Positions 1 through 64,000 of a stretch of 64,000 bases of DNA are shown one piece after another; position 1 is the stretch's first letter; each line of letters begins with the position of its first letter. Origin of the DNA: Lucinisca nassula (lineage: Eukaryota; Mollusca; Bivalvia; Lucinida; Lucinidae); NCBI GenBank assembly GCA_963580285.1, contig OY757010.1, positions 219,809,234 through 219,873,233 on the forward strand. The letters run 5' to 3'. Position numbers and translations under genes: made by a program. The notes under the pieces were generated by a model. It worked only from the letters and a program-made list of their open reading frames with translations. It did not search any database and was not told the DNA's origin.

Positions 1-7
1 TAAGCCT

Positions 8-757
8 TTACGTTGGAGCCGTCATAGAATCTGAGGCCTGACCCACCGGCGTGCAATTAAAGAGGGAAGCAAAGTTGCCAACTAAGTCGTTTGACTCTTG
101 CTGAGTGCAGTTATCCCAAACAACATTGGCGTATTCTAAAAGTGGTCTTATAAAAGATATAAATATAGTTTGAAGAGACTTTCTATCAAGCTGGAATTTC
201 AGTCTACGCATAATATTTATGCGAAACCATGCTTTTGCTTTAACAAGTTCTATATGTTCGTGCCAGGAACAGTCCTTTGAGAAGGTGAGACATAAGTGTT
301 TGTGGAAGTCCACATCATTAATTAATTGTTGATTCATGTTAAGCGGTGGATGAAGGGGTTTATTATGTTTCCGTGATAATACCATGGAGTCAGATTTCGC
401 TGGGTTGAAAGATACAAGCCATTTAGTCGTCCACGAATGTATTTTGGCAAGGTCTGCATTCAATTCATCAGCCGCATGTATATGGTTGTCTACAATAATA
501 TAAAGGCTGGTATCGTCGGCGAAGAGCCGTATACAAGAGTCGATATCGTCTACAACGTCATTGATGAAGATAAGAAAAAGTATAGGTCCTAAAATAGATC
601 CCTGCGGTACACCTGCTTTAAGAGGTGCCCAGGAAGAAGCAGATCCAGGTAATACTACTCTCTGTTTCCTGTTTTCCAAATAGTCCTTAAGCCACGCCAG
701 GAAAGAGCCAGATATCCCAGTAGATTCGAGCTTATAGAGAAGGCCATGGTGCCACAC
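8..757 (-). pseudogene. LINE reverse transcriptase, catalytic part (fragment)
   Basis: 249 codons that begin inside the FDRVWHHGLLYKL motif, so the Met is not a real start. It carries the RT palm and thumb blocks: VPQGSILGPILFLIFIND, the catalytic LFADDTSL, and KWLVSFNPAKS. After NVVWDNCTQQESNDLV the sequence no longer resembles an RT C-terminus and stops at position 8. The 3' portion is therefore rearranged, frameshifted or cut off by the window edge. Confidence 0.85.
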
Positions 758-774
758 TCTATCAAATGCCTTGC

Positions 775-1785
775 TTATATCGCAAAATACACTGCGCGAA
801 CTTCTTTGCCTTGGTCAAGAGATTGACAGAAAGTGTTATATATATCTACAAGCTGATTGACTGTAGAGTCGCCGGGAATAAATCCTGACTGTAATGTTGT
901 CAGTATGTCATTATCTCGGATGAAATTAAATACATGTTTATGAACTATTTTTTCTAAGACTTTGCCTACAGCACTGAGAAGAGATATAGGCCTATAATTA
1001 GAAACAACTGAGGGGTCGTCTTTTTTAAAAATAGGAGTTACATTTGCTTCCTTCCATATCAAAGGTACCTTGCCAGAGGTTAACGAGAAGTTAAATAAAT
1101 CACTAAGAGGAAAAGAAAGAGGTTGAGCTAGTTCCTTCAATACGCGGTTGTTTATAGAGTCGGGGCCCGTTGCCTTGCCTAATTTTAAGGATTTTAAAAC
1201 GGATTCAACTTCGGAGGGTGAAGTAGAGACAGAACTCAAGCTATGTCCAGGAGGGGGAAAGTCAAATGATAAGGTGGCATTTGTTTCGTCCAGCTCAGTT
1301 TGTCCTACAAAGAAATCGTTCATTAGCCTTGCCTTGTCAACCTCTTCTGTGTAGACAGTATCATCTTTGTATAACGGAGCGACTGAGGATGATTGGTCAG
1401 GTTTTATAAACTGCTTAAGAGTTTTCCACCAGTCACGTGGTCCTATATCGTTATTATTAAGTTTTGCCGCCAATTTGTCTATTTGTTGTTGTTTAAGCTT
1501 GCGAATTTCTGCTGTAGTATTATTTCTTACGCGTTTATAGCTTTCAAAGTCTGTTATGTTATTTGTTCTTTTAAATTTTTTGTATAAACGTTTGCGTTTT
1601 CCAAATAATTTTTTAGCATCGTTTGTTAACCAGGAAGGATCAGATTGTCGTATCTTAACTCTTTTATTGGGGATGTGTTTGTCAGCTAGTTCTGAGATAC
1701 GTCTTGTTATATTAGATGCATAAATATCTATATCAATGTTCTTAAGTGTTTCCCAGTCAGTTTCAATGTCGGGTAAAAGTCCCAC
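775..1785 (-). pseudogene. LINE reverse transcriptase, N-terminal part with linker (fragment)
   Basis: 336 codons. The first handful of residues come from the inserted SINE; true LINE coding resumes at ETDWETLKNID. A basic linker follows, then the RT fingers: KLGKATGPDSI, WKEANVTPIFKKDD and NYRPISLLSAVGKVLEKI. The frame ends at YFAI-stop, one codon before the catalytic DISKAFD block. The block is readable in the next phase, and a shortened T run at about 764-768 looks like the site of a 1-base loss. Together with the next entry this is one RT split by a frameshift. Confidence 0.85.
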
Positions 1786-1864
1786 AAAATTGGAAGCAAC
1801 GTCTCCAAAATGACCTTTACAGTGTTGACGGGGACGTTAAACATCAAATCAAACAAACAAACAA
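1765..1864 (+). mobile_element. 5'-truncated S1 retroposon inserted in the LINE
   Basis: Contains only the S1 3' portion (GTCGGGTAAAAGTCCCAC onwards) and ends in a CAAACAAACAA tail. It is flanked by a perfect 16-bp target duplication, tttcccagtcagtttc, at 1749-1764 and 1865-1880. 5' truncation, a 3' repeat tail and a long target duplication are the signature of LINE-driven target-primed insertion. It lies opposite in strand to its LINE host and is younger than it. Confidence 0.95.
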
Positions 1865-1917
1865 TTTCCCAGTCAGTTTCTCGAATATCGCGAGTAAAAG
1901 ATTCATAATCACCGCGA

Positions 1918-2565
1918 TCAAATAACCGTATATGCCTGTAGAAGGCAGGAACTACATTTTTTATGAAAGTTTAATACAAAATAGACTGGACAATGGTACC
2001 TAATATTTTGATCGAGAAATGGGTCACCTACCCCGCTTAGAAGTATACTATTTTTATTGGAAGTAAAGACCAAATCTATAATAGAAGATGAGTTCTCAGT
2101 GGAATGGGTTGGCTCCACTATCATCTGGTCTATGCTGAATTGTTGACAGATATCAGAAATTTTTTGGTTGGTTGCGTTTTTTAGGGTATCGAGATTGAGG
2201 TCACCTGTAATAAATACGTCTTTTATATTACTATCAAAGGCAAGACTAATTGAATCTTCAATAACAGACATGATTTGGGAAGGGGAATTTGGGGGTCTAT
2301 AGAAAGTTCCTAGAAGAAATTTTCTGTGGTGAACTGTTACTTCGACCCAGATGCACTCAATATTCGGTAATTCAAGATCGCTCCGACGACGGGAAAATAC
2401 GTTGTCCTTAATGTAGACGCATACCCCTCCGTGGTTATCTCCACCTCGGTCACGACGATAAAGTTTGAATCTATCTAGTTTTATGGAGTCGTCGGGTATA
2501 TTTTGGTTAAGCCAAGTTTCTGTTAAGCAGATGATAGAAAAATTTCTTAGTTCAGTTCCTATCAA
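1918..2565 (-). pseudogene. LINE apurinic-like endonuclease domain (fragment)
   Basis: About 215 codons with the hallmarks of the exonuclease-endonuclease-phosphatase fold of LINE ORF2: IICLTETWL near the start (catalytic Glu in TET), LLGTFYRPPNS in the middle, FITGDLNLD (catalytic Asp and Asn) and SSIIDLVFTS near the end. In active LINEs this domain nicks target DNA to prime reverse transcription. The frame opens without an ATG (its first codon is TTG) and closes at a stop at 1918. The expected continuation (HIRLFDRGDYESF) is visible in another phase just beyond, so the C-terminal end is frameshifted. Confidence 0.85.
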
Positions 2566-2828
2566 ATCAATTTTATTAGTGATGCTTTGGATGTTGTAAT
2601 GAACTTAGAGAAGTATTTTGATAGTAATGCATCATCCATGTCTATTGAGTCAGTTTCAGTTTGAGATAAATTCGGGCCGGGGTTGAGTTCGATATCCCCT
2701 GATCGTTGTAGTAAAAGTGATAGAATTATCAATAATTCAAAAAGCGTAATGTGTTTTATTCCTTTAACTTTGCAGTGGCGAACGTAATGTAAGCCTATCC
2801 GCATCCTGTAAAGTTGAATATCACTCAT
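2562..2828 (-). pseudogene. LINE ORF2 leader with 2A-like motif (fragment)
   Basis: 88 codons. Residues 31-40 are a hydrophobic run (ELLIILSLLL) followed at residues 44-52 by GDIELNPGP, which matches the 2A core D-x-E-x-N-P-G-P (plus-strand positions 2673-2699). 2A motifs cause ribosome skipping between the last G and P. Similar motifs at the start of ORF2 are established for APE-type LINEs of trypanosomes, sea urchins and molluscs, and hydrophobic-plus-2A leaders have been described as dual signal sequences. The frame stops at 2562 and the endonuclease continues in another phase that overlaps it by a few bases, so an indel has probably broken the junction. The initiating ATG at 2828 is plausible but unproven. 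Confidence 0.7.
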
Positions 2829-3430
2829 TCACTTCTAAGAGAAGGTCCTGTGGATGCGGCTAGTGCGAGCAACATGCGGGCACATATTTGGGATAACCAG
2901 CGTCGTCCATGATTGAACGTTTTGTTAGTTGAAATCAGGTAATACAGTCAATTAGCCAACGTGTTAATTTTGACGACGCTAGCACTGGTTTAGTTTGAAT
3001 CCTGTCCATGGTAATACTAATGGTCATTAAAAATGAGAAGAAATAAAATTCCCCGTGGAGCAAAGTAATGGTAAAGTGAAAAACAGCAAAAGTAAGTACA
3101 AAATGTGGTTATATTTCTTATCAACTGCAATAAATTCAAGATGGCGGACATTGCAATCGCGAGAGAGGTATATATTTTTGGCTTACGGGGTATATGGAAA
3201 ATAAATTCCCTTGCGCTGTCCAATCAAATGCCCCGATTTTTTTTTCCAATTTTTCATATTTATCGCTGTTTCAGTCCCTCATTTTGATCTCTTTAACCAA
3301 ATCTTTATAATACAACTTACATCAGCAGCGATTTTAATGGTTGGAATAAAAGTTTTATACTTCGATAAATACCGTGAGCAAGAATTTCATTTATCAATTA
3401 GTTCACATAGCGACAGGTAGTAATAAAACG

Positions 3431-3481
3431 TGACGTCAAAGAGCACGTTTGGAACCCGCGCGTTACGTCATTGTATATAAA
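3431..3481 (+). promoter_or_regulatory. Promoter-like cluster: CRE, ATF-like site, TATA box
   Basis: A perfect CRE palindrome TGACGTCA (3431-3438), a second TTACGTCA (3463-3470) and TATATAAA (3474-3481) stand within 51 bp, about 65 bp upstream of the hammerhead array on its left side. The motif order and spacing fit a pol II core promoter pointing right, antisense to the ribozymes. Function is inference. Confidence 0.3.
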
Positions 3482-3605
3482 TTGACGCCAAAAAGATGGG
3501 AAACTATTGAAAACGTAAATGTTTGAAGACAAATAAACGGAATTGGAATAAAAATCAAATATGAGTTCCTTTAAGAACAATGAAAACATTCATAAGAAAG
3601 AAGAT

Positions 3606-3651
3606 GGTTCATACTACGTAGTTTCGGCTAATAAAGCCTCATCAGTGACCC
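3606..3651 (-). ncRNA. Type I hammerhead ribozyme, unit 1
   Basis: On the minus strand: stem I 5' strand GGGUCA, core CUGAUGA, stem II GGCU/AGCC (4 bp) closed by loop UUAUU, core GAA-A, a short stem III from the palindrome CUACGUAG (A-U, C-G, U-A with ACGU loop), then UA as the cleavage dinucleotide and stem I 3' strand UGAACC. All invariant core residues are present. The cut is predicted between plus positions 3612 and 3611. Stem I has one G/A mismatch here. The very short stem III is typical of metazoan retrozymes, which often cleave as dimers. Confidence 0.9.
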
Positions 3652-3988
3652 TGTAATGATCCGACAACGAAAGCCAGAGGAAACATACTGCAATTTCGCG
3701 AATTTCGAATAGGCAGTCGATTCAAAGACTGATATAAATCAAAATGGAGTCCAAACAACCAAAAACCCGTCCAGAATATGAGTCTAAACCAATAATTTAT
3801 TTCAGATTTCTTAGAATATTCACGCTGATCTCAAAGGACCAAAAGTAAAATATAAACTGCACTATGGTTGATGTACGGGGAGACGTTTTACGGCCGCCAC
3901 ACGGCACAACACCAGCTGCAGTGAAGGCAAATAAAAATTAAATATGAGTTCCTTTAAGAACAATGAAAACATTCATAAGAAAGAAGAT

Positions 3989-4034
3989 GGGTCATACTAC
4001 GTAGTTTCGGCTAATAAAGCCTCATCAGTGACCC
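3989..4034 (-). ncRNA. Type I hammerhead ribozyme, unit 2
   Basis: Same core as unit 1, but the stem I 3' strand reads UGACCC, which pairs perfectly with GGGUCA to give 6 uninterrupted base pairs. This unit is therefore the best-folded of the four and probably nearest the ancestral ribozyme. Predicted cut between plus positions 3995 and 3994. Confidence 0.92.
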
Positions 4035-4371
4035 TGTAATGATCCGACAACGAAAGCCAGAGGAAACATACTGCAATTTTGCGAATTTCGAATAGGCAGT
4101 CGATTCAAAGACTGATATAAATCAAAATGGAGTCCAAACAACCAAAAACCCGTCCAGAATATGAGTCTAAACCAATAATTTATTTCAGATTTCTTAGAAT
4201 ATTCACGCTGATCTCAAAGGACCAAAAGTAAAATATAAACTGCACTATGGTTGATGTACGGGGAGACGTTTTACGGCCGCCACACGGCACAACACCAGCT
4301 GCAGTGAAGGCAAATAAAAATCAAATATGAGTTCCTTTAAGAACAATGAAAACATTCATAAGAAAGAAGAT

Positions 4372-4417
4372 GGTTCATACTACGTAGTTTCGGCTAATAA
4401 AGCCTCATCAGTGACCC
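4372..4417 (-). ncRNA. Type I hammerhead ribozyme, unit 3
   Basis: Identical to unit 1 over the 46-nt core, including the G/A mismatch in stem I. Predicted cut between plus positions 4378 and 4377. The unit differs from its neighbours at a few positions outside the ribozyme. Confidence 0.9.
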
Positions 4418-4754
4418 TGTAATGATCCGACAACGAAAGCCAGAGGAAACATACTGCAATTTTGCGAATTTCGAATAGGCAGTCGATTCAAAGACTGATA
4501 TAAATCAAAATGGAGTCCAAACAACTAAAAACCCGTCCAGAATATGAGTCTAAACCAATAATTTATTTAAGATTTCTTAGAATATTCACGCTGATCTCAA
4601 AGGACCAAAAGTAAAATATAAACTGCACTATGGTTGATGTACGGGGAGACGTTTTACGGCCGCCACACGGCACAACACCAGCTGCAGTGAAGGCAAATAA
4701 AAATCAAATATGAGTTCCTTTAAGAACAATGAAAACATTCATAAGAAAGAAGAT

Positions 4755-4800
4755 GGTTCATACTACGTAGTTTCGGCTAATAAAGCCTCATCAGTGACCC
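4755..4800 (-). ncRNA. Type I hammerhead ribozyme, unit 4
   Basis: Identical to unit 1 over the core. Predicted cut between plus positions 4761 and 4760. The array ends about 280 bp further on at 5078. Confidence 0.9.
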
Positions 4801-5078
4801 TGTAATGATCCGACAACGAAAGCCAGAGGAAACATACTGCAATTTCGCGAATTTCGAATAGGCAGTCGATTCAAAGACTGATATAAATCAAAATGGAGTC
4901 CAAACAACCAAAAACCCGTCCAGAATATGAGTCTAAACCAATAATTTATTTCAGATTTCTTAGAATATTCACGCTGATCTCAAAGGACCAAAAGTAAAAT
5001 ATAAACTGCACTATGGTTGATGTACGGGGAGACGTTTTACGGCCGCCACACGGCACAACACCAGCTGCAGTGAAGGCA

Positions 5079-5955
5079 GACTTGGCTTTTCGCTTGGGTT
5101 TCTTTCAAAGATGACAGCTTCTAATTGAAATATCATTCCGCCGTGGCCGTTGGTAAAAGACATTATCTGAAAAATGCCAGTTCTAGAGACATGAGACGCC
5201 TTTTATCACGTCTGCTTTAAACATGGCGCAATAAAGGAGTCCGATTTTCCGTCCGTTCGTTCGTCAAGCCGTCAACATTTGCGACTACCCTAATTTTCAC
5301 CCCAACCTAAGTGTCTTCACAGGCGAGATTTCGGCGATATCCTTGTGTTACATACGGGCGAGTTATCGTAATAAAAGCAAGTTATTAACATTCCAGTAAC
5401 AGCTTTATCTACATGTACTCCTAGAACTATTGTTCTCAGTATTTCAGTACGAGAACACGGGCTGGGGCGGTTTTAACGAGCATCTACAACCAATGTCTGA
5501 AATCATTACAAAATGGCCAATTTAGCAGACATGAAACCAATAGGTATAAAATCAATACAAAAGAAATACAAATTATATCTGATGTATTTGCTGTCCAGTG
5601 TATACCAATATGAGCGCGAGCGCGCGTGGTACTGGCTTATGTGTTTTCATGTCTTGTATTTGTATCATTTCTAACGCCTGCGAGTAGCTTGAAAAATAAC
5701 TGGAAAAATATAATTCTGCTCCGTTCTGACAGAAATAGCCTGGCAGATTAATACCAACATAATGAATTATGGCAGTTATTTCATCGAGAAGTGAATATGA
5801 TCTTCAATTTTAATATCTCAGAGTCTTGACCAGAGGACCATATGCATGGACTTTCTAATAAATGCCAAGTCCTAAATCGCTGTAGCTCAGATGAAACCTT
5901 TGATCTTGGACAGACAGTACAAACCTCGCCAAGCACAAATGCGTCTTCGGACCTG
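5079..5955. other. No gene seen
   Basis: AT-rich single-copy-looking sequence with a short GCGCGAGCGCGCG alternation near 5614. No reading frame, repeat arms or splice-flanked exon could be supported. Confidence 0.4.
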
Positions 5956-6019
5956 TGCGCACATCAAAAACTGATCAGACTGCGCAAATGCGCAGCCTGA
6001 TCAGCGTTTGATGTGCGCA
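5956..6019. repeat. Palindromic hairpin of the GATCAG type
   Basis: Arms beginning tgcgcacatcaaaaactgat pair with the matching right arm that ends gatgtgcgca; the tip is GACTGCGC-AAAT-GCGCAG. It resembles the centre of M2 and M5 hairpins. Probably a MITE core whose ends have decayed. Confidence 0.6.
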
Positions 6020-7450
6020 GTAAGGACGTCTGTGTACCAAATAATTACTCCGTGTGACAAGGAGAGCTGTATTCTGAATGAGGGGATCTGCAGGTTGGTT
6101 TTTGTCGCCCCTCAGCGCATGCTAGAAGATATAAGAATGCGCGAACACGGACATTGCATTAAACGGCCTTATTTTATAGTCTCCTCGCAGCTGCTATAGC
6201 TGTTCATGTATGATCTTCTGTCAGCAACAAAACCTTAAAATTCATATTCCATTAATAAAACATGGGTTCTGTGTCTCTATAGTGTATTGTTTATGGCTTG
6301 CTATCTATAAATATCTATTGTTGAATTTCCATTCCATCGCGTTTGGTGCCAAACGTTTCAAACTTCTTTTGAAATATCTCTCAGAGGTCTCCTTTAGTGG
6401 GTTTATTGTTTATTAACATAGGACATTAACCGTTTAAACAGAACTTGATGAAATTTTTCTCCTAAAAGTTTGCGCTACATGCAGACAGTAGTTGCAGACA
6501 TAGAGCTAATATAAACACATAAACATGTCTCCGTGCGAGGAACAAGTATGAAAACCGGGCTTGATACAGAGATTGTCCGGAAGAATCGAATCAGAATCCG
6601 AATCATCAACATAACAATTAAACAGGAAGGAACCACAGCAAAAGCACCAACTTGGAACGTCAAAAACAATTACAACCCTCACCCTCACTGAAGGTTTTCT
6701 AACGCATCAATCGGGTAGCAAAGATATATAAGAAATAAGTTCTAGTTCATCAATAAATCTATTAGGGTAACAAAGAAATATAAGAACTATGTTCTAATTC
6801 ATCAATTATTCAATTAATTCGAATGACGAAGAAATACAAGAAATATGTTCTAATTCATCAAAACATCAATTCGGGAAGCAAATTCTTTAAAATGTTTCGA
6901 CTGAGCACGTTTCTACACGGCTTCCTTGATTCTTTTTACCTTATACTCACCAGCACCCTTCTTATGAGGCCTCGTTATTTTACGCGGTCCAGTGCAATTT
7001 AGCTTATGCTAATGTATTTTAATTCGATTGCGATGAAAGCTTCAGGCTTATTTGAATCGCTCTCGAACACTCATTCCGGTACTAATCACACGCGCGAGAG
7101 AGAGGCAGTGACTTTTACATCACTGCTACCAATATACAATATAATAATATACACTTTATTGAGAAAACTCCGGTCATATACATGACATCGAGCTGCATTT
7201 CAATAGAAGTATCAAAACATGGCAATACATTTTCACAGGTTACATAAAAAGCATTTAAATAATCGGATATAACCATGGGAAATATTGTCCTAACTAGAGA
7301 AACTTCAGCAGGCACAACGCCTAAATGGGCACCGCTGATGCAACGTCAACTCAACGTTGCAATGTTGGGTTGACTCCGACTCAGTAGTGCCATGGCACCG
7401 CGCGCCCGCTGAACTGATAGGACGATAGTTGGTGTTGAGGGATGACGGGG
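6020..7450. other. No gene seen
   Basis: Contains a run of direct repeats around 6715-6890 sharing AAGAAATA and TTCTAATTCATCAA (three imperfect copies about 65 bp apart). Small open frames on both strands lack any recognisable domain or codon signature. Confidence 0.4.
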
Positions 7451-7458
7451 GACGGGGT

Positions 7459-7508
<50 letters not shown>
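7459..7508. repeat. (TG)n microsatellite
   Basis: Nearly pure TG dinucleotide run ending in a G tract. The proline/threonine-rich peptides it appears to encode are artefacts. Confidence 0.95.
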
Positions 7509-7509
<1 letters not shown>

Positions 7510-7911
7510 GGGGTTATCGTTCTTAATACCAAACAAATATTTTGCTGTTAATGAAAGTACGAACGCAGCGGGTCGCGCGCAAAGCACAGGAACCATGTAA
7601 ACTTTGCTAGCGACCCGTAGTCGTTCATACCCTCACGAAAAGACAGAAAAATTAAGTTTATTTTTTATAATTACATTCGTTGCCCCTCACCGCTGGGCAA
7701 AAAAGTGCTTATAGGGCAAACTTTTGAAGCCGAAAAACATTTGCACACTGTTTTTACTACAAAGAGCGGAGCAGCGTTGACGTCACCAACGCCCGTAGGA
7801 AACCATGGTTTAGCCCGTCGTCACTTGACGTCAGTGAAAATAATGTGTGGAGGTATGAACTTCATTGTTTTCTATAGGTTTGCATTTCCCTGTACACTGG
7901 AAATGTAAATA

Positions 7912-8060
7912 CAGCAAAACTCCTATATTAAGACCGCCTATGGGACTGTTCAAAAGTGGTCTTCAAGACCACTTTTGAACAGACCCAAAGGTAGTTCCCG
8001 GACATTGCATGCAGAAAACACAAAAAAGACTGAGTCAAATCTACCAAATAAGGTTTACAA
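7912..8060. mobile_element. M4 MITE copy
   Basis: Starts TA-CAGCAAAACTCCTATATT and contains the near-perfect hairpin GACTGTTCAAAAGTGGTC / its complement around AAGACC. The right end is degraded, so its limit is approximate. Confidence 0.65.
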
Positions 8061-8583
8061 AGCATCCCACTGTATCAAGAAAACAGACGACATGGTCCTT
8101 TGGGGGCATTATGATCCGAGTCAACGCGCTTTGCACAGGTCTGTATGCCCAAGAAAGAAAGCAGAAAAAAGGCTGTAAGGTAAAGTGAAATGCATATATG
8201 TGAAAAGTACGGTTTGACCTGCATATATATTGTCCAATTTTAAGGTCATGCAAAATATCTAAAAATACTTTCTTTAGCCTGATTACGTTTGTCAAAACAT
8301 CTGTCAAGTAAGACTGTATCATTAGGTCATTCACGTGGAAAGCGTGAATGAGTAGTTTAGTAACCTTGAGCGGAATTGAATAAGGATGCCGTCATTATGT
8401 TTCTGTGAAATTTCGGAGAGGATTTAATCTAGAGGAAGGGAGAAACAGGAGTAAGTTTTTAGATTCCCTGCGATGTACTCGGTCCCGTTTAGGGTGGTCA
8501 CAGGTGGGGGATGGGGGAGGGGAAGGCAAGCTATCAGCGTCCCTGTGCACGTTGACCTAGGGGCAACGGGAAGGGGTCACAAT

Positions 8584-8894
8584 ATGTTTGTTTTGAAGTT
8601 TAACCGGCCAGCCAACAATATTTAGGTTGTGTCGAGCCGATCAGTTCAGTTCAACCGCCCACACTTTTCCTTGACAGACTTATAAACGCAAGCGGTTAAC
8701 CAGTGCAGCATGTATTCTTTCGCTAGAGACTGACAGCTACCCCTCCCGAGCCAGCAAGGGGGAGATAATGGCCGTAGAAAGGATTCCTCGACCAATTCCC
8801 TCGAAAGAATATTGCCGACCCGGCATGCATCGAGCCCGCGACCTCCTGACCACCAGTCAGTCGCGTGTCCGACTGAATCGACGAGGCCGGCTAT
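8584..8894 (-). mobile_element. S2 SINE, full length
   Basis: On the minus strand it opens with a tRNA-like head (A box TTCAGTCGGACACG, B box GGGCTCGATGCATGCC), then the S2 body (TTCTTTCGAGGG, GTTAACCGCTTGCG) and ends CCGGTTAAACTTCAAAAC. It is more diverged than the other S2 copies. It starts about 38 bp beyond the stop codon of the LINE ORF at 8933 and has the same orientation, so it sits in or at the end of the LINE 3' UTR. Confidence 0.9.
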
Positions 8895-8932
8895 GAAATC
8901 ATAATCGCAAGTATAATAACAGATAACGGAAT

Positions 8933-11900
8933 TTAGTAGTTACGCATTGCAGCGGCTTTCATAAGCACTTCTATGAATAGACAGAGATTTCTCAGGTCAG
9001 AACCATTTTTAGTGTTGAGAAGTTGCTTGAATTTTAGTATATTTGGACGTGAAAAGTAATAGGGTTTTATAAATTTACTCCTTTCCTTGGAAAAGTGAGG
9101 ACAGATGAGCAGATAGTGCATCTCATCACCAACGTCCCGTTTGTTACACAAATGACATTGTCTCTCGCTAGTTTCTACATTTTGCCATCTTAAAACTTCA
9201 CAAGGGAATCTATGATTAGCAGTTCTGAATTTAGCAAGTTGGATATAATATCTTGGCGGAAGTTTTAGTAAATAGTCTTCAAGCTGAATAGATTCCTTGA
9301 ATATTCCGTAATTACGACCTTTAGTAGAGTTATTTAAGCTAGAATTCCATTTCTGTAAGAACTGATCTTTTAATCTTACTGAAACGATTTTTGATATATG
9401 GGAGTTTGGTGTCTGCAGGGCCCAAGTTTCCGACATACCACACTCATCAAGTATTTGTTTGACTTTAAGTACCCATTTACAGTTTAGACTCGGAGTTTCA
9501 GTAAGTTTTTTGTAGAGAATGTAAGACAATTTGGATTGTTTACCGGATAGTAGTCTATTCCAAAAACCGACTATTCTACTCTTAATTACGACTTCTAATG
9601 GGTATCTACCAAATTCCCCAAAAAGCATGTATAACGGAGTACTTTTACGAGAATATGTAAGAGAGCGTAAAAATTGATTCTGAATAACTTCTAACATGTT
9701 GCAGTCTTCGAATCCAAAGATTTCACACCCATGTGTCAGTATAGGGAGAATGGTATTATCAAATAACTTTAGCTGTAAATCAATGGGTAGATCCAGATTC
9801 CCGATTCTTAAATTCAATAAGTACATAGCCTTTTTAGCTTGAGCTGTTACATGTTTCCTGGCGTTCAAAAAACTGCCTGATTTAGAAAAAATGGTTCCGA
9901 GGTATTTATATTTATCTACGATTTCAAGGGTTGAACTTCCGAATTTGAAATTAAAGTGATCAGTTCTTCTTGCTCCAAATATAATAATTTTAGTCTTTGA
10001 TTCATTTACAGTCAATTTCCAGTCCTGACAGTATTTGTAAAACGAGTTCAAGCATGCTTGAAATGATTCAGCATCTTCTGATATTAGAATGGTGTCATCT
10101 GCATACAGCATGACAAAGAGTGTCAAATAGACGGGGAATTCAGTGGAGTCTATGTTAATTGGGACACCATTTATACCGGCATCTATGTGGGCATCACATC
10201 TGAGAAATGTTTCTAGGTCATTGAGATACATTGAGAAAAGAATTGGTGAAATATTATCTCCTTGTCTGAGCCCGCAGTTATTAATAAGAAACCCTGATTC
10301 TTGATTATTTACAGAGATAAATGATTTTGCGTTCAGGTAAATATTATGTAGTACCCTAAGAAAATTTCCATTAATTTCATGACCAAGTAGTTTTCCCCAC
10401 AGTGCAGAACGCCAAACAGAATCAAAAGCCTTTGAAAAGTCTACAAAAGAGCAGAACAACTTTTTCTTTTCAAATTTCATAATTTCAATAAGAGCATATA
10501 GGCTAAAAACGTGATCTGTTGTTGCATATGATTTTCTGAATCCGGCTTGGTTTTCGTTTAACATGTTATTATCCTCTAGGAAATTTGTAAGCCTTTCATT
10601 TAAGACGGCGGTAAATAGTTTATTGAGACAGCTCAATATTGTAATAGGGCGGTAATTGTTGGGATCGGTCACTTCGCCCTTGTTTTTATAGATGGGTCTT
10701 ATTTTACCAATGGCCCAGTCTTCTGGAATAAATCCAGTTTTAAGAATGATATTAAAAAGCGAAACATAGATAGGGGTCATCATATCAGCCGATAATTTGA
10801 TGTACTCATTTAATATGTCGTCGTGCCCCGGTGATTTAGAATTCTTCAGTTTTGAGATACATATCGAAATCTCTTCTGCGGAAAACGGACGGTTTAGAAT
10901 TTCATTAGAGTGTTCGAGATTAAAGTTAACTGGTACGTCATCGTTATTTTGGTCATTGTCAGGGGAGTATACCTCTTTGAAAAAGTCATAAAACATGTCG
11001 ACGGACGGTGTTTCGGTTGTATTTTTAGTTTTTAAAGAGTTGAGAAAATTCCAGTATTTTTTAGGTTCCCTAGCCTGCATTTGGCGCAATACATTTTGTC
11101 GAGAATTCTTATAATTATTAATACACTTATTCAACGTTCGTTTATACGCTTTACTCATTTGTATTAGTGAATGTCGGCTGCGTTCCGTTCGAAGTAGTCT
11201 GTTAGCGCGTTTAGCAAGAAAATACTTTCTGCGGGCCGACTTACATGATGCGCCAAACCAAGGTTTATCCGTTGACCGTTTGACAAAATTAGTTTTTGGC
11301 TTCCGGTTTTCTTTCACTATGTTTGCGCCTTCTCGGAAAAAGTCACAGATCTGTCGAACAATTAAATTAACCGTTTCAGGTGTACACGCACGTTCTGCAT
11401 TGTTGATGAGTGTGTTAATGTCAAGCAGTTTTGACGCGTCTATACTGTTTTTAAAGCATTCATATTCAGTAGGTCTAATTGTTTTAATCGGGCCATCGTG
11501 CTGCTGATAAGAGGGCTGATTCAGTGCAGTATGTACTGTCCGTAAGTCAAGTTTTAGTAAGGCGTGTCCGTCTGAAAACAGGCTATCGACTTCTGTAATT
11601 TTGAAATTTTGTGCAAACTTAATGCCTTGACTAGAGGTTATGACATAATCAATTACCGACAAACCACGGAACGTCATTTCTCCAACATTTTTATCCTCAC
11701 CAAATCTGCCATTCAAGATTGAGAGATTATTATTTTTGCAAAGCTCAATAATTTTAAAACCATGATTGTTCTTTTTAGTATCTTTCGAAGATCTGGAAAT
11801 TTGCAAACCGTACTTTTCCAAAACACCTTTCTGATCCATATGTTCCATTGTAGCCTGATCAAAGTTGAAAAACTCAGACAGAAAGGGGTCAAGGACAGTA

Positions 11901-12484
11901 TAGTCCACCATAGTGGCAGTTTGAGCATTATAATCCCCGAGGAGATACATGTAATCATAATTACTTCGCACTGAAGCTATTTCCTGCTCGAACAGATCGA
12001 ATTCGTCCTCATTAAAGAACCTTGATTGCTGGGGTGGGATATACACTGTCGCAATCATCATATCCTGATCGGTGCCAAGATACTGTTTTGAGATCTTGAG
12101 CCATGCGATATACTCTGATTTAGACTCTACTGCAGATACAAACTTAGCTATACAGTTTCGAACGAAAAAACCCGTACCTCCGGATCTTCGGTAGGATTTT
12201 TGCTTCCTCGGGTGACTGAAAAATGTAAAATCTTGGCAGGAAATAACGTCCGTGTCTAGCAATTTTGTCTCCGAGAGACAGAGGATATCAAAGCTTTGTA
12301 TCAAGTCTATGAAATCAGGATACAGAATTTTTCGTTTCAGCCCACATACGTTGAGGCTACCAATTGATATTATAGGATATTGAATAGTGTTATTAGGGTT
12401 AAACTTATGACTGAATGTAGGTTGGGGCTGGTTTATATTCTTATTGTGATTTTCATAACGATTGTCAATGTTTTTGATGTTCAC
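8933..12484 (-). CDS. LINE ORF2: APE endonuclease plus reverse transcriptase, intact frame
   Basis: 1183 codons without a stop. N-terminal endonuclease: SLNVCGLKRK (43-52), LSETK with the catalytic Glu (70-74), LLGDYNAQ (181-188), VIDYVITS (277-284), SDGHALL (304-310). Reverse transcriptase: SKSPGHDDILNEYIKL (549-564), NYRPITILSCLNKLF (610-624), VDFSKAFDSVW with a catalytic Asp (681-691), GLRQGDNISPILF (738-750), and YADD catalytic pair (794-797). A C-terminal Cys/His cluster, CHLC...H....C, lies near residues 1110-1128. Length and order fit a complete APE-class LINE ORF2; the clade is not determined. The first codon is GTG, and the frame continues upstream across one TAG (see the next entry), so the true start is uncertain. 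It could be active or recently active. Confidence 0.93.
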   Translation of the reverse strand: MNIKNIDNRYENHNKNINQPQPTFSHKFNPNNTIQYPIISIGSLNVCGLKRKILYPDFIDLIQSFDILCLSETKLLDTDVISCQDFTFFSHPRKQKSYRRSGGTGFFVRNCIAKFVSAVESKSEYIAWLKISKQYLGTDQDMMIATVYIPPQQSRFFNEDEFDLFEQEIASVRSNYDYMYLLGDYNAQTATMVDYTVLDPFLSEFFNFDQATMEHMDQKGVLEKYGLQISRSSKDTKKNNHGFKIIELCKNNNLSILNGRFGEDKNVGEMTFRGLSVIDYVITSSQGIKFAQNFKITEVDSLFSDGHALLKLDLRTVHTALNQPSYQQHDGPIKTIRPTEYECFKNSIDASKLLDINTLINNAERACTPETVNLIVRQICDFFREGANIVKENRKPKTNFVKRSTDKPWFGASCKSARRKYFLAKRANRLLRTERSRHSLIQMSKAYKRTLNKCINNYKNSRQNVLRQMQAREPKKYWNFLNSLKTKNTTETPSVDMFYDFFKEVYSPDNDQNNDDVPVNFNLEHSNEILNRPFSAEEISICISKLKNSKSPGHDDILNEYIKLSADMMTPIYVSLFNIILKTGFIPEDWAIGKIRPIYKNKGEVTDPNNYRPITILSCLNKLFTAVLNERLTNFLEDNNMLNENQAGFRKSYATTDHVFSLYALIEIMKFEKKKLFCSFVDFSKAFDSVWRSALWGKLLGHEINGNFLRVLHNIYLNAKSFISVNNQESGFLINNCGLRQGDNISPILFSMYLNDLETFLRCDAHIDAGINGVPINIDSTEFPVYLTLFVMLYADDTILISEDAESFQACLNSFYKYCQDWKLTVNESKTKIIIFGARRTDHFNFKFGSSTLEIVDKYKYLGTIFSKSGSFLNARKHVTAQAKKAMYLLNLRIGNLDLPIDLQLKLFDNTILPILTHGCEIFGFEDCNMLEVIQNQFLRSLTYSRKSTPLYMLFGEFGRYPLEVVIKSRIVGFWNRLLSGKQSKLSYILYKKLTETPSLNCKWVLKVKQILDECGMSETWALQTPNSHISKIVSVRLKDQFLQKWNSSLNNSTKGRNYGIFKESIQLEDYLLKLPPRYYIQLAKFRTANHRFPCEVLRWQNVETSERQCHLCNKRDVGDEMHYLLICPHFSKERSKFIKPYYFSRPNILKFKQLLNTKNGSDLRNLCLFIEVLMKAAAMRNY

Positions 12485-12520
12485 AGAAGAAGTTTTATCT
12501 ACCCCCCCCCCCCTGAGTCC

Positions 12521-12715
12521 CTACTTTGGACGAGAGTCACTGGTATCGGAGTCACCTCCTTGTGGGGATTTATCGCGCACAGGTGGAGCGTCAGGCATTG
12601 GCTCCTTTGGGTTTACCGTTTGTGAAAGTCTTTCTAAGACGGACATCGCAGCATCATATTGGGAAGCGACGCCACTTTGAATACTATCTGTAGCTTCCGT
12701 ACTGTCGTTTTCCAT
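12521..12715 (-). CDS. Short frame upstream of LINE ORF2, same phase, ends in TAG
   Basis: From the ATG at 12715 it encodes 64 residues, acidic and Pro/Ser rich, starting MENDSTEATDS and ending DTSDSRPK before TAG (12521-12523). It has no recognised domain. It is in the same reading phase as ORF2; 12 sense codons including a G12 run (plus 12502-12513) lie between the TAG and the ORF2 GTG. It may be the end of ORF1, or the true N-terminus of ORF2 cut by a nonsense change. The frame stays open further upstream, but that part is SINE-derived. Confidence 0.5.
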   Translation of the reverse strand: MENDSTEATDSIQSGVASQYDAAMSVLERLSQTVNPKEPMPDAPPVRDKSPQGGDSDTSDSRPK

Positions 12716-12861
12716 CTGCATACCATACGCCTGGGTGGAATGGGGCAGTGTCATTGCGTGTCCTGCCCAAGGACACATCTCGCCTCCGGTGGCCGGATTC
12801 GAACCCACAACCACTCGATCATAAGTCGAACGCGCCAACCACTGAGCTATCGAGGCTGACA
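12716..12861 (-). mobile_element. S6 SINE head and core, just 5' of the LINE
   Basis: On the minus strand it begins with a 75-nt tRNA-like sequence: A box TAGCTCAGTGGTTGG, an anticodon-arm-like loop CTTATGA, B box GGGTTCGAATCC. The core TCCTTGGGCAGGACACGC follows, then CCACCCAGGCGTATGG. The acceptor and T stems pair poorly, so it is not a working tRNA. It reads directly into the LINE upstream frame in the same orientation. Confidence 0.75.
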
Positions 12862-13130
12862 TGCAATTTGTTTCTGTGACTCTGCTGGTATGTTGAAGTC
12901 TTTGAGGAAGGCTTTAAGGGTGTCCTCATATCGCTTCTTCTGACCACAATGGCAGCGTTTTCCCACTTGTAGTTCTCCAAAGAGCATTTTCTTTGACAAA
13001 GAGCCATCAGGTATTCTGGTGACATGGCCTGTCCATCTCAAATGTACAGGTTTCAGAACGCATTCCTGCTCCTTTAAGGACTTATGCGTCAGGAATCTTG
13101 TCTTGTACTTAATCTTCAGAAAAAAAGCAG
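12862..13130 (-). pseudogene. C-terminal fragment of a third LINE reverse transcriptase
   Basis: The frame contains LRWTGHVTRIPDGSLSKK, then GKRCHCGQKKRYEDTLK and FLKDFNIPAE. This is the conserved tail seen after the RT thumb in a common group of animal LINEs (the LRWxGHVxRMPD...GKRxxGGQKKRxKDTLK block). It is upstream of the S6 head and in the same orientation. It is a truncated remnant of a different family from the LINE at 8933-12484, which lacks this block. Confidence 0.75.
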
Positions 13131-13164
13131 TGAAGGCAATGAAGAGGAAGCGATACATTTAACT

Positions 13165-13400
13165 GAGCCCCGCCAAGCGAATTTGGGTCTTCGAGCATTC
13201 CGTCATGACAAATTTTAACTGCGCATGCCTAGCCATTCAGAGGGGCCAGGGATATGGCTTTCTGTCTGAAGGTTCCTCTTGATTCACTGCTTGTATGAGA
13301 GAGCAGCCAAGGTTCTGGCGAGACTGCGCGGATGCGCAGGCTCGCCTGAACCTTCGCTGCTCGCATAGGCGATAAGTACCAAAATCGCTTGGCGGGGCCC
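13165..13400 (+). mobile_element. M2 MITE, complete, TSD AACT
   Basis: 236 bp with inverted ends (left GAGCCCCGCCAAGCGAATTT, right complement GGGCCCCGCCAAGCGATTTT) flanked by AACT at 13161-13164 and 13401-13404. The interior holds a strong palindrome around CTGCGCGGATGCGCAG. No coding capacity. Confidence 0.92.
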
Positions 13401-13878
13401 AACTCATATCCCCCATCACTGACACCAAAGGGAAAGAAACACGAACATGAAATAACTAGACCGTAATGAAAACATCACTAGCGGAAAGTCAAAAGGACAG
13501 ATACTTTGCAACAAAAAGGCCAATAAGAATTCCCATGGAAATGGTTCAGTCATTTGGCATGGCACTGGTATACTGTCCAAGTTTCACATGCATATATAGT
13601 AGTTTTGGCAGCACCACAGCTATGTCGCACAGTCGGTTACATAATGCGCTAGCTTAAGCAATCATGGCATTGGCTTTCAAGATCACCAAGGGACACGTCT
13701 CTAGAGAATCTGCTTCTGGGGTAGGTGGACTTGTCTACAACTTGCAATCGTCGACCTTTACGGTATGTTTCCTAAGATGCCTTCCACGTGCTGGCTGATA
13801 TATCATCTGTCGTTTTGATGCTGACGAGCATGGCTATCACATGAATCTGGTACTTGATCCAGACATTTTAGCTATGTT
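13401..13878. other. No gene seen
   Basis: No repeat arms or credible reading frame. The only open frame (63 codons) shows no domain. Confidence 0.4.
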
Positions 13879-14157
13879 CATTACGCAAACCCGCCTATAC
13901 AAATACATTGCCACCTTTATCGCCGGAAAAATGATAATTTTAAGATGACAAAACGTGATATTTTACTTATTTCTGCTCAAAATATAGATTGTGAGCACTC
14001 GTTAGAACCGCCTCATCGAGGCGGTTCTCACGAGAACCCACAATATATATTTTAGAGCAGAAATAAGAATAAGAAGGTATACCCCCGGAAACCCCAGTTC
14101 ACTATATAAAAGTGGGGTTCAAGGGGGTCAAAATTATATAGGCGTTATTTCGTGATG
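13879..14157. mobile_element. M1a MITE
   Basis: Ends CATTACGCAAACCCGCC and TTATTTCGTGATG. The central hairpin GTTAGAACCGCCTC-ATC-GAGGCGGTTCT is nearly perfect and is flanked by the TTTCTGCTC / GAGCAGAAA arms. The right half has the usual AAGTGGGGTTCAAGGGGGTC segment. Confidence 0.9.
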
Positions 14158-14299
14158 GAGGCACCTTTGCAAACTCAAAAGCAAAGAGGAATTCGAGGAG
14201 CACCTCTGTCTGTTCATTGACTTCTTGTGCTGAAAAGCGTCCCATCAAAGCGATAACTAATATGTATAACATTGTCACCATTCTGAAAAAATCTGTGAG

Positions 14300-14840
14300 C
14301 GTTTACGCCCCCGCCTGTATGGGCTTGAAGAAATAGATGGGCTGCATGATGCTTCCACGCAGAGCTGAAACCGACCCGCACACGAGTGCGAGTCGGACCG
14401 TCATTGCTAATAAACCCTATTGGTTTCATGGGGCGGCCCCCGCCCATATGGGCTTGAAGAAATATATGGACTGCATGATGCTTCCACGCAGAGCTAAATC
14501 CGGCACGCACACAAGTACTGGTAAACCGCTTAGGCGATCTAATCCTGTCCAGGAACCGCGATGCGAGGCGGACCGTCCATGCTAATAAACCCCATTGGTT
14601 TCATTGGGCCACGGGGCTTGATATGTCATTTCATCTCAATGTTGGGTAAATGTCCCACAAAATTGGAAGCAACGTCTCCAAAATGACCTGTGCAGCGTTG
14701 ACGGGGACGTTAAACCTCAAATCAAACAAAACAAATCATGGGGCGACAGGGCTTGAGATGTCATTTCATTTCAAAGTCGGGTAAAAGTCCCGAAAATTGG
14801 AAGCAGTGTGAACGGGGACGCTAAACCTCAAATCAAACAA
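14300..14840 (+). mobile_element. S1 retroposon (outer copy), interrupted
   Basis: Begins around GTTTACGCCCCCGCC and ends CAAATCAAACAAA. The 14-bp target duplication aaaaaatctgtgag lies at 14286-14299 and 14841-14854. A younger S1 copy interrupts it. Parts of the body and tail carry small deletions. Confidence 0.88.
14436..14735 (+). mobile_element. S1 retroposon (inner copy), full length
   Basis: Begins exactly at GCCCCCGCCCATATGG and ends with an AACAAA tail. A perfect 10-bp target duplication tcatggggcg lies at 14426-14435 and 14736-14745. The 300-bp length gives the size of an intact S1. Confidence 0.93.
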
Positions 14841-15017
14841 AAAAAATCTGTGAGTGGTTTGCTAGTAATATATCTTGCGTTACTCCATTTATAACAGGAA
14901 ATGGGTAGAGAAATCGTCATCATTTTGGGCCCGTGCAAGCATAACATTGTGGAAATGCCATACCATTGTTAAGAGACAAACTTTATCATAATTTTCCAAT
15001 GACTGTGCCTCCCTGCT

Positions 15018-15110
15018 AGCATTCTACATAAATCTACAGCGGGCCGTTAGCGGCCCGTCAGCTACCCTGACGGGCCGCTAACGGTCCGCTGTAGATTTAT
15101 GTAGAATGCT
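15018..15110. repeat. Near-perfect 93-bp palindrome
   Basis: Two 44-bp arms (left 15018-15061, right 15067-15110) match at 43 of 44 positions around a 5-nt loop CTACC. Arm ends read AGCATTCTACATAAATCTAC; the tip is GCGGCCCGTCAG. It matches no other repeat family in the window and has no obvious target duplication. Confidence 0.95.
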
Positions 15111-16005
15111 TACTGGGCAAATGCTTTGGGTCACGTTGATTTCCATTTAGAAAGGTTTGTATAGAAGAATACCTTTGTTCCCTTTTTGTACGTATAAAAT
15201 TTTCCGACAAAGTGTGGGTGTTGCTAAGGCAGCGCATCGAATAAAAATATTAGTACCTACGAGCCCATAAACTTTTTTCTGGCTGTTGAATTTATGATAT
15301 TAGTTTTATATTTCCCCTCCATTATGTGTGCGTTTTCTTGCCTGCAATAAAGCTGTCAGCAATTTTGACATATAACACTTGTATGAAAGACCCCTGGAAG
15401 CTTTTTAAAAAGAAATCGGATACTTTTCGCGATCTGAAACAATTTACTACTTGCTTTTACAACTCAAAAATGAGTAACAGGTTCGATATTTGGACTGAGT
15501 GCTACATAATGCGTTTCCGCATGTAGGCAAGGCTAAGTGGCTTTTTTAAAGCTACAAATAAGCTGTTGTTTGTGCGAACAGTGACGACCTATACCAGCCA
15601 CAGTGCAGCTGGTGTTTTTTGTATTGTGTGGTGGGAGTAGAATGTGTCCCCGCACTTTATCACAGCGTAGCGCACGACAAAACCTTTGATAAGACATGTG
15701 CGACCGCGCAAGCTAATCATAGTCTTCCTCTTTCGCATGTTCCTTCACAAGCCTCTGAAGATCAATGACTCTGGTCCCGAGTAGGATGACACGAAGGTGG
15801 AGGTGGGTCTTGCCGTTGAAAAGGTATTCTTGTAGGTAATATCGTGTCCGACTAAAGAGCAATTATGATTAAGCACACTGAAAGAAAGGTCATTTTATTG
15901 AAAACCTCAAGAAAAAAAAAAAATAAATAAAAAAAAAATAAACCCGTTTGTTCGCAAGATATGCTAATTTTTCGCTGATACATACCTATTTTCCTCTAAA
16001 TCCCT
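15111..16005. other. No gene seen
   Basis: Ordinary AT-rich sequence with an A-rich stretch near 15910-15945. The segment 15601-15653 shows weak similarity to one end of the hammerhead unit (see findings). Confidence 0.4.
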
Positions 16006-16252
16006 TTGTCCGTGTAACGAAGACCCTCCTAAACCTAATGGTATAGAGAAATTTGGGGTTTACGGGGGTTACATTATCTGCCTTATTTATGCTAAAAACA
16101 TAGATTACGGGTACTTGTTAGAACCTAACGAGCACCCTCAATCTATGTTGAAAGCAGAAATAAGAACGATGTTATCATTTTTTGCACTAATATTTGTCAC
16201 TTCTGACACCATGTTGGACGTCATTATTTCATACGGACATGTTTTTCTAATG
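16006..16252. mobile_element. M1c MITE, degraded
   Basis: Contains GAAGACCCTCCTAAACC, the half-hairpin GGGTACTTGTTAGAACC-TAACGAGCACCC (its tip lost) and the right end ACGGACATGTTTTTCTAATG. Left limit approximate. Confidence 0.75.
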
Positions 16253-16329
16253 TATATGACCTTTAAGGAAGAGATCAGTTCTAGCAGTGAATTATTGTAT
16301 GATTTTATCTACTTCACGACTGACCCCTA

Positions 16330-16598
16330 CATCACGATAACACGTCCGTGAAACGAAGACCCCTCTAAACCCCAATTTATATAGAGTTTACAGGGGAATA
16401 CATTATCTGCCTTATTTTTGCTCAAAAACATTGATTGTTGGTACTCGTTAGAACCGCCTCATTGAGGCGGTTCTAACGAGCACCCACAATCTATGTTGAA
16501 AGCAGAAATAAGAAAGATGTTATCATTTTTACCCGAAATTTGTCGCTTCTGACACCATGTTGGACGCCATTATTTCACACGGACATGTTTTCCTAATG
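16330..16598. mobile_element. M1c MITE, complete
   Basis: Ends CATCACGATAACACGTCCG and CACGGACATGTTTTCCTAATG, with an intact central hairpin. It serves as reference for the c subfamily because both ends are clear. Confidence 0.88.
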
Positions 16599-16786
16599 AA
16601 TTGTAATGTATTACTCAATTATTCACTGATAGAGCTGATCTGTTTCGATTCTAACGCATAGTGTTGTTGTTTCCTTCAAATTGTCCCAACGTTAAAAGAA
16701 ATCTAGCCAAAAATTTTACATGCATTCCTGTACAGTGTAACTTTTTCCTACGTCAAAGAATGTGCGAGAAGAAGGAGACGAAAAAG

Positions 16787-16872
16787 AAGATGATGATGAA
16801 GAAGAATAAGAAGAAGAAGAAGAAGAAGAACAACAACAACAACAACTACAACTACAACAACAACAACACAGA
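16787..16872. repeat. (GAA)n/(CAA)n microsatellite
   Basis: GAA/GAT trinucleotides pass into CAA/CTA trinucleotides. The Lys- and Asn-rich peptide read through it is an artefact. Confidence 0.9.
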
Positions 16873-17540
16873 GTGTTTTATTCATTATGGTCATTATCAT
16901 TTGGAAATGCACAAAACGGATTTCCTTTTATCTGTCATGAATTTTAGACAAGATAAACCCATGTGTCTGATCACGGACAAAGGAGAACAGTTATCTTTTA
17001 ATAACATCTGTATGTGACCATCCACAGAAATTATTGAAATGAAGTTGACCATGGTGATGGTCATACTGGTTAACATTGCTGAAACAAGTAATTATGATTA
17101 TTGTTTACATTTAAAGTGCCTGTCTGTGCTGCCATCTGTCGCAAAAGGCTCATTGTTCATATATTAAAATCAGGCTTGAAATCAAACTGGTCTAGCGAAG
17201 TGGAGAAAGCATTAGGAATAACCATATACATGTTTTCCAAAACTAAAGAACTGTTTTGATTTTATTCATCGGTGTATTTTTGTCAGCATAAAATTAATGA
17301 CAAGTTTCTTGTCTGTAGGTGAGCCTCAGCACCGCCGAATTCAGGCGCGTCAAATTTTTGGATGGATTGTTTGTCAGTCGACCAAAAGTAACCAAGCACA
17401 GAAGCTTTAATTTGTTGATGGCGACATCACTATTACTGCAGTGTACGAAGCCAGGTAACGGTTACATGTGTCAATAGTCCCGTCGCTATTCTTCCTCAGT
17501 ACTGTGTAAGGATTGTTATCTATTAAATCTGGACTCAGTT
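16873..17540. other. No gene seen
   Basis: No open frame with a domain and no repeat family recognised. Confidence 0.4.
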
Positions 17541-17575
17541 CGTGTGTGTGTGTGTGTGTGGGGGGGGGGGGGGGG
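17541..17575. repeat. (GT)n followed by G15
   Basis: About ten GT repeats then a pure G run. Confidence 0.95.
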
Positions 17576-17577
17576 TT

Positions 17578-17717
17578 AATTCCCACCAAATAGCTAAGGG
17601 CATATGGAGACAGAATCTCGGTTTAAAGACTCATCCGAAAGTCTGGAGAAGCCCGAGGTCGATCCTGCGATTCCTGGTTTATCAGGCGAGTAGCATAACC
17701 ACTACACCACAGAGGAT
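17578..17717 (-). mobile_element. S5 tRNA-derived SINE
   Basis: On the minus strand: tRNA-like head TCTGTGGTGTAGTGGTTATG (A box), then GGAATCGCAGGATCGACC (B-box-like), GACTTTCGGATGAGTC and GAGATTCTGTCTCC. Two further copies lie near 24.2 and 56.8 kb. Confidence 0.75.
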
Positions 17718-17744
17718 TCTTCAGTTCGTGTACGTGGACATTGG

Positions 17745-17808
17745 TAAACAGTGTAGACCCGGATCAGACGCCGCAGAACGCGGCGTCTGATCAGGGTCTA
17801 CACTGTTT
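17745..17808. mobile_element. M5-type hairpin core
   Basis: AAACAGTGTAGACCCGGATC pairs with its complement through GACGCCGC-AGAAC-GCGGCGTC. The outer TTAA-flanked ends of M5 are not recognisable here. Confidence 0.7.
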
Positions 17809-17814
17809 CCAGAA

Positions 17815-18820
17815 GGGTAAAAAGTAAGACTTAATCGCCGTTGATGATCATTAGATAATCGAGCCGCCAGTTCTACCAGCGCTTTGATTTATTTGTTTGT
17901 AGACAATACTGTGCCTTGATTCTCAAATTGTTTGCGTTTCTTAGGGTCTAAAATTGACGCCCTGCAATTTTATGAAGTTATTTTTACGCCGGTATTGCTC
18001 TGATGCTTCCTATTAGACTGCCAGCCCAAATGTCCCCTACCCACATTTAAATGGTAATAAACTAATGACATATTTCAATTCAATTAATTTGTCGCAACGT
18101 CCCGCTAATGACAGCTCGGAATCGCGTGCACTTAAGAGATTGCAGGGCAACGGGCGACTGCACTACTGCTGTTGACCAACATTAGTCTGCAAACAATTTG
18201 GAGGGATTATGTTGATAGGCTGGACAAAGAAAACTGACATTATGACCGCTCGTACTTGAATCCCATCTTAATATTAACCCTTGCGTACCAAATGTAATCT
18301 TCCTCCTTATATATAGCAGGAGTCCATCTCAAACGTTAGGGGTGACAGGTTGTGTGGTCGTATTTGGAAAATGGCTGAATGTTTTGCAAACGTGTGGGCT
18401 CTGGTCAGACGCCGCCTTCTGTGGCGTCTGATCAGGCCCCGTAATGTTCACCAGTACTCTTTTTGGTATTTCTCGTACAAAATAGGTTAAATATGAATAC
18501 AATATGAAAACGTGACAAATAAAATCATGGACGAATTAAACGTCTTAAATGATTTATCCAAATCTAATTTCATGTATGCTGCATTATCCGCGAAAACTGC
18601 AGAACGACAATTTTACAGTGAAGATGTATACTAGTCATGAATGTTACTCGGGGTGTTAAGTTGTAGCAGGATATTTAATGGCGATCTTCGAGAAACCTGC
18701 AATGTAGCGAGCTTTGAGCAGCTAAATGCGTCGGCCCATTAAAATATGGTATAAATAAATATGACAAAAGAATGATTTCTTCGTTTTAGATTTCATGGAC
18801 TGCAATTTGTTCACTTAAGG
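17815..18820. other. No gene; one short M5-type palindrome
   Basis: Holds a short palindrome near 18404-18438 (GTCAGACGCC-GCCTTCTGT-GGCGTCTGAT) of the M5 type. Otherwise unremarkable. Confidence 0.45.
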
Positions 18821-19018
18821 ACATATGTTACAACGCATAATGTAATAATGTAGTAATTACTACATTTTGATTTTTTTTACTACATTATGCGTTGGCATAG
18901 TCGACGCGAAATGAAGTAAAAAAACTATTTCATTTCGCGTTGATATGCACCATATCGACGCATAATGAAGTAATGATGGTAGAACATAGCTGTCTTCGAA
19001 AAGACTTAGGAAGCAATA

Positions 19019-19224
19019 CAGTTAAATTCCTACAATTTAGACCACATTTGAGACGGTTCAAAAGTGGTCTTTAAGACCACAGTTGAACAGTCCAAAAGAC
19101 GGTCTTCCACAAAAGCACACTGAAGGTCAAAATCACAAAGAAAATGTAGCTTTAACCTTCCAAATATGCTTTAAAAACAAAATTTGTATTAATTTTAGGT
19201 GGTCTTAATAGTGGAATTTCATTG
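19019..19224. mobile_element. M4 MITE, complete, TA target
   Basis: CAGTTAAATTCC ... GGAATTTCATTG, flanked by TA at 19017-19018 and 19225-19226. Central hairpin GGTTCAAAAGTGGTC with its complement. Lies inside the foldback element. Confidence 0.88.
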
Positions 19225-19274
19225 TATTTGATTAAGCCAGTGGAATTAAAATTATGCCTGATGTCTTTCCCTCA

Positions 19275-19315
19275 TTTGACGGGGACGTTAAACCTCAAAT
19301 CAAACAAATCAAACA
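19275..19315 (+). mobile_element. S1 3' tail remnant
   Basis: GACGGGGACGTTAAACCTC and the CAAATCAAACAAA tail only. It runs directly into a (GACA)n tract, which may have grown from the tail. Confidence 0.7.
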
Positions 19316-19357
19316 AAAGACAGACAGGCAGACAGACAGACAGACAGACAGACAGAA
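19316..19357. repeat. (GACA)n microsatellite
   Basis: About ten GACA/GGCA units after an S1 tail. Confidence 0.95.
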
Positions 19358-19403
19358 TGGACAAAAACTATATACCCCCTTGCATACTTCGTATGCCGGG
19401 GGT

Positions 19404-19682
19404 ATAAATAGATGGGCTGCACGATGCTTCCACGCAGAGCTGATACCGCCCGTACATGAGTCCTCGTAATCTGCTTAGAAGGTCTAAGCCTGTCCAGGAA
19501 AACTGCTGCGAGTCGGCCCATCCATGCATATAAACCCTATTGCTTTTAATTGGACGGCAGCGATTGAGATGTCATTTCATCTCAATATCGGGTAAAAGTC
19601 CCATAAAATTTGAAGCAATGTCTCCAAAATGACCTAAATAGTCTTGACGGGAACGTTAAACCTCAAATCAAACAAACAAACT
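19404..19682 (+). mobile_element. S1 retroposon, 5' truncated
   Basis: Starts at ATAGATGGGCTGCACGATGC, so it lacks the GCCCCCGCCCAT start. It runs to CAAATCAAACAAACAAAC. Inserted in the foldback element. Confidence 0.88.
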
Positions 19683-20009
19683 GTTGACGCATAATGAAGT
19701 AAAATTAAGTATGCCACCCATCGCCGCAAAATGTAATAATTCTTTCATTTTGCTCAAACCTCTTAGTATCGACGCATAATGTAGTAAAAACGACATTTTA
19801 TTTCATTTCGCGACGACTATGCCAACGCATAATGTAGTAAAAATTTCAAAATGTAGTAATTACTACATTACTACATTATGCGTTGTAACAGACATATGCT
19901 ACGAAATAATTCCTACATTGAAAACTGTTTAAGTCTGAATATGTTCAACATCATATACTGGCTCCCCACATTTGAAATAAAAACCCTATGTCATCGTGCT
20001 GAATCTTAA

Positions 20010-20202
20010 CCCTTATCATGCTGTTCATGACAACCCCTATCTTTGAAAACAGTGTAGATCCAGATCAGATGGCCATCTGATCAGGATCTACACTGTTTAA
20101 GATTCAGTTTATGAAATTGTAGGAATAAATTACATAAAGAAATCTGATTGGTTCAAAGTCGGAAATGGGTGTGGCTAAATTGAATATTCAGCAAGAGAAG
20201 GG
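20010..20202. mobile_element. M5 MITE, complete, TTAA target
   Basis: 193 bp: CCCTTATCATGCTG ... CAGCAAGAGAAGGG with TTAA on each side (20006-20009, 20203-20206). Off-centre hairpin AGTGTAGATCCAGATCAGAT. Ends plus TTAA resemble piggyBac- or Kolobok-type non-autonomous elements. Confidence 0.88.
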
Positions 20203-20206
20203 TTAA

Positions 20207-21379
20207 GAAATCTGAACAAGAAGGGAATCACCCAAAACTGTTTTTCCAGAAATATCAGAAAACAACCATATTAGTAAATAGCATGTCAAAAATGACTCTT
20301 GCCTAGCTTTTAAACATTTATTTTGGTCAGAATGACATGGTAAAAGATACTGCTGCCTATCGTTTGCCTATTTTTCAAGCTCAGAAAAAAATTGCAAAAC
20401 CAATTTTGTCATCAACCAAAATATGTTTAAAAATAATTCATCGTCTGCAATATTTTGGACCATACAGAAAAATGCTACATTGAAATTTTCATAAAACAAG
20501 TTTTTTATATAGGGGGTGTTTTCAGAGAATAGAAAAGTAAAGGAAAACTAGGGGTCACCGTTTATTAAACAAACCGTTCCCCTACCTCCAGATGAAATAA
20601 ATGGTAAAAATTCATATAAATTCTGTGAAAAGATGGCGAATAACTGATAGATAACATAGATGTTGCTTGTAAATAGTAGCGGGCCATAATATGCATTACA
20701 ACAAATCGTTTAAGTAAGCCTGTAACCATTTTAGATTGATACAGAAATGGCGAATTAGTAGCATTTGTCTTTAATGATTATCGAGCCACCGAATATTTAC
20801 TGTATATGGTGACCATTCTTTTTGCCTGAGATATTAATTTTATATGACATACGTTTATTTTAAATAAATTGGCATAGATCATGCGCATTGTGCATACTTC
20901 TGTATGAAGTGGAGTTTTCATGGATATTGTGAATAAATATAAAGCTATGTATATGTCAAGTGCAGTTGGCGAAGGATATTGTGGCGATGTTTAAGCAAGT
21001 GAATGACAGATGATTATTGATAAAAATGTGATAAAAGATTAACAGCCGTCAGCTTGTTATCAGTATTACCTGATAAATGTAATAATCAAATCGCTTATGT
21101 AATAACATTTAATTTAATTTAATTCAATACCCATGCCACTAACAACAAGAGATGTCAGAAGACAACATAGATGACAAGTCATTATACCTGCGTTTTCGAA
21201 AAAAAAATGTATATTCATTTCGTCACGGGTGTCCGTCCGTCCTTCTGTCTGCCAAAAACATTGTGATTGCAATTTCTTTTTTATTTATTTGCCTATGTTG
21301 ACCAATCTTGATACACATCTTGCTTAGAGAATACATCTTGCTTAGGGAATGTAGATGTGCATGAAGATATCAAAATATT
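20207..21379. other. No gene seen
   Basis: Over 1.1 kb of AT-rich sequence without repeat arms, tRNA-like boxes or supported exons. Confidence 0.45.
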
Positions 21380-21930
21380 CATTAGGAAAACATGTTCATG
21401 CGGTGTCAGAAATGGTGTCAGAGATGACAACATTATGAAAACACGCCTATACCAATACATTGTAACCTTTATCGCCAAAAAAATGAAAATTTTCAGATGA
21501 AAAATTGTGATATTTTTCTTATTCCTGCTCAAAAAATAGATTGTGGGTACTCGTTAGAACCGCCTCATGGAGGCGGTTCTAACGAGTACCCACAATCTAT
21601 ATTTTAGAGCAGAAATTAGGAAAATAAGGGTTACCCCTGTAAACCCCAGTGCTACTATATAAAAGTGGGGTTCAAAGGGGTCAAAATAATATAGGCATGT
21701 TTTCGTGATGAATACTAGGTAAAAATTCTATCATCTTTCTTATTTCTGCTTTCATCATGGATTACGGGTGCTCGTTAGTACTACCTTAATAAGGCGGTTC
21801 TAACGAGCACATACAATCTCTGTTTCTTAGCAAAAACAAAGCAGATAATGTGCACCCCGTAAACCCGAGTTTTCTCTATATATAGTGGGGTTTAGAAGGG
21901 TCTTCGTTTCATGGACTTGTAAGCATGATG
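21380..21930. mobile_element. M1c MITE, interrupted by M1a
   Basis: Left end CATTAGGAAAACATG and right end CATGGACTTGTAAGCATGATG. The c-subfamily body resumes after the inserted M1a with GGTAAAAATTCTATCATC and a hairpin GTGCTCGTTAGTAC / GTTCTAACGAGCAC. Confidence 0.8.
21431..21710. mobile_element. M1a MITE nested in M1c
   Basis: CATTATGAAAACACGCC to GGCATGTTTTCGTGATG. Perfect central hairpin GTACTCGTTAGAACCGCCTC with its complement. The host reads across the site with at most one extra base. Confidence 0.92.
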
Positions 21931-22528
21931 GATATGATCATTGAGGTCAAATTTTAGATTCAGAAAAAGCTGGCACCATCGATATCTCTAGTTAGAATTT
22001 GATTTTGCAGTTTCATCCCCAAAACGACATCTCTTTTGTAAAACACTAAACTGACTGAATAACAAGACAGTATCCCTAAAACCATTAAACAAGTAACCTC
22101 GTTTTAAGTATTTTTGTTGCAATAACAATTTTGCATTTTTATCTACCCTCAACCCCCCAACATCACCACCAAAAAGGATATTTTCTACATACAAGAGCTA
22201 ACAGACTGCAGCATTTGAGAGAACTAAAAATACCCCTTAGAGCTACTGTTTCCTGTTTATAGCGTTTGCATTTTAAAATATTAATTTACAATTTCCAGTT
22301 TTTGAGAAAAATAATCTAAAAAGTTTCAAGAAACTGTATACGTGTTTTCATCAAGAAAAGTATCCTCGGACGTCATCTGAACTCACGATCTCCTGGTTCA
22401 GTCTAGCACTCTATCCACTGCGTCACAGACCTTGCCATGGGAGGTAATACAGACGCTTTCTGCGGGGTCAGATGTCTGTATACACTTTTTGCCGAACCCA
22501 ACACATATCCTGTCCAGATTAATTTTAA
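21931..22528. other. No gene; possible tRNA-like head fragment
   Basis: Around 22380-22440 the minus strand reads GACGCAGTGGATAGAGTGC then CCAGGAGATCGTGAGTTC, like a tRNA-type SINE head, but no body or tail follows. Nothing else supported. Confidence 0.4.
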
Positions 22529-22580
22529 CCCTTATCCTGCTGAATATTCATTTTAGCCACACCCATCTCTGACTTTAAAA
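22529..22580. mobile_element. M5 terminal fragment
   Basis: After TTAA (22525-22528) comes CCCTTATCCTGCTGAATATT, then TTTTAGCCACACCCATCTC, the right-end segment of M5 in reverse. The rest is missing; an M4 copy follows directly. Confidence 0.65.
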
Positions 22581-22584
22581 GCGT

Positions 22585-22734
22585 ATTTAGTAGGGTTCAT
22601 TTATTCCTTCTTCGCGTTTTCTGCACACAATGTCCTCGGGTCAGGGACCACCTTTGAGACGGTTCAAAAGTGGTCTTAAGGACCACTTTTGAGCAGTTTT
22701 AAAAGCGGTCTTACGTAATATAGGAATTTTACTG
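22585..22734. mobile_element. M4 MITE, left-truncated
   Basis: Hairpin GACGGTTCAAAAGTGGTC with its complement, ending GGAATTTTACTG and then TA. Its left end abuts the M5 fragment. Confidence 0.8.
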
Positions 22735-23019
22735 TATATACTCGGCTTTGTAAATTATACAAACAAATGACTTCTGTGTGGAAGACTTTATGAAGAAAAC
22801 TTGCACAATAAGGAACAGATGAACAATCTAAAATTGAGTTATTTCCATAAATTAAATCAACGATTTTTTCGCTATACCAAATACCAAAAGAGCCGGTGGT
22901 CATTTGACGCTCCTTGGAAAAACATTACCATTTGGTATGATAGCCATCTATTTACAGTGGCCGAAACATCAGTGCGGCGAAAGTCGGGAGATAATCAGAT
23001 AAAGAAGCAGTCTAATAAG

Positions 23020-23106
23020 ATGGCGGAATTCGATGACGAAGATAACAGTGACAGATTGAAAAGGACGTTGATAGAGCTGCAAGAAGAACAAACAGATACA
23101 ATCTGA
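23020..23106 (+). CDS. Candidate short host exon (MAEFDDEDNS...), unproven
   Basis: ATG in good context (AAGATGGCGG) opens 28 codons, MAEFDDEDNSDRLKRTL then IELQEEQTDTI, an acidic then helical, coiled-coil-like peptide before TGA. The frame is open further upstream (to 22801) but that part looks noncoding. A spliced first exon, a decayed gene 5' end and chance are all possible; no domain recognised. The composition is more protein-like than most small frames here. Confidence 0.18.
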   Translation: MAEFDDEDNSDRLKRTLIELQEEQTDTI

Positions 23107-23224
23107 CGTAGGATGCGGAATTCCAAGCCGCATTTGCTTTGCCAAGACTTGTACATTGCGAGGATTTGGCGTGGATGCATATTCTGCTCGAAATTTAGCT
23201 TAGTCAGCAGTGTTTCTTCCAGAG

Positions 23225-23475
23225 CATCACGAAAACACGCCTATATAATTTTGAACCCACTTGAACCCTCTTTTATAAAGTAAAACTGGGGTTTACTGGG
23301 GTAAACCTTATTTTTCTTATTTCTGCTCTAAAATATAGATTGTGGGTTCGACGAGTACCCGCAATCTATATTTTAGAGCAGAAATAAGAAAAATGTCACA
23401 ATTTTTCATCTTAAAATTTTCATTTTCTCGGCGATAAAGGTTACAATATATTTGTATAGGCATGTTTTCGTAATG
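23225..23475. mobile_element. M1a MITE
   Basis: CATCACGAAAACACGCC to GGCATGTTTTCGTAATG. The hairpin has lost its tip: GATTGTGGGTTCGACGAGTACCCGCAATC. Followed after 14 bp by another M1a. Confidence 0.9.
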
Positions 23476-23489
23476 GGAGATAACATTTG

Positions 23490-23740
23490 CTATTACGAAA
23501 ACACGCCTATACAAATACTTTGTACAATGTTATCACCGAGAAAACGAAAATTCAAGGTAAAAAATTGTGATATCTTTTCATTTCTGCTTAAATAAATATT
23601 GTTCAAACCAAAACATAGATTGTTGGTACACGTTACAACCGCCACATCTAAAAATAAGGTTTACTCATGTAAACGCCAGTTTTACTTTTTAAAAGTGGGG
23701 TTCAAGGGGGTCAGAATTATATAGGCGCGTTTTCGTGATG
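23490..23740. mobile_element. M1a MITE, adjacent second copy
   Basis: TATTACGAAAACACGCC to GCGCGTTTTCGTGATG. The right arm of the central hairpin is deleted (GGTACACGTTACAACCGCC only). Confidence 0.85.
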
Positions 23741-23858
23741 TACCCACATTTGTTCTATGAATCTTATCAGAATAAAGAGCAAACGGTGTTTGGATACATG
23801 CTTCAATTTTCAGCCCCATTTAGTGGCTCGAATACCTTTGAGACAATGACAAGATTAA

Positions 23859-24010
23859 TTCGGGCCACTGAGGGTTAAGGGTAGAGTAGTTCGGGTAACT
23901 GAGGGTTAATAGTAGAGTCGTTCGGGCCGCTGAGGGTCAATGGTTGAGTAGTTCGGGCCACTGCGGGTCAATTGTAGAGTAGTTCGGACCACTGAGGGTT
24001 AATGGTAGCT
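23859..24010. repeat. 31-bp tandem repeat, about 5 units
   Basis: Unit TTCGGGCCACTGAGGGTTAA plus TGGTAGAGTAG, starting at 23859, 23890, 23921, 23952 and 23983. The unit resembles the subterminal TTCGAGCCACTGAG of M3, and the M3-like TGGCTCGAATACCTTTGAGAC lies just to the left (23824-23844). It seems to be an expansion inside a decayed M3. Confidence 0.88.
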
Positions 24011-24139
24011 ACAGGTAAGGAAGTGTTATGTACTTACCAAGTACATCCACATCAAAGAGTTAAATGATGGCTTAATAATAACGAAACAGGACTTTATGTT
24101 ATATACTGTATTTGTAGTTCATTATACTTGTTCAGTGGT

Positions 24140-24305
24140 ATTTGTAAGTGAGTGTTCGAGTTTTACGTCTCGCCAACAGCTAAGGTCATACGAAGACGGG
24201 ACCTCGGTTTAAAGACTCATCCAAAAGTCTGGAGAAGCCCTGGATCGATCCTGCGACCCAGAGTTTACAAGGCGAGTAGCATAGCCCCTGCACCACGGAG
24301 GCTTC
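24140..24305 (-). mobile_element. S5 tRNA-derived SINE
   Basis: Minus strand GCCTCCGTGGTGCAGGGGCT, then GGGTCGCAGGATCGATCC, GACTTTTGGATGAGTC and GAGGTCCCGTCTTCGTATGA, ending at GAGACGTAAAACTCGAAC. Confidence 0.75.
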
Positions 24306-25426
24306 TGGTATTACTTTGTGCAGCGATGTTATGCTACTGTGCATTCTTACGATTTAATGCAATATCTTGTGTATACTAGGAGAGGAGCGCTTACATCCAG
24401 TCTTTAGATGAATATGTATATATGTTGTAAATGTGACAGCAGCGTTTGACAGTTCGCGTGCCGAGTCAGACTAAACAGAAGATACCTGGGTCCGAGAATA
24501 TAAAACTTTTTTTCTCAAACGAACATAGAATGCGTACCCGTACATGCACGAGTTGTTTTTCTCATGCCTTTCTGAAAGAAAAAGATTACTGGGACTCGTT
24601 AGAACCTCTGAGGAGGTGGTTCTAAAATACCCACAATGAAAATAAAGAAAAAAATAATTGCCCTTGTAAACCCCCACCCTGGACAAACATGTACGAAGAC
24701 AAACTTTCGCTTGGCCGTGGCTCAGTCGATCTTCCTTGGACTATCTTGACCCCTTACCAAGTTAGCAAATAAACCCTATCAAACTGTTTCTTTTGTTTAT
24801 CAATAGTAGGTAGTGTCAAAATCCAACGTATTAAATCTCCCCTACAGCTATTAATATCTCATTACAAATTAATTTTGCTCATTAGCTCCTTATCTCATTC
24901 TGGCGTAACATATTCGGAAATCTCTAAACAGGCACGCGCTTCGTAATCAAACGCTTTTATTCTGAATTTTCTCTGTTTATAAACGTTGTAATACACGTGT
25001 AACCTGCCTACAGCAATCTAATTTCATGTTGATAAATACGAAATGTACTAATATATTCCATGACTTTCTGTCATTTGAGTCTAACGAGCGCTCCGCCGAG
25101 TCGTCCGCGTTTGACCCTTTTTCTGTTTATCAAAGTACAAAACAACAACAACGACACGCCAAAACAACAACAACAATAAAACAAACAACAACAAAAAAAT
25201 AAATAAGAATGCATAAAACCTGGTTTTGTCAAGTTGAAAACCAGCTATCTTTCTTGTCCTTGTCAAATTACTAGATTCCACAGACCCGTTATTCAAGTAT
25301 ACAAAACAAATATTTTTGTTTGTGAACGTTAAAGACAATCTTAAACCACATTTTATACTATTTTTGGCTGGCATCACTTGACGTCATTGTATGAAATACA
25401 TTGTTTTCTATAGGTTTGCATTGGAA

Positions 25427-25428
<2 letters not shown>
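24306..25428. other. No gene; decayed M1 remnant
   Basis: A degraded M1 core near 24577-24690 (GGGACTCGTTAGAACCTC and GAGGTGGTTCTAAAATACCC). The rest is AT-rich, with CAACAA runs near 25140-25200. Confidence 0.45.
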
Positions 25429-25457
<29 letters not shown>

Positions 25458-25471
25458 CATACATACATACA

Positions 25472-25505
<34 letters not shown>

Positions 25506-25571
25506 CATACATACATACATACATACATACATACATACATACATACATACATACATACATACATACATACG
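25429..25571. repeat. (TACA)n microsatellite
   Basis: About 35 tetranucleotide units with one phase slip near 25500. Open frames of Tyr-Ile-His or Cys-Met-Tyr repeats on both strands are artefacts. The left flank TTTTCTATAGGTTTGCATT also occurs at 7869-7887. Confidence 0.95.
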
Positions 25572-25961
25572 CGTAACCGCTTGTACATATCAATCTTAAT
25601 TTTATATATACTCTGCACGATATGTATATATATAGAGTCGGAAGGTGAGGAGGAGCCGACAAAAAAAGAAAAAAGAAAGAAAGAATTGTTAAGCAACATG
25701 TTAAATTGTTCAGATCTGCGGAACTTATTACATGAAGTCACCCATTGCTTTTCGAAATTATTGCATTTTTTCTCGCTTTATTGCAATGTGCTTGTACATG
25801 TATGTGCATGTGTATAAATGTTTGTATGTGGTCCACCTCTTACGCCGTCTGTGAGTGGTCTGAGAAATAGTTAGTTAAATAAAGTTCTGAGTTCTGTTCT
25901 AATCGTTTTTTTAACAAGACTACAATCAACCGAACACATGTAGACCCATACAGATACGTAT

Positions 25962-26014
25962 GCTGACAGTGTAGATCCAGATGAGAGTCGTTTTAGCAGG
26001 ATCTTCACTGTCAG
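25962..26014. mobile_element. M5-type hairpin, degraded
   Basis: GCTGACAGTGTAGATCCAG pairs imperfectly with CAGGATCTTCACTGTCAGC. Confidence 0.55.
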
Positions 26015-26037
26015 CCTCATAGACGAAGGTTGAATTA

Positions 26038-26224
26038 CAGGGAAATTCCGCTATTGAGACCATAAAAAAATACAACAAATTATGCTTTTAAAAGCATATT
26101 TAGAAGTTTTAGGTACATTCTACTTCAAGTTAGCTCCATAAAGACCACTTTCAAACATTTTCAAATGTCTTTAAGACCGCTTTTGAACAGCCCCAAGGGT
26201 GGTCTTAATGTGGGAATTTTATTG
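26038..26224. mobile_element. M4 MITE, TA target
   Basis: TA-CAGGGAAATTCCGC ... GGGAATTTTATTG-TA. The hairpin is partly decayed. Confidence 0.82.
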
Positions 26225-26235
26225 TAGTTGTTTAT

Positions 26236-26243
26236 TAATAATG

Positions 26244-26287
<44 letters not shown>
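26236..26287. repeat. (TAA)n microsatellite
   Basis: About 16 TAA units with one GAT interruption. Confidence 0.95.
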
Positions 26288-26288
<1 letters not shown>

Positions 26289-26322
26289 GACCTTATTATA
26301 GAGGGTAACACGTTTAGTAAAC

Positions 26323-26854
26323 CATTAGGAAAACATGTCCGTAAGAAATATTGGCGTCCAACATGGTGTCAGAAAATGATAAATATTAGGTAAAAATGAT
26401 AACATCTTTATTATTTCTGCTTCCAACCCAATTGTGGGTTTTTCTAACGAGTACCCACAATCTATGTTTCTGAGCCAAAAATAAGGCACATAACGTATAC
26501 CCCCGTAAACCCCAATTTTCTCTATATAAAGTGGGGTTAAGGGGGTCTTCGTTCATCACGAAAACACGCCTATATAAATTTGATCCCCTTGAACCCCACT
26601 TTTATATAGTAAAACTGGGGTTTGCAGGGGTATACCTTATTTTTCTTATTTCTGCTCAAAAATATAGATTGTGGGTACTCGTTAGAACCGCCTCATCGAG
26701 GCGGTTCTAACGAGTACCCACAATCTATATTTTGAGCAGAAATAAAAAAAATATCACAATTTTTCATCTAAAAAAAATCGATTTTTCGGAGTAAAGTTTA
26801 CAATGTATTAGTATAGGCGTGTTTTCGTAATGTCACGAACTTGTTATCGTGATG
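26323..26854. mobile_element. M1c MITE interrupted by M1a
   Basis: Left end CATTAGGAAAACATGTCCG, hairpin remnant TGTGGGTTTTTCTAACGAG, then GGGGGTCTTCGTT before the insertion and TCACGAACTTGTTATCGTGATG after it (26833-26854). Confidence 0.85.
26554..26832. mobile_element. M1a MITE nested in M1c
   Basis: CATCACGAAAACACGCC to GGCGTGTTTTCGTAATG, intact hairpin. The host sequence CTTCGTT / TCACG joins without any duplicated base. Confidence 0.95.
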
Positions 26855-26876
26855 CTACGAGCTCGTAGTACTACTC

Positions 26877-27035
26877 TTCCGTTGGCCTTCTTTTTCCGGG
26901 GTAGAAAGCTTACTAAGCAATGAGGACAAAGTCACTTGCTCAAGGAAACACACTTTGCGGATCGAACCCGGTATTTTTCGATCTCGAGTCCGATGCTTTA
27001 ACACTGCACCACAGTGCTCCAATTTCAACAGGATG
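26877..27035 (-). mobile_element. S6 SINE
   Basis: Minus strand: head GTGGTGCAGTGTTAAAGC, B box CCGGGTTCGATCCGC, core TTTCCTTGAGCAAGTGACTT, then TCATTGCTTAGTAAGC. Confidence 0.75.
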
Positions 27036-27288
27036 CAGGCACGGCTAACGCGATTCCGATTTATTTCAAGTATATTCAGGACCCTTGAGAGACGAACGCA
27101 CGCACACATACGCCTATTTACAATCAGTTCCGGAGCTTATTTTTAAGCAACATTAGCCTGGAACATTTGCAAACAGTGTACATCCTAATCGGACACAACA
27201 GGACGTGGCATCTGCTCAGGGTCTATACTATTTGCTGAGCCTCTGACCAATAATTTACAGCAGACACTCCAGTCAGGTATATAGAATA

Positions 27289-27487
27289 CAGAATGTCGCT
27301 ATTAAGACCACCTAAAATTAAGACTAATTTTGCTATAAAATGCTTATTTATTAGGTTGCAGTTATTCTTTCTTTGTGTTTTCTGCCTACAGTGTCCTCTG
27401 GTCAGAGACTACCTTTGGGACTGTTCAAAAGTGGTCTTAAAGACCACTTTTGAACAGTCCAAAAGGTGTTCCTAATATAGGAAAAGG
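27289..27487. mobile_element. M4 MITE
   Basis: TA-CAGAATGTCGCTATTAAGAC, body CTGCCTACAGTGTCCTCTGG, hairpin GACTGTTCAAAAGTGGTC with a perfect complement, right end degraded. Confidence 0.82.
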
Positions 27488-28073
27488 TGATGTTATTACC
27501 TTCTTATTTTAGATGCCATTATAGTCAATGGAGAAGGTTTGGTTACATATGGGCTAGGAATGTCTCACAATGTTGTCCCGGTGGGATTGTTGACATTAGC
27601 AGATCACTGTCGGCTTTATTACCTTATGTACTATTGTAGAATGTTGGCGATTAATAAATAATCTCATTGAGACTGTTTTTGTAACCCCCCTACTTCTTAA
27701 TGTCTACTCGATCTTATCTGTAACAATAATTATGAGAGCGACGTATCTATCTGTCGGTCATCTTTTTCTATCTCATGTCTATCTATTTAATTATGCAAGG
27801 TCAAAGCAACTTCTTAATTGAGTAATCTTTTGAACTTCTGTGCGCATGCCATTCAGATGTCAACTTTGGTTATTTACTTGGATTTTGCTCTAGTGACCTG
27901 TCAAGACTTTGCCGAAATATGAAGAAAGATGAGATATCCTCCTTTGTGTTCATATTTTGATTATCATATTTATATTAACATATAGGTAGGTATTTATCAT
28001 TTCTAGGTTATCGTAAATAACCATGAATTTATGACAAGGTTCCATCATTCTGTGATTTACTGGGGACGAATTT
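27488..28073. other. No gene seen
   Basis: No repeat arms or domain-bearing frame. Confidence 0.4.
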
Positions 28074-28084
28074 AAATCTTCGAA

Positions 28085-28271
28085 TAGGTCTCTCACCGCC
28101 GTAGGTTCGAGCCTCGCTCGGGCCACGTGTGAGACGCCAAGTTCTGCAACGGAAGGTCAGGTGGTTTTACTCCGGGTACTCCGGTTTTCGCCCACCTCTG
28201 ATTAACGATCGGCTCGATATGAGTGAAATAATCTTGAAAGGGCCGTGAAACCCAAACCAAACAAAAAAAAA
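28085..28271 (+). mobile_element. S4 SINE, 5' truncated
   Basis: B box GTAGGTTCGAGCCTCGC, body GGGCCACGTGTGAGACGCC, GATCGGCTCGATATGAGTG, tail GGGCCGTGAAACCCAAACC. Target duplication aaatcttcgaa at 28074-28084 and 28272-28282. Confidence 0.88.
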
Positions 28272-28827
28272 AAATCTTCGAAAAAATCAAAAGCCTAAAC
28301 CCAAATTTAGTCGAAACAAATGCTTCTCTTTTTCGATATTGCGTACTCAAGAACTCATCTGTGCCTGGAACATAGATTCAAATCAGACGCCACAGAAGGC
28401 GGCATCTTATCTGCCTATACACCTTTTGCTTAAAGAACATTCATTTTTTGTAAAATTTGCAACAAACAAAAACAAACCCGACACCCCTATAATTTGAAAT
28501 GGACCCCTCTAAACTTACCCGATGGAAGATTCCATTGTCAGAGAAATACCTATAGTCTCAAACATTTGACCATTGGCAAACAGTGCTGACCCAGATCAGA
28601 CGCCACATAAAGCTGCACATCTACTTATAAAGTCTAGCGAACTAAAACTAGGACATTGGCCAGCAGTGTGCACCAAGAACAGATACCACATAAAGCTCTT
28701 TATTTAACCATACATGCGTCGGTAGCTCAGTCGGATGCGCGTCTGACTGGTGATCAGGAGGACGCGGGTTTGATACCTGCCAGGGTCGGCTACATTCTTT
28801 CTTGGAGATTGATCATGATCATGATAT

Positions 28828-29053
28828 GAGCAAATTTGTGTCTTCGATCATTCCGTCATGACAAATTTTAACTACGCATGCCCAGCCATTCAGAGGGGAC
28901 ATGGATATGGCTTTCTGTCTGAAGGTTCCTCTTGATTCACTGCTTGTATGAGCGAGCAGCGAAGGTTCTGGCGAGACAGCGCGGATGCGCAGGCTCGCCT
29001 GAACCTTCGCTGCTCGCATAGGTGATACGTACCAAAATCGCTTGACGGGGCCC
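28828..29053 (+). mobile_element. M2 MITE nested in S2, TSD ATAT
   Basis: The left inverted end has an 11-bp deletion (GAGC then AAATTTGTG); the right end CGCTTGACGGGGCCC is intact. Flanked by ATAT at 28824-28827 and 29054-29057. Confidence 0.9.
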
Positions 29054-29148
29054 ATATTTTTTCTACAGTCATTCTCTTCCTTCTGCTGATTCAAGAAGGG
29101 CAGTTGTCAGTTTCCAGCGAAAGAATGCACACTGTACTAGTTAACCGA

Positions 29149-29470
29149 CCGGCCCCGATAGCTCAGTTGGTAGAGTGTCCGCTCCGGGGAACGGGAGGTC
29201 ACGGGTTCGATCCCGGGCCGCGACATACCAAAGTCGTTAAAAATGGTACTAGCTGCTCCTCGCTTGGCACTCAGATTTACGGGGTAGAGCTAGGACTGGT
29301 CGACCCAGTGTCAGGATAATGTGACTGGGTGTGGTATCATGTAATGTGTCTGGGACATGATACTTCCGTGAGGCAGCACTATAAAAGTGAGCATTGAGCT
29401 CCCTGTCGCAACCAGACACCGTCGTGATATGACTGAAAAATTGTTGAAAGCGACGTAAACCCGAATTCAC
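29149..29470 (+). mobile_element. S3 SINE, full length, nested in S2
   Basis: tRNA-like head (ATAGCTCAGTTGGTAGAG, CACGGGTTCGATCCCGGG), core GTCGTTAAAAATGGTACTAG and TGCTCCTCGCTTGGCACTC, tail near GACGTAAACCCGAATTC. A 13-bp target duplication with one mismatch (actRgttaaccga) at 29136-29148 and 29471-29483. Confidence 0.93.
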
Positions 29471-29949
29471 ACTGGTTAACCGATTATGTTTTAATTTGCC
29501 CAGGAAAGGTGTAGAGAGGAAAACTGGCCGGCTCAAAAATGACCTAAAATAGTGTTGACTTGGCCGTTAAACTCCAATACAAACAAAGAAACAAATCTGG
29601 TTTCTTACAATTGTGACATTTGCAAACAGTGTGTAAATAGAAAACGCGGCGTCTGATCAGGACCTGCACTATTTGTGTAAAGTTGAAGATTTATTTTTAA
29701 ATTTTTAACAAAATAAATCAAATCAGGGGCCCCTAAAATTGGAATGGACCCGTCCAAAATTATGAAGAGGGAGATGCAAGTTGTCGAGGGATCATGGGGA
29801 TACTGATAAAATCAATATGAGACTGTCTATCTATCACCACTGGAAAGTCACATGTGCATGCAGTATGACAAATAGATAAAAAGTAATGATGAATAAAACA
29901 AAGATTTTAAAAGCAGAACAAAGGTCTGTTGCAAGGTCACAGGGTCAAA

Positions 29950-30200
29950 AAGTCTGTGAAATGAAGACCCCCTCATAAACCCCTCCTTATGTAAAGAAAA
30001 CTGGGGTTTACGGGGGTATACAATATTTTTCATATACCTGCCCTAAGACATAGGTTGTGGGTACTCATGAGACGGTTCTAACGAGCACCCAACCCACAAC
30101 ATATGTTTGCAGTACAAATAAGAAAAATGTCACGGATTTTCACCAGAAAAGTAGCCATTTTGGGGGTGTGAAAAATGCACTGGGTCACACGGGTGTGTTA
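29950..30200. mobile_element. M1b MITE
   Basis: GTCTGTGAAATGAAGACC to CACACGGGTGTGTTAATC. The hairpin is shortened on the left (GTACTCATGAGACGGTTCTAA). Confidence 0.75.
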
Positions 30201-30463
30201 ATCAAAACTGGAGGGGACAATGTTAACGTCAGAGCTAGTCAAAGAACAAAAGATAAGGTCGCAGGCTAGGTCGCAACGTCTTAAAACGGGTGTACCCATG
30301 TCAAATATGAAAGCGGTATGCGTTACATGTATTGTTTATGTAAGAAACTTTAAAAAGTAGATCAAAGGCCGAAGTCAGGGCCACAGGGTCACCAATAGAA
30401 AGGCTTTGTCACAACCAATACACGTGACAGGTACGAAAGTTGAATGGCAGGTGATTGAATAGT

Positions 30464-30753
30464 TTTGTTTGTTTGTTTGATTTGAAGTTTAACGTCCTCG
30501 TCAACACTGTAGAGGTCATTTTGGAGACGTTTTTTCCAATTTTGTGAGACTTTATGAAATGACGTCTCAAGCCTTGCCGTCCAATGAAACCAATAGGTTT
30601 ATAAGCATGGACGGGCCGACTTGCACCGCTTTGCCTGGGCAGGCTTAGATCCTCTAAGCGGTTTACTAGTACTCGTGTGCGGGTCGGTTTCAGCTCTGCG
30701 TAGAAGCATCATGCAGCCAATCTATTTCTTCAAGCCCCGATGGGCGCGGAGTG
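30464..30753 (-). mobile_element. S1 retroposon, nearly full length
   Basis: Read on the minus strand from CGCGCCCATCGGGGCTTGAA to the TTAAACTTCAAATCAAAC tail. A 12-bp target duplication gattRaatagtt (one mismatch) at 30452-30463 and 30754-30765, inside the tandem-repeat block. Confidence 0.92.
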
Positions 30754-30999
30754 GATTAAATAGTTATTGTTAATATTAGGATTTTAAAAAGTAGGTCAAA
30801 GGCCACAGTGAGTGCCGCAGGGTCCTTTAACATTTGTACCAATAGAAAGGCTTCAGAAGCAATACACATGTCAGGTTCGAAAGTTGAATGACAGCTGATC
30901 AAACAGTTATTGTTAATTATGTCCCCCAACTGGAGGGGAGGGGGACATGTTGTTTTTGGTGCGGATCCCGTTTGCGTCGGCGTCGGTGTAGCCTATTTG

Positions 31000-31950
31000 A
31001 AGCACTATATCTCCTGAACATGTGGATGGATTTTGACCAAACTTTCATAGTGTCATAAGGTTATGATGACGTTGACCTCATTTTCAAGATCACAGCCCCA
31101 CCCCCCCCCCCCACCCCTAAAAAAATAAAAAATAAAAACAAAATTAAAACAACAAAATCAACAACAAAAAAAAGCAGTCATTTTTGGGTCAAAAATGGCT
31201 TGTCTGCACTTTAACTCATTAACTTATTGATTAATTTTAGTCAAACTTGGTACAATATATCATTACAACATACCACAGATTGGATCACAGGCTCCCCAAA
31301 ACAGCCACTAATGATTTTTGGCCAGAAATGGCTTGTCTGCAATCTATCTCAATAATTAATTGGCCAATTTTAGTCAAACTTAGTACAAAATATCATTACA
31401 AGATACCACTTTTGTTTTTAGATTTTGTTAACCTTGACCTTTTTTCAAGGTTACAAGCCCCGCCAAAAAAAAAAAATGTCAGTTTTTGGCAAATATATCA
31501 TTACAACTTAACGCTGATTTGATTAGATTTTGGTGACATTGACCTTTTTTTCAAGGTCAAAGCCTACCTGCCCACCCCCCCCCCCCCCCAAAAAAAAAGC
31601 AAACATCAAAAACCAAAAAGAAAACTGACAATTTTGGCACAAAATGGCTTGTCTGCACTCTATCTCATTACTCATTAACGAATTAATTAATTGTATTCCA
31701 ACTTGGTAAAATATATCATCACATCATACCGTAAATTTGATTAGATTTTAGTGACCTTGACCGTTTTCTTCAATGTCACAGGCCGCCCAAAAACAGTCAA
31801 TTTTTTGGCCAAAAATGGCTTGTCTGCAATCTAAGGTCAAGGGCTCCCGAAACATGTTCTTTTGGGGCCCAAATACTCAATATCATTTAAGAGTTAATAT
31901 ATGTTGGTCAATCTCGGTAAAATATTAAATTATAGTCTACCAAACACGAT
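31000..31950. repeat. Degenerate repeats with AATGGCTTGTCTGCA and TGACCTTGACC
   Basis: AATGGCTTGTCTGCA recurs at about 31195, 31328, 31643 and 31815, followed each time by TTTTAGTCAAACTTGGTA-like sequence, ATATCATTACAA and GACCTTGACC / CAAGGTCA motifs. Poly-C and poly-A runs interrupt it. No coding. Confidence 0.7.
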
Positions 31951-31954
31951 TGAT

Positions 31955-32490
31955 TCGGCCCTCGCCCATCGGGGCTTGAAGAAATAGATAGGCTGCATGA
32001 TGCTTCCACGTAGAGCTGAAACCGACCGCATCTAATCTAAGCGGTGCGAGTCGGACTGTCCATGCATATAAACCCCATAGGTTTCATTGGGCAGCAGGGC
32101 TTGAGAAGTCATTTCATCTCAGTGTCGGTTTTTTGTTTGTTTGTTTGATTTGAGGTTCAACGTCCCCGTCAACACTGTAAAGGTCATTTTGGAGTCGTTG
32201 CTTCCAATTATGTAGGACTTTTACCCGACATTGAGATGAAATGACATCTCAAGCCCTGTCGCCCAATGAAACCTATAGGGTTTATTAGCATGGACGGTCC
32301 GCCTCGCACCGCGGTTCCTGGACAGGCTTAGATCCTCTAAGCGGTTTACCAGTACTAGTGTGCGGGCCGGTTCAGCTCTGCGTGGAAGCATCATGCAGCC
32401 CATATATTAGTCCCACAAAACTGGAAGCAACGTCTCCAAAATGACCTATACTGTGTTGACAGGGACGTAAAACCTCAAATCAAACAAAAA
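31955..32490 (+). mobile_element. S1 retroposon, interrupted by an inverted S1
   Basis: GGCCCTCGCCCATCGGGGC to CAGTGTCGG, then resumes at AGTCCCACAAAACTGGAAGC after the insert and ends CAAATCAAAC plus an A run. The GTAAA expected at the junction is missing. Confidence 0.85.
32127..32408 (-). mobile_element. S1 retroposon, 5' truncated, inverted inside S1
   Basis: Tail TTTGTTTGTTTGATTTGAGG on the left, body ending at GCATCATGCAGCCCATATAT on the right, lacking the first 25 bases or so of S1. Confidence 0.88.
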
Positions 32491-32846
32491 AAAAAATTGG
32501 TTAGATTCTGGTGATCTGAGCTTTTTAATGACTATTTTGTTATTTAAGGTCATAGGCAGTTTTTGACCAAAAATTGCTGGTTTGCAACTAACATTTTGGA
32601 GACCTTAACCTAGCTATTAAAGTCAAATAGGTGTTAAAGATATATTTATGGTGAGGGACATTGTTTTTCTCTGAAAACATTCCTGGTGTTATGATTTTAA
32701 AAAGTAGGTAACACAGTCGGTGCCACAGGGTCCTTTGTGCCAACAGAAAGGCCTTTTCACAAGCAATACACTTGTCAGGTACGAAAGTTGAATGGCAGCT
32801 GGTTGAATAGTTATTGTTAATAAGTAGATCAAATGCTAGAGTCAAG

Positions 32847-33161
32847 CAGTTGGTAGAGTGTCCGCTCCGGGGAACGGGAGGTCACGGGTTCAAACCTGAG
32901 CCGCGACATACCAAAAGTCGTTAAAAATGGTACTAGCTGCTCCTCGCTTGGCACTCATATTTACGGGGCAGAGCTAGGACTGGTAGACCCAGTGTCAGGA
33001 TAATGTGACTGGGTGTGGTATCATGTAATCTGCCTGTGACATGATACTTCAGTGAGGCAGCACTATAAAAGTGGGCATTGAGCTCCCTGTCGCAACCAGA
33101 CACCGTCGTGATATGACTGAAAAATTGTTGAAAATGACGTTAAACCCGAAATCACACACAC
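32847..33161 (+). mobile_element. S3 SINE, slightly 5' truncated
   Basis: Starts inside the A box (CAGTTGGTAGAG), B-box region GTCACGGGTTCAAACCTG, then the S3 core, ending GACGTTAAACCCGAAATCAC. Perfect 15-bp target duplication aatgctagagtcaag at 32832-32846 and 33162-33176. Confidence 0.95.
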
Positions 33162-33232
33162 AATGCTAGAGTCAAGGTCACCGGGTCATAAAAACATTGG
33201 TACCAACAGGAAGGTCTTGTTACATAACGAAC

Positions 33233-33493
33233 GCACACCTGTACAAATAAATTGCAAACTTAACCGCCGAAAAATAAAAATAAAATAAGATGAAAAATTG
33301 TAATTTGTTTTTTATTTCTGCTCAAAATATTGATTGTGGGTACCCGTTAGAACCGCCTCAATTAGGCCATTCTAAAGAGTACCCACATTCTAAAATTTAC
33401 AGCAGAAATAAGAAAAATAAGGTTTACCCCTGTAAACCCCAGTTTTACTATAAAAGTGGGATTCAAGGGGATCACAGGCGTATTTGCGTGATG
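33233..33493. mobile_element. M1a MITE
   Basis: CATAACGAACGCACACC to GGCGTATTTGCGTGATG. Hairpin arms decayed (GTACCCGTTAGAACCGCCTC vs GCCATTCTAAAGAGTACCC). Confidence 0.85.
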
Positions 33494-33759
33494 TCAGAAG
33501 AATACGCATATCAAATATGAAAAGCCAACTGATGTAATGACCAAGTATGACCGACTCAGTATATGCAGATAGATAGATAGAAAGCTCTATGGCAAACGGT
33601 TCAATATATAGTTATGTAAAAGTATTTTGCCACAGACGGGCGGACGGGCAGATAGACGGCCAGGCAGGCCCAAACAGTATGCCCACGGAAGCTTCAGTAT
33701 TACGTCGACATACCCATGTGATAAAATGATGTCAGTCCGGACGAGCAACAATTTATGCC

Positions 33760-33967
33760 TTTCAAGATTATTTCACTCACATCGAGCCGATCGTGAATCA
33801 GAGGTCGGCGAAAACCGGATTACCAGAATAAACACCACCTGACTCCGTGGTATAACTTGGCGTCTCACATGTGACCCGAGCCAGGCTCGAACCACAGTGG
33901 TGAGAGACTTGATGATTAAGTCATCTCTCTTATGTACTGGGCCACGGAGGGCCCTCCTGTTGCTGAA
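33760..33967 (-). mobile_element. S4 SINE with tRNA-like head
   Basis: Minus strand: head CCTCCGTGGCCCAGTACATA, B box GTGGTTCGAGCCTGGC, body GTGAGACGCCAAGTTATACC, GATCGGCTCGATGTGAGTG. Target duplication aacaaatttatgcc / aacaatttatgcc (one A indel) at 33747-33759 and 33968-33981. Confidence 0.85.
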
Positions 33968-34009
33968 AACAAATTTATGCCCTTGTTGAGTGCAGTTCAC
34001 CTAGCTACA

Positions 34010-34265
34010 TGATGCTTCCACGCAGACCTGAAACCGACCCGCACACGAGTACTGGTAAACTGCTTAGAGGATCTAAGCCTGCCCAGGCAAAGCGGTGCGT
34101 GTCGGACCGTCCATGCTTATAAACCCCATCGGTTTCATCGGCTTGAGATGTCATTTCATCTCAGTGTCGAGTAAAAGTCCCACACAATTGGAAGCAATGC
34201 CTCCAAAATGACCTTTACTGTGTTGACGGGGTCGTTAAACCTCAAATCAAACAAACAAACAAAAC
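34010..34265 (+). mobile_element. S1 retroposon, 5' truncated
   Basis: Begins GCTACATGATGCTTCCACGC and ends CAAATCAAACAAACAAAC. Confidence 0.9.
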
Positions 34266-34511
34266 AATTTACCTTATAAGGATTTCAAGAGTGCATATCA
34301 ATGCGGTGTAGACAGAAAGTAGGAAAGTAGTGGACATCATTCGGACCCAACGTTTCTGTTTGAATGCGTGAATGTTCATTACATCCACTTTTAAACGTGA
34401 TGCTCAATTCGAAGATTAAGTGGCATATTCATAAATACCGCTTTGCTCCCTCTTTAATAGCAGCTGAATCCTACTAAAACTGATACAATGATAAGAAGTA
34501 AAACTTGAAAA

Positions 34512-34660
34512 CATCACGTGAACAAGTCCGTGAACTGAGCACCCCGCTAAACCCCACTTTATATAGAGCAAATCGGGTTTTACGGGGGTATACATTATTT
34601 TTCTTATTTCTGCTCCAAAACATAGGTTGTGGGTACTAGTGAGAACCGCCTCAATGAGAA
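34512..34660. mobile_element. M1b MITE, right half lost
   Basis: CATCACGTGAACAAGTCCG start and GGGTACTAGTGAGAACCGCC half-hairpin; breaks off after CTCAATGAGA. Confidence 0.8.
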
Positions 34661-34789
34661 TGCAAGAACATAAAGGAAAGGAGGAGACTTGTACAAGTCT
34701 AGGATATCTTGAGCTAAAGCAAGAAGTCGCAGGGACTCAATAACGAGTTGGAAACACCCATGGTAAGAGAGAGCCCTATTTTCGAATCT

Positions 34790-35075
34790 GGCCCCGCCCA
34801 TCGCCGGGTAAATGGCTGCATGATTCTTCCACGCAGAGCTGAAACTGACCGCACATGAATATCGGTAAACCGTTTAGAGGATCTAAGCCTGCCAACGAAA
34901 AGTGGTGCGAGTCATATACACCTTATTGGTTTCAATGGGAGGCAGAGCTTGACATGTCATTTCAGTTCAATTTCGGGTAAAAGTCCCGCAAAATTGGAAG
35001 CAACGTCTCCAAAATGACTGTACAGTGTTGACGGGGACGTTAAACCTCAAATCAACCAACCAAGCAACTAGCCAG
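34790..35075 (+). mobile_element. S1 retroposon, nearly full length
   Basis: GGCCCCGCCCATCGCCGGG to CAAATCAACCAACCAAG; the tail repeats have changed from CAAA to CAAC. Confidence 0.9.
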
Positions 35076-35228
35076 TTTTCGAATCATATACAGAATTCTC
35101 TCTAACAATCAAAGACACGGAATAGACAGCTTAACAAGCTTGTCTAAAAATTCATTTAAAAACTCAACCGAAGCTCGTTGACCTCGGCTGATTTGAACTC
35201 GCGTCAAAACTCCTCCAGATATCAACAT

Positions 35229-35295
35229 TGTATACTGTGTGTACTCATTAGAATCGCCTTGGTAAGGCGATTCTAATGAGTGCACACAGCATACC
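35229..35295. mobile_element. M3-type central hairpin, isolated
   Basis: TACTGTGTGTACTCATTAGA and its complement around GCCTT-GGT-AAGGC. The GCCTT/AAGGC pair replaces the usual GCCTC/GAGGC, a compensated change. M3 ends are not found nearby. Confidence 0.75.
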
Positions 35296-35624
35296 TTTGT
35301 GTTATTCAAGATCGAAGGAAAACCCCGTTTAATCATCCCCGTTATGCATCCAGACTTGGGGCTGTTATCAATTGTCCATCTCGAACAAATGACTATGTTC
35401 CCAAAAGTGCCGGACTCGGTAGCTCAGTCGGATGCGCGTTTGACTGGTGATCAGGTGGACGCGGGTTCGATACCTGCCCGGGTCGGCAACATTCTTTCGT
35501 GGAGATTGATCATGAAATCTTTTCTACGGTCAGTCTCTCCCTTCCGCTGATTCAAGAAGGGCAGTTGTCAGTTTCTGGCGAAAGATTGTGCACTGTACTG
35601 GTTAACCGCTTACGTATAAGCCTG

Positions 35625-36255
35625 AGGCCCCCGCCCATTGGGGTTTGAAGAAATAAATGGGCTGCATGATGCTTCCACGAAGTGCTGAAACCGACCGCAC
35701 ACGAATACTGGTATACGGCTTAGAGGATCTAGAAGATCTAAGCCTGCCCAGGAAGCCCCCGCCCATAGGGGCTTGAAGAAATATATGGGCTGCATGATGC
35801 TTCCACACAGAGCTGAATCCGGCCCGCACACTAGTACTGGTAAACCGCTTAGAGGATCTAAGCCTGTTCAGGAATCGCGGTGCGAGGCGGACCGTCCATG
35901 CTAATAAATCCTATTGGTTTCATTGGGCGACAGGGCTTGAGATGTCATTTCATCTCAATGTCGGGTAAAAGTCCCACAAAATTGGAAGCAGCGTCTCCAA
36001 AATGACCTTGACAGTGTTGACGGGGACGTTAAACCTCAAATCAAACAAACAAACAAATAAGCCTGCCCAGGCAAAATTGTGCGAATGGACCGTCCATGGA
36101 TGATTATAAACCTGATTGGTTTCTTTGGGCGACAGGGCTTGAGATGTCATTTCATCTCAATGTCGGGTAAAAGTCCCACAAAATTTGAAGCAACGTCTCC
36201 AAAATGACCTATACAGTGTTGACGGGGACGTTAAACCTCAAATCAAATCAAACAA
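35625..36255 (+). mobile_element. S1 retroposon inside S2, itself interrupted
   Basis: Starts AGGCCCCCGCCCATTGGGG, tail CAAATCAAATCAAACAA. Perfect 13-bp target duplication acgtataagcctg at 35612-35624 and 36256-36268. Confidence 0.95.
35753..36057 (+). mobile_element. S1 retroposon inside S1, full length
   Basis: Starts AAGCCCCCGCCCATAGGGG, tail CAAACAAACAAACAAA. Perfect 14-bp target duplication taagcctgcccagg at 35739-35752 and 36058-36071. The youngest of the three layers. Confidence 0.95.
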
Positions 36256-36377
36256 ACGTATAAGCCTGCCCAGGAAAGTGTGGATAGGTAAACTGACTGG
36301 CTAAAAATGACCTAAATAGTGTTGACTGGGCCGTTAAACTCCAACATAAAAGTATTTGAGACGTTAAAGCGCAACTA

Positions 36378-36723
36378 CAGTCGAACTTCAATGGCTCGAA
36401 CACCTTTGGGACCTCGAAAATCTGTTCGAGACAGGGGTAGTTCGAGCCACTGAGTTTACTGCCAGGAGGCATAACGTGATACTTTTATACATCTTTTCGG
36501 TGTTCTATAATAAAAATGCATGCTGTGTGTACTCATTAGAATCGCCTCATCGAGGCGATTCTAATGAGTACACACAGCATACATTTGCAAGCTAAAAGAC
36601 TAAAATCTCCTTAATTATCCCCCGATATTTCTTATGTCGAGGATTTCACTAGGGGCTCAAGATTGGGTTCGACACATCCATGGTGAACGAGCCATCGGTG
36701 TTCGAGCCATCGAAGTTCTACTG
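36378..36723. mobile_element. M3 Tc1/mariner-like MITE, complete
   Basis: 346 bp: CAGTCGAACTTCAATGGC ... GCCATCGAAGTTCTACTG flanked by TA (36376-36377, 36724-36725). About 30-bp inverted ends including GGCTCGAACACC. Central hairpin TGTGTGTACTCATTAGAATC with a perfect complement around GCCTC-ATC-GAGGC. No transposase. Confidence 0.93.
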
Positions 36724-36725
36724 TA

Positions 36726-37417
36726 TGTATATAAGTCACGTTTTCTCAGAACGTGGCTTGTCTCAACCTCATCTTTTTCGCAAGTCGATTGAATACTGCA
36801 CACTTCTATTGGGAAACGCTGACAATCTGTCTAACCTATTAACGGAGTGGTTTCGTCCTATCTGCCTAATACGATAGCTGTGAAAGATTCCATTTTACTT
36901 GGAATAAGGTGAACTAGCAGTTGTGCTGTGGTGTGCTAGGGATTTTTTGCCGTCTTCTTTTTTATATACTAGTGAAAAAAAAATCCTGGTGACAATTTAT
37001 TTAAGGTGTTTTCACGGGGACTTAAGAGGAGAATAGAAACTGTCACCCTATTTTGATGGATCGAACGAATAGAAAAATAAAGTTTTTTTAAGGTAGAAAA
37101 AGTATAAGAATAAAGTAGTTTAAAAGGATTTATATCAAAAGCACAGAAAAAACAACAACAACAAACAAACCAAAAACATAAAACAAACAAAAAACTGGAT
37201 GTATATATTATTTGGCATCAGTGGAACCTGTACATACACTGAATTTTAAATAATTTGAAAACATTATTTTTGTAAGGGCAGTGTTATGAACAGACATTCA
37301 AATTCAGAATATAAGGATATATCAGTGTGAAAATATCATAATATAAGAAAAAACTAGAAGTTAAAATGTATGTGAGATTAAAAATCAGTTGAGTAACTCT
37401 AACGAAATTTATTTCTT
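36726..37417. other. No gene seen
   Basis: AT-rich, with an A-rich CAACAACAAACAAACC stretch near 37150. It could be upstream noncoding sequence of the candidate exon that follows. Confidence 0.35.
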
Positions 37418-37458
37418 AGTAGAATGGTGAGAAGAGAAAAACGTGGAATTATTTTAAT

Positions 37459-37567
37459 ATGGTGGAGATGAAATTAAATTTAACAAATATGATATCAAAT
37501 TTGGAATATATCTTAATTTTTCTGTTAGTTGCGGATTTACATTCGGATGTCCAGGGGTTAGATCTTG
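37459..37567 (+). CDS. Candidate first coding exon with signal-peptide-like start
   Basis: ATG at 37459 opens 36 codons plus one base, MVEMKLNLTNMISNLEY then ILIFLLVADLHSDVQGLDL, before the strong donor CTTG|GTAAGT (GT at 37568). A hydrophobic stretch (YILIFLLVA) followed by polar residues and G fits a secretory signal with cleavage near VQG. An acceptor-like TTTATTTCTTAG ends at about 37417, so the exon could start at 37418 with a short 5' UTR. No downstream exon was identified and no family is recognised. Base composition matches the surroundings, so chance is not excluded. Confidence 0.3.
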
Positions 37568-37658
37568 GTAAGTTTGATGATATTTAACTGACTCTTTCAG
37601 TTTTTAATACATATAATTTTTTGTTCTTTAAACATGCATTCCTATATATAATGATGTA

Positions 37659-37698
37659 TAATAATAATAATAATAATAATAATAGTAATAATAATAAT
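37659..37698. repeat. (TAA)n microsatellite
   Basis: TAA run with one TAG interruption, followed by a short TTA run. Confidence 0.95.
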
Positions 37699-37734
37699 TT
37701 ATTATTATTATTATCATTTTTACTATTCACGTTA

Positions 37735-37950
37735 ACAAGTCAGTTTAATGAATACGCCTCTAAACTCCACTTTATGGTTTACAGGCGTATACCTGATATT
37801 TCTTATTTCTGTTCCTAGACACAGATTGTGTTGATACTCGTTAGAACCACTACCTCAAACAGGCGGTTCTAAAGAGTATTAGCAACTTATGATTTGAGTA
37901 TAAATAAGGAAAACTGCACATTTTTTTTTCACCAGAGTAAAAGTCTATGT
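37735..37950. mobile_element. M1b MITE, degraded
   Basis: TTAATGAATACGCCTCTAAA, TTATTTCTGTTCCTAGACAC, GATACTCGTTAGAACCACTA and GGCGGTTCTAAAGAGTATT, then CACCAGAGTAAAAGTC. Ends lost. Confidence 0.65.
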
Positions 37951-37963
37951 CTCACGGTTATTG

Positions 37964-37966
<3 letters not shown>

Positions 37967-38012
<46 letters not shown>
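37967..38012. repeat. (TTA)n microsatellite
   Basis: About 15 TTA units. Confidence 0.95.
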
Positions 38013-38461
38013 CTCATAGCGGCAACAGCTGCAAATTAAGGACTCGAACTGTACTTTTTGCCATACCTCGCGTCATGAGACATTTGGTCCTATAGATTGT
38101 TCAGTTTTATTCTATCTTTCTTCAAAATGAAAATTACACACAATACGTATTGCTAAAACAACGAATCGCTCACCACAAATGAAAGACAGAAAGAAGGAAA
38201 GAAAGTACGAAAGATGAGAAAAAAATGCGAAATAAAAAAAGAAGAAAAAGACTGTTATGGATCTGAATCGAATGAATCATTACAATACCACGCCTGATAA
38301 AGAAAGTATTTTTTTTTATTTTTGTTTCATACCGAGATGCTCGTTAGAACCAACTATTTTGTGCGCAAAAAATAAGGAAATAATAATTATATACCCCTGA
38401 AAAATCCCACTTTTGTCTTTACAAATAAATACGTATTAAAAGACCGAAAGAACAAAAAATC

Positions 38462-38462
38462 G

Positions 38463-38491
<29 letters not shown>
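38462..38491. repeat. Poly-A tract
   Basis: About 29 consecutive A after TCG. It follows a decayed M1 core (38285-38400). No retroposon body could be attached to it. Confidence 0.95.
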
Positions 38492-38494
<3 letters not shown>

Positions 38495-38680
38495 TGGAAT
38501 TATTTTTATTTCTGTGGGAAAGAGCTATGTCAGAAACTAAGATAAATAAACGTCAATGCTAGATGTGGCGTTCTGTTTGCTTATTTTGTTTGGTTAGAAC
38601 GCCTAAGCCAATTAGGGGTCGAATGCCATGTATATTGAACAAGCAAATAACTCCAGGGATATTGACTCTGTTTCTTGTGT

Positions 38681-38928
38681 TTAACCCATTTTGTACCGGA
38701 AACCCCAAAACGGGTAATTGGCAAAGCCCAATACGGGTAATTGGCAAACAGTGCAGGCCCAGATCAGACGGCGGCGTCTGATCAGGGCCTACACTGTTTG
38801 CAAAAAAGTTCAGCCATTTTTCAAGTAAAATTTGAAGAAAACACAACCAGACAGCCCTAAATTTTGAAATGGATTTGTGCTGTATATGAGGTGGAAGATT
38901 CCATTTGGTATAAAAAGGGTAAATATTC
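38681..38928. mobile_element. M5-related MITE with TTAA-type end
   Basis: Left TTAACCCATTTTGTACCGG, hairpin CAGTGCAGGCCCAGATCAGA with complement around CGGCGG, right end TAAAAAGGGTAAA. Its body (AACACAACCAGACAGCCC, GAAATGGATTTG, AGATTCCATTTGG) differs from the 20010 copy, so it is a related subfamily. A partial relative lies at 28367-28560. Confidence 0.65.
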
Positions 38929-39321
38929 TATTACATCACTTGGTAAGAAAACATTTAGGGAACATTACAGTTTGATATAATGCTATCTTTCATGACTCTA
39001 GAACTGTTTTTCTTTTCGGATGATATTTTTCTTGCATTTTGCTTCAGATTTTCATCTTGGTGTGTGCGTGTGTGTGTATTTTTTAAACTGCGTTTAGCCT
39101 ATTTTGTCCGCGAAACCACAAAAAGGGTACAATGGCAAAAAGTACACGCCGGCTGTTAATCCCTATATTTCGAAATGGAATCCTGCTATATATATATTAG
39201 ACGGAAGGAGGTTCCATTCACTTAACAGCCGATTCAGCAGACAGAACTTTACAAAACTTAAGATTGACCTCTCTTTGGTAAAGTGATGTAGGTAACAATA
39301 TTCTTTGGCTTGCTTGGTCCA

Positions 39322-39597
39322 ACAGCCCCGCCCATAGGGGCTTGAAGAACTATATGGGCTGCATGATGCTTCCACGCAGAGCTGAATCCGGCCCGCACAC
39401 TAGTACTGTCCAGGAACCGCGGTGCGAGGCGGGCCGTTCATGCTAATACACCCTATTGGTTTCATTGGGCGACAGGGCTTGAGGTGTCATTTCATCTCAA
39501 TGTCGGGTAAAAGTCCCACAAAATTGGAAGCAACGTCTCAAAAATGACCTTTACAGTGTTGACGGGAACGTTAAACATCAAATCAAACAAAACAAAA
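39322..39597 (+). mobile_element. S1 retroposon
   Basis: CAGCCCCGCCCATAGGGGC to CAAATCAAACAAAACAAAA with a small deletion at AGTACTGTCCAGG. Target duplication ctYgcttggWcca (2 mismatches) at 39309-39321 and 39598-39610. Confidence 0.92.
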
Positions 39598-39652
39598 CTC
39601 GCTTGGACCATACATATATAAAAGTTTGTTATAATGAAAAAGTTGCGAAACT

Positions 39653-39777
39653 TCTAATGCTTCAAACATGGATGGCTTGTTTACCTTGCCTGAATCAGAC
39701 TCGTTTTGATGTTTGAACACATTTGATGTTCCCAAATGTGTCTAACCATTCCAGTGAGCTGTATATACCGCGACCTT
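39653..39777. mobile_element. Unassigned 125-bp insertion with 14-bp direct repeats
   Basis: A perfect direct repeat aaagttgcgaaact at 39639-39652 and 39778-39791 brackets 125 bp of sequence unlike any named family here. It looks like a truncated retroposon with its target duplication; a chance repeat of 14 bp at this distance is unlikely. Confidence 0.6.
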
Positions 39778-39960
39778 AAAGTTGCGAAACTAAATGAATT
39801 ACTGATGCAGTAATTTGAAGTATATGGGTGCCTTTCTTTGAAAATAGGATTAAAATTAAACAGCTATAGTTCTAGAACAATAATTAAGAAAATGCATACC
39901 CCGTTGATAAAGTTGATTTTTAGTTTTGGATTATTTCCTGCTTATAGCAAAAAAGCGGAT

Positions 39961-40242
39961 CATTACGAGAACACGCCTATGTAATTTTGACCCCTCATAC
40001 CCCACTTTTATATAGTAAAACTGGGGTTTAATGGGGTATACATTATTTTTCTTATTTCTACTCAAAACATAGATTGTGGGTACTCGATAGAACCGCCTCG
40101 TCGAGGGTGTTCTATCGGGTACCTGCAATCTATGTTTTGAGCAGAAATAAGAAAAAATATCGCAATTTTTCATCTTAAAATTTCTATTTTTTTTTTTGTC
40201 AAAAAATTGGCAATATATTTGTATAGGCGTGTTTTCGTAATG
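39961..40242. mobile_element. M1a MITE with compensated hairpin changes
   Basis: CATTACGAGAACACGCC to GGCGTGTTTTCGTAATG. The stem reads ACTCGATAGAAC / GTTCTATCGGGT in place of the common CGTTAGAAC / GTTCTAACG, both arms altered. Confidence 0.92.
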
Positions 40243-40394
40243 TAAAACGCCATTTTCATGCTGAAGAAAAATATTCCAATCCGGTGTCAACATTCATCAG
40301 TCAAAACAGAGGCTGGTATTTTCTTTTCCATGAAAAGATATGGAAAGGATTTTTTATTAATGTATACGGACTAAACGGTCGAGACTTCAACATA

Positions 40395-40572
40395 TGAGGT
40401 GATTCTAATGAGTACACAAAAAGATCAGGCGATTCAAGTTAGTTTTGAAAATTAGCAAAATTAATCTTAAATCTCTGGAGTTATGAGAACATTTTTCCTA
40501 ACGTTCCAAGAACCAGTTCGAAGCAGCCATGTTAAACGAGCCATCGGTGTTCGAGCCATTGGAGTTTCGTTG
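40395..40572. mobile_element. M3 MITE, decayed
   Basis: GAGGTGATTCTAATGAGTAC (right hairpin arm), AACGAGCCATCGGTGTTCGA and GCCATTGGAGTTTCGTTGTA (right end). The left half is mostly missing. Confidence 0.75.
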
Positions 40573-41435
40573 TATTTATAACTTAATGTTGGTGGTAAAT
40601 ATATTGTAATTTATGTAAACATTCAAACGGATTTCGTGGCCGTCCATAAATTGCATTCTCATAAAACACCCTCTTAAACTCTATTGTTTCAATTAAAAAA
40701 ATAAAACATGCTTGCTAGAAGCATTTAACATGCATAAAATATGCGCTGAAATTGATACTTTGCATTCCTAATAGCAATGATCCTTTCACCCCCCGATTAT
40801 CGAAATGGACTCTTCCGTGCTTGGATCAGGACTAAAGCATAACTTCAGGAAATTCGGTCAAAAGTCATAAATAAATTTACAAAATATATAGATCCAGATG
40901 AGACTGCTTATTGTAAGCGATCTCATCTGGGTCTACATCTTTGCAAATGTGTTTGTTTTGGTCGACAGGGCAGAAAGAGTTAGGAATGATATATGGCTCC
41001 AAAATAGTCGATAATTTTCTGACACGAGGAAATGCGTTTGGATCATCTTCGCTTTGTTTTAGTTTGCTATTAGGATTAAACTCTGATGCAAACATATAAT
41101 GACCTCACCCATGGCCCTTGATATTAACCCATTGTATTCTAGTGGACCCTTCCATTGCTGTATGTTGGACAAGTCCATTTATCATATAAGGGGTGTCAGG
41201 CCTATTTTTAGTTTTTATTCTATTTTTGACGCAACCAGGTATGAGACTTTTCGGAATTTTGCAGATTTCAGATGTTTTGGTTTTCAAATGCCTTATTGTA
41301 TTGCATAGTTACTGTTTTTGTCTGAAAGTTGCAAAAAAGACATTTTTGGAAGTGGTGATAGGGGATTTCAGACTTTGTTCACTCAGGTTTCAGATTTTTT
41401 AACAGTCATTCATTCTCATGCCTGCGGAAAATTCT
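40573..41435. other. No gene; one M5-type hairpin
   Basis: A hairpin at about 40888-40937 (TAGATCCAGATGAGACTGC with GATCTCATCTGGGTCTACA). A TTAACCCATTG start near 41126 and TGGACCCTTCCATTGC suggest a decayed M5 relative. No supported coding. Confidence 0.4.
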
Positions 41436-41439
41436 GATA

Positions 41440-41512
41440 GCAAATAGTGCAGGCCCTGATCAGAGGCTGCGTTCTGCGGCGTCTGATCAAGGCCTGCACT
41501 ATTTTGCCAAGA
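41440..41512. mobile_element. M5-type hairpin core
   Basis: AAATAGTGCAGGCCCTGATC with complement around GAGGCTGCGTTCTGCGGCGTC. One arm mutated. Confidence 0.65.
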
Positions 41513-41614
41513 TACCCCTTTATGGGGTTTCTCGCATGCAGTGGATTAAGGGAAGAACCCGTGTGACACCCGTATTCTTACATGGCACCCGTATTCTTAC
41601 ATGGCACCAAAACA

Positions 41615-41896
41615 CATTACGCAAACACGCCTATACAAATACATTGCCACTTTTATCGCCGCAAAAATGAAAATTTTGAGAAGAAAAATTGTGATATTTT
41701 TCTTATTTCTGCTCAAAATATAGATTGTGGGCACTCGTTAGAACCGCCTCATCGAGAGGCGGTTCTAACGAGTACCCACAATCTATATTTTAGAGCAGAA
41801 ATAAGAAAAATAAGGTGTACCCCCGGAGACCCCAGTTTTACTACATACAAGTGGGGTTCAAGGGGGTCCAAATTATATAGGCGTGTTTTCGTGATG
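41615..41896. mobile_element. M1a MITE
   Basis: CATTACGCAAACACGCC to GGCGTGTTTTCGTGATG, full hairpin with an extra AG at the tip. Followed at 41935-42045 by a decayed M1 hairpin with the CCGCCTCA motif duplicated. Confidence 0.92.
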
Positions 41897-42129
41897 GGAC
41901 TTGTTTTCTGATGCAATTATTTTCCTATTTTTCTAATTTTTGCTTCAAATATAGAACCGCCTCAATAAACCGCCTCATTGAGGCGGTGAGGCGGTTCTAA
42001 CGGGTACCCACAATCTATGTTCCGAGCAAAAATAAGAACAATAATGCAATCCTCACTTTACACAGGAAAACGGTCTTATTCGCTAATGACTGTACATTGT
42101 GTATTTTTCATGTACCCGTGAAAAATGAG

Positions 42130-42262
42130 TGCATTGGTGACTCAACTCTTGATCCAGTGCTTTCGGGTTCGAGTCCCACGCCAGGCATCAGGCGTTGTGT
42201 CCTCGAGCATGACCCTTTATCACCATTGCCAAATTTGACCGGATAGGTAGAATATGTGAAAC
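42130..42262 (+). mobile_element. S6 SINE, partial
   Basis: Head fragment GTGACTCAACTCTTGATCC, B box TCGGGTTCGAGTCCC, core TGTCCTCGAGCATGACCC, then TCACCATTGCC. Confidence 0.65.
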
Positions 42263-42776
42263 AAATATCGCCAAACTGACATTCCAAAAGCCTATGCAAA
42301 TTGCCATATGCACCATAGGTATGTTATCTAACTGGTCTTCCTTGATGAACTCGATGTAATCGTAACACTTTCACCCCTGAGTTCGTGAAGTGGGCTTTTT
42401 TCATCTTGATTTTAGAAACATCCAATGCTTCCAAAAATCCTTTTTTTCTCAAAATCATGGAAGGAACGACAAACAGTGTAGATTCTGATGAGCGGCTCTA
42501 AGAGCCGTTTCATATAGATCTTCACAGGTTGTATATGTTACTGTCGCAATCTACAGGGTTGAAAGGGTTAATGTTTTTGACCCCATTATGATCAAATTAA
42601 TGATTATTTAACGGTCAAAAATTCGCACCTGTAAGTGCAATTTTATTTGTGCTCGACCTCACTTTGCCACAAATGGACATGGTAACCCTTTATCTCTCAT
42701 TTAACTGCCTTTGCTGAGGGCAGTTTTCTAACAACGAAAGATTTCGCTAGTTTTATGCGACACCCAATGCGATTAA

Positions 42777-42968
42777 CCCTTATCCCGCCAAACACAGCAA
42801 CCTCTGTCTTTGGAAACAATGTAGATCCTGATCAGACGGCTTCTGAAGAAGCCGTCTGATCAGGATCTACACTGTTTGTTATTCAGTTTGTACAATATAT
42901 CAAGTAATTTGATTGGTTGGTAGTCAGAAATGGGTGTGGCAAAATTAAGTAATCAACAGGGTATGGGT
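42777..42968. mobile_element. M5 MITE, complete
   Basis: 192 bp: TTAA-CCCTTATCCCGCC ... CAGGGTATGGG(T)-TTAA. Hairpin TGTAGATCCTGATCAGACGG perfect around CTTCTGAAGAAG. Confidence 0.85.
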
Positions 42969-42969
42969 T

Positions 42970-43190
42970 TAAACTCACGTGCCGACCGTATTATATAAGA
43001 GACATAGACAACCAGTGAACCCCAGATCAGATGCCACCGAAATTGGCGCCTAATGTGGGACTGCATTGTTTGCTAGAAGTGCAAGGATTTTAGTAAATCT
43101 GACTCCATTTAAATTGGCAATGTACCTGCTCTAAGCAATTAGTGGAAGATTCTGTCATTTGACATGAAACTTTGTGTATGTAACAATATG
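42970..43190. other. No gene; decayed M5-like palindrome
   Basis: CAGTGAACCCCAGATCAGAT and AATGTGGGACTGCATTG near 43011-43067 suggest an M5 relative. Nothing else. Confidence 0.4.
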
Positions 43191-43194
43191 GTAT

Positions 43195-43300
43195 GTTTAC
43201 GGCCCTTTCAAAGATTACTTCTCCCATATCCAGCCAGCCGTTATCGGGCGTTTATCAAAGGCTGAATGGAGGTGGACGAAAATCGGAGAACCCACAGGAA
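43195..43300 (-). mobile_element. S4 SINE body fragment
   Basis: The plus strand reads CGGCCCTTTCAAAGATTA, then GAGGTGGACGAAAATCGGAG, the complement of the S4 body and tail. Head missing. Confidence 0.65.
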
Positions 43301-43406
43301 AACTACTCATGGAAATGATGTATGTGTCATGTGTATGTCCCCATCTTCCCTTATATAAAGTGGACCTTACAATAGCATTTTTGTTCCTGTTAACATGATA
43401 ATATAT

Positions 43407-43429
43407 GCTATTCTTCTTCTTCTTCTTCC

Positions 43430-43461
<32 letters not shown>

Positions 43462-43474
43462 TTATTATTATTAT
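43407..43474. repeat. (TTC)n(TTA)n microsatellite
   Basis: TTC units interrupted by CCAC, changing to TTA units. Confidence 0.95.
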
Positions 43475-43689
43475 CAGTGTACTTTAATTATATTTTCATT
43501 TCTCCCAAAAAGCTACTCATTTTGACCAGTTTTCTTGATGAGATTTGAAAACTAGGCCCCTGCCCCATTTACCGAAGCTGTTACTGGGACATGGGTTCGA
43601 AAGCAAAGCACATTATCAAATAACCAAGAGATAGTTGAAAACATAATACCCTTGTGCTGCTGAGCCAGATTGCAAACGTTCAGGAAATG

Positions 43690-43900
43690 AATGTCAGACA
43701 CTGTAGATAGTAATCGGTCTATAGAAATAATCTGATCAGTATCTACACTGTTTGACATCCAGAAGCCATCTGATCAGTTTCTACACTGTTTTTGACATTC
43801 ATTTGCTGAATTGTAGGAACAAATTACATCAAATAATGTGATTGGCTGAAAATCAGAATTAGGCAAGGCTAAATTAATCTATTCAGAAAGACAAGAGTGA
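43690..43900. mobile_element. M5 MITE, degraded, hairpin arm duplicated
   Basis: GATCAGTATCTACACTGTTT and GATCAGTTTCTACACTGTTT are direct repeats of the right arm, then the usual GAATTGTAGGAACAAATTAC body. Confidence 0.7.
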
Positions 43901-44404
43901 AAGTGCTAATCCTCATATTTGGTGAAAGGTATCAATTGGTGATAACTGTAATCCACTTATCGATTGTTTGATGAGACACGATAATGTGATCTGACACGGC
44001 CTTGATATCATCAGACCCGGATAGTGTGTAGCCATACAGACGTCTGTACTTGTGTACGTATGTCAGCATCTCAGCACGTAACCTCTCCTATAAACAGTCA
44101 GTCTGGCTAGCTTCCTATGCGCGTTGTCAGCTCCAGTTATGGTGCTTTTGGAACGCAAAAATGATTTATTAGACAAGATCGTATTTTTCTGGCCCTTTGG
44201 AATTGCATTTTCATAATTTCGATGTATTTTTAATTTTGTCCCGTTGTTATTGGTACATGCAAAATATAAACGAATATTAAGGGGAATGGGAACACCTGGC
44301 AGTTTTTCCACCACTTTTCAAAGGTAGACAACTTTCGGGACTTCCTCTTCGCTTTTCTATAAGCCCTTTCCCGCTGAAAACGGGATCATCTCTTTAAGTT
44401 GGTT

Positions 44405-44690
44405 GTTGGTTGATTTGAGGTTTATCGTCCCCGTCAACACTGTTTAGGTCATTTTGGAGACGTTGCTTCCAATTTTGTGGGTCTTTTATCCGACATTGAG
44501 ATGAACTGACATCTCAAGCCCTGCCGCCCAATGAAACCAAAAGGGTTTATAAGCATGGGCGGTCCGACTCGCACAGCTTTGCCTGGGCAGGCTTAGTTAC
44601 TCTAAGCGGTTTACCGGTACTCGTGTTCGGTCGGATTCAGCTCTGCATGGAATCACCATGCAGCCCATATATTTCTTCAAGCCCCGATGG
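44405..44690 (-). mobile_element. S1 retroposon, nearly full length
   Basis: Tail side GGTTGATTTGAGGTTTATCG, head side GCCCATATATTTCTTCAAGC and CCCCGATGG. Decayed tail repeats TTGGTTGTTGG. Confidence 0.88.
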
Positions 44691-44692
44691 AG

Positions 44693-45299
44693 TTGTCCCT
44701 ATTGACATGAAAGACGAAAATACTTTTGCAGGAGTTGCCTCCCCTGAAAGTGTATGGATTCCTTTTAAATGGGGATAGCTCAAATGTTCGAAATCACCAA
44801 AACAGGCAGCCAATATAGTTGATTCTTTGCCACACACACACGCATACGCAGGCACACACACGTGCAAGCACCTACTTGTACCTCTCATGTACTTCAAATG
44901 ATCGGTTAATTTTGATTTAAGCATAATTGGATAGTTATCTATGGTGTAGAACTCCATTCGAGGTGTTATCTATTAATTCGTTAAATGAGATGAAATTTCC
45001 AGAGGGAAAATAGTTCTGATATCAAACTTGTGATCAGGTCAGCACATTGTCATCTCGGGGACCCTCCGTACTATCTCATTAATAATGAAAATAAATTCAA
45101 CGTGTGTCAGCTGCCAACATATGTCATACATGTACCTAGTTTTAAAAATGAATAAACTAAAATTGTATGACAGTTTGTAATCACTATAGTCAAATTCATG
45201 CAAAATAATGCCTTCTATCATTGCTCCAAAAACACAATTTTTTCTTTTACCTTTTTTGTTATTTGTGCTCTAACAGAGTACCAGCAATCTAGGTTTTGA
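44693..45299. other. No gene seen
   Basis: A short CA-rich stretch near 44830-44865. No repeat arms or domain. Confidence 0.4.
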
Positions 45300-45545
45300 T
45301 TATGAGTAAGAAGAAAATTTTACCTCCAAAAACTGAAAAATTGCTATTGTTTCTTATTTCTGCTTCAAACATAGATTGTGGGCACTCGTGAGAACCGCCT
45401 CGCCGAGGCGGTTCTAACGAGTACCCACAACCTATGTCTTAGTGCAGGATTAAGGAAAATAATGTATACCCCTGCAAACCCCAGTTTTACTTTATAAAAG
45501 TGGGGTTTAAGGGGGACACAATTATATAGGCGTGTTTTCGCGATG
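45300..45545. mobile_element. M1 MITE, left end lost
   Basis: Hairpin GGCACTCGTGAGAACCGCCT with complement GAGGCGGTTCTAACGAGTAC, then GTGGGGTTTAAGGGGGACAC and GGCGTGTTTTCGCGATG. Confidence 0.85.
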
Positions 45546-46044
45546 ATACCCATGTAAAAACTCGCCATGACGAGTGCCTCACGCTGGCGGACGCTGAAAT
45601 GTTTTTTAGATGTCTCCATGTAAAGCGGGATTTACATGGGTGTTTATTACATGAACGTGTTAACATGTTTTAGATAATTTATTCTAGGTTCATTGCTGAT
45701 ACTGGTTAGAACTGCCTCCTCAGTTATACTGGTTTAACGAGAACCCAAAATTCATGAGGACAAAATATAACAGATTGAATAGTGTACACCCATATTCTAA
45801 AGAAAGATAATCCTTTAGAAGCAAGGGTTACAACAAAGAATTGAAAACCGTGGAGTGTACAAGCTTTTTTTGCAGGCCAGACTAGCTGGTTCAGGCAAAT
45901 CTGGCCCGCTTTGGGGCCCCTCAAAAATTTTCAAAATTCTGCAATTGAATCAATGGTCCCAAAGGAGTAGACACTACAACTCACACGCACTTTATTATGT
46001 ACAAAGTTGGGTTTTCCAGGTTTTTTTTTACAGACTTGTTAATA

Positions 46045-46267
46045 CAGTAAAATTCAGCTTTAAAGACCACCAAAAATTGAGGCTAATTCTGCTTTAAAAA
46101 GCTTATTTAGAAAGTTTCGCGTTTCTTTGTTTGAGTCCTCTGGTCAGAGACCACCTTTGGGACTGTTCAAAAGTGGTCTCAAAGACCACTTTGGGACTGT
46201 TCAAAAGTGGTCTCAAAGACCACTTTTGAACAGGCCCAGAGGTGGTCTTAATATAGGAATTTTAGTG
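46045..46267. mobile_element. M4 MITE, complete, with internal duplication
   Basis: TA-CAGTAAAATTCAGC ... GAATTTTAGTG-TA. The segment GGGACTGTTCAAAAGTGGTC plus TCAAAGACCACTT occurs twice in tandem near 46160-46228, lengthening the hairpin region. Confidence 0.88.
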
Positions 46268-46674
46268 TATTATAATTCTACAAGCAGTCATCCAACATAA
46301 TGCCATTCTCAATATAGACTAGAGACACAACATCATTGCTGGTTTCACGGACAGAATTGTCAATAAGTAATAAAGGCGTAGATCAGATTCTAGACAAAAT
46401 TATTATGGTTCAGAAGATATATAGCATTTCATTAGGTTTAATTTAGTCAATAAGTTCAGGGAAGGCACAGACTAACTGATGAATTTAATAAAGCATAGAC
46501 TGCAACATGTAACTTGATGATTATAAAGGTCTAAAGCATCGTCCTGTCTCTCCGTGCTTCAACTTTCTGTTCAAAATAAGGTTTATTTTGTAGGAAAGCT
46601 AATACTTATTCCCAAACGCAGCCATAACAATCAGGGATAAGTAAGAGACATTTATATTTATGTCTTACTTTTCT

Positions 46675-46780
46675 TGTTATAAACATATGTTGTGGGTACT
46701 CGTTAGAATCGCCTCATCGAGGCTCAAACAAGAACCCACAGTCTATGTTTTTATGGAGAAATAAAGAAAAAATTCCTCAA
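46675..46780. mobile_element. M1 hairpin fragment
   Basis: GTTGTGGGTACTCGTTAGAA, GAGGCTCAAACAAGAACCCA and GGAGAAATAAAGAAAA. Ends missing. Confidence 0.65.
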
Positions 46781-47191
46781 TAAATCATTGTCTGAAGCTA
46801 AGGGCAGCAGCGAAATCTTGGCACTTTAAAAAATTATGACAAATAGTGGCCTGTGTTAGTCTGATTTTCATAAAAAGTACCTTATAGCAAAGCATGGGAC
46901 CCTATATTTTTTAATTACAGTTTAAAGCCATATGGATTTACAAGAGACTTATGTGGCGGAACTGTCAGTTTGGTAGCGGAGGTAGAGTTCAGTTTGGGGG
47001 AACAAATTCACCTTCAGGGGAGGCAATCCTTTTCAGGCATATTTTGTAAACAGCGGTCTCCTCTATAAAGGAAAGAATTTGTTCCCGAGGAGTAAATTCT
47101 CTCCTCTTAGAGCAGACCCCCTTTTTAGAAGTGCTGCTGAATTTAGAACAAAACGAAAAGGAGGTTATCACGGTTGTCTCCCTTGTTAAAA

Positions 47192-47283
47192 ATGGCGGAA
47201 ATTGTGTCGGCTGAACCCATTCTTCTTAGCTCTGGTAGGCTGAAAATCATAGCCCGTCCTATTGTTTTCATTGACATCTTGTG
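47192..47283 (+). CDS. Candidate first coding exon (MAEIVSAEPILL...), unproven
   Basis: ATG in strong context (AAAAATGGCGG) opens 30 codons plus 2 bases, MAEIVSAEPILLSSGRLKI then IARPIVFIDIL, ending at TTGTG|GTAAGC, a good splice donor. Without splicing the frame closes at the TAA inside the donor. The flanking 46.8-48.3 kb is relatively poor in repeats, which suits a gene 5' end. No family recognised and no second exon found. Confidence 0.28.
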
Positions 47284-47728
47284 GTAAGCACTATTTCTGA
47301 TGAATCAGCTGAAATAGTCTTCTTCTCTGGGGATACATGTAAATTGACGCGGTGATAATTTGATTTGGGCTTTGTGTTATTCCCAGTGATTTCTATGGCA
47401 GAAAACTGTGAATATATATGACTTAATAACGGGAATGATGTTGCGGGCCAAGACCAGCTATATGAGATCTGATATCACCAGGGTCTGCATGGTCGCCTAC
47501 GCCAGAAAATAGCTTTGCTAAACACGTTTACGATTAGATATAGCTCAAAGAAATACGACATATACATGCGATTGATAGAATGATTAAGGGCCGTTAAAGG
47601 CAACCGCTGTATATACGTCCAGTTTTGGGTAGATTGTTTGTCATTTGATGCAAAGTTAAAAAGCGCAATATTTTTACATCACTGATGTCCACGTGACTGT
47701 CACTGATTTGAACGAAATCCTGGGGCGA

Positions 47729-47950
47729 GTTGTTCAAAACTAACGACATCGTTAGTTAACGTATCGTTAAAACTTTGATCATTCAATATGGCAAATATGC
47801 TAAAATTTTTGCTGAAAAAATGTAAGCAGGATGCAAAAGCTGCTCACATTTTTCCAGCAAAGATACCAAAAGTTTAGATATTGTACTTGCTAGAACAGTT
47901 AACAATATGACCACTAACGAGCTTGTTAAGCTAACGATGCTTTGAACAAC
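47729..47950. mobile_element. MITE with GTTGTTCAAA inverted ends
   Basis: GTTGTTCAAAACTAACGACA on the left against the complement of CTAACGATGCTTTGAACAAC on the right; about 222 bp. Interior holds AAAAATGTAAGCAGGATGC / GCTCACATTTTTCCAGC, which are partly inverted. Single copy here; no clear target duplication. Confidence 0.65.
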
Positions 47951-48329
47951 ATGTATGTTCATGCAACATACATGTTTACATGTATAAATTCTGAAATCTG
48001 AAATTTATATACAACAGAAACCACTTCACATAATATCACTGCAGCATTGACTTGAAGGAACATGTAGATAATCAATTAGGTTACTCTAGCTAAGATAGGC
48101 ATTGATCTTATTTGGTCATGCAAGAGAACACTTCAGCGGTTTTATGGCACCAAGGCCAGGGATTTTCTCTTGAATTTAATTAAACAAAAAGAATTTAGTG
48201 TGGAAAAAAGAAGAATCTTGCGTGATTTGGAAGCATGACTGCATGTAACTCTTTTGACATTATCTACACGCAGAGGCTTTGATCAGTCAATACTGTGCTT
48301 GCTAATCATTTCAAGGTTCAAGATATATC

Positions 48330-48602
48330 GTGCGAACAAGTCTGTGAAATGAATACCCCATAAACCCCACTTTATATAGAGAATAATTAGGTTTACACAG
48401 TGGTATATATTGTTTTGCTTATTTCTGCTCCTAGACATGGGTTGTGGATACTCGTTAGAACCACCTCATTGAGGCGGTTCTAACGAGTACCCACAATTTA
48501 TGTTTTGGCAAAAGACAAAAAGAATAATGTATACCCATATAAATGCAAGCTCCAGAAGGTGGGTTTTAGAAGGATATATATTGCACGGACGAGTGTGAGT
48601 GA
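48330..48602. mobile_element. M1b MITE
   Basis: GTGCGAACAAGTCTGTGAAA, hairpin GATACTCGTTAGAACCACCT with GAGGCGGTTCTAACGAGTAC, ending near GCACGGACGAGTGTGAGTG. Confidence 0.82.
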
Positions 48603-48889
48603 TGGGTTTCTCGGTGAAAGGCCAGCTCGAAAGTGAAACTATCAAAATAATAAAAGCAGTAAACACACTGCTGTAAAATCGTTTTGCAACAAGGACATCT
48701 TTTAATTGTATTTTAATTAGGAGGAGTAATTTCAAACTGTGTCAAAATGGTACAATAATATAGTATTACACTTTTTTACCTACACTTGAAACGATGAATA
48801 TTCAAATGAGAATAAAGCTGTAAACCACAATTTTATTGTTTACAAAAACATCGAAAACGCCTTTCATCTTCCCAATAAAACTGCACTCA

Positions 48890-49350
48890 TTATATCCCTG
48901 TCACACACAAATACAAGTACGAGTTTTTCTGCGACATGAGTAGAGTTATTGCTAGTTATAACTCGGGGCATGTCGTACGAATTTGTGAGAGTTGTTGCCC
49001 TCGGTTCATTTGGCCAAAACTGTGATATCTCGTCATTGTATCGTACTTTGTCGCAGCAAATCGTGACTAACTCGTAGTAACCCGTGAAAACAACAGACTA
49101 AACTCGCACGAGATCCTACGGTATTACTACGAGATTTACCCGACATGCTACGAATTACTTTCGAGATCAGGCCCACTTTAGACGACGAGTTGTCCCGAGA
49201 ATTTCAAACAGTTTAAAATTATGCTCTTCGCGACAAACTACGAGTTGTGGCGAGTCAAGGCGAGATGCGTACGACAACCGCTGAAATATGGCTAAATCAC
49301 TGCGACATGCTCGGGGCAACCCGTAGCCAAACGACAAGGGTATTAGGCTG
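48890..49350. repeat. Region enriched in TCGTAC / CTACGAG words
   Basis: Many short words recur on both strands: GTACGAGTTT, GTCGTACGAA, TCGTAGTAACCCGTG, CTACGAGATT, GCTACGAATT, CTACGAGTTG, GCGTACGACAA. The pattern suggests a diverged palindromic element, but no clean arms or ends could be drawn. Confidence 0.35.
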
Positions 49351-49399
49351 TAGAAAACCACATTCTTGGTGTTTAACGAGTGCCCCAAATAATGTTGTG

Positions 49400-50940
49400 C
49401 AAAATAAGAAAACTCAAATATGTTTCATCGTGATAAGGTTGTTCAATTGACACTTGTATCTTGTACATATTGAGTTTCAAGATGGCGCCACCGATCTGTC
49501 TAAACTGCCCATATTTGTATTTAAACCAAATATTAAATTCAATACCGAGATATGAAAATAGACAACGATTCCCCAACCCATTCTACATTTAATTGCAATC
49601 TGTTTTCGCGTATTTTCAAGGTATCATAAAATCATGGCGTGTGTGCTACAAATTTGAATTTCAAATATTCCTGAGAGCTCAGGATACATTAATTTACCTA
49701 AGCGTGACCTTACCACATGTACCTTACATCGGAAAAGCTTCATCCATAGCCTGCAAGCTTTAATAGGCTTTTAGCGCCTTCATACTTCATAAATCAGCAT
49801 AACGCATTCCCGTGTCAGATATGAATGGTAAACAGTCTACTAGCGTAATAAATCTAAATTGGTCTCCTCCTCGAACAAAAAGTCTGTTCGCTAAAGATTA
49901 TGAGTATTGCACTGGAATAACACACCTATGCAAAATAAAGCTTTCTTGTATAGTCCTATTTCGATGGTACTGCGCATGCTAGCTAAGATGGCGTCTTTCA
50001 TTTACTAGAACTTGGATTTTCCAGATAAGAATTGTGATTTTGTTTCTTATTTCTAGTCCAAGCATAGATTGTTGGTGCTCTTTATTTGTCTTAATCGCAA
50101 CGGAAGTAAGGGTGAGGATTGTGGCCACGTAAAATCGATTTAAGCCCCCCAAGTGGAATCCGTTTCCGTTGACCGTTCCATGGCGGTTCTTCTGTTGCGG
50201 CTTATTTTTGTTATGGTTTGTCTTTCGTTGTTTGTTGCTTATATTATTTTATTTTGGATAGCCTATTGGCCATTTTGTTGGAAAGTAACTGTCCGTTTGG
50301 CTTACGGCTATTGATGTTTCCACTAGGATCTGTTGTTTCATGTTTGTGTTTTTTTCCCTTTGGTGTCTCTGATGGGAGCTGCGGGTTAATTGTATCGATT
50401 CCTGATCATTGCCTCCACTTCTATTTTATCTCTCCTACACACCTTTGCAAAACGTTGGTCTATGCAGGATAATTCTGCTCATACAAAAACGTAAAAAAAG
50501 GGTATGTTTCACCAAAGCTAGGCTCAGCCGAGCATGCACACAAGCACTGTTTCGCCTGCGCCATATAGGTACCATGTTTTTAGAGCATAGATCATAGACA
50601 ACCATGCTTATTAAAAATCTCAGCAGTGAGTATTTTGCTGTATTTGGGTTTAACGACACTTCAATCCTTGTGGGTCATTTTGTGTCGTCTCCCAGGGAAA
50701 TGGACAGAATGGATAGAAGTGACAGTAGAGGAAATGAAAATAAAAGGCAGAGGAGAAAGAGGAAAATTAATGGGAGTGTGGAAACTGATAAAACAATTTA
50801 ATTCCCCATCCACCCCCTCTACCATTACCTGCTGCAAGGACCAAGTACATGTATAAGCCAATATTTGTTAACCATCTCAGTCAAGGAACATACCCGACAC
50901 TTTTGCCTCACCCAACCGTCACAATTAGGGAATAGTATAA
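49400..50940. other. No gene seen
   Basis: Two AAGATGGCG words (49479, 49985) and a half M1 arm near 50040. The pyrimidine-rich stretch 50210-50470 gives open frames with hydrophobic peptides, but without a domain. Nothing supported as coding. Confidence 0.35.
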
Positions 50941-50945
50941 CACAT

Positions 50946-51181
50946 GGGCCCCGCCAAGCGAATTTCTGTCTTCGAGCATTCCGTCATGACAAATTTTAAC
51001 TGCGCATGCCCAGCCATTTAGAGGGGCCAGGGATATGGCTTTCTGTCTGAAGGTTCCTCTTGATTCACTGCTTGTATGAGCGAGCAGCGAAGGTTCTGGC
51101 GAGACTGCGCGGATGCGCAGGCTCGCCTGAACCTTCGCTGCTCGCATAGGCGATAAGTTCCAAAATCGCTTGACGGGGCCC
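50946..51181 (+). mobile_element. M2 MITE, complete, TSD ACAT
   Basis: 236 bp, the best-preserved M2: GGGCCCCGCCAAGCGAATTT to AAATCGCTTGACGGGGCCC, flanked by ACAT at 50942-50945 and 51182-51185. Confidence 0.95.
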
Positions 51182-51185
51182 ACAT

Positions 51186-52140
51186 AGTACAAACCCCTTC
51201 CCCTCAATTGCTATTGTGGACATATCGTACCAGCATAATCTATCTGATCTTGAGCTAAGTTCAGTTGCAATTGTCGTTACAACGAATTTCGTCGATAAAT
51301 CGAATGTCAATATGAAGAGGTCTGACTGTAGTGATTTGCGATTAATCTATTATTAATCGATTTACTCGATGATTACCCGTTTAAGACCAATGAGTTCACA
51401 CTTGCTCATGGTTTTACACGGTCGATAAACTTTTTGTATCTAAATGCAAGCTCTTTTTTATAGTTTTGTTAAAAGAAATGTTTGTTTTAAATACACAATC
51501 AGTAATAATAGCCAAATCAAAAGCAGATACGAAGAAATAACCGTATATTGTCATTTTTCAAAACAGTCTATGTATTTCGCCAGCATGCGTCCAGTACGAT
51601 GGTGTCCAAAGCTATGTTTATTTCATGGTTTTGGACACTGTCGAACTCAAAACCATGCCAATAAACAATTGGTGTTTGATATAATGTTAGCGAAACACAT
51701 GTACATCGATTGTATCCACTGTAAATATGTTTGGCAGTCTCCGTTTAAACGATCATCGGTTACTTGCTAAAGTCGATGATCGCCCACAAATGGGCGCACA
51801 AAGGGGCGCGAGTGACCGATGACCGTCCGATTCCAAACGCTAATGACTACCGTATGTTAGTGCTGCAACAGTATCACAGGGTGTGGATATATGTATGTTA
51901 ATAGGCACTTAGAAAATCGACCCACTAACGAGATGACACACTTTATGGGAACATATGATTTATGGAATAGTTAAGTGTCGATTTATGACTAATTTATCAA
52001 ACACTAACATCGGACCAAAAGGTAAAGCGTTGATGAAGTGTAGTGCACTGGTGAGGTGGAAGATATGCTAATTGGCACACTGTAGCAACTTAATAATCAA
52101 TATGGGTTCCTTTGTATATGCTACCCTTCGGACCTCTGCG
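51186..52140. other. No gene seen
   Basis: A 108-codon open frame at 51444-51770 has no domain and unremarkable composition. A small inverted repeat flanks 51750-51785 (CGATCATCGGTTAC / AAAGTCGATGATCG). Confidence 0.4.
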
Positions 52141-52149
52141 CAAGCCTTT

Positions 52150-52361
52150 TGAATCATGAATATTGGAGCCGAGGACGACACTTTGATTGGTAAACTACTG
52201 TCTCGAGCTCGTGAGGTGCCGAGGTCGATTCCCACCAACATCAATTGTTGTGTTCTTGAGCAAGAGACTTTATCCACATTGCTTAGTACTGGTTTATTCT
52301 CTGGAAAAAAGGGGGCCACGAGGAAGACTACTAAATACGTTACACTCTATAGATAAAGTCG

Positions 52362-52407
<46 letters not shown>
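52150..52407 (+). mobile_element. S6 SINE ending in (ATT)n
   Basis: Head remnant GGTAAACTACTGTCTCGAGC, B-box-like GAGGTCGATTCCCACC, core GTTCTTGAGCAAGAGACTTT, CACATTGCTTAGTACTGG, then an (ATT)n tail from about 52364. The trinucleotide tail may serve as the retroposition tail. Confidence 0.78.
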
Positions 52408-52408
<1 letters not shown>

Positions 52409-52456
52409 GACCCCAACCAAACCTATATGGGCTAGTGTTTGCTGCTGACCTAAATA

Positions 52457-52805
52457 CAATCGAACTTCAATGGCTCGAACACCTTTGGGACCTTGACAAT
52501 CTGTACGAGACAGGGGTAGTTCGAGCCACTGAGGCCTACTACCAGGAGGTTTACGATATCTTTTTTTTTTTTATTTTTTCGATGTTCTTTAATGAAAATG
52601 TATGCTGTGTGTACTCATTAGACTCGCCTCATTGAGGCGATTCTAATGAGTACACACAACATACATTTGCAAGATAAAGGACTAAAATCTCCTCAGTTAT
52701 CTCCTACTTTTTCTTATATAGAGGGTTTCCCTAGGGGCTCAAGAATGGGTTCGACTCAGCCATAGTAAACGAGCCATCTGTGTTCGAGCATTCTAAGTTC
52801 TACTG
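52457..52805. mobile_element. M3 Tc1/mariner-like MITE, complete
   Basis: 349 bp: TA-CAATCGAACTTCAATGGC ... GTTCGAGCATTCTAAGTTCTACTG-TA. Central hairpin TGTGTACTCATTAGACTCGC with complement. Internal TTCGAGCCACTGAGGCC segment present once. Confidence 0.92.
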
Positions 52806-52810
52806 TAATA

Positions 52811-52910
52811 CACAACCCACCATAAGACTACATATGGTACTGTTCAAGTGGTTTTCAATACTACTTTTGAACAGTCCCAAAGATGGCCTCTTAGTAGAGG
52901 GCATTGGGTG
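52811..52910. mobile_element. M4-related short MITE, TA target
   Basis: 100 bp: TA-CACAACCCACC ... GGGCATTGGGTG-TA with hairpin GGTACTGTTCAAGTGG / CTACTTTTGAACAGTCCC. Begins 5 bp after the M3 copy, TA sites almost touching. Confidence 0.75.
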
Positions 52911-53181
52911 TATAGAAAAGGCAAGGAATGAATAAATGAATAATTGACACCGTCTGAATATGTTTTAAAAAGCGGATTTAGTCTATAAAAATTAGTTTTT
53001 CTCTCCGTACCAAGTATGACAGATTACGTAATGCGCACGTTCTCTGAATAAGCCGGGACACGTGAATGCCTATCTCCTGGTTTTACAACCAGGTAAGGCA
53101 CGACCCGAACTGCTCAGTATATACAGACTACTATGTCTTGAAACTCTGTAGAAACTAGAGTACTATCCAAGCAGAGCCATC

Positions 53182-53652
53182 TCGTGAGCAAATCCATGAA
53201 ATGAAACTCCCCAAAAGGCCACTTTATGTAGAGAAAACTTGGGTTTGGTTTAAACATATTTATTCATAATACATGCATAATACAAACATACAATATGATT
53301 ATGTATTAATGTTCATTACAATATACAGTATATGAAGGGATCCAGAAAGAAGTCGATCGACTTATATGAATCTGTTTCCCGAAAATTACATAACCATTGC
53401 AATAAACCGGAGAATAAAACTGGGGTTTACGGGGGCATACATGATTTTTTCTGCTCGAATACATAAGTAGTGGGTACTCGTTAGAACCACCTCAATAATG
53501 TGGTTCTAACGAGCACCCACAACCTATGAACGGTCACCCACAACCTATGGTTGAAGAAAAAAAAGAAAAAATATCACAGATTGTCATCAGAAAAGTGGCC
53601 ATTATGGAGATGTGAAAAATGCACTGTGATGCAGGGGTGTGTTATCGTAACG
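53182..53652. mobile_element. M1b MITE with an inner insertion
   Basis: AAATCCATGAAATGAAACTC, body to GTAGAGAAAACT, then an insert (53240-53409), resuming AATAAAACTGGGGTTTACGG and hairpin GTACTCGTTAGAACCACCTC / GTGGTTCTAACGAGCACC, ending CAGGGGTGTGTTATCG. Confidence 0.82.
53240..53409 (-). mobile_element. LINE-3'-end-like insertion inside M1b
   Basis: On the minus strand it ends GAATAAATATGTTTAAACC, containing an AATAAA signal, and is flanked by GAGAAAACT / GAGAATAAAACT, an approximate target duplication. It resembles a strongly 5'-truncated LINE or a processed transcript end. The parent is unknown. Confidence 0.5.
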
Positions 53653-53689
53653 CAATCGGTCTGTGGGGATGTGCATGATCAAATACAGG

Positions 53690-53968
53690 CATCATGAACA
53701 GTCTATATAATTTTGACCCCCATCAAACCCCACTTTTATATCGTAAATATTGGGGTGTACAAGGGTATACATTATTTTCTTATTTCTGCTCAAAAACATA
53801 GATTGCGGGTACTCATTAGAACCGCCTCGCTGAGGCGGTTCTAATGAGTACCCACAATCTATGTTTTGGGCAGAAATATGAAAAATATTAGGATTTTTAC
53901 CTGGAACATTTCATTTTTTGACAGTAAAATTTTTACCAATATATTTGAATAGGCATGTTTTCGTCATG
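53690..53968. mobile_element. M1a MITE
   Basis: CATCATGAACAGTCTATATA to GGCATGTTTTCGTCATG. The perfect hairpin carries a compensated change (ACTCATTAGAAC / GTTCTAATGAGT). Confidence 0.9.
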
Positions 53969-54231
53969 CTTTCTCATGGTATGGATCAAAGACTGAATTG
54001 AATGATACTATAATAACTAGAAAACTACCGCACATCTCTTTCTGCATCAGCAAATTTTGCTGGTGGTCAAAACACCAATGGTGTGAAGATCACAATATAT
54101 GGGACGCGTCAAGGGGAAGGGGGTTTCGAGCATATCCGCTCAGTGTAGTCTCAGAATCAGCCTGTGTAGCGACATAAATTGCAGCCTTTCCAGACTTTAT
54201 GAAGAACCTTTTAGTCACCGGAAATCCCAGT

Positions 54232-54523
54232 TTGATTTGAGGTTTAACGTCCCCGTCAGCACTGTAAAGGTCATTTCGGAGACGTTGCTTCCAATTTTGT
54301 GGGACTTTTACCCGATATTGAGATGAAATGACATCTCAAGCCCTGTCGCCTAATGAAACCAATAGGGTTTATAAGCATGGACGGGCCGACTCGCACCGCA
54401 TTGCCGGGGCAGGCTTAGATCGTCTAAGCGGTTTACCAGTACTCGTGTGCAGGTCAGTTTCTGCTCTGCGTGGAAGTATCGTGAAGCCCATTTATTTCTT
54501 CAAGCCCCGATGGGCGGGGGCTA
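54232..54523 (-). mobile_element. S1 retroposon, full length
   Basis: Minus strand from GCCCCCGCCCATCGGGGC to the TTAAACCTCAAATCAAA tail. Perfect 10-bp target duplication aaatcccagt at 54222-54231 and 54524-54533. Confidence 0.95.
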
Positions 54524-54533
54524 AAATCCCAGT

Positions 54534-56086
54534 AGCGCTCAACGAAAACTACGGTCAGACTGCGTAGATGCGCCGTCTGATCGGAGTCTTTTTTGTGGCA
54601 CAGGTGCTTGAAGACCATCTATGCTTGTTGCCGCCACAATTTTCTTGCGGACGGTCGAATCAGATCAGCCTGCGCAGGTCGCCTGTAGATGGTCGTCTAT
54701 TTCTTTTATTGGCGACGATTGTCTTTTTAAAACAGATACACACGTACATTGGCCATGTACATTGACTAATTATCTTATTAACAGCTTGACAGTCAGATAT
54801 GCTCTGTTTTGACAGGAAAGATTTGAAATGATTTATTGAGAAACGGAAGCGTGAACTGCATAATGTGCAGATAGATAAATCAGTTCTCTGTCGTTAATGT
54901 CAAATAAAAGATAAGTTGCATGTTTTATGTATTGGAACTGGAGAGAAGGGTTTTAAAACTGGGCGTTACCATAAATACGATTTTTGACTCATTTCTCAGT
55001 ATGCATTTGCTTCAAATCTTTAGCCATATAAATATATAAAGTCTTAAGCAAGTTGTCGCAAAATTCGTTTTCCAGTAAGATGTCACTACTCCACCCCGTC
55101 AGGTTATAAAGCCAAACGTTTATGTACATGTCTATTTTTGTTTATTTATATATATATTGGATCCTGAAATCGTTATGTTAAGCCTGTAAAACTCAAAGTA
55201 TGGAATTCATGAAATTGCAAAGAGATCAGCTCCGGAATTCAAATTGAACGTCAAACTACCAAATTGCATTTTTATCTGTATTCATGTAGAAATCACGATT
55301 ACCTTTACGACTTTACTTTTGTTACTCAGTGTATGTGTTGTGCTTTACATGAAAAGATGTATGGCAGTGACACTCCCAAATCGGTGTCAGATTTTACCTT
55401 AATATTAAATGCTTTCCAACTAAGCATTAACTGCTGATGGAATGAATCACGACTCGCAATCTATATTTTATTCTAAAATCGGCGAACATGTGGCCATTGT
55501 TTACATATTTTGTAAGGTTGTTTTCATTGTGAAATGCTGTCCACAGTTCTAGGGAACTCAGTTGTTGTTATCATTTGCAGTGGGACTACATGTCAGCATT
55601 AGAAAACTTCTGTAAATGAGCCGCGACATAGAAAAATGTTTTGGCGCATGCGCGCTACTTGTTTTGCACACAAACTTAGTCTGAATTCAAAGTCTGAATA
55701 CAACCTTTCTTGAGCGCATCAAGACGCTATGTGTCCATGACCCTCCATAATACACAGGTTGATCTGAGTCTTCGCAGTCTTATATGCCCGAAGACTCATT
55801 TTCGCGTGGCACGGCCAAAAAATCCCTTATTTTGGAGAAAAATTGTTAAGACAGTCGCAATAAGTGAGTTGTCCGCTATTCTTTAGCAAGCTATCTCTTT
55901 GTTATAAAATTAAAGATTAAGCAGTTTTCTGCGAGAATGTCAGAAAATCGATGTTATTGCTTCCCCGATGAGGAATTAATGAGCAAGTCGGAAATGGAGC
56001 GAAACAGCAGTTTTAAGACTTCATTTTTTTCCTGTCGAAAATGGCTGATGTTAAAGATGGTGTAGAGGTACGGTATATGCTACTAA
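54534..56086. other. No gene; GATCAG-type palindromes at the left
   Basis: Partial M2/M5-like arms near 54555-54700 (GACTGCGTAGATGCGCCGTC, TCAGATCAGCCTGCGCAGG). The rest is unremarkable. At 56041-56070 an ATG in good context with a following GAG|GTACGG gives a 10-codon first-exon look-alike, too short to call. Confidence 0.4.
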
Positions 56087-56285
56087 CTCTTATCATGCTG
56101 TTCACAACAACCCCTATCTTTGGAAACAATGTAGATCCAGATCAGATGGCTTCTGAAGAAGCCATCTAATCAGGATCTACACTGTTTGACATTCATTTTA
56201 TGAATTTGTAGGGATAAATTACATCAAGTAATCTGATTGGTTCAAAGTCAGAGATGGTTAAAATGAATATTCAGCAAGAGAAGGG
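56087..56285. mobile_element. M5 MITE, complete, CTAA flanks
   Basis: CTCTTATCATGCTG ... CAGCAAGAGAAGGG, flanked by CTAA at 56083-56086 and 56286-56289 where other copies have TTAA. Hairpin TGTAGATCCAGATCAGATGG around CTTCTGAAGAAG. Confidence 0.85.
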
Positions 56286-56737
56286 CTAAGATAACATGTA
56301 CATATACAATCAAGTGCAGCACTATGCGATTTGAGTCAACCCCATGTACATGTAATAACATTTTTTACGATTATTTCTTTCTGAAGAATATATTACGGAT
56401 GCTCTTCCAGTGATTATTTTTACACGTCTGGGGACTCGAAGAACAATAGATCAGTAGGACTGCAAAAATCAAGAGACCAGCGCAATATTTCAATTTAGAT
56501 TTTGTAATTTTAGAGAGTTCTGAATTTTAGCAGACACATAGATACATGTCTCGTGACTCACAGGTAGCTGAAACATTGCCCTTTAGAACAGGGTGACTGA
56601 AACGGTTCTTACGCGTACTGTAATCTATGTTTTAGCAAGAATTAATGTAAACTCTTGTAGAATCCACTTATCAGTTCAAAATCTGGGACCTGCAAGGTTA
56701 TGCGTTACATTTAACATAATATGTGCGCTATGTGAAT

Positions 56738-56882
56738 AAGTGTTTGAGTCAGTTTACGTCCCACCAACAGCTAAGGTCATACGGAGACGGGACCTCGGTT
56801 TAAGGATTCATAAGCCCGGGATAAATCCTGCGACCCCTGGTTTACAAGGCGAGTAGCGTAACCACTACACCACGGAGGCTTC
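56738..56882 (-). mobile_element. S5 tRNA-derived SINE
   Basis: Minus strand: GCCTCCGTGGTGTAGTGGTT (A box), GGGGTCGCAGGATTTATCC (B-box-like), GAGGTCCCGTCTCCGTATGA. The best-preserved head of the three S5 copies. Confidence 0.78.
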
Positions 56883-56930
56883 TATGTGCGCTAGGTATGT
56901 TTCAAAGTCGTATGTAAGAATTAATACATG

Positions 56931-57178
56931 ACGTGAACAAGTCCGTGAAATGAACACTCCCTAAACACCACTTATATAGAGGAAACAAGGGTTTACCGGG
57001 GAATACATTATTTTTATTTCTGCTCCTATACATAGGTTGTGGGTACTCGTTAGAAACGCCTCGATGATGCGGTTCTAACGAGACCCACGGCCTATAAAAT
57101 ATCACGGATATTCATCCAAAAAGTAGACATTTTTGTAGATGTGAACATATGCACTATGTCGCATGGGTGTATTATTGA
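56931..57178. mobile_element. M1b MITE
   Basis: GACGTGAACAAGTCCGTGAA, hairpin GTACTCGTTAGAAACGCCTC / GATGCGGTTCTAACGAG, right end TCGCATGGGTGTATTATTG. Confidence 0.8.
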
Positions 57179-57179
57179 T

Positions 57180-58520
57180 ACATATGCCACCCATTAGCTT
57201 TGCACAGGTCCACTTCCAACCGTAGGGTTTACGGATTTGATTTATTCGTGGCAACATTTACAAAAATCAAATCCTGTACTTAAAGCAAACAGCGAAGACT
57301 GTTCAGACGTCACATTTTACGGCCTCTGATCTGGCTCTGCAATGTCAATATTTGTCATTTTGAGGGCGCAAAGCTTATATCGGTCAACATCAAGAGCTGC
57401 ATGAATTTTCCCGGAAAATGTCACCTACCAAAATATTGAGCTGAGGATTACTATACGATGCTTATATGTCACTTCAGTGATATTTTGAAAATCAAGGTCA
57501 CATTATTATCTTTATGCTCCTGCGGATATATATTCCTGTAATTATTCTGCCAGTAGCACGATATATGCCTAAAAGGACCTCTTAAGCAAAACTGAGAGTT
57601 TTATATGCCTTTCTTTGAAGACATATTGTTCCCTAGAGAGTAACATTACGAACGTTTTCTTCCCAATCTGACACGAATTCTAATGGTTTTTAAAATAAAG
57701 TGAAACAAATTCCCTTTAAAGCAAATGATCTTTCCACACATGTCAGAAAACGCATTATTTGAATTCAAAGTTAAAATAGAGCAGATATGGTTGAGAGCAG
57801 ATACGGTTTTAATGAACTTTTGTCAAGCAATGACTTGATAATTTGCGTCGTCAGCGCTTTTCTATTTGTTTCCCCGCGTCGCGGGCCATCGGCTGGTGGA
57901 GGTCCCAGGGAACATAATCCATGCTCGAACAACGACTGAACCCAATGCCAAGCGCTCTTTATATCTGCTGTTCAGCGGCTTCTGGTCTTTTGCTCTGTTG
58001 TAGCTTCATTTTCAATAGAGCCAGACTGGGTTTGTACCAGAAAAAGGATTTCAGAAATAACCTCTTTCTTTCGAGAGGGATTCAGTTACAAGAAGCTGAT
58101 TTAGAAATTATAAAATACGTTACAAGTCAATGTAATGAACACCCATGATAACACCACTTTATATAGGGAAAATTGGGGAACATACAGGGACATACATGTA
58201 AATATTATTCTTGTTTCTACATAAAACATATAGGTTGTTAGAACCACCTAATTGAGGCGGTTCTAAACAGTATCTTCAATCTATGTTTTAATACATTGTG
58301 GATACTCGTTTAACTACAATCTATGTTGTTTTTCAGAGATTGTGGATACTCGTTCGGAAGCGCCACATGTAGCCGTCTCAATGAGGCGGTGCTAATGTGT
58401 ACAAACGATGCTTTTGAACAGAAACAAGACCAATATGACAACATTTTTTCATACAAATATCAAAGTTGGTGATTTGGAAGACTTCACTAAGACACACGAG
58501 CACGCCGTTACGATTTTGAT
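57180..58520. other. No gene; one degraded M1 with hairpin pieces repeated
   Basis: 57180-58100 shows nothing. About 58125-58440 is a scrambled M1 with three partial hairpins (GAACCACCTAATTGAGGCGG, ACTCGTTTAACTACAATC, GCCGTCTCAATGAGGCGG). Confidence 0.45.
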
Positions 58521-58521
58521 A

Positions 58522-58763
58522 GGGCCCCGTCAAGCGATTTTGGTACTTATCGCCTATGCGAGCAGCGAAGGTTCAGGCGAGACTGAGCCTGTGCATCCGC
58601 GCAGTCTCGCCAGAACCTTTGCTGCTCGCTCATACAAGCAGTGAATCAAGAGGAACCTTCAGACTGAAAGCCATATCCCTGGCCCCTCTGAATGGCTGGC
58701 CATGCGCAGTTAAAATTTGTCATGACGGAAAGCTCGAAGACACAAATTCGCTTGGCGGGGCTC
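58522..58763 (-). mobile_element. M2 MITE, complete
   Basis: GGGCCCCGTCAAGCGATTTT to AATTCGCTTGGCGGGGCTC, inverse of the other copies. The palindrome centre is lengthened (GAGCCTGTGCATCC). Flanks GATA and ATTA do not match. Confidence 0.9.
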
Positions 58764-58767
58764 ATTA

Positions 58768-60028
58768 TGTTTCGTCTTTGTAAGAATGGCGGGCAGTCTG
58801 TAAGATTTGTCCATTCTCCTTAAGTTCCATCAAAGCTTTTAGTTGGTATTCTGAGACCAATGGACTTTCAACAACTGTTTACTTGGCTATGCTGGGGGTT
58901 TCAAAGAAGTATCGCTATTTTGTACATGTCGGACTAGGGCTCTTGTTTGGTTTGCCCCCTATAAAGTCGGTCCATCATACGTTCAGAAACTTTTTATCTT
59001 TTTAACTTTATGTCAGTGGTACAAAAAACAGCTCGATGACTCTTCTCTAGGACTTCTTGATAATTGAGCCGGCAGAGAAGAAAAGGGTTCTTATCCCAAG
59101 GAGACCAGCATAGGCTCTAACGAGACTCACATTCGCAGTTTCGTCAGAGCCTTTGCTGCCCGCAGACCTTTAGAGGAGATATTGAAATAGCTTCATCCAA
59201 GAAGTCATGTGACCATCTCTAGCACGTGCATTTGAAGGACATAAATCGGAGAGTGTTACATGTAATTATTTTTCTCATGTTTAATCTAAAATATTTCACA
59301 CCAATAGTTCACCGCATCAAGGTACTACTGTGTATGAAGTACTTTAGAAATCTTAAAAACATTCTCTAACCACAATCTATATAGCCACTAGAACTCAAAT
59401 AAAGCAGCTTATCAATCCACAAGCAGATCATATATTAGTCTATATTTGTGTTATAACACCTTCTATGTCCAATATTTATGCTCTTATCTATAAGTAAACA
59501 TAAGTATGTCTATCAATAAACATTGTTTAAGTCTGTAAGTAAATATTTCTCTGTCTTAGCGTTGGCGTGAAATTCTTAAATTTTCTTTCAAGCTTTATCT
59601 ACGTTATTAACTATAACAATAAACTTATCACTGGAATGAAAATGGAATTGATTACCGGAGCCAAAACTGTACCAGCTATCAGCTAGAAAAATTATTGATG
59701 GTAAAACAACGATAGTATGCACAATTTCATCGGAGAGTTTCCAAGAAAGAAAAACAGTATTGGTAGAGCAGATAATTTGCTTCTAAGAAAATAGATTTAT
59801 TGAGATCCTACACTTATGGTTGTTCTTTCAAGTCTACAGACTGCTACAGACATCTGTGCAAAGGGTGTAGATCCTGATCATGGATGAGCCGGTGACATGC
59901 CGTCTTTTTAAGACCAATACTGTTATTTTGTTAACGATTTTAGCCAAACGCCTTGTTTACACGAATCGACTTGTCCAAATTCAAAAGATTGAAACGTCCA
60001 TTACAGAAACTCAGGGGTGAAAGGCATT
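58768..60028. other. No gene seen
   Basis: A partial palindrome near 59105-59160 (GGCTCTAACGAGACTC, GTTTCGTCAGAGCC). Otherwise AT-rich without structure. Confidence 0.4.
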
Positions 60029-60306
60029 CATCACGTGAACAAGTCCGTGAAATGAACACCCCCTTACACCCCACTTTATATAGAGAAAACTGGGGTTTAC
60101 GGGGGTAAACAATATTTTTCTTATTTCTGCTCCAAGACATAGGTTGTGGGTACTCGTTAGAACCGCCTCAATGAGGCGGTTCTAACGAGTACCCACAACC
60201 TATGTTTGCAGTATAAATAAGAAAAATATCACAGATTTTCGTCAGAAAAGTAGCCATTTTGGAGATATAAAATTGCACTATATCGCACGGGTGTGTTTTC
60301 GTAATG
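60029..60306. mobile_element. M1b MITE, complete
   Basis: CATCACGTGAACAAGTCCG to CGGGTGTGTTTTCGTAATG with perfect hairpin GTACTCGTTAGAACCGCCTC and complement. Reference copy for the b subfamily. Confidence 0.95.
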
Positions 60307-60667
60307 TATGTAACTGACATTTACTATCATTGAAGCCAGGCTGGCTCAGTCAGAGTGGCTGACATTTCCACATGATGCCTTGTTACGACTTATTAATGCA
60401 TACACACACTTGAAATAAACGGAACAACAAACATGAATATACTTAATCCGGATATTGTAGAGAATAATCTCCAGAGTGATCTTGTTGCTATAATACTACC
60501 AGAAATGATAACTGCAAAAAACGCAAACATGACAGAGATAACTAATAAGCTTGAGAGGTTCTCAAATATTGATACAATTGAGTGATTGTTGCGTATGATA
60601 AATGATAGCATAGCATATGGTATCAAAATGGTTCAAAGATTGACTTACAATATTACAATATTCAGTT

Positions 60668-60977
60668 TAGCCGGCCTCGCTAGCTTAGTCGGATGCGCGT
60701 CTGACTGGCAATCAGGAGGACGCGGGTTCGATTCCTGCCGTGGTCGGCAACATTCTTTCGTGGAGGTTGATCATGAAATCTTTTCTACCGTCATTCTCTC
60801 CATTCCGCTGATTCAAGAAGGGCAGTTGTCAGTTTCTGGTGAGAGAATGTGCCCTGTACTCGTTAACCGCTTACGTATAAGACTGCCCAGGAAAAGTGTG
60901 GATAGGTAAACTGACCGGCTCAAAAATGACCTAAAATGACTGAGCCGTTAAACTCCAATACAAACAAACAAAAACAA
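60668..60977 (+). mobile_element. S2 SINE, full length, intact
   Basis: tRNA-like head (CGCTAGCTTAGTCGGATGCG, CGCGGGTTCGATTCCTGCC), uninterrupted body, tail CCGTTAAACTCCAATAC plus CAAACAAAC. Perfect 13-bp target duplication acaatattcagtt at 60655-60667 and 60978-60990. Reference copy for S2. Confidence 0.96.
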
Positions 60978-60990
60978 ACAATATTCAGTT

Positions 60991-61113
60991 GCGACAGTAG
61001 GATTGCCATCCATATGAGATTATGATATATTTATGGTCCAAAATGTTTTGTCTGAGTTAAATGTTGGAAGTCTTGCTTCAGACATAAATTGTAGAATCTT
61101 GCTAGAGTCAACT
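60991..61113. other. No gene seen
   Basis: Short AT-rich gap between S2 and S1. Confidence 0.4.
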
Positions 61114-61121
61114 GAGAACCT

Positions 61122-61378
61122 CGGCCCCCGCCCATCGGGTTGCATGATGCTCCCAAGCAGAGCTTAAACCGACCGCACACGAGTACTGGGATCTAAGCCT
61201 GCCCAGGCAAAGCGGTGCTTATACACCCTATTGGTTCCGTTGGGCGACAGGGCTTGAGATGTCATTTAATCTCAGTGTCGGGTAAAAGTTCGACGAAATT
61301 GGATGCAACGTCTCCAAAATGACCTAGACAGTGTTAACGGGAACGTTAAACCTCTAATCAAACAAACAAACGAGTAAC
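61122..61378 (+). mobile_element. S1 retroposon with internal deletions
   Basis: GGCCCCCGCCCATCGGGTTG, lacking about 20 bp after the start and part of the centre; tail CCTCTAATCAAACAAAC. Short target duplication gagaacct at 61114-61121 and 61379-61386. Confidence 0.9.
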
Positions 61379-61386
61379 GAGAACCT

Positions 61387-62359
61387 GCAATCTATGGTTT
61401 TGAACAAAATTAATCGATGAATATCTGCCCTTTTATACCACCAGTTCTTTATATCAGACAGTGGTTAACAAGATTATTTAATGCACGGACCTCAGAGTTA
61501 ACTTGAAGAAAGTTGTTATGGTGCTTTCCAGTTTTGTTCTGGAAGAACAAGTGCATATAACAAAACAAGTGTTTACCAGTTGCCATAGACGGACAAAACG
61601 TCCATAAGAGATAATAATCAAAAGATGTTTAAAATTGTTTTTTTTTCTCTGAACTGACACATATTCGACAGTGTTTATAATAATGCTTGAAACATACAGT
61701 GTAGGTGCTAGAAATTGTCTATTTTTAGAGATATGAAATAAAACTCTCTCTCACACGGGCGTGTTCTTCTAAGACTTATAATCTGTGTTCCTACCAGAAT
61801 CTGATAAAAAAGTGCGAAAAAGCATACTTTTCCGTCTGATAAAAGTAACACCTGCAGCTGAAGGGGGCCTATCTCCAGTTGTGAACGGTTTACGCTCTCG
61901 ACTGAAAATTCATAAAGGTGTTTGCTATTTCTATTATGTTGACCTTACGCCAAACACTGTCCACTCTAACATATTTTAAATCATTCAGCTCAGTTGACCA
62001 AATAAACGCGATTTTGGAGCGCAAGACAGACGGGGGTAAAAGTTAAAATCAATCTGCTTGGCTTTAAACCAGAAGTCTTTCAAGTTTGATTATATTTAAT
62101 CGGACGGAAACTTCTGTAATTGAAATGGTAAACCTCATTGTTGGGGGGTCAGCATTTAATCAAATGGCAAATTCAGCTTCTGCTCCGTTTTCAAATGAAT
62201 TGATCGAAATTCACCGTTATATACCGCAAATATGTTAGCAAAAAGAAGAAATAAAAAAGAGCTGGAACTCATCAATGTGGGTCTAAAACAGAGACAGAGC
62301 CGCCACACACAATGGGCCCAGCAGCTCGTCGGATAGTAGAGGGGCTAAAGAGGTCACAT
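61387..62359. other. No gene; M1 right-arm fragment at the left
   Basis: AACCTGCAATCTATGGTTTTG at 61382-61402 is an M1 hairpin flank. Nothing else is supported. Confidence 0.4.
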
Positions 62360-62422
62360 GAAACCAGCAAAGACTCTGATCAGCTGCGTATACGCAGGCT
62401 GATCAGAGTCTTCGCTGGTTTC
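62360..62422. repeat. Palindromic hairpin of the GATCAG type
   Basis: GAAACCAGCAAAGACTCTGA against its complement with one mismatch around CTGCGTATACGCAG. Related in design to the hairpins at 5956 and in M2. Confidence 0.75.
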
Positions 62423-63068
62423 TTCGCTGTGTTCTTGTTGGTTTTGTCGTCCTCCGGCCCAAAATCTGAAATTAAAACAAAACGCAAGTCAGCTAAACAG
62501 GGCAAGTGCAGTCGCTTTCCTTACATATTATATATATAGTACTGATACGTTTTAATGTAAATATCTTCACGCAGAAAAGGCATGTTTTTGAAAGAATTAC
62601 TGTAACAGGCCTACGTATTTAAAAAAAAAATGGTTGTTAACAGTTGTTTTGGTTGCCTTGGATAAGTTTAGAAAGTACTGAAACAGTGTTGTCAGATAAA
62701 TGTTCTGAATATAAGTTATTGTTGCATTACGTCAACGCTTGTGGGTTAGTTTGTGTCTCGCAGAGTAAGGGAGAAAAAAGGTTGGAGGGGCATTGACAGA
62801 AAAGGTCAGGAGAATTAGAAAAAGAATGAATGTGGAGAAACAGAAGAAACAAAAATACCTCCTCTGACCAGGACGCCTGTAGGCCAGTCATTTGGACGCA
62901 GTGCGTCTCGCAGATGCAAAGCGTCTTCTGACTCAAACACACGGCAACGTTAAAACAATTCTATTGTCTGAAACATCTCAATGAGGCGGTTTAAACGGGC
63001 TGCACAATATAGTGTTGGAGAAAGAATAAAACAAAATATAACAAATTTTCGTGAGAGTAATGTCAGTT
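62423..63068. other. No gene seen
   Basis: No domain-bearing frame. A short GAGGCGGTTTAAACGGG near 62983 echoes the M1 arm. Confidence 0.4.
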
Positions 63069-63320
63069 CATCACATTAACACGTCCGTGTTATGAACACC
63101 CTGGAAACCCCACCTTATATAGAGAAAAAATGGGGGTTACAGATGTGAACAATGTTTTCGTTATTTCTGTAAAAACATAGCTTGTTGGTGCCCGTTAGAA
63201 CCGCCTCATTCTAACGGGCACGAACAATCTATGTTTGGAGCATAAATAATAGAAATAGCATACTTTCACAGAAAAATAGAATGGAAAAGAATTGTGCCAT
63301 ATGGGTATGTGCTTTCCTAA
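63069..63320. mobile_element. M1b MITE with shortened, compensated hairpin
   Basis: CATCACATTAACACGTCCG start; the hairpin reads GGTGCCCGTTAGAACCGCCT then TTCTAACGGGCACG, both arms carrying the CCC/GGG variant; right end degraded. Confidence 0.82.
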
Positions 63321-64000
63321 CTAAACAGCTGTGAAAGAATCATCCCAAAAAGTAATGCTACATATGTATCCTAATGTAATATACAAACAAGAAAGGTTAA
63401 AATATTACAGTTTCTCAAAAGACCGATCTTATCGTGTAGATAAAATTTTCTGACACATAGTTTGTATTCAAGAGACTGCATACTAATTTCCGAAGTTATG
63501 TTACATATTTACATAGCGACCTGAATGTCAATAATCAGAGGTGATAGGGCATGAACGCTATTAATTAATAGCCTTGAAAAGATTTAATTTGAATGGGTAC
63601 CAGGTCCCAAGGTTTCAGCTCCTCTGAACTGACCATGAACAGTTTGTAGTGCAAATAAATGATGCATTTTGTATTAGAAGCGCTATTTATTTCACCGCTA
63701 GTATGTAGGGCCTACTTTAATTCAAGTGAATCTGATTGACGTTGATCGACAACGAATCCAGTCAGTTTTAATAGGACACGTCTAGACGAGGTTGGTTCTC
63801 CCTGTGAAATTCCTTATTTTTGTATATCTGAAATATGAAATTAGTCATTAATTTTGTACATTAAGGAAGTGACAGTCAAAAGACTCAACCGTCTTTCGTG
63901 TTTGCCTGCTAATAGATTATCAGGTTGCTGAGATGTTAAGAGGCGACTTCAAAGCAATAAAGAATAAATGAATTATTGTATTCTCAACTTACCTGCCGTA
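63321..64000. other. No gene seen
   Basis: AT-rich sequence to the window edge without recognised structure. Confidence 0.4.

Follow-up and report, generated by a model that had tools for sequence, protein, structure and literature searches.

The window, by which is meant the whole stretch of 64,000 nt of Lucinisca nassula DNA analysed here, carries a tandem array of four 383-bp units in a plain head-to-tail layout, each with a hammerhead ribozyme (HHR) on the minus strand. Tandem Repeats Finder reported a period of 383 bp, 4.0 copies, 99% matches and 0% indels at nt 3547–5078, confirming the four exact units claimed in the first-pass annotation. Five of the 383 positions vary among the units. 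The outer two units are identical, and the GC content of the four is 0.376–0.384. The features of the locus are as follows.

3547–5078, minus strand: putative retrozyme array, 4.0 units x 383 bp (Tandem Repeats Finder, unit comparison)
4696–5078, minus strand: array unit 1 in RNA sense (unit comparison)
4755–4800, minus strand: hammerhead with stem I arms, predicted cut 4761/4760 (descriptor)
4313–4695, minus strand: array unit 2 in RNA sense (unit comparison)
4372–4417, minus strand: hammerhead with stem I arms, predicted cut 4378/4377 (descriptor)
3930–4312, minus strand: array unit 3 in RNA sense, the sole unit with a 6-bp stem I (unit comparison, descriptor, fold)
3989–4034, minus strand: hammerhead with intact 6-bp stem I, predicted cut 3995/3994 (descriptor)
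3547–3929, minus strand: array unit 4, the last in RNA sense (unit comparison)
3606–3651, minus strand: hammerhead with stem I arms, predicted cut 3612/3611 (descriptor)
3540–3546, no strand: GAATTGG, adjoining the array 3' end in hammerhead sense (flank comparison)
5079–5085, no strand: GACTTGG, adjoining the array 5' end in hammerhead sense (flank comparison)
3524–3537, minus strand: target DNA like the unit junction at 13/14 bases (11 of 5000 random 40-mers equally good)

The two 7-bp flanks agree at 6/7 bases, as well as 668 of 200,000 random pairs, and form a possible target duplication. No open reading frame of at least 120 aa lies in the array, and the 383-bp unit holds no frame of that length with reverse transcriptase plus GIY-YIG, the combination looked for in a Penelope-like element (PLE). 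Elsewhere in the window, nt 15597–15942 is about 73% like the unit start and is followed by an A-rich stretch at 15913–15942; the likeness of nt 15597–15655 to the unit is borderline (BLAST E 0.012; 5/100 shuffled queries equally good). Rfam also scored two tRNAs above the gathering threshold (nt 35413–35485 and 60674–60745), which are either genes or tRNA-derived repeats.

On the minus strand each unit reads CTGATGA, a stem II of GGCU/AGCC with a UUAUU loop, GAAA, the palindrome CUACGUAG and the dinucleotide UA, and stem III comprises two pairs (CU/AG) around a palindromic tetraloop. The 34-nt cores lie at nt 4794–4761, 4411–4378, 4028–3995 and 3645–3612. A structural descriptor of stems II, III and I found four sites on the two strands of the window, all of them in array units, and none in 60 random windows of equal base-step composition, which bears out the earlier claim of a complete type I core in all four units. 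The stem I of up to 6 bp that had also been claimed is found in unit 3930–4312 alone; the other three depart from the family consensus, with a G.A mismatch between 3 bp and 2 bp of pairing. An outer pairing of stem I (GGAU/AUCU) appears possible by eye. The hammerhead-constrained fold of unit 3930–4312 has an energy of -13.2 kcal/mol against a minimum of -14.0, while in the mismatched three units the values are -6.5 and -11.7. The hammerhead region folded alone gave a z-score of -0.20, and the hammerhead fold was not preferred. As a circle, the unit folds at -88.8 kcal/mol, compared with -77.2 in shuffles, 4/100 of which were as low.

The covariance-model check with Rfam Hammerhead_1, proposed in the first-pass annotation, returned no match in a listing that shows only the best member of each clan, and no family reached its gathering score over the array. 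Under relaxed limits the array matched the type III model, RF00008, at 31.3 bits (E 3.2e-4; gathering score 48.5), and a shorter stretch also matched the RAGATH-1 hammerhead (19.2 bits, E 0.12). If this best Rfam match were taken at face value, the ribozyme would be of type III and would cut after an upstream GUC. Such a reading requires the GUC; it is present, however, in 20/91 sampled units, the middle position being C in the other 71. Moreover, 2517 of 20,000 shuffled upstream sequences equalled the real one by a crude score, and the best site of the real sequence was a different one. Type III was therefore rejected as extremely improbable, given a GUC that is not kept across the family and the type I anatomy found by the descriptor.

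The exact 34-nt core occurs 19,846 times (9889 + 9957) in the 2.93 Gb host assembly, and a reversed-pattern control 0 times. With one unit as query, 2122 candidate places were returned, of which 40 were scored. The first 100 cores in coordinate order fall into 77 loci, 62 of them with a single intact core, and 18 of the 23 spacings between neighbours equal 383. A relaxed pattern found 96 cores in 39 fetched loci (including a duplicate, L035, a copy of L034); 72 have the exact core and 81 the stem I pairing GGGUCA/UGACCC. An alignment of 17 distinct rows gave a hammerhead covariation score of 0.135 against 0.087 when shuffled (1/500), slid versions scoring 0.001–0.027, and six cells with two-sided change against 1.7 (1/500), counts that are inflated by the relatedness of the rows; the number of pairs with two-sided change was not above shuffles (2 vs 1.4, 213/500). 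Units differ by a median of 6 positions within arrays and 12 between arrays (0/2000 permutations). The exceptions are L016, L039 and L048, which are mixed inside; this suits either a multimer template or age. The exact hammerhead and module patterns had no match in a viral contig collection. The relaxed hammerhead pattern had one match in a genomic contig collection (L001, a Bacteroidales MAG).

Two further families were distinguished beside family 1. Family 2, found in L010 and L018 (minus strand) and in L027 and L040 (plus strand), has an altered stem II, a stem III that is also altered but remains a palindrome (CUAGCUAG), and UC at the predicted cut, and its tandem junction was seen in L010 only. 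Family 3 was sought with a divergent unit of L028 (nt 3641–4200), which gave 4718 candidate places, 40 of them scored; its other loci are L049–L054 and L095–L118. The units in L049 are 279 bp long, stand in tandem, and share the module and tail of the retrozyme. CTGANGA is absent from the units of six family-3 loci, the single match in L049 lying in the flank. At the place of the hammerhead there is a cassette predicted to form a closed, multi-branched fold, a prediction made without a shuffle control. The Rfam listings for the family-3 units of L028, L049 and L051 contained no ribozyme at E limits of 5 and 10, and of pistol, hairpin, twister and HDV-like readings of the cassette we take none to fit. 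A common 3' flank beginning TAAGGAGTCAC adjoins 12 of 30 family-3 loci (L050, L095, L096, L100, L103–L105, L108, L112, L115, L116 and L118); judging by this sequence, these loci are probably carried inside another repeat.

The arrays end at a fixed position on one side and begin at scattered positions on the other. Among 41 listed arrays (42 rows less the duplicate L035, with the window array included), the 3' end falls at unit position 383 in 39 and at 381 in two. The list omits, among others, fragments in L042 and a second L033 array whose end is at unit position 209. The listing filter (last unit match reaching position 375, identity >91%) favours a fixed end, and for this reason 40 loci in coordinate order were also taken, by core alone, as a fairer test. 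Four of these continue into a next unit. The remaining 36 comprise 35 whose end lies, by eye, about 2 nt or less from position 383, and one, L093, that stops about 10 nt short of it. The fixed 3' end lies 65 nt beyond the predicted ribozyme cut. The 5' starts are scattered, giving lengths of 0.70–5.27 units. No poly-A was seen at the array joins, and most arrays have no target duplication next to them; the flanks of L039 show a 13/13 duplicate, but inside a simple repeat. Unit position 1 is the exact start of three of the 41 arrays (window, 4.0 units; L038, 1.0; L040, 2.0), where about 0.11 would be expected from uniform starts; L021 and L041 were called as such starts too, but their upstream flanks end in unit-like sequence. 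Our guess is that in these cases copying halts at the enzyme's own start point on the circle. Three family-1 loci (L048, L080 and L082) have a common 3' flank, TGTAGTTCCTGAGAAAT, which reflects either repeated insertion in a repeat or co-amplification. The family-1 array of L089 ends within sequence resembling a decayed family-2 hammerhead.

Past the 3' end the RNA would continue with UGC in family 1 and UAU in family 3, and the flanking DNA was compared with these bases. For family 1, 28 of the 40 coordinate-order loci passed the strict pattern, four being internal and eight set aside, and 65/67 flanks were distinct. The 30 family-3 loci yielded 17 distinct flanks, 12 sharing one flank, two another, and one being internal. 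At base +2 the family-1 flanks have A in 27, G in 28, T in 5 and C in 5, and those of family 3 A in 15, T in 1, C in 1 and G in 0 (G in 28/65 vs 0/17, p 0.0004). The flank TAT occurs in 6/65 and 10/17 (p 4e-5), and TGC in 10/65 and 0/17, respectively. The observed match to the continuation of the own family was reached by 0/20,000 shufflings of the family labels. Most of this label-specific signal comes from family 3, whose flanks (n = 17) match their own continuation at a mean of 2.18 bases and that of family 1 at 0.71; the family-1 means, 1.11 for its own and 1.02 for that of family 3, are hardly apart. G.U pairing would explain both A and G at +2 in family 1, and a T-purine preference of the nuclease may account for part of the flank pattern. 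The TAT of family 3 may be part of a slightly longer fixed end. Whichever way it is assigned, the template ran beyond the UUAUU end, as would a circle or a multimer.

The fixed end lies within a conserved domain of about 130 nt, made up of a unit's tail and the ~103 nt that open the following unit, which is predicted to adopt one fold in families 1–3. The window holds three copies.

4593–4726, minus strand: proposed reverse-transcription start domain, across the unit junction (alignment A2; putative function)
4210–4343, minus strand: proposed start domain, copy 2 (alignment A2; putative function)
3827–3960, minus strand: proposed start domain, copy 3 (alignment A2; putative function)

Alignment A2 comprises 13 rows chosen from 62 listed, with family 2 represented by one row, and its consensus fold has 34 predicted pairs, 6 of them with two-sided change. 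The outer helix of 10 bp, which brackets the array 3'-end site, is 98.5% paired across the 13 rows and three families, with UA replaced by CG in five rows. Its covariation score is 0.195 against 0.151 when shuffled (0/500) and 0.122 when slid by +1; pairs with two-sided change in this helix were not above shuffles (1 vs 0.6, 280/500). Single-sequence folds of the domain are more stable than shuffles (z -2.39 in family 1 and -3.33 in family 3). Propagated variants in family 1 affect 3/104 sites of the first 104 nt and 33/174 sites of the body (p 6e-5). In the hammerhead they affect 3/46 sites, much as in the rest (p 0.33), and none of the 13 core sites.

The size, layout, GC content, hammerhead type and copy number of the array match those of published metazoan non-LTR retrozymes, and it is on this account that the array is assigned to them, in agreement with the interpretation first given; the retroposition-like ends of the genome copies lend it further support. 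Taken together, the data suggest that the element is probably such a retrozyme in a bivalve genome, and that its reverse transcription starts internally on circular or multimeric RNA. The hammerhead core with its covariation, the fixed 3' end and scattered 5' starts, the family-dependent junction bases and the conserved junction helix can be read from the DNA itself, and they are consistent with a route of which we infer the cleavage, the circularisation, the identity of the enzyme and the preference for a circle over a multimer. In minus-strand transcripts the type I hammerhead of each unit would fold and cut after UA, giving 383-nt RNAs, which would be ligated into circles as proposed from published retrozymes. 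A retrotransposon reverse transcriptase, for which a PLE is the best candidate, would recognise the ~130-nt domain spanning the junction, nick the target DNA and begin copying inside the domain at UUUUUAUU, aided by pairing of 0–5 nt of the nicked target with the RNA continuing 3' of the start. Copying would then circle the RNA, or follow a multimer, about 1–5 times and halt at scattered points. With a fixed start and scattered stops, insertions would all share their 3' end but differ in where they begin on the 5' side. Counting against this explanation, three of the four window units have a damaged stem I, and the hammerhead fold is not favoured when its region is folded alone. The scarcity of target duplications, the near-equal flank matches of family 1, the counts of pairs with two-sided change and the arrays that are mixed inside also weigh against it.

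Very similar units in head-to-tail arrays could also be satellite DNA, spread by unequal crossing-over or as DNA circles, with the hammerhead as a passenger. Local DNA amplification would likewise be expected to make units more alike within arrays than between them, and some repeats do carry arrays along, as the flank shared by 12/30 family-3 loci indicates. The copies, however, form thousands of scattered short arrays, with one intact core in most of the coordinate-order loci (62/77), and both the single fixed 3' end with scattered 5' starts and the junction bases that vary with the family speak against such an origin, which is very unlikely. Somewhat less improbable, but still disfavoured, are linear RNAs with ends at the unit junction, set by their own transcription start and stop, that are joined by template jumping, the hammerhead being dispensable. 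The excess of arrays starting at position 1 (window, L038 and L040) would fit this, as would the U run in the RNA 3' end UUUUUAUU. Against it, the 3' flank bases tend to continue the unit, family by family, and units of one array resemble each other; a helix links the two sides of the junction, so that the RNA must run through it.

Internal initiation on circular or multimeric RNA leaves the source of the reverse transcriptase to be considered. A fixed 3' end with 5' truncation is usual in LINE-type insertion, and LINE frames lie nearby in the window, one of 1183 aa without stops, so a LINE acting on the same RNA is possible, though we think it doubtful. Arrays here lack poly-A and have few target duplications, with which some LINEs would still be compatible, and internal initiation beyond the hammerhead has been described for a PLE in the available text of PMC11167929. 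We infer that a PLE supplies the enzyme. A search of the host genome for GIY-YIG gave 138 listed matches from 150 scored of 746 candidates, the longest of their open frames reaching 820 aa. Same-strand pairs about 3.8–4.0 kb apart occur among them; those in long open frames paired at about 4 kb (C5:35878300, C5:145336487, C6:63493014 and C6:100216705) are candidate tandem PLEs. Another long GIY-YIG frame lies at C17:120267697. Pieces near several arrays are presumably PLE-like. In one of them (L012) a GIY-YIG match reached 21.3 bits, just below the cut-off of 22.6, and Pfam detected a reverse transcriptase weakly in one of three such pieces.

The 1183-aa LINE frame (nt 8933–12484) matches a protein of a 'Candidatus Thiodiazotropha taylori' MAG contig at 91% identity and 88% query coverage; Thiodiazotropha and Sedimenticola MAGs gave more matches, and the limpet Patella a single one. 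The text available of PMC12485333 associates Thiodiazotropha with lucinid clams, and the matches in symbiont MAGs are probably host contamination.

Families 1–3 share the start domain, and a tentative extension is that this domain, rather than the hammerhead, defines a superfamily of retroelements with circular RNAs and swapped ribozyme cassettes, family 3 using an undescribed self-cleaving motif; we regard this as speculative. If true, the strongly folded cassette of family 3 replaces the hammerhead and feeds the same route back to DNA. The existence of a hammerhead-free sister family raises the question of whether another ribozyme could feed the same pathway. In the available portions of PMC7229834, PMC7761336 and PMC11167929, the route and the enzyme that return animal retrozymes to DNA are given only as a proposal. 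With about 20,000 intact hammerhead cores, a mapped start site, a ~130-nt domain and a family-dependent junction rule, that proposal becomes testable. In listings of open-licence papers we noticed no account of where retrozyme insertion starts, of a start domain of this kind or of the present family. The retrozyme class itself has already been described, and the new leads are the start domain and family 3, with no hammerhead motif in the units read.

The closest known elements are the metazoan non-LTR retrozymes, above all those of the mussel Mytilus galloprovincialis (Cervera and de la Pena 2020, PMC7229834), whose available description includes tandem units of ~350–390 bp that each bear a type I HHR, have a low GC content, are without LTRs and number in the thousands, with hammerheads in the size range of circle-forming monomers, circRNAs, and PLEs as proposed helpers. 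The elements found here likewise have short tandem units (~150–450 bp, from dimers to multimers, in the class), a type I HHR per unit, GC under about 45–50% and dispersed copies; target duplications, if any, are >4 bp in this class. They are likened to the Mytilus retrozymes by description, not by sequence, and the insertion start site and junction domain described here are the points of difference from the account available. The weak palindromic stem III recalls the HHR repeats of newt and axolotl, in which it could pair between two hammerheads, and its form resembles the second axolotl form and that of invertebrate HHRs, as far as these are covered in the same source. Plant LTR retrozymes (PMC7761336, in the part available, where retrozymes seem to be without promoters) are also non-coding tandem repeats with self-cleaving HHRs. 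They differ in having type III HHRs, absent here given the type I anatomy, as well as LTRs, a primer-binding site, a polypurine tract and 4-bp target duplications.

For the insertion process, a close parallel is the PLE PAc of Anolis (PMC11167929). In the text available, the purified enzyme starts reverse transcription internally, downstream of the element's own HHR, the required RNA extends 3' of the start, and one insertion end is constant. The retrozyme encodes no protein, in contrast to PAc, and the PAc start has no homology to the cut DNA, its HHR being dispensable for insertion in vitro; these last two points count against the route proposed here. By this analogy, the insertion ends and flank bases of the Lucinisca elements fit a PLE-like internal start downstream of the hammerhead.
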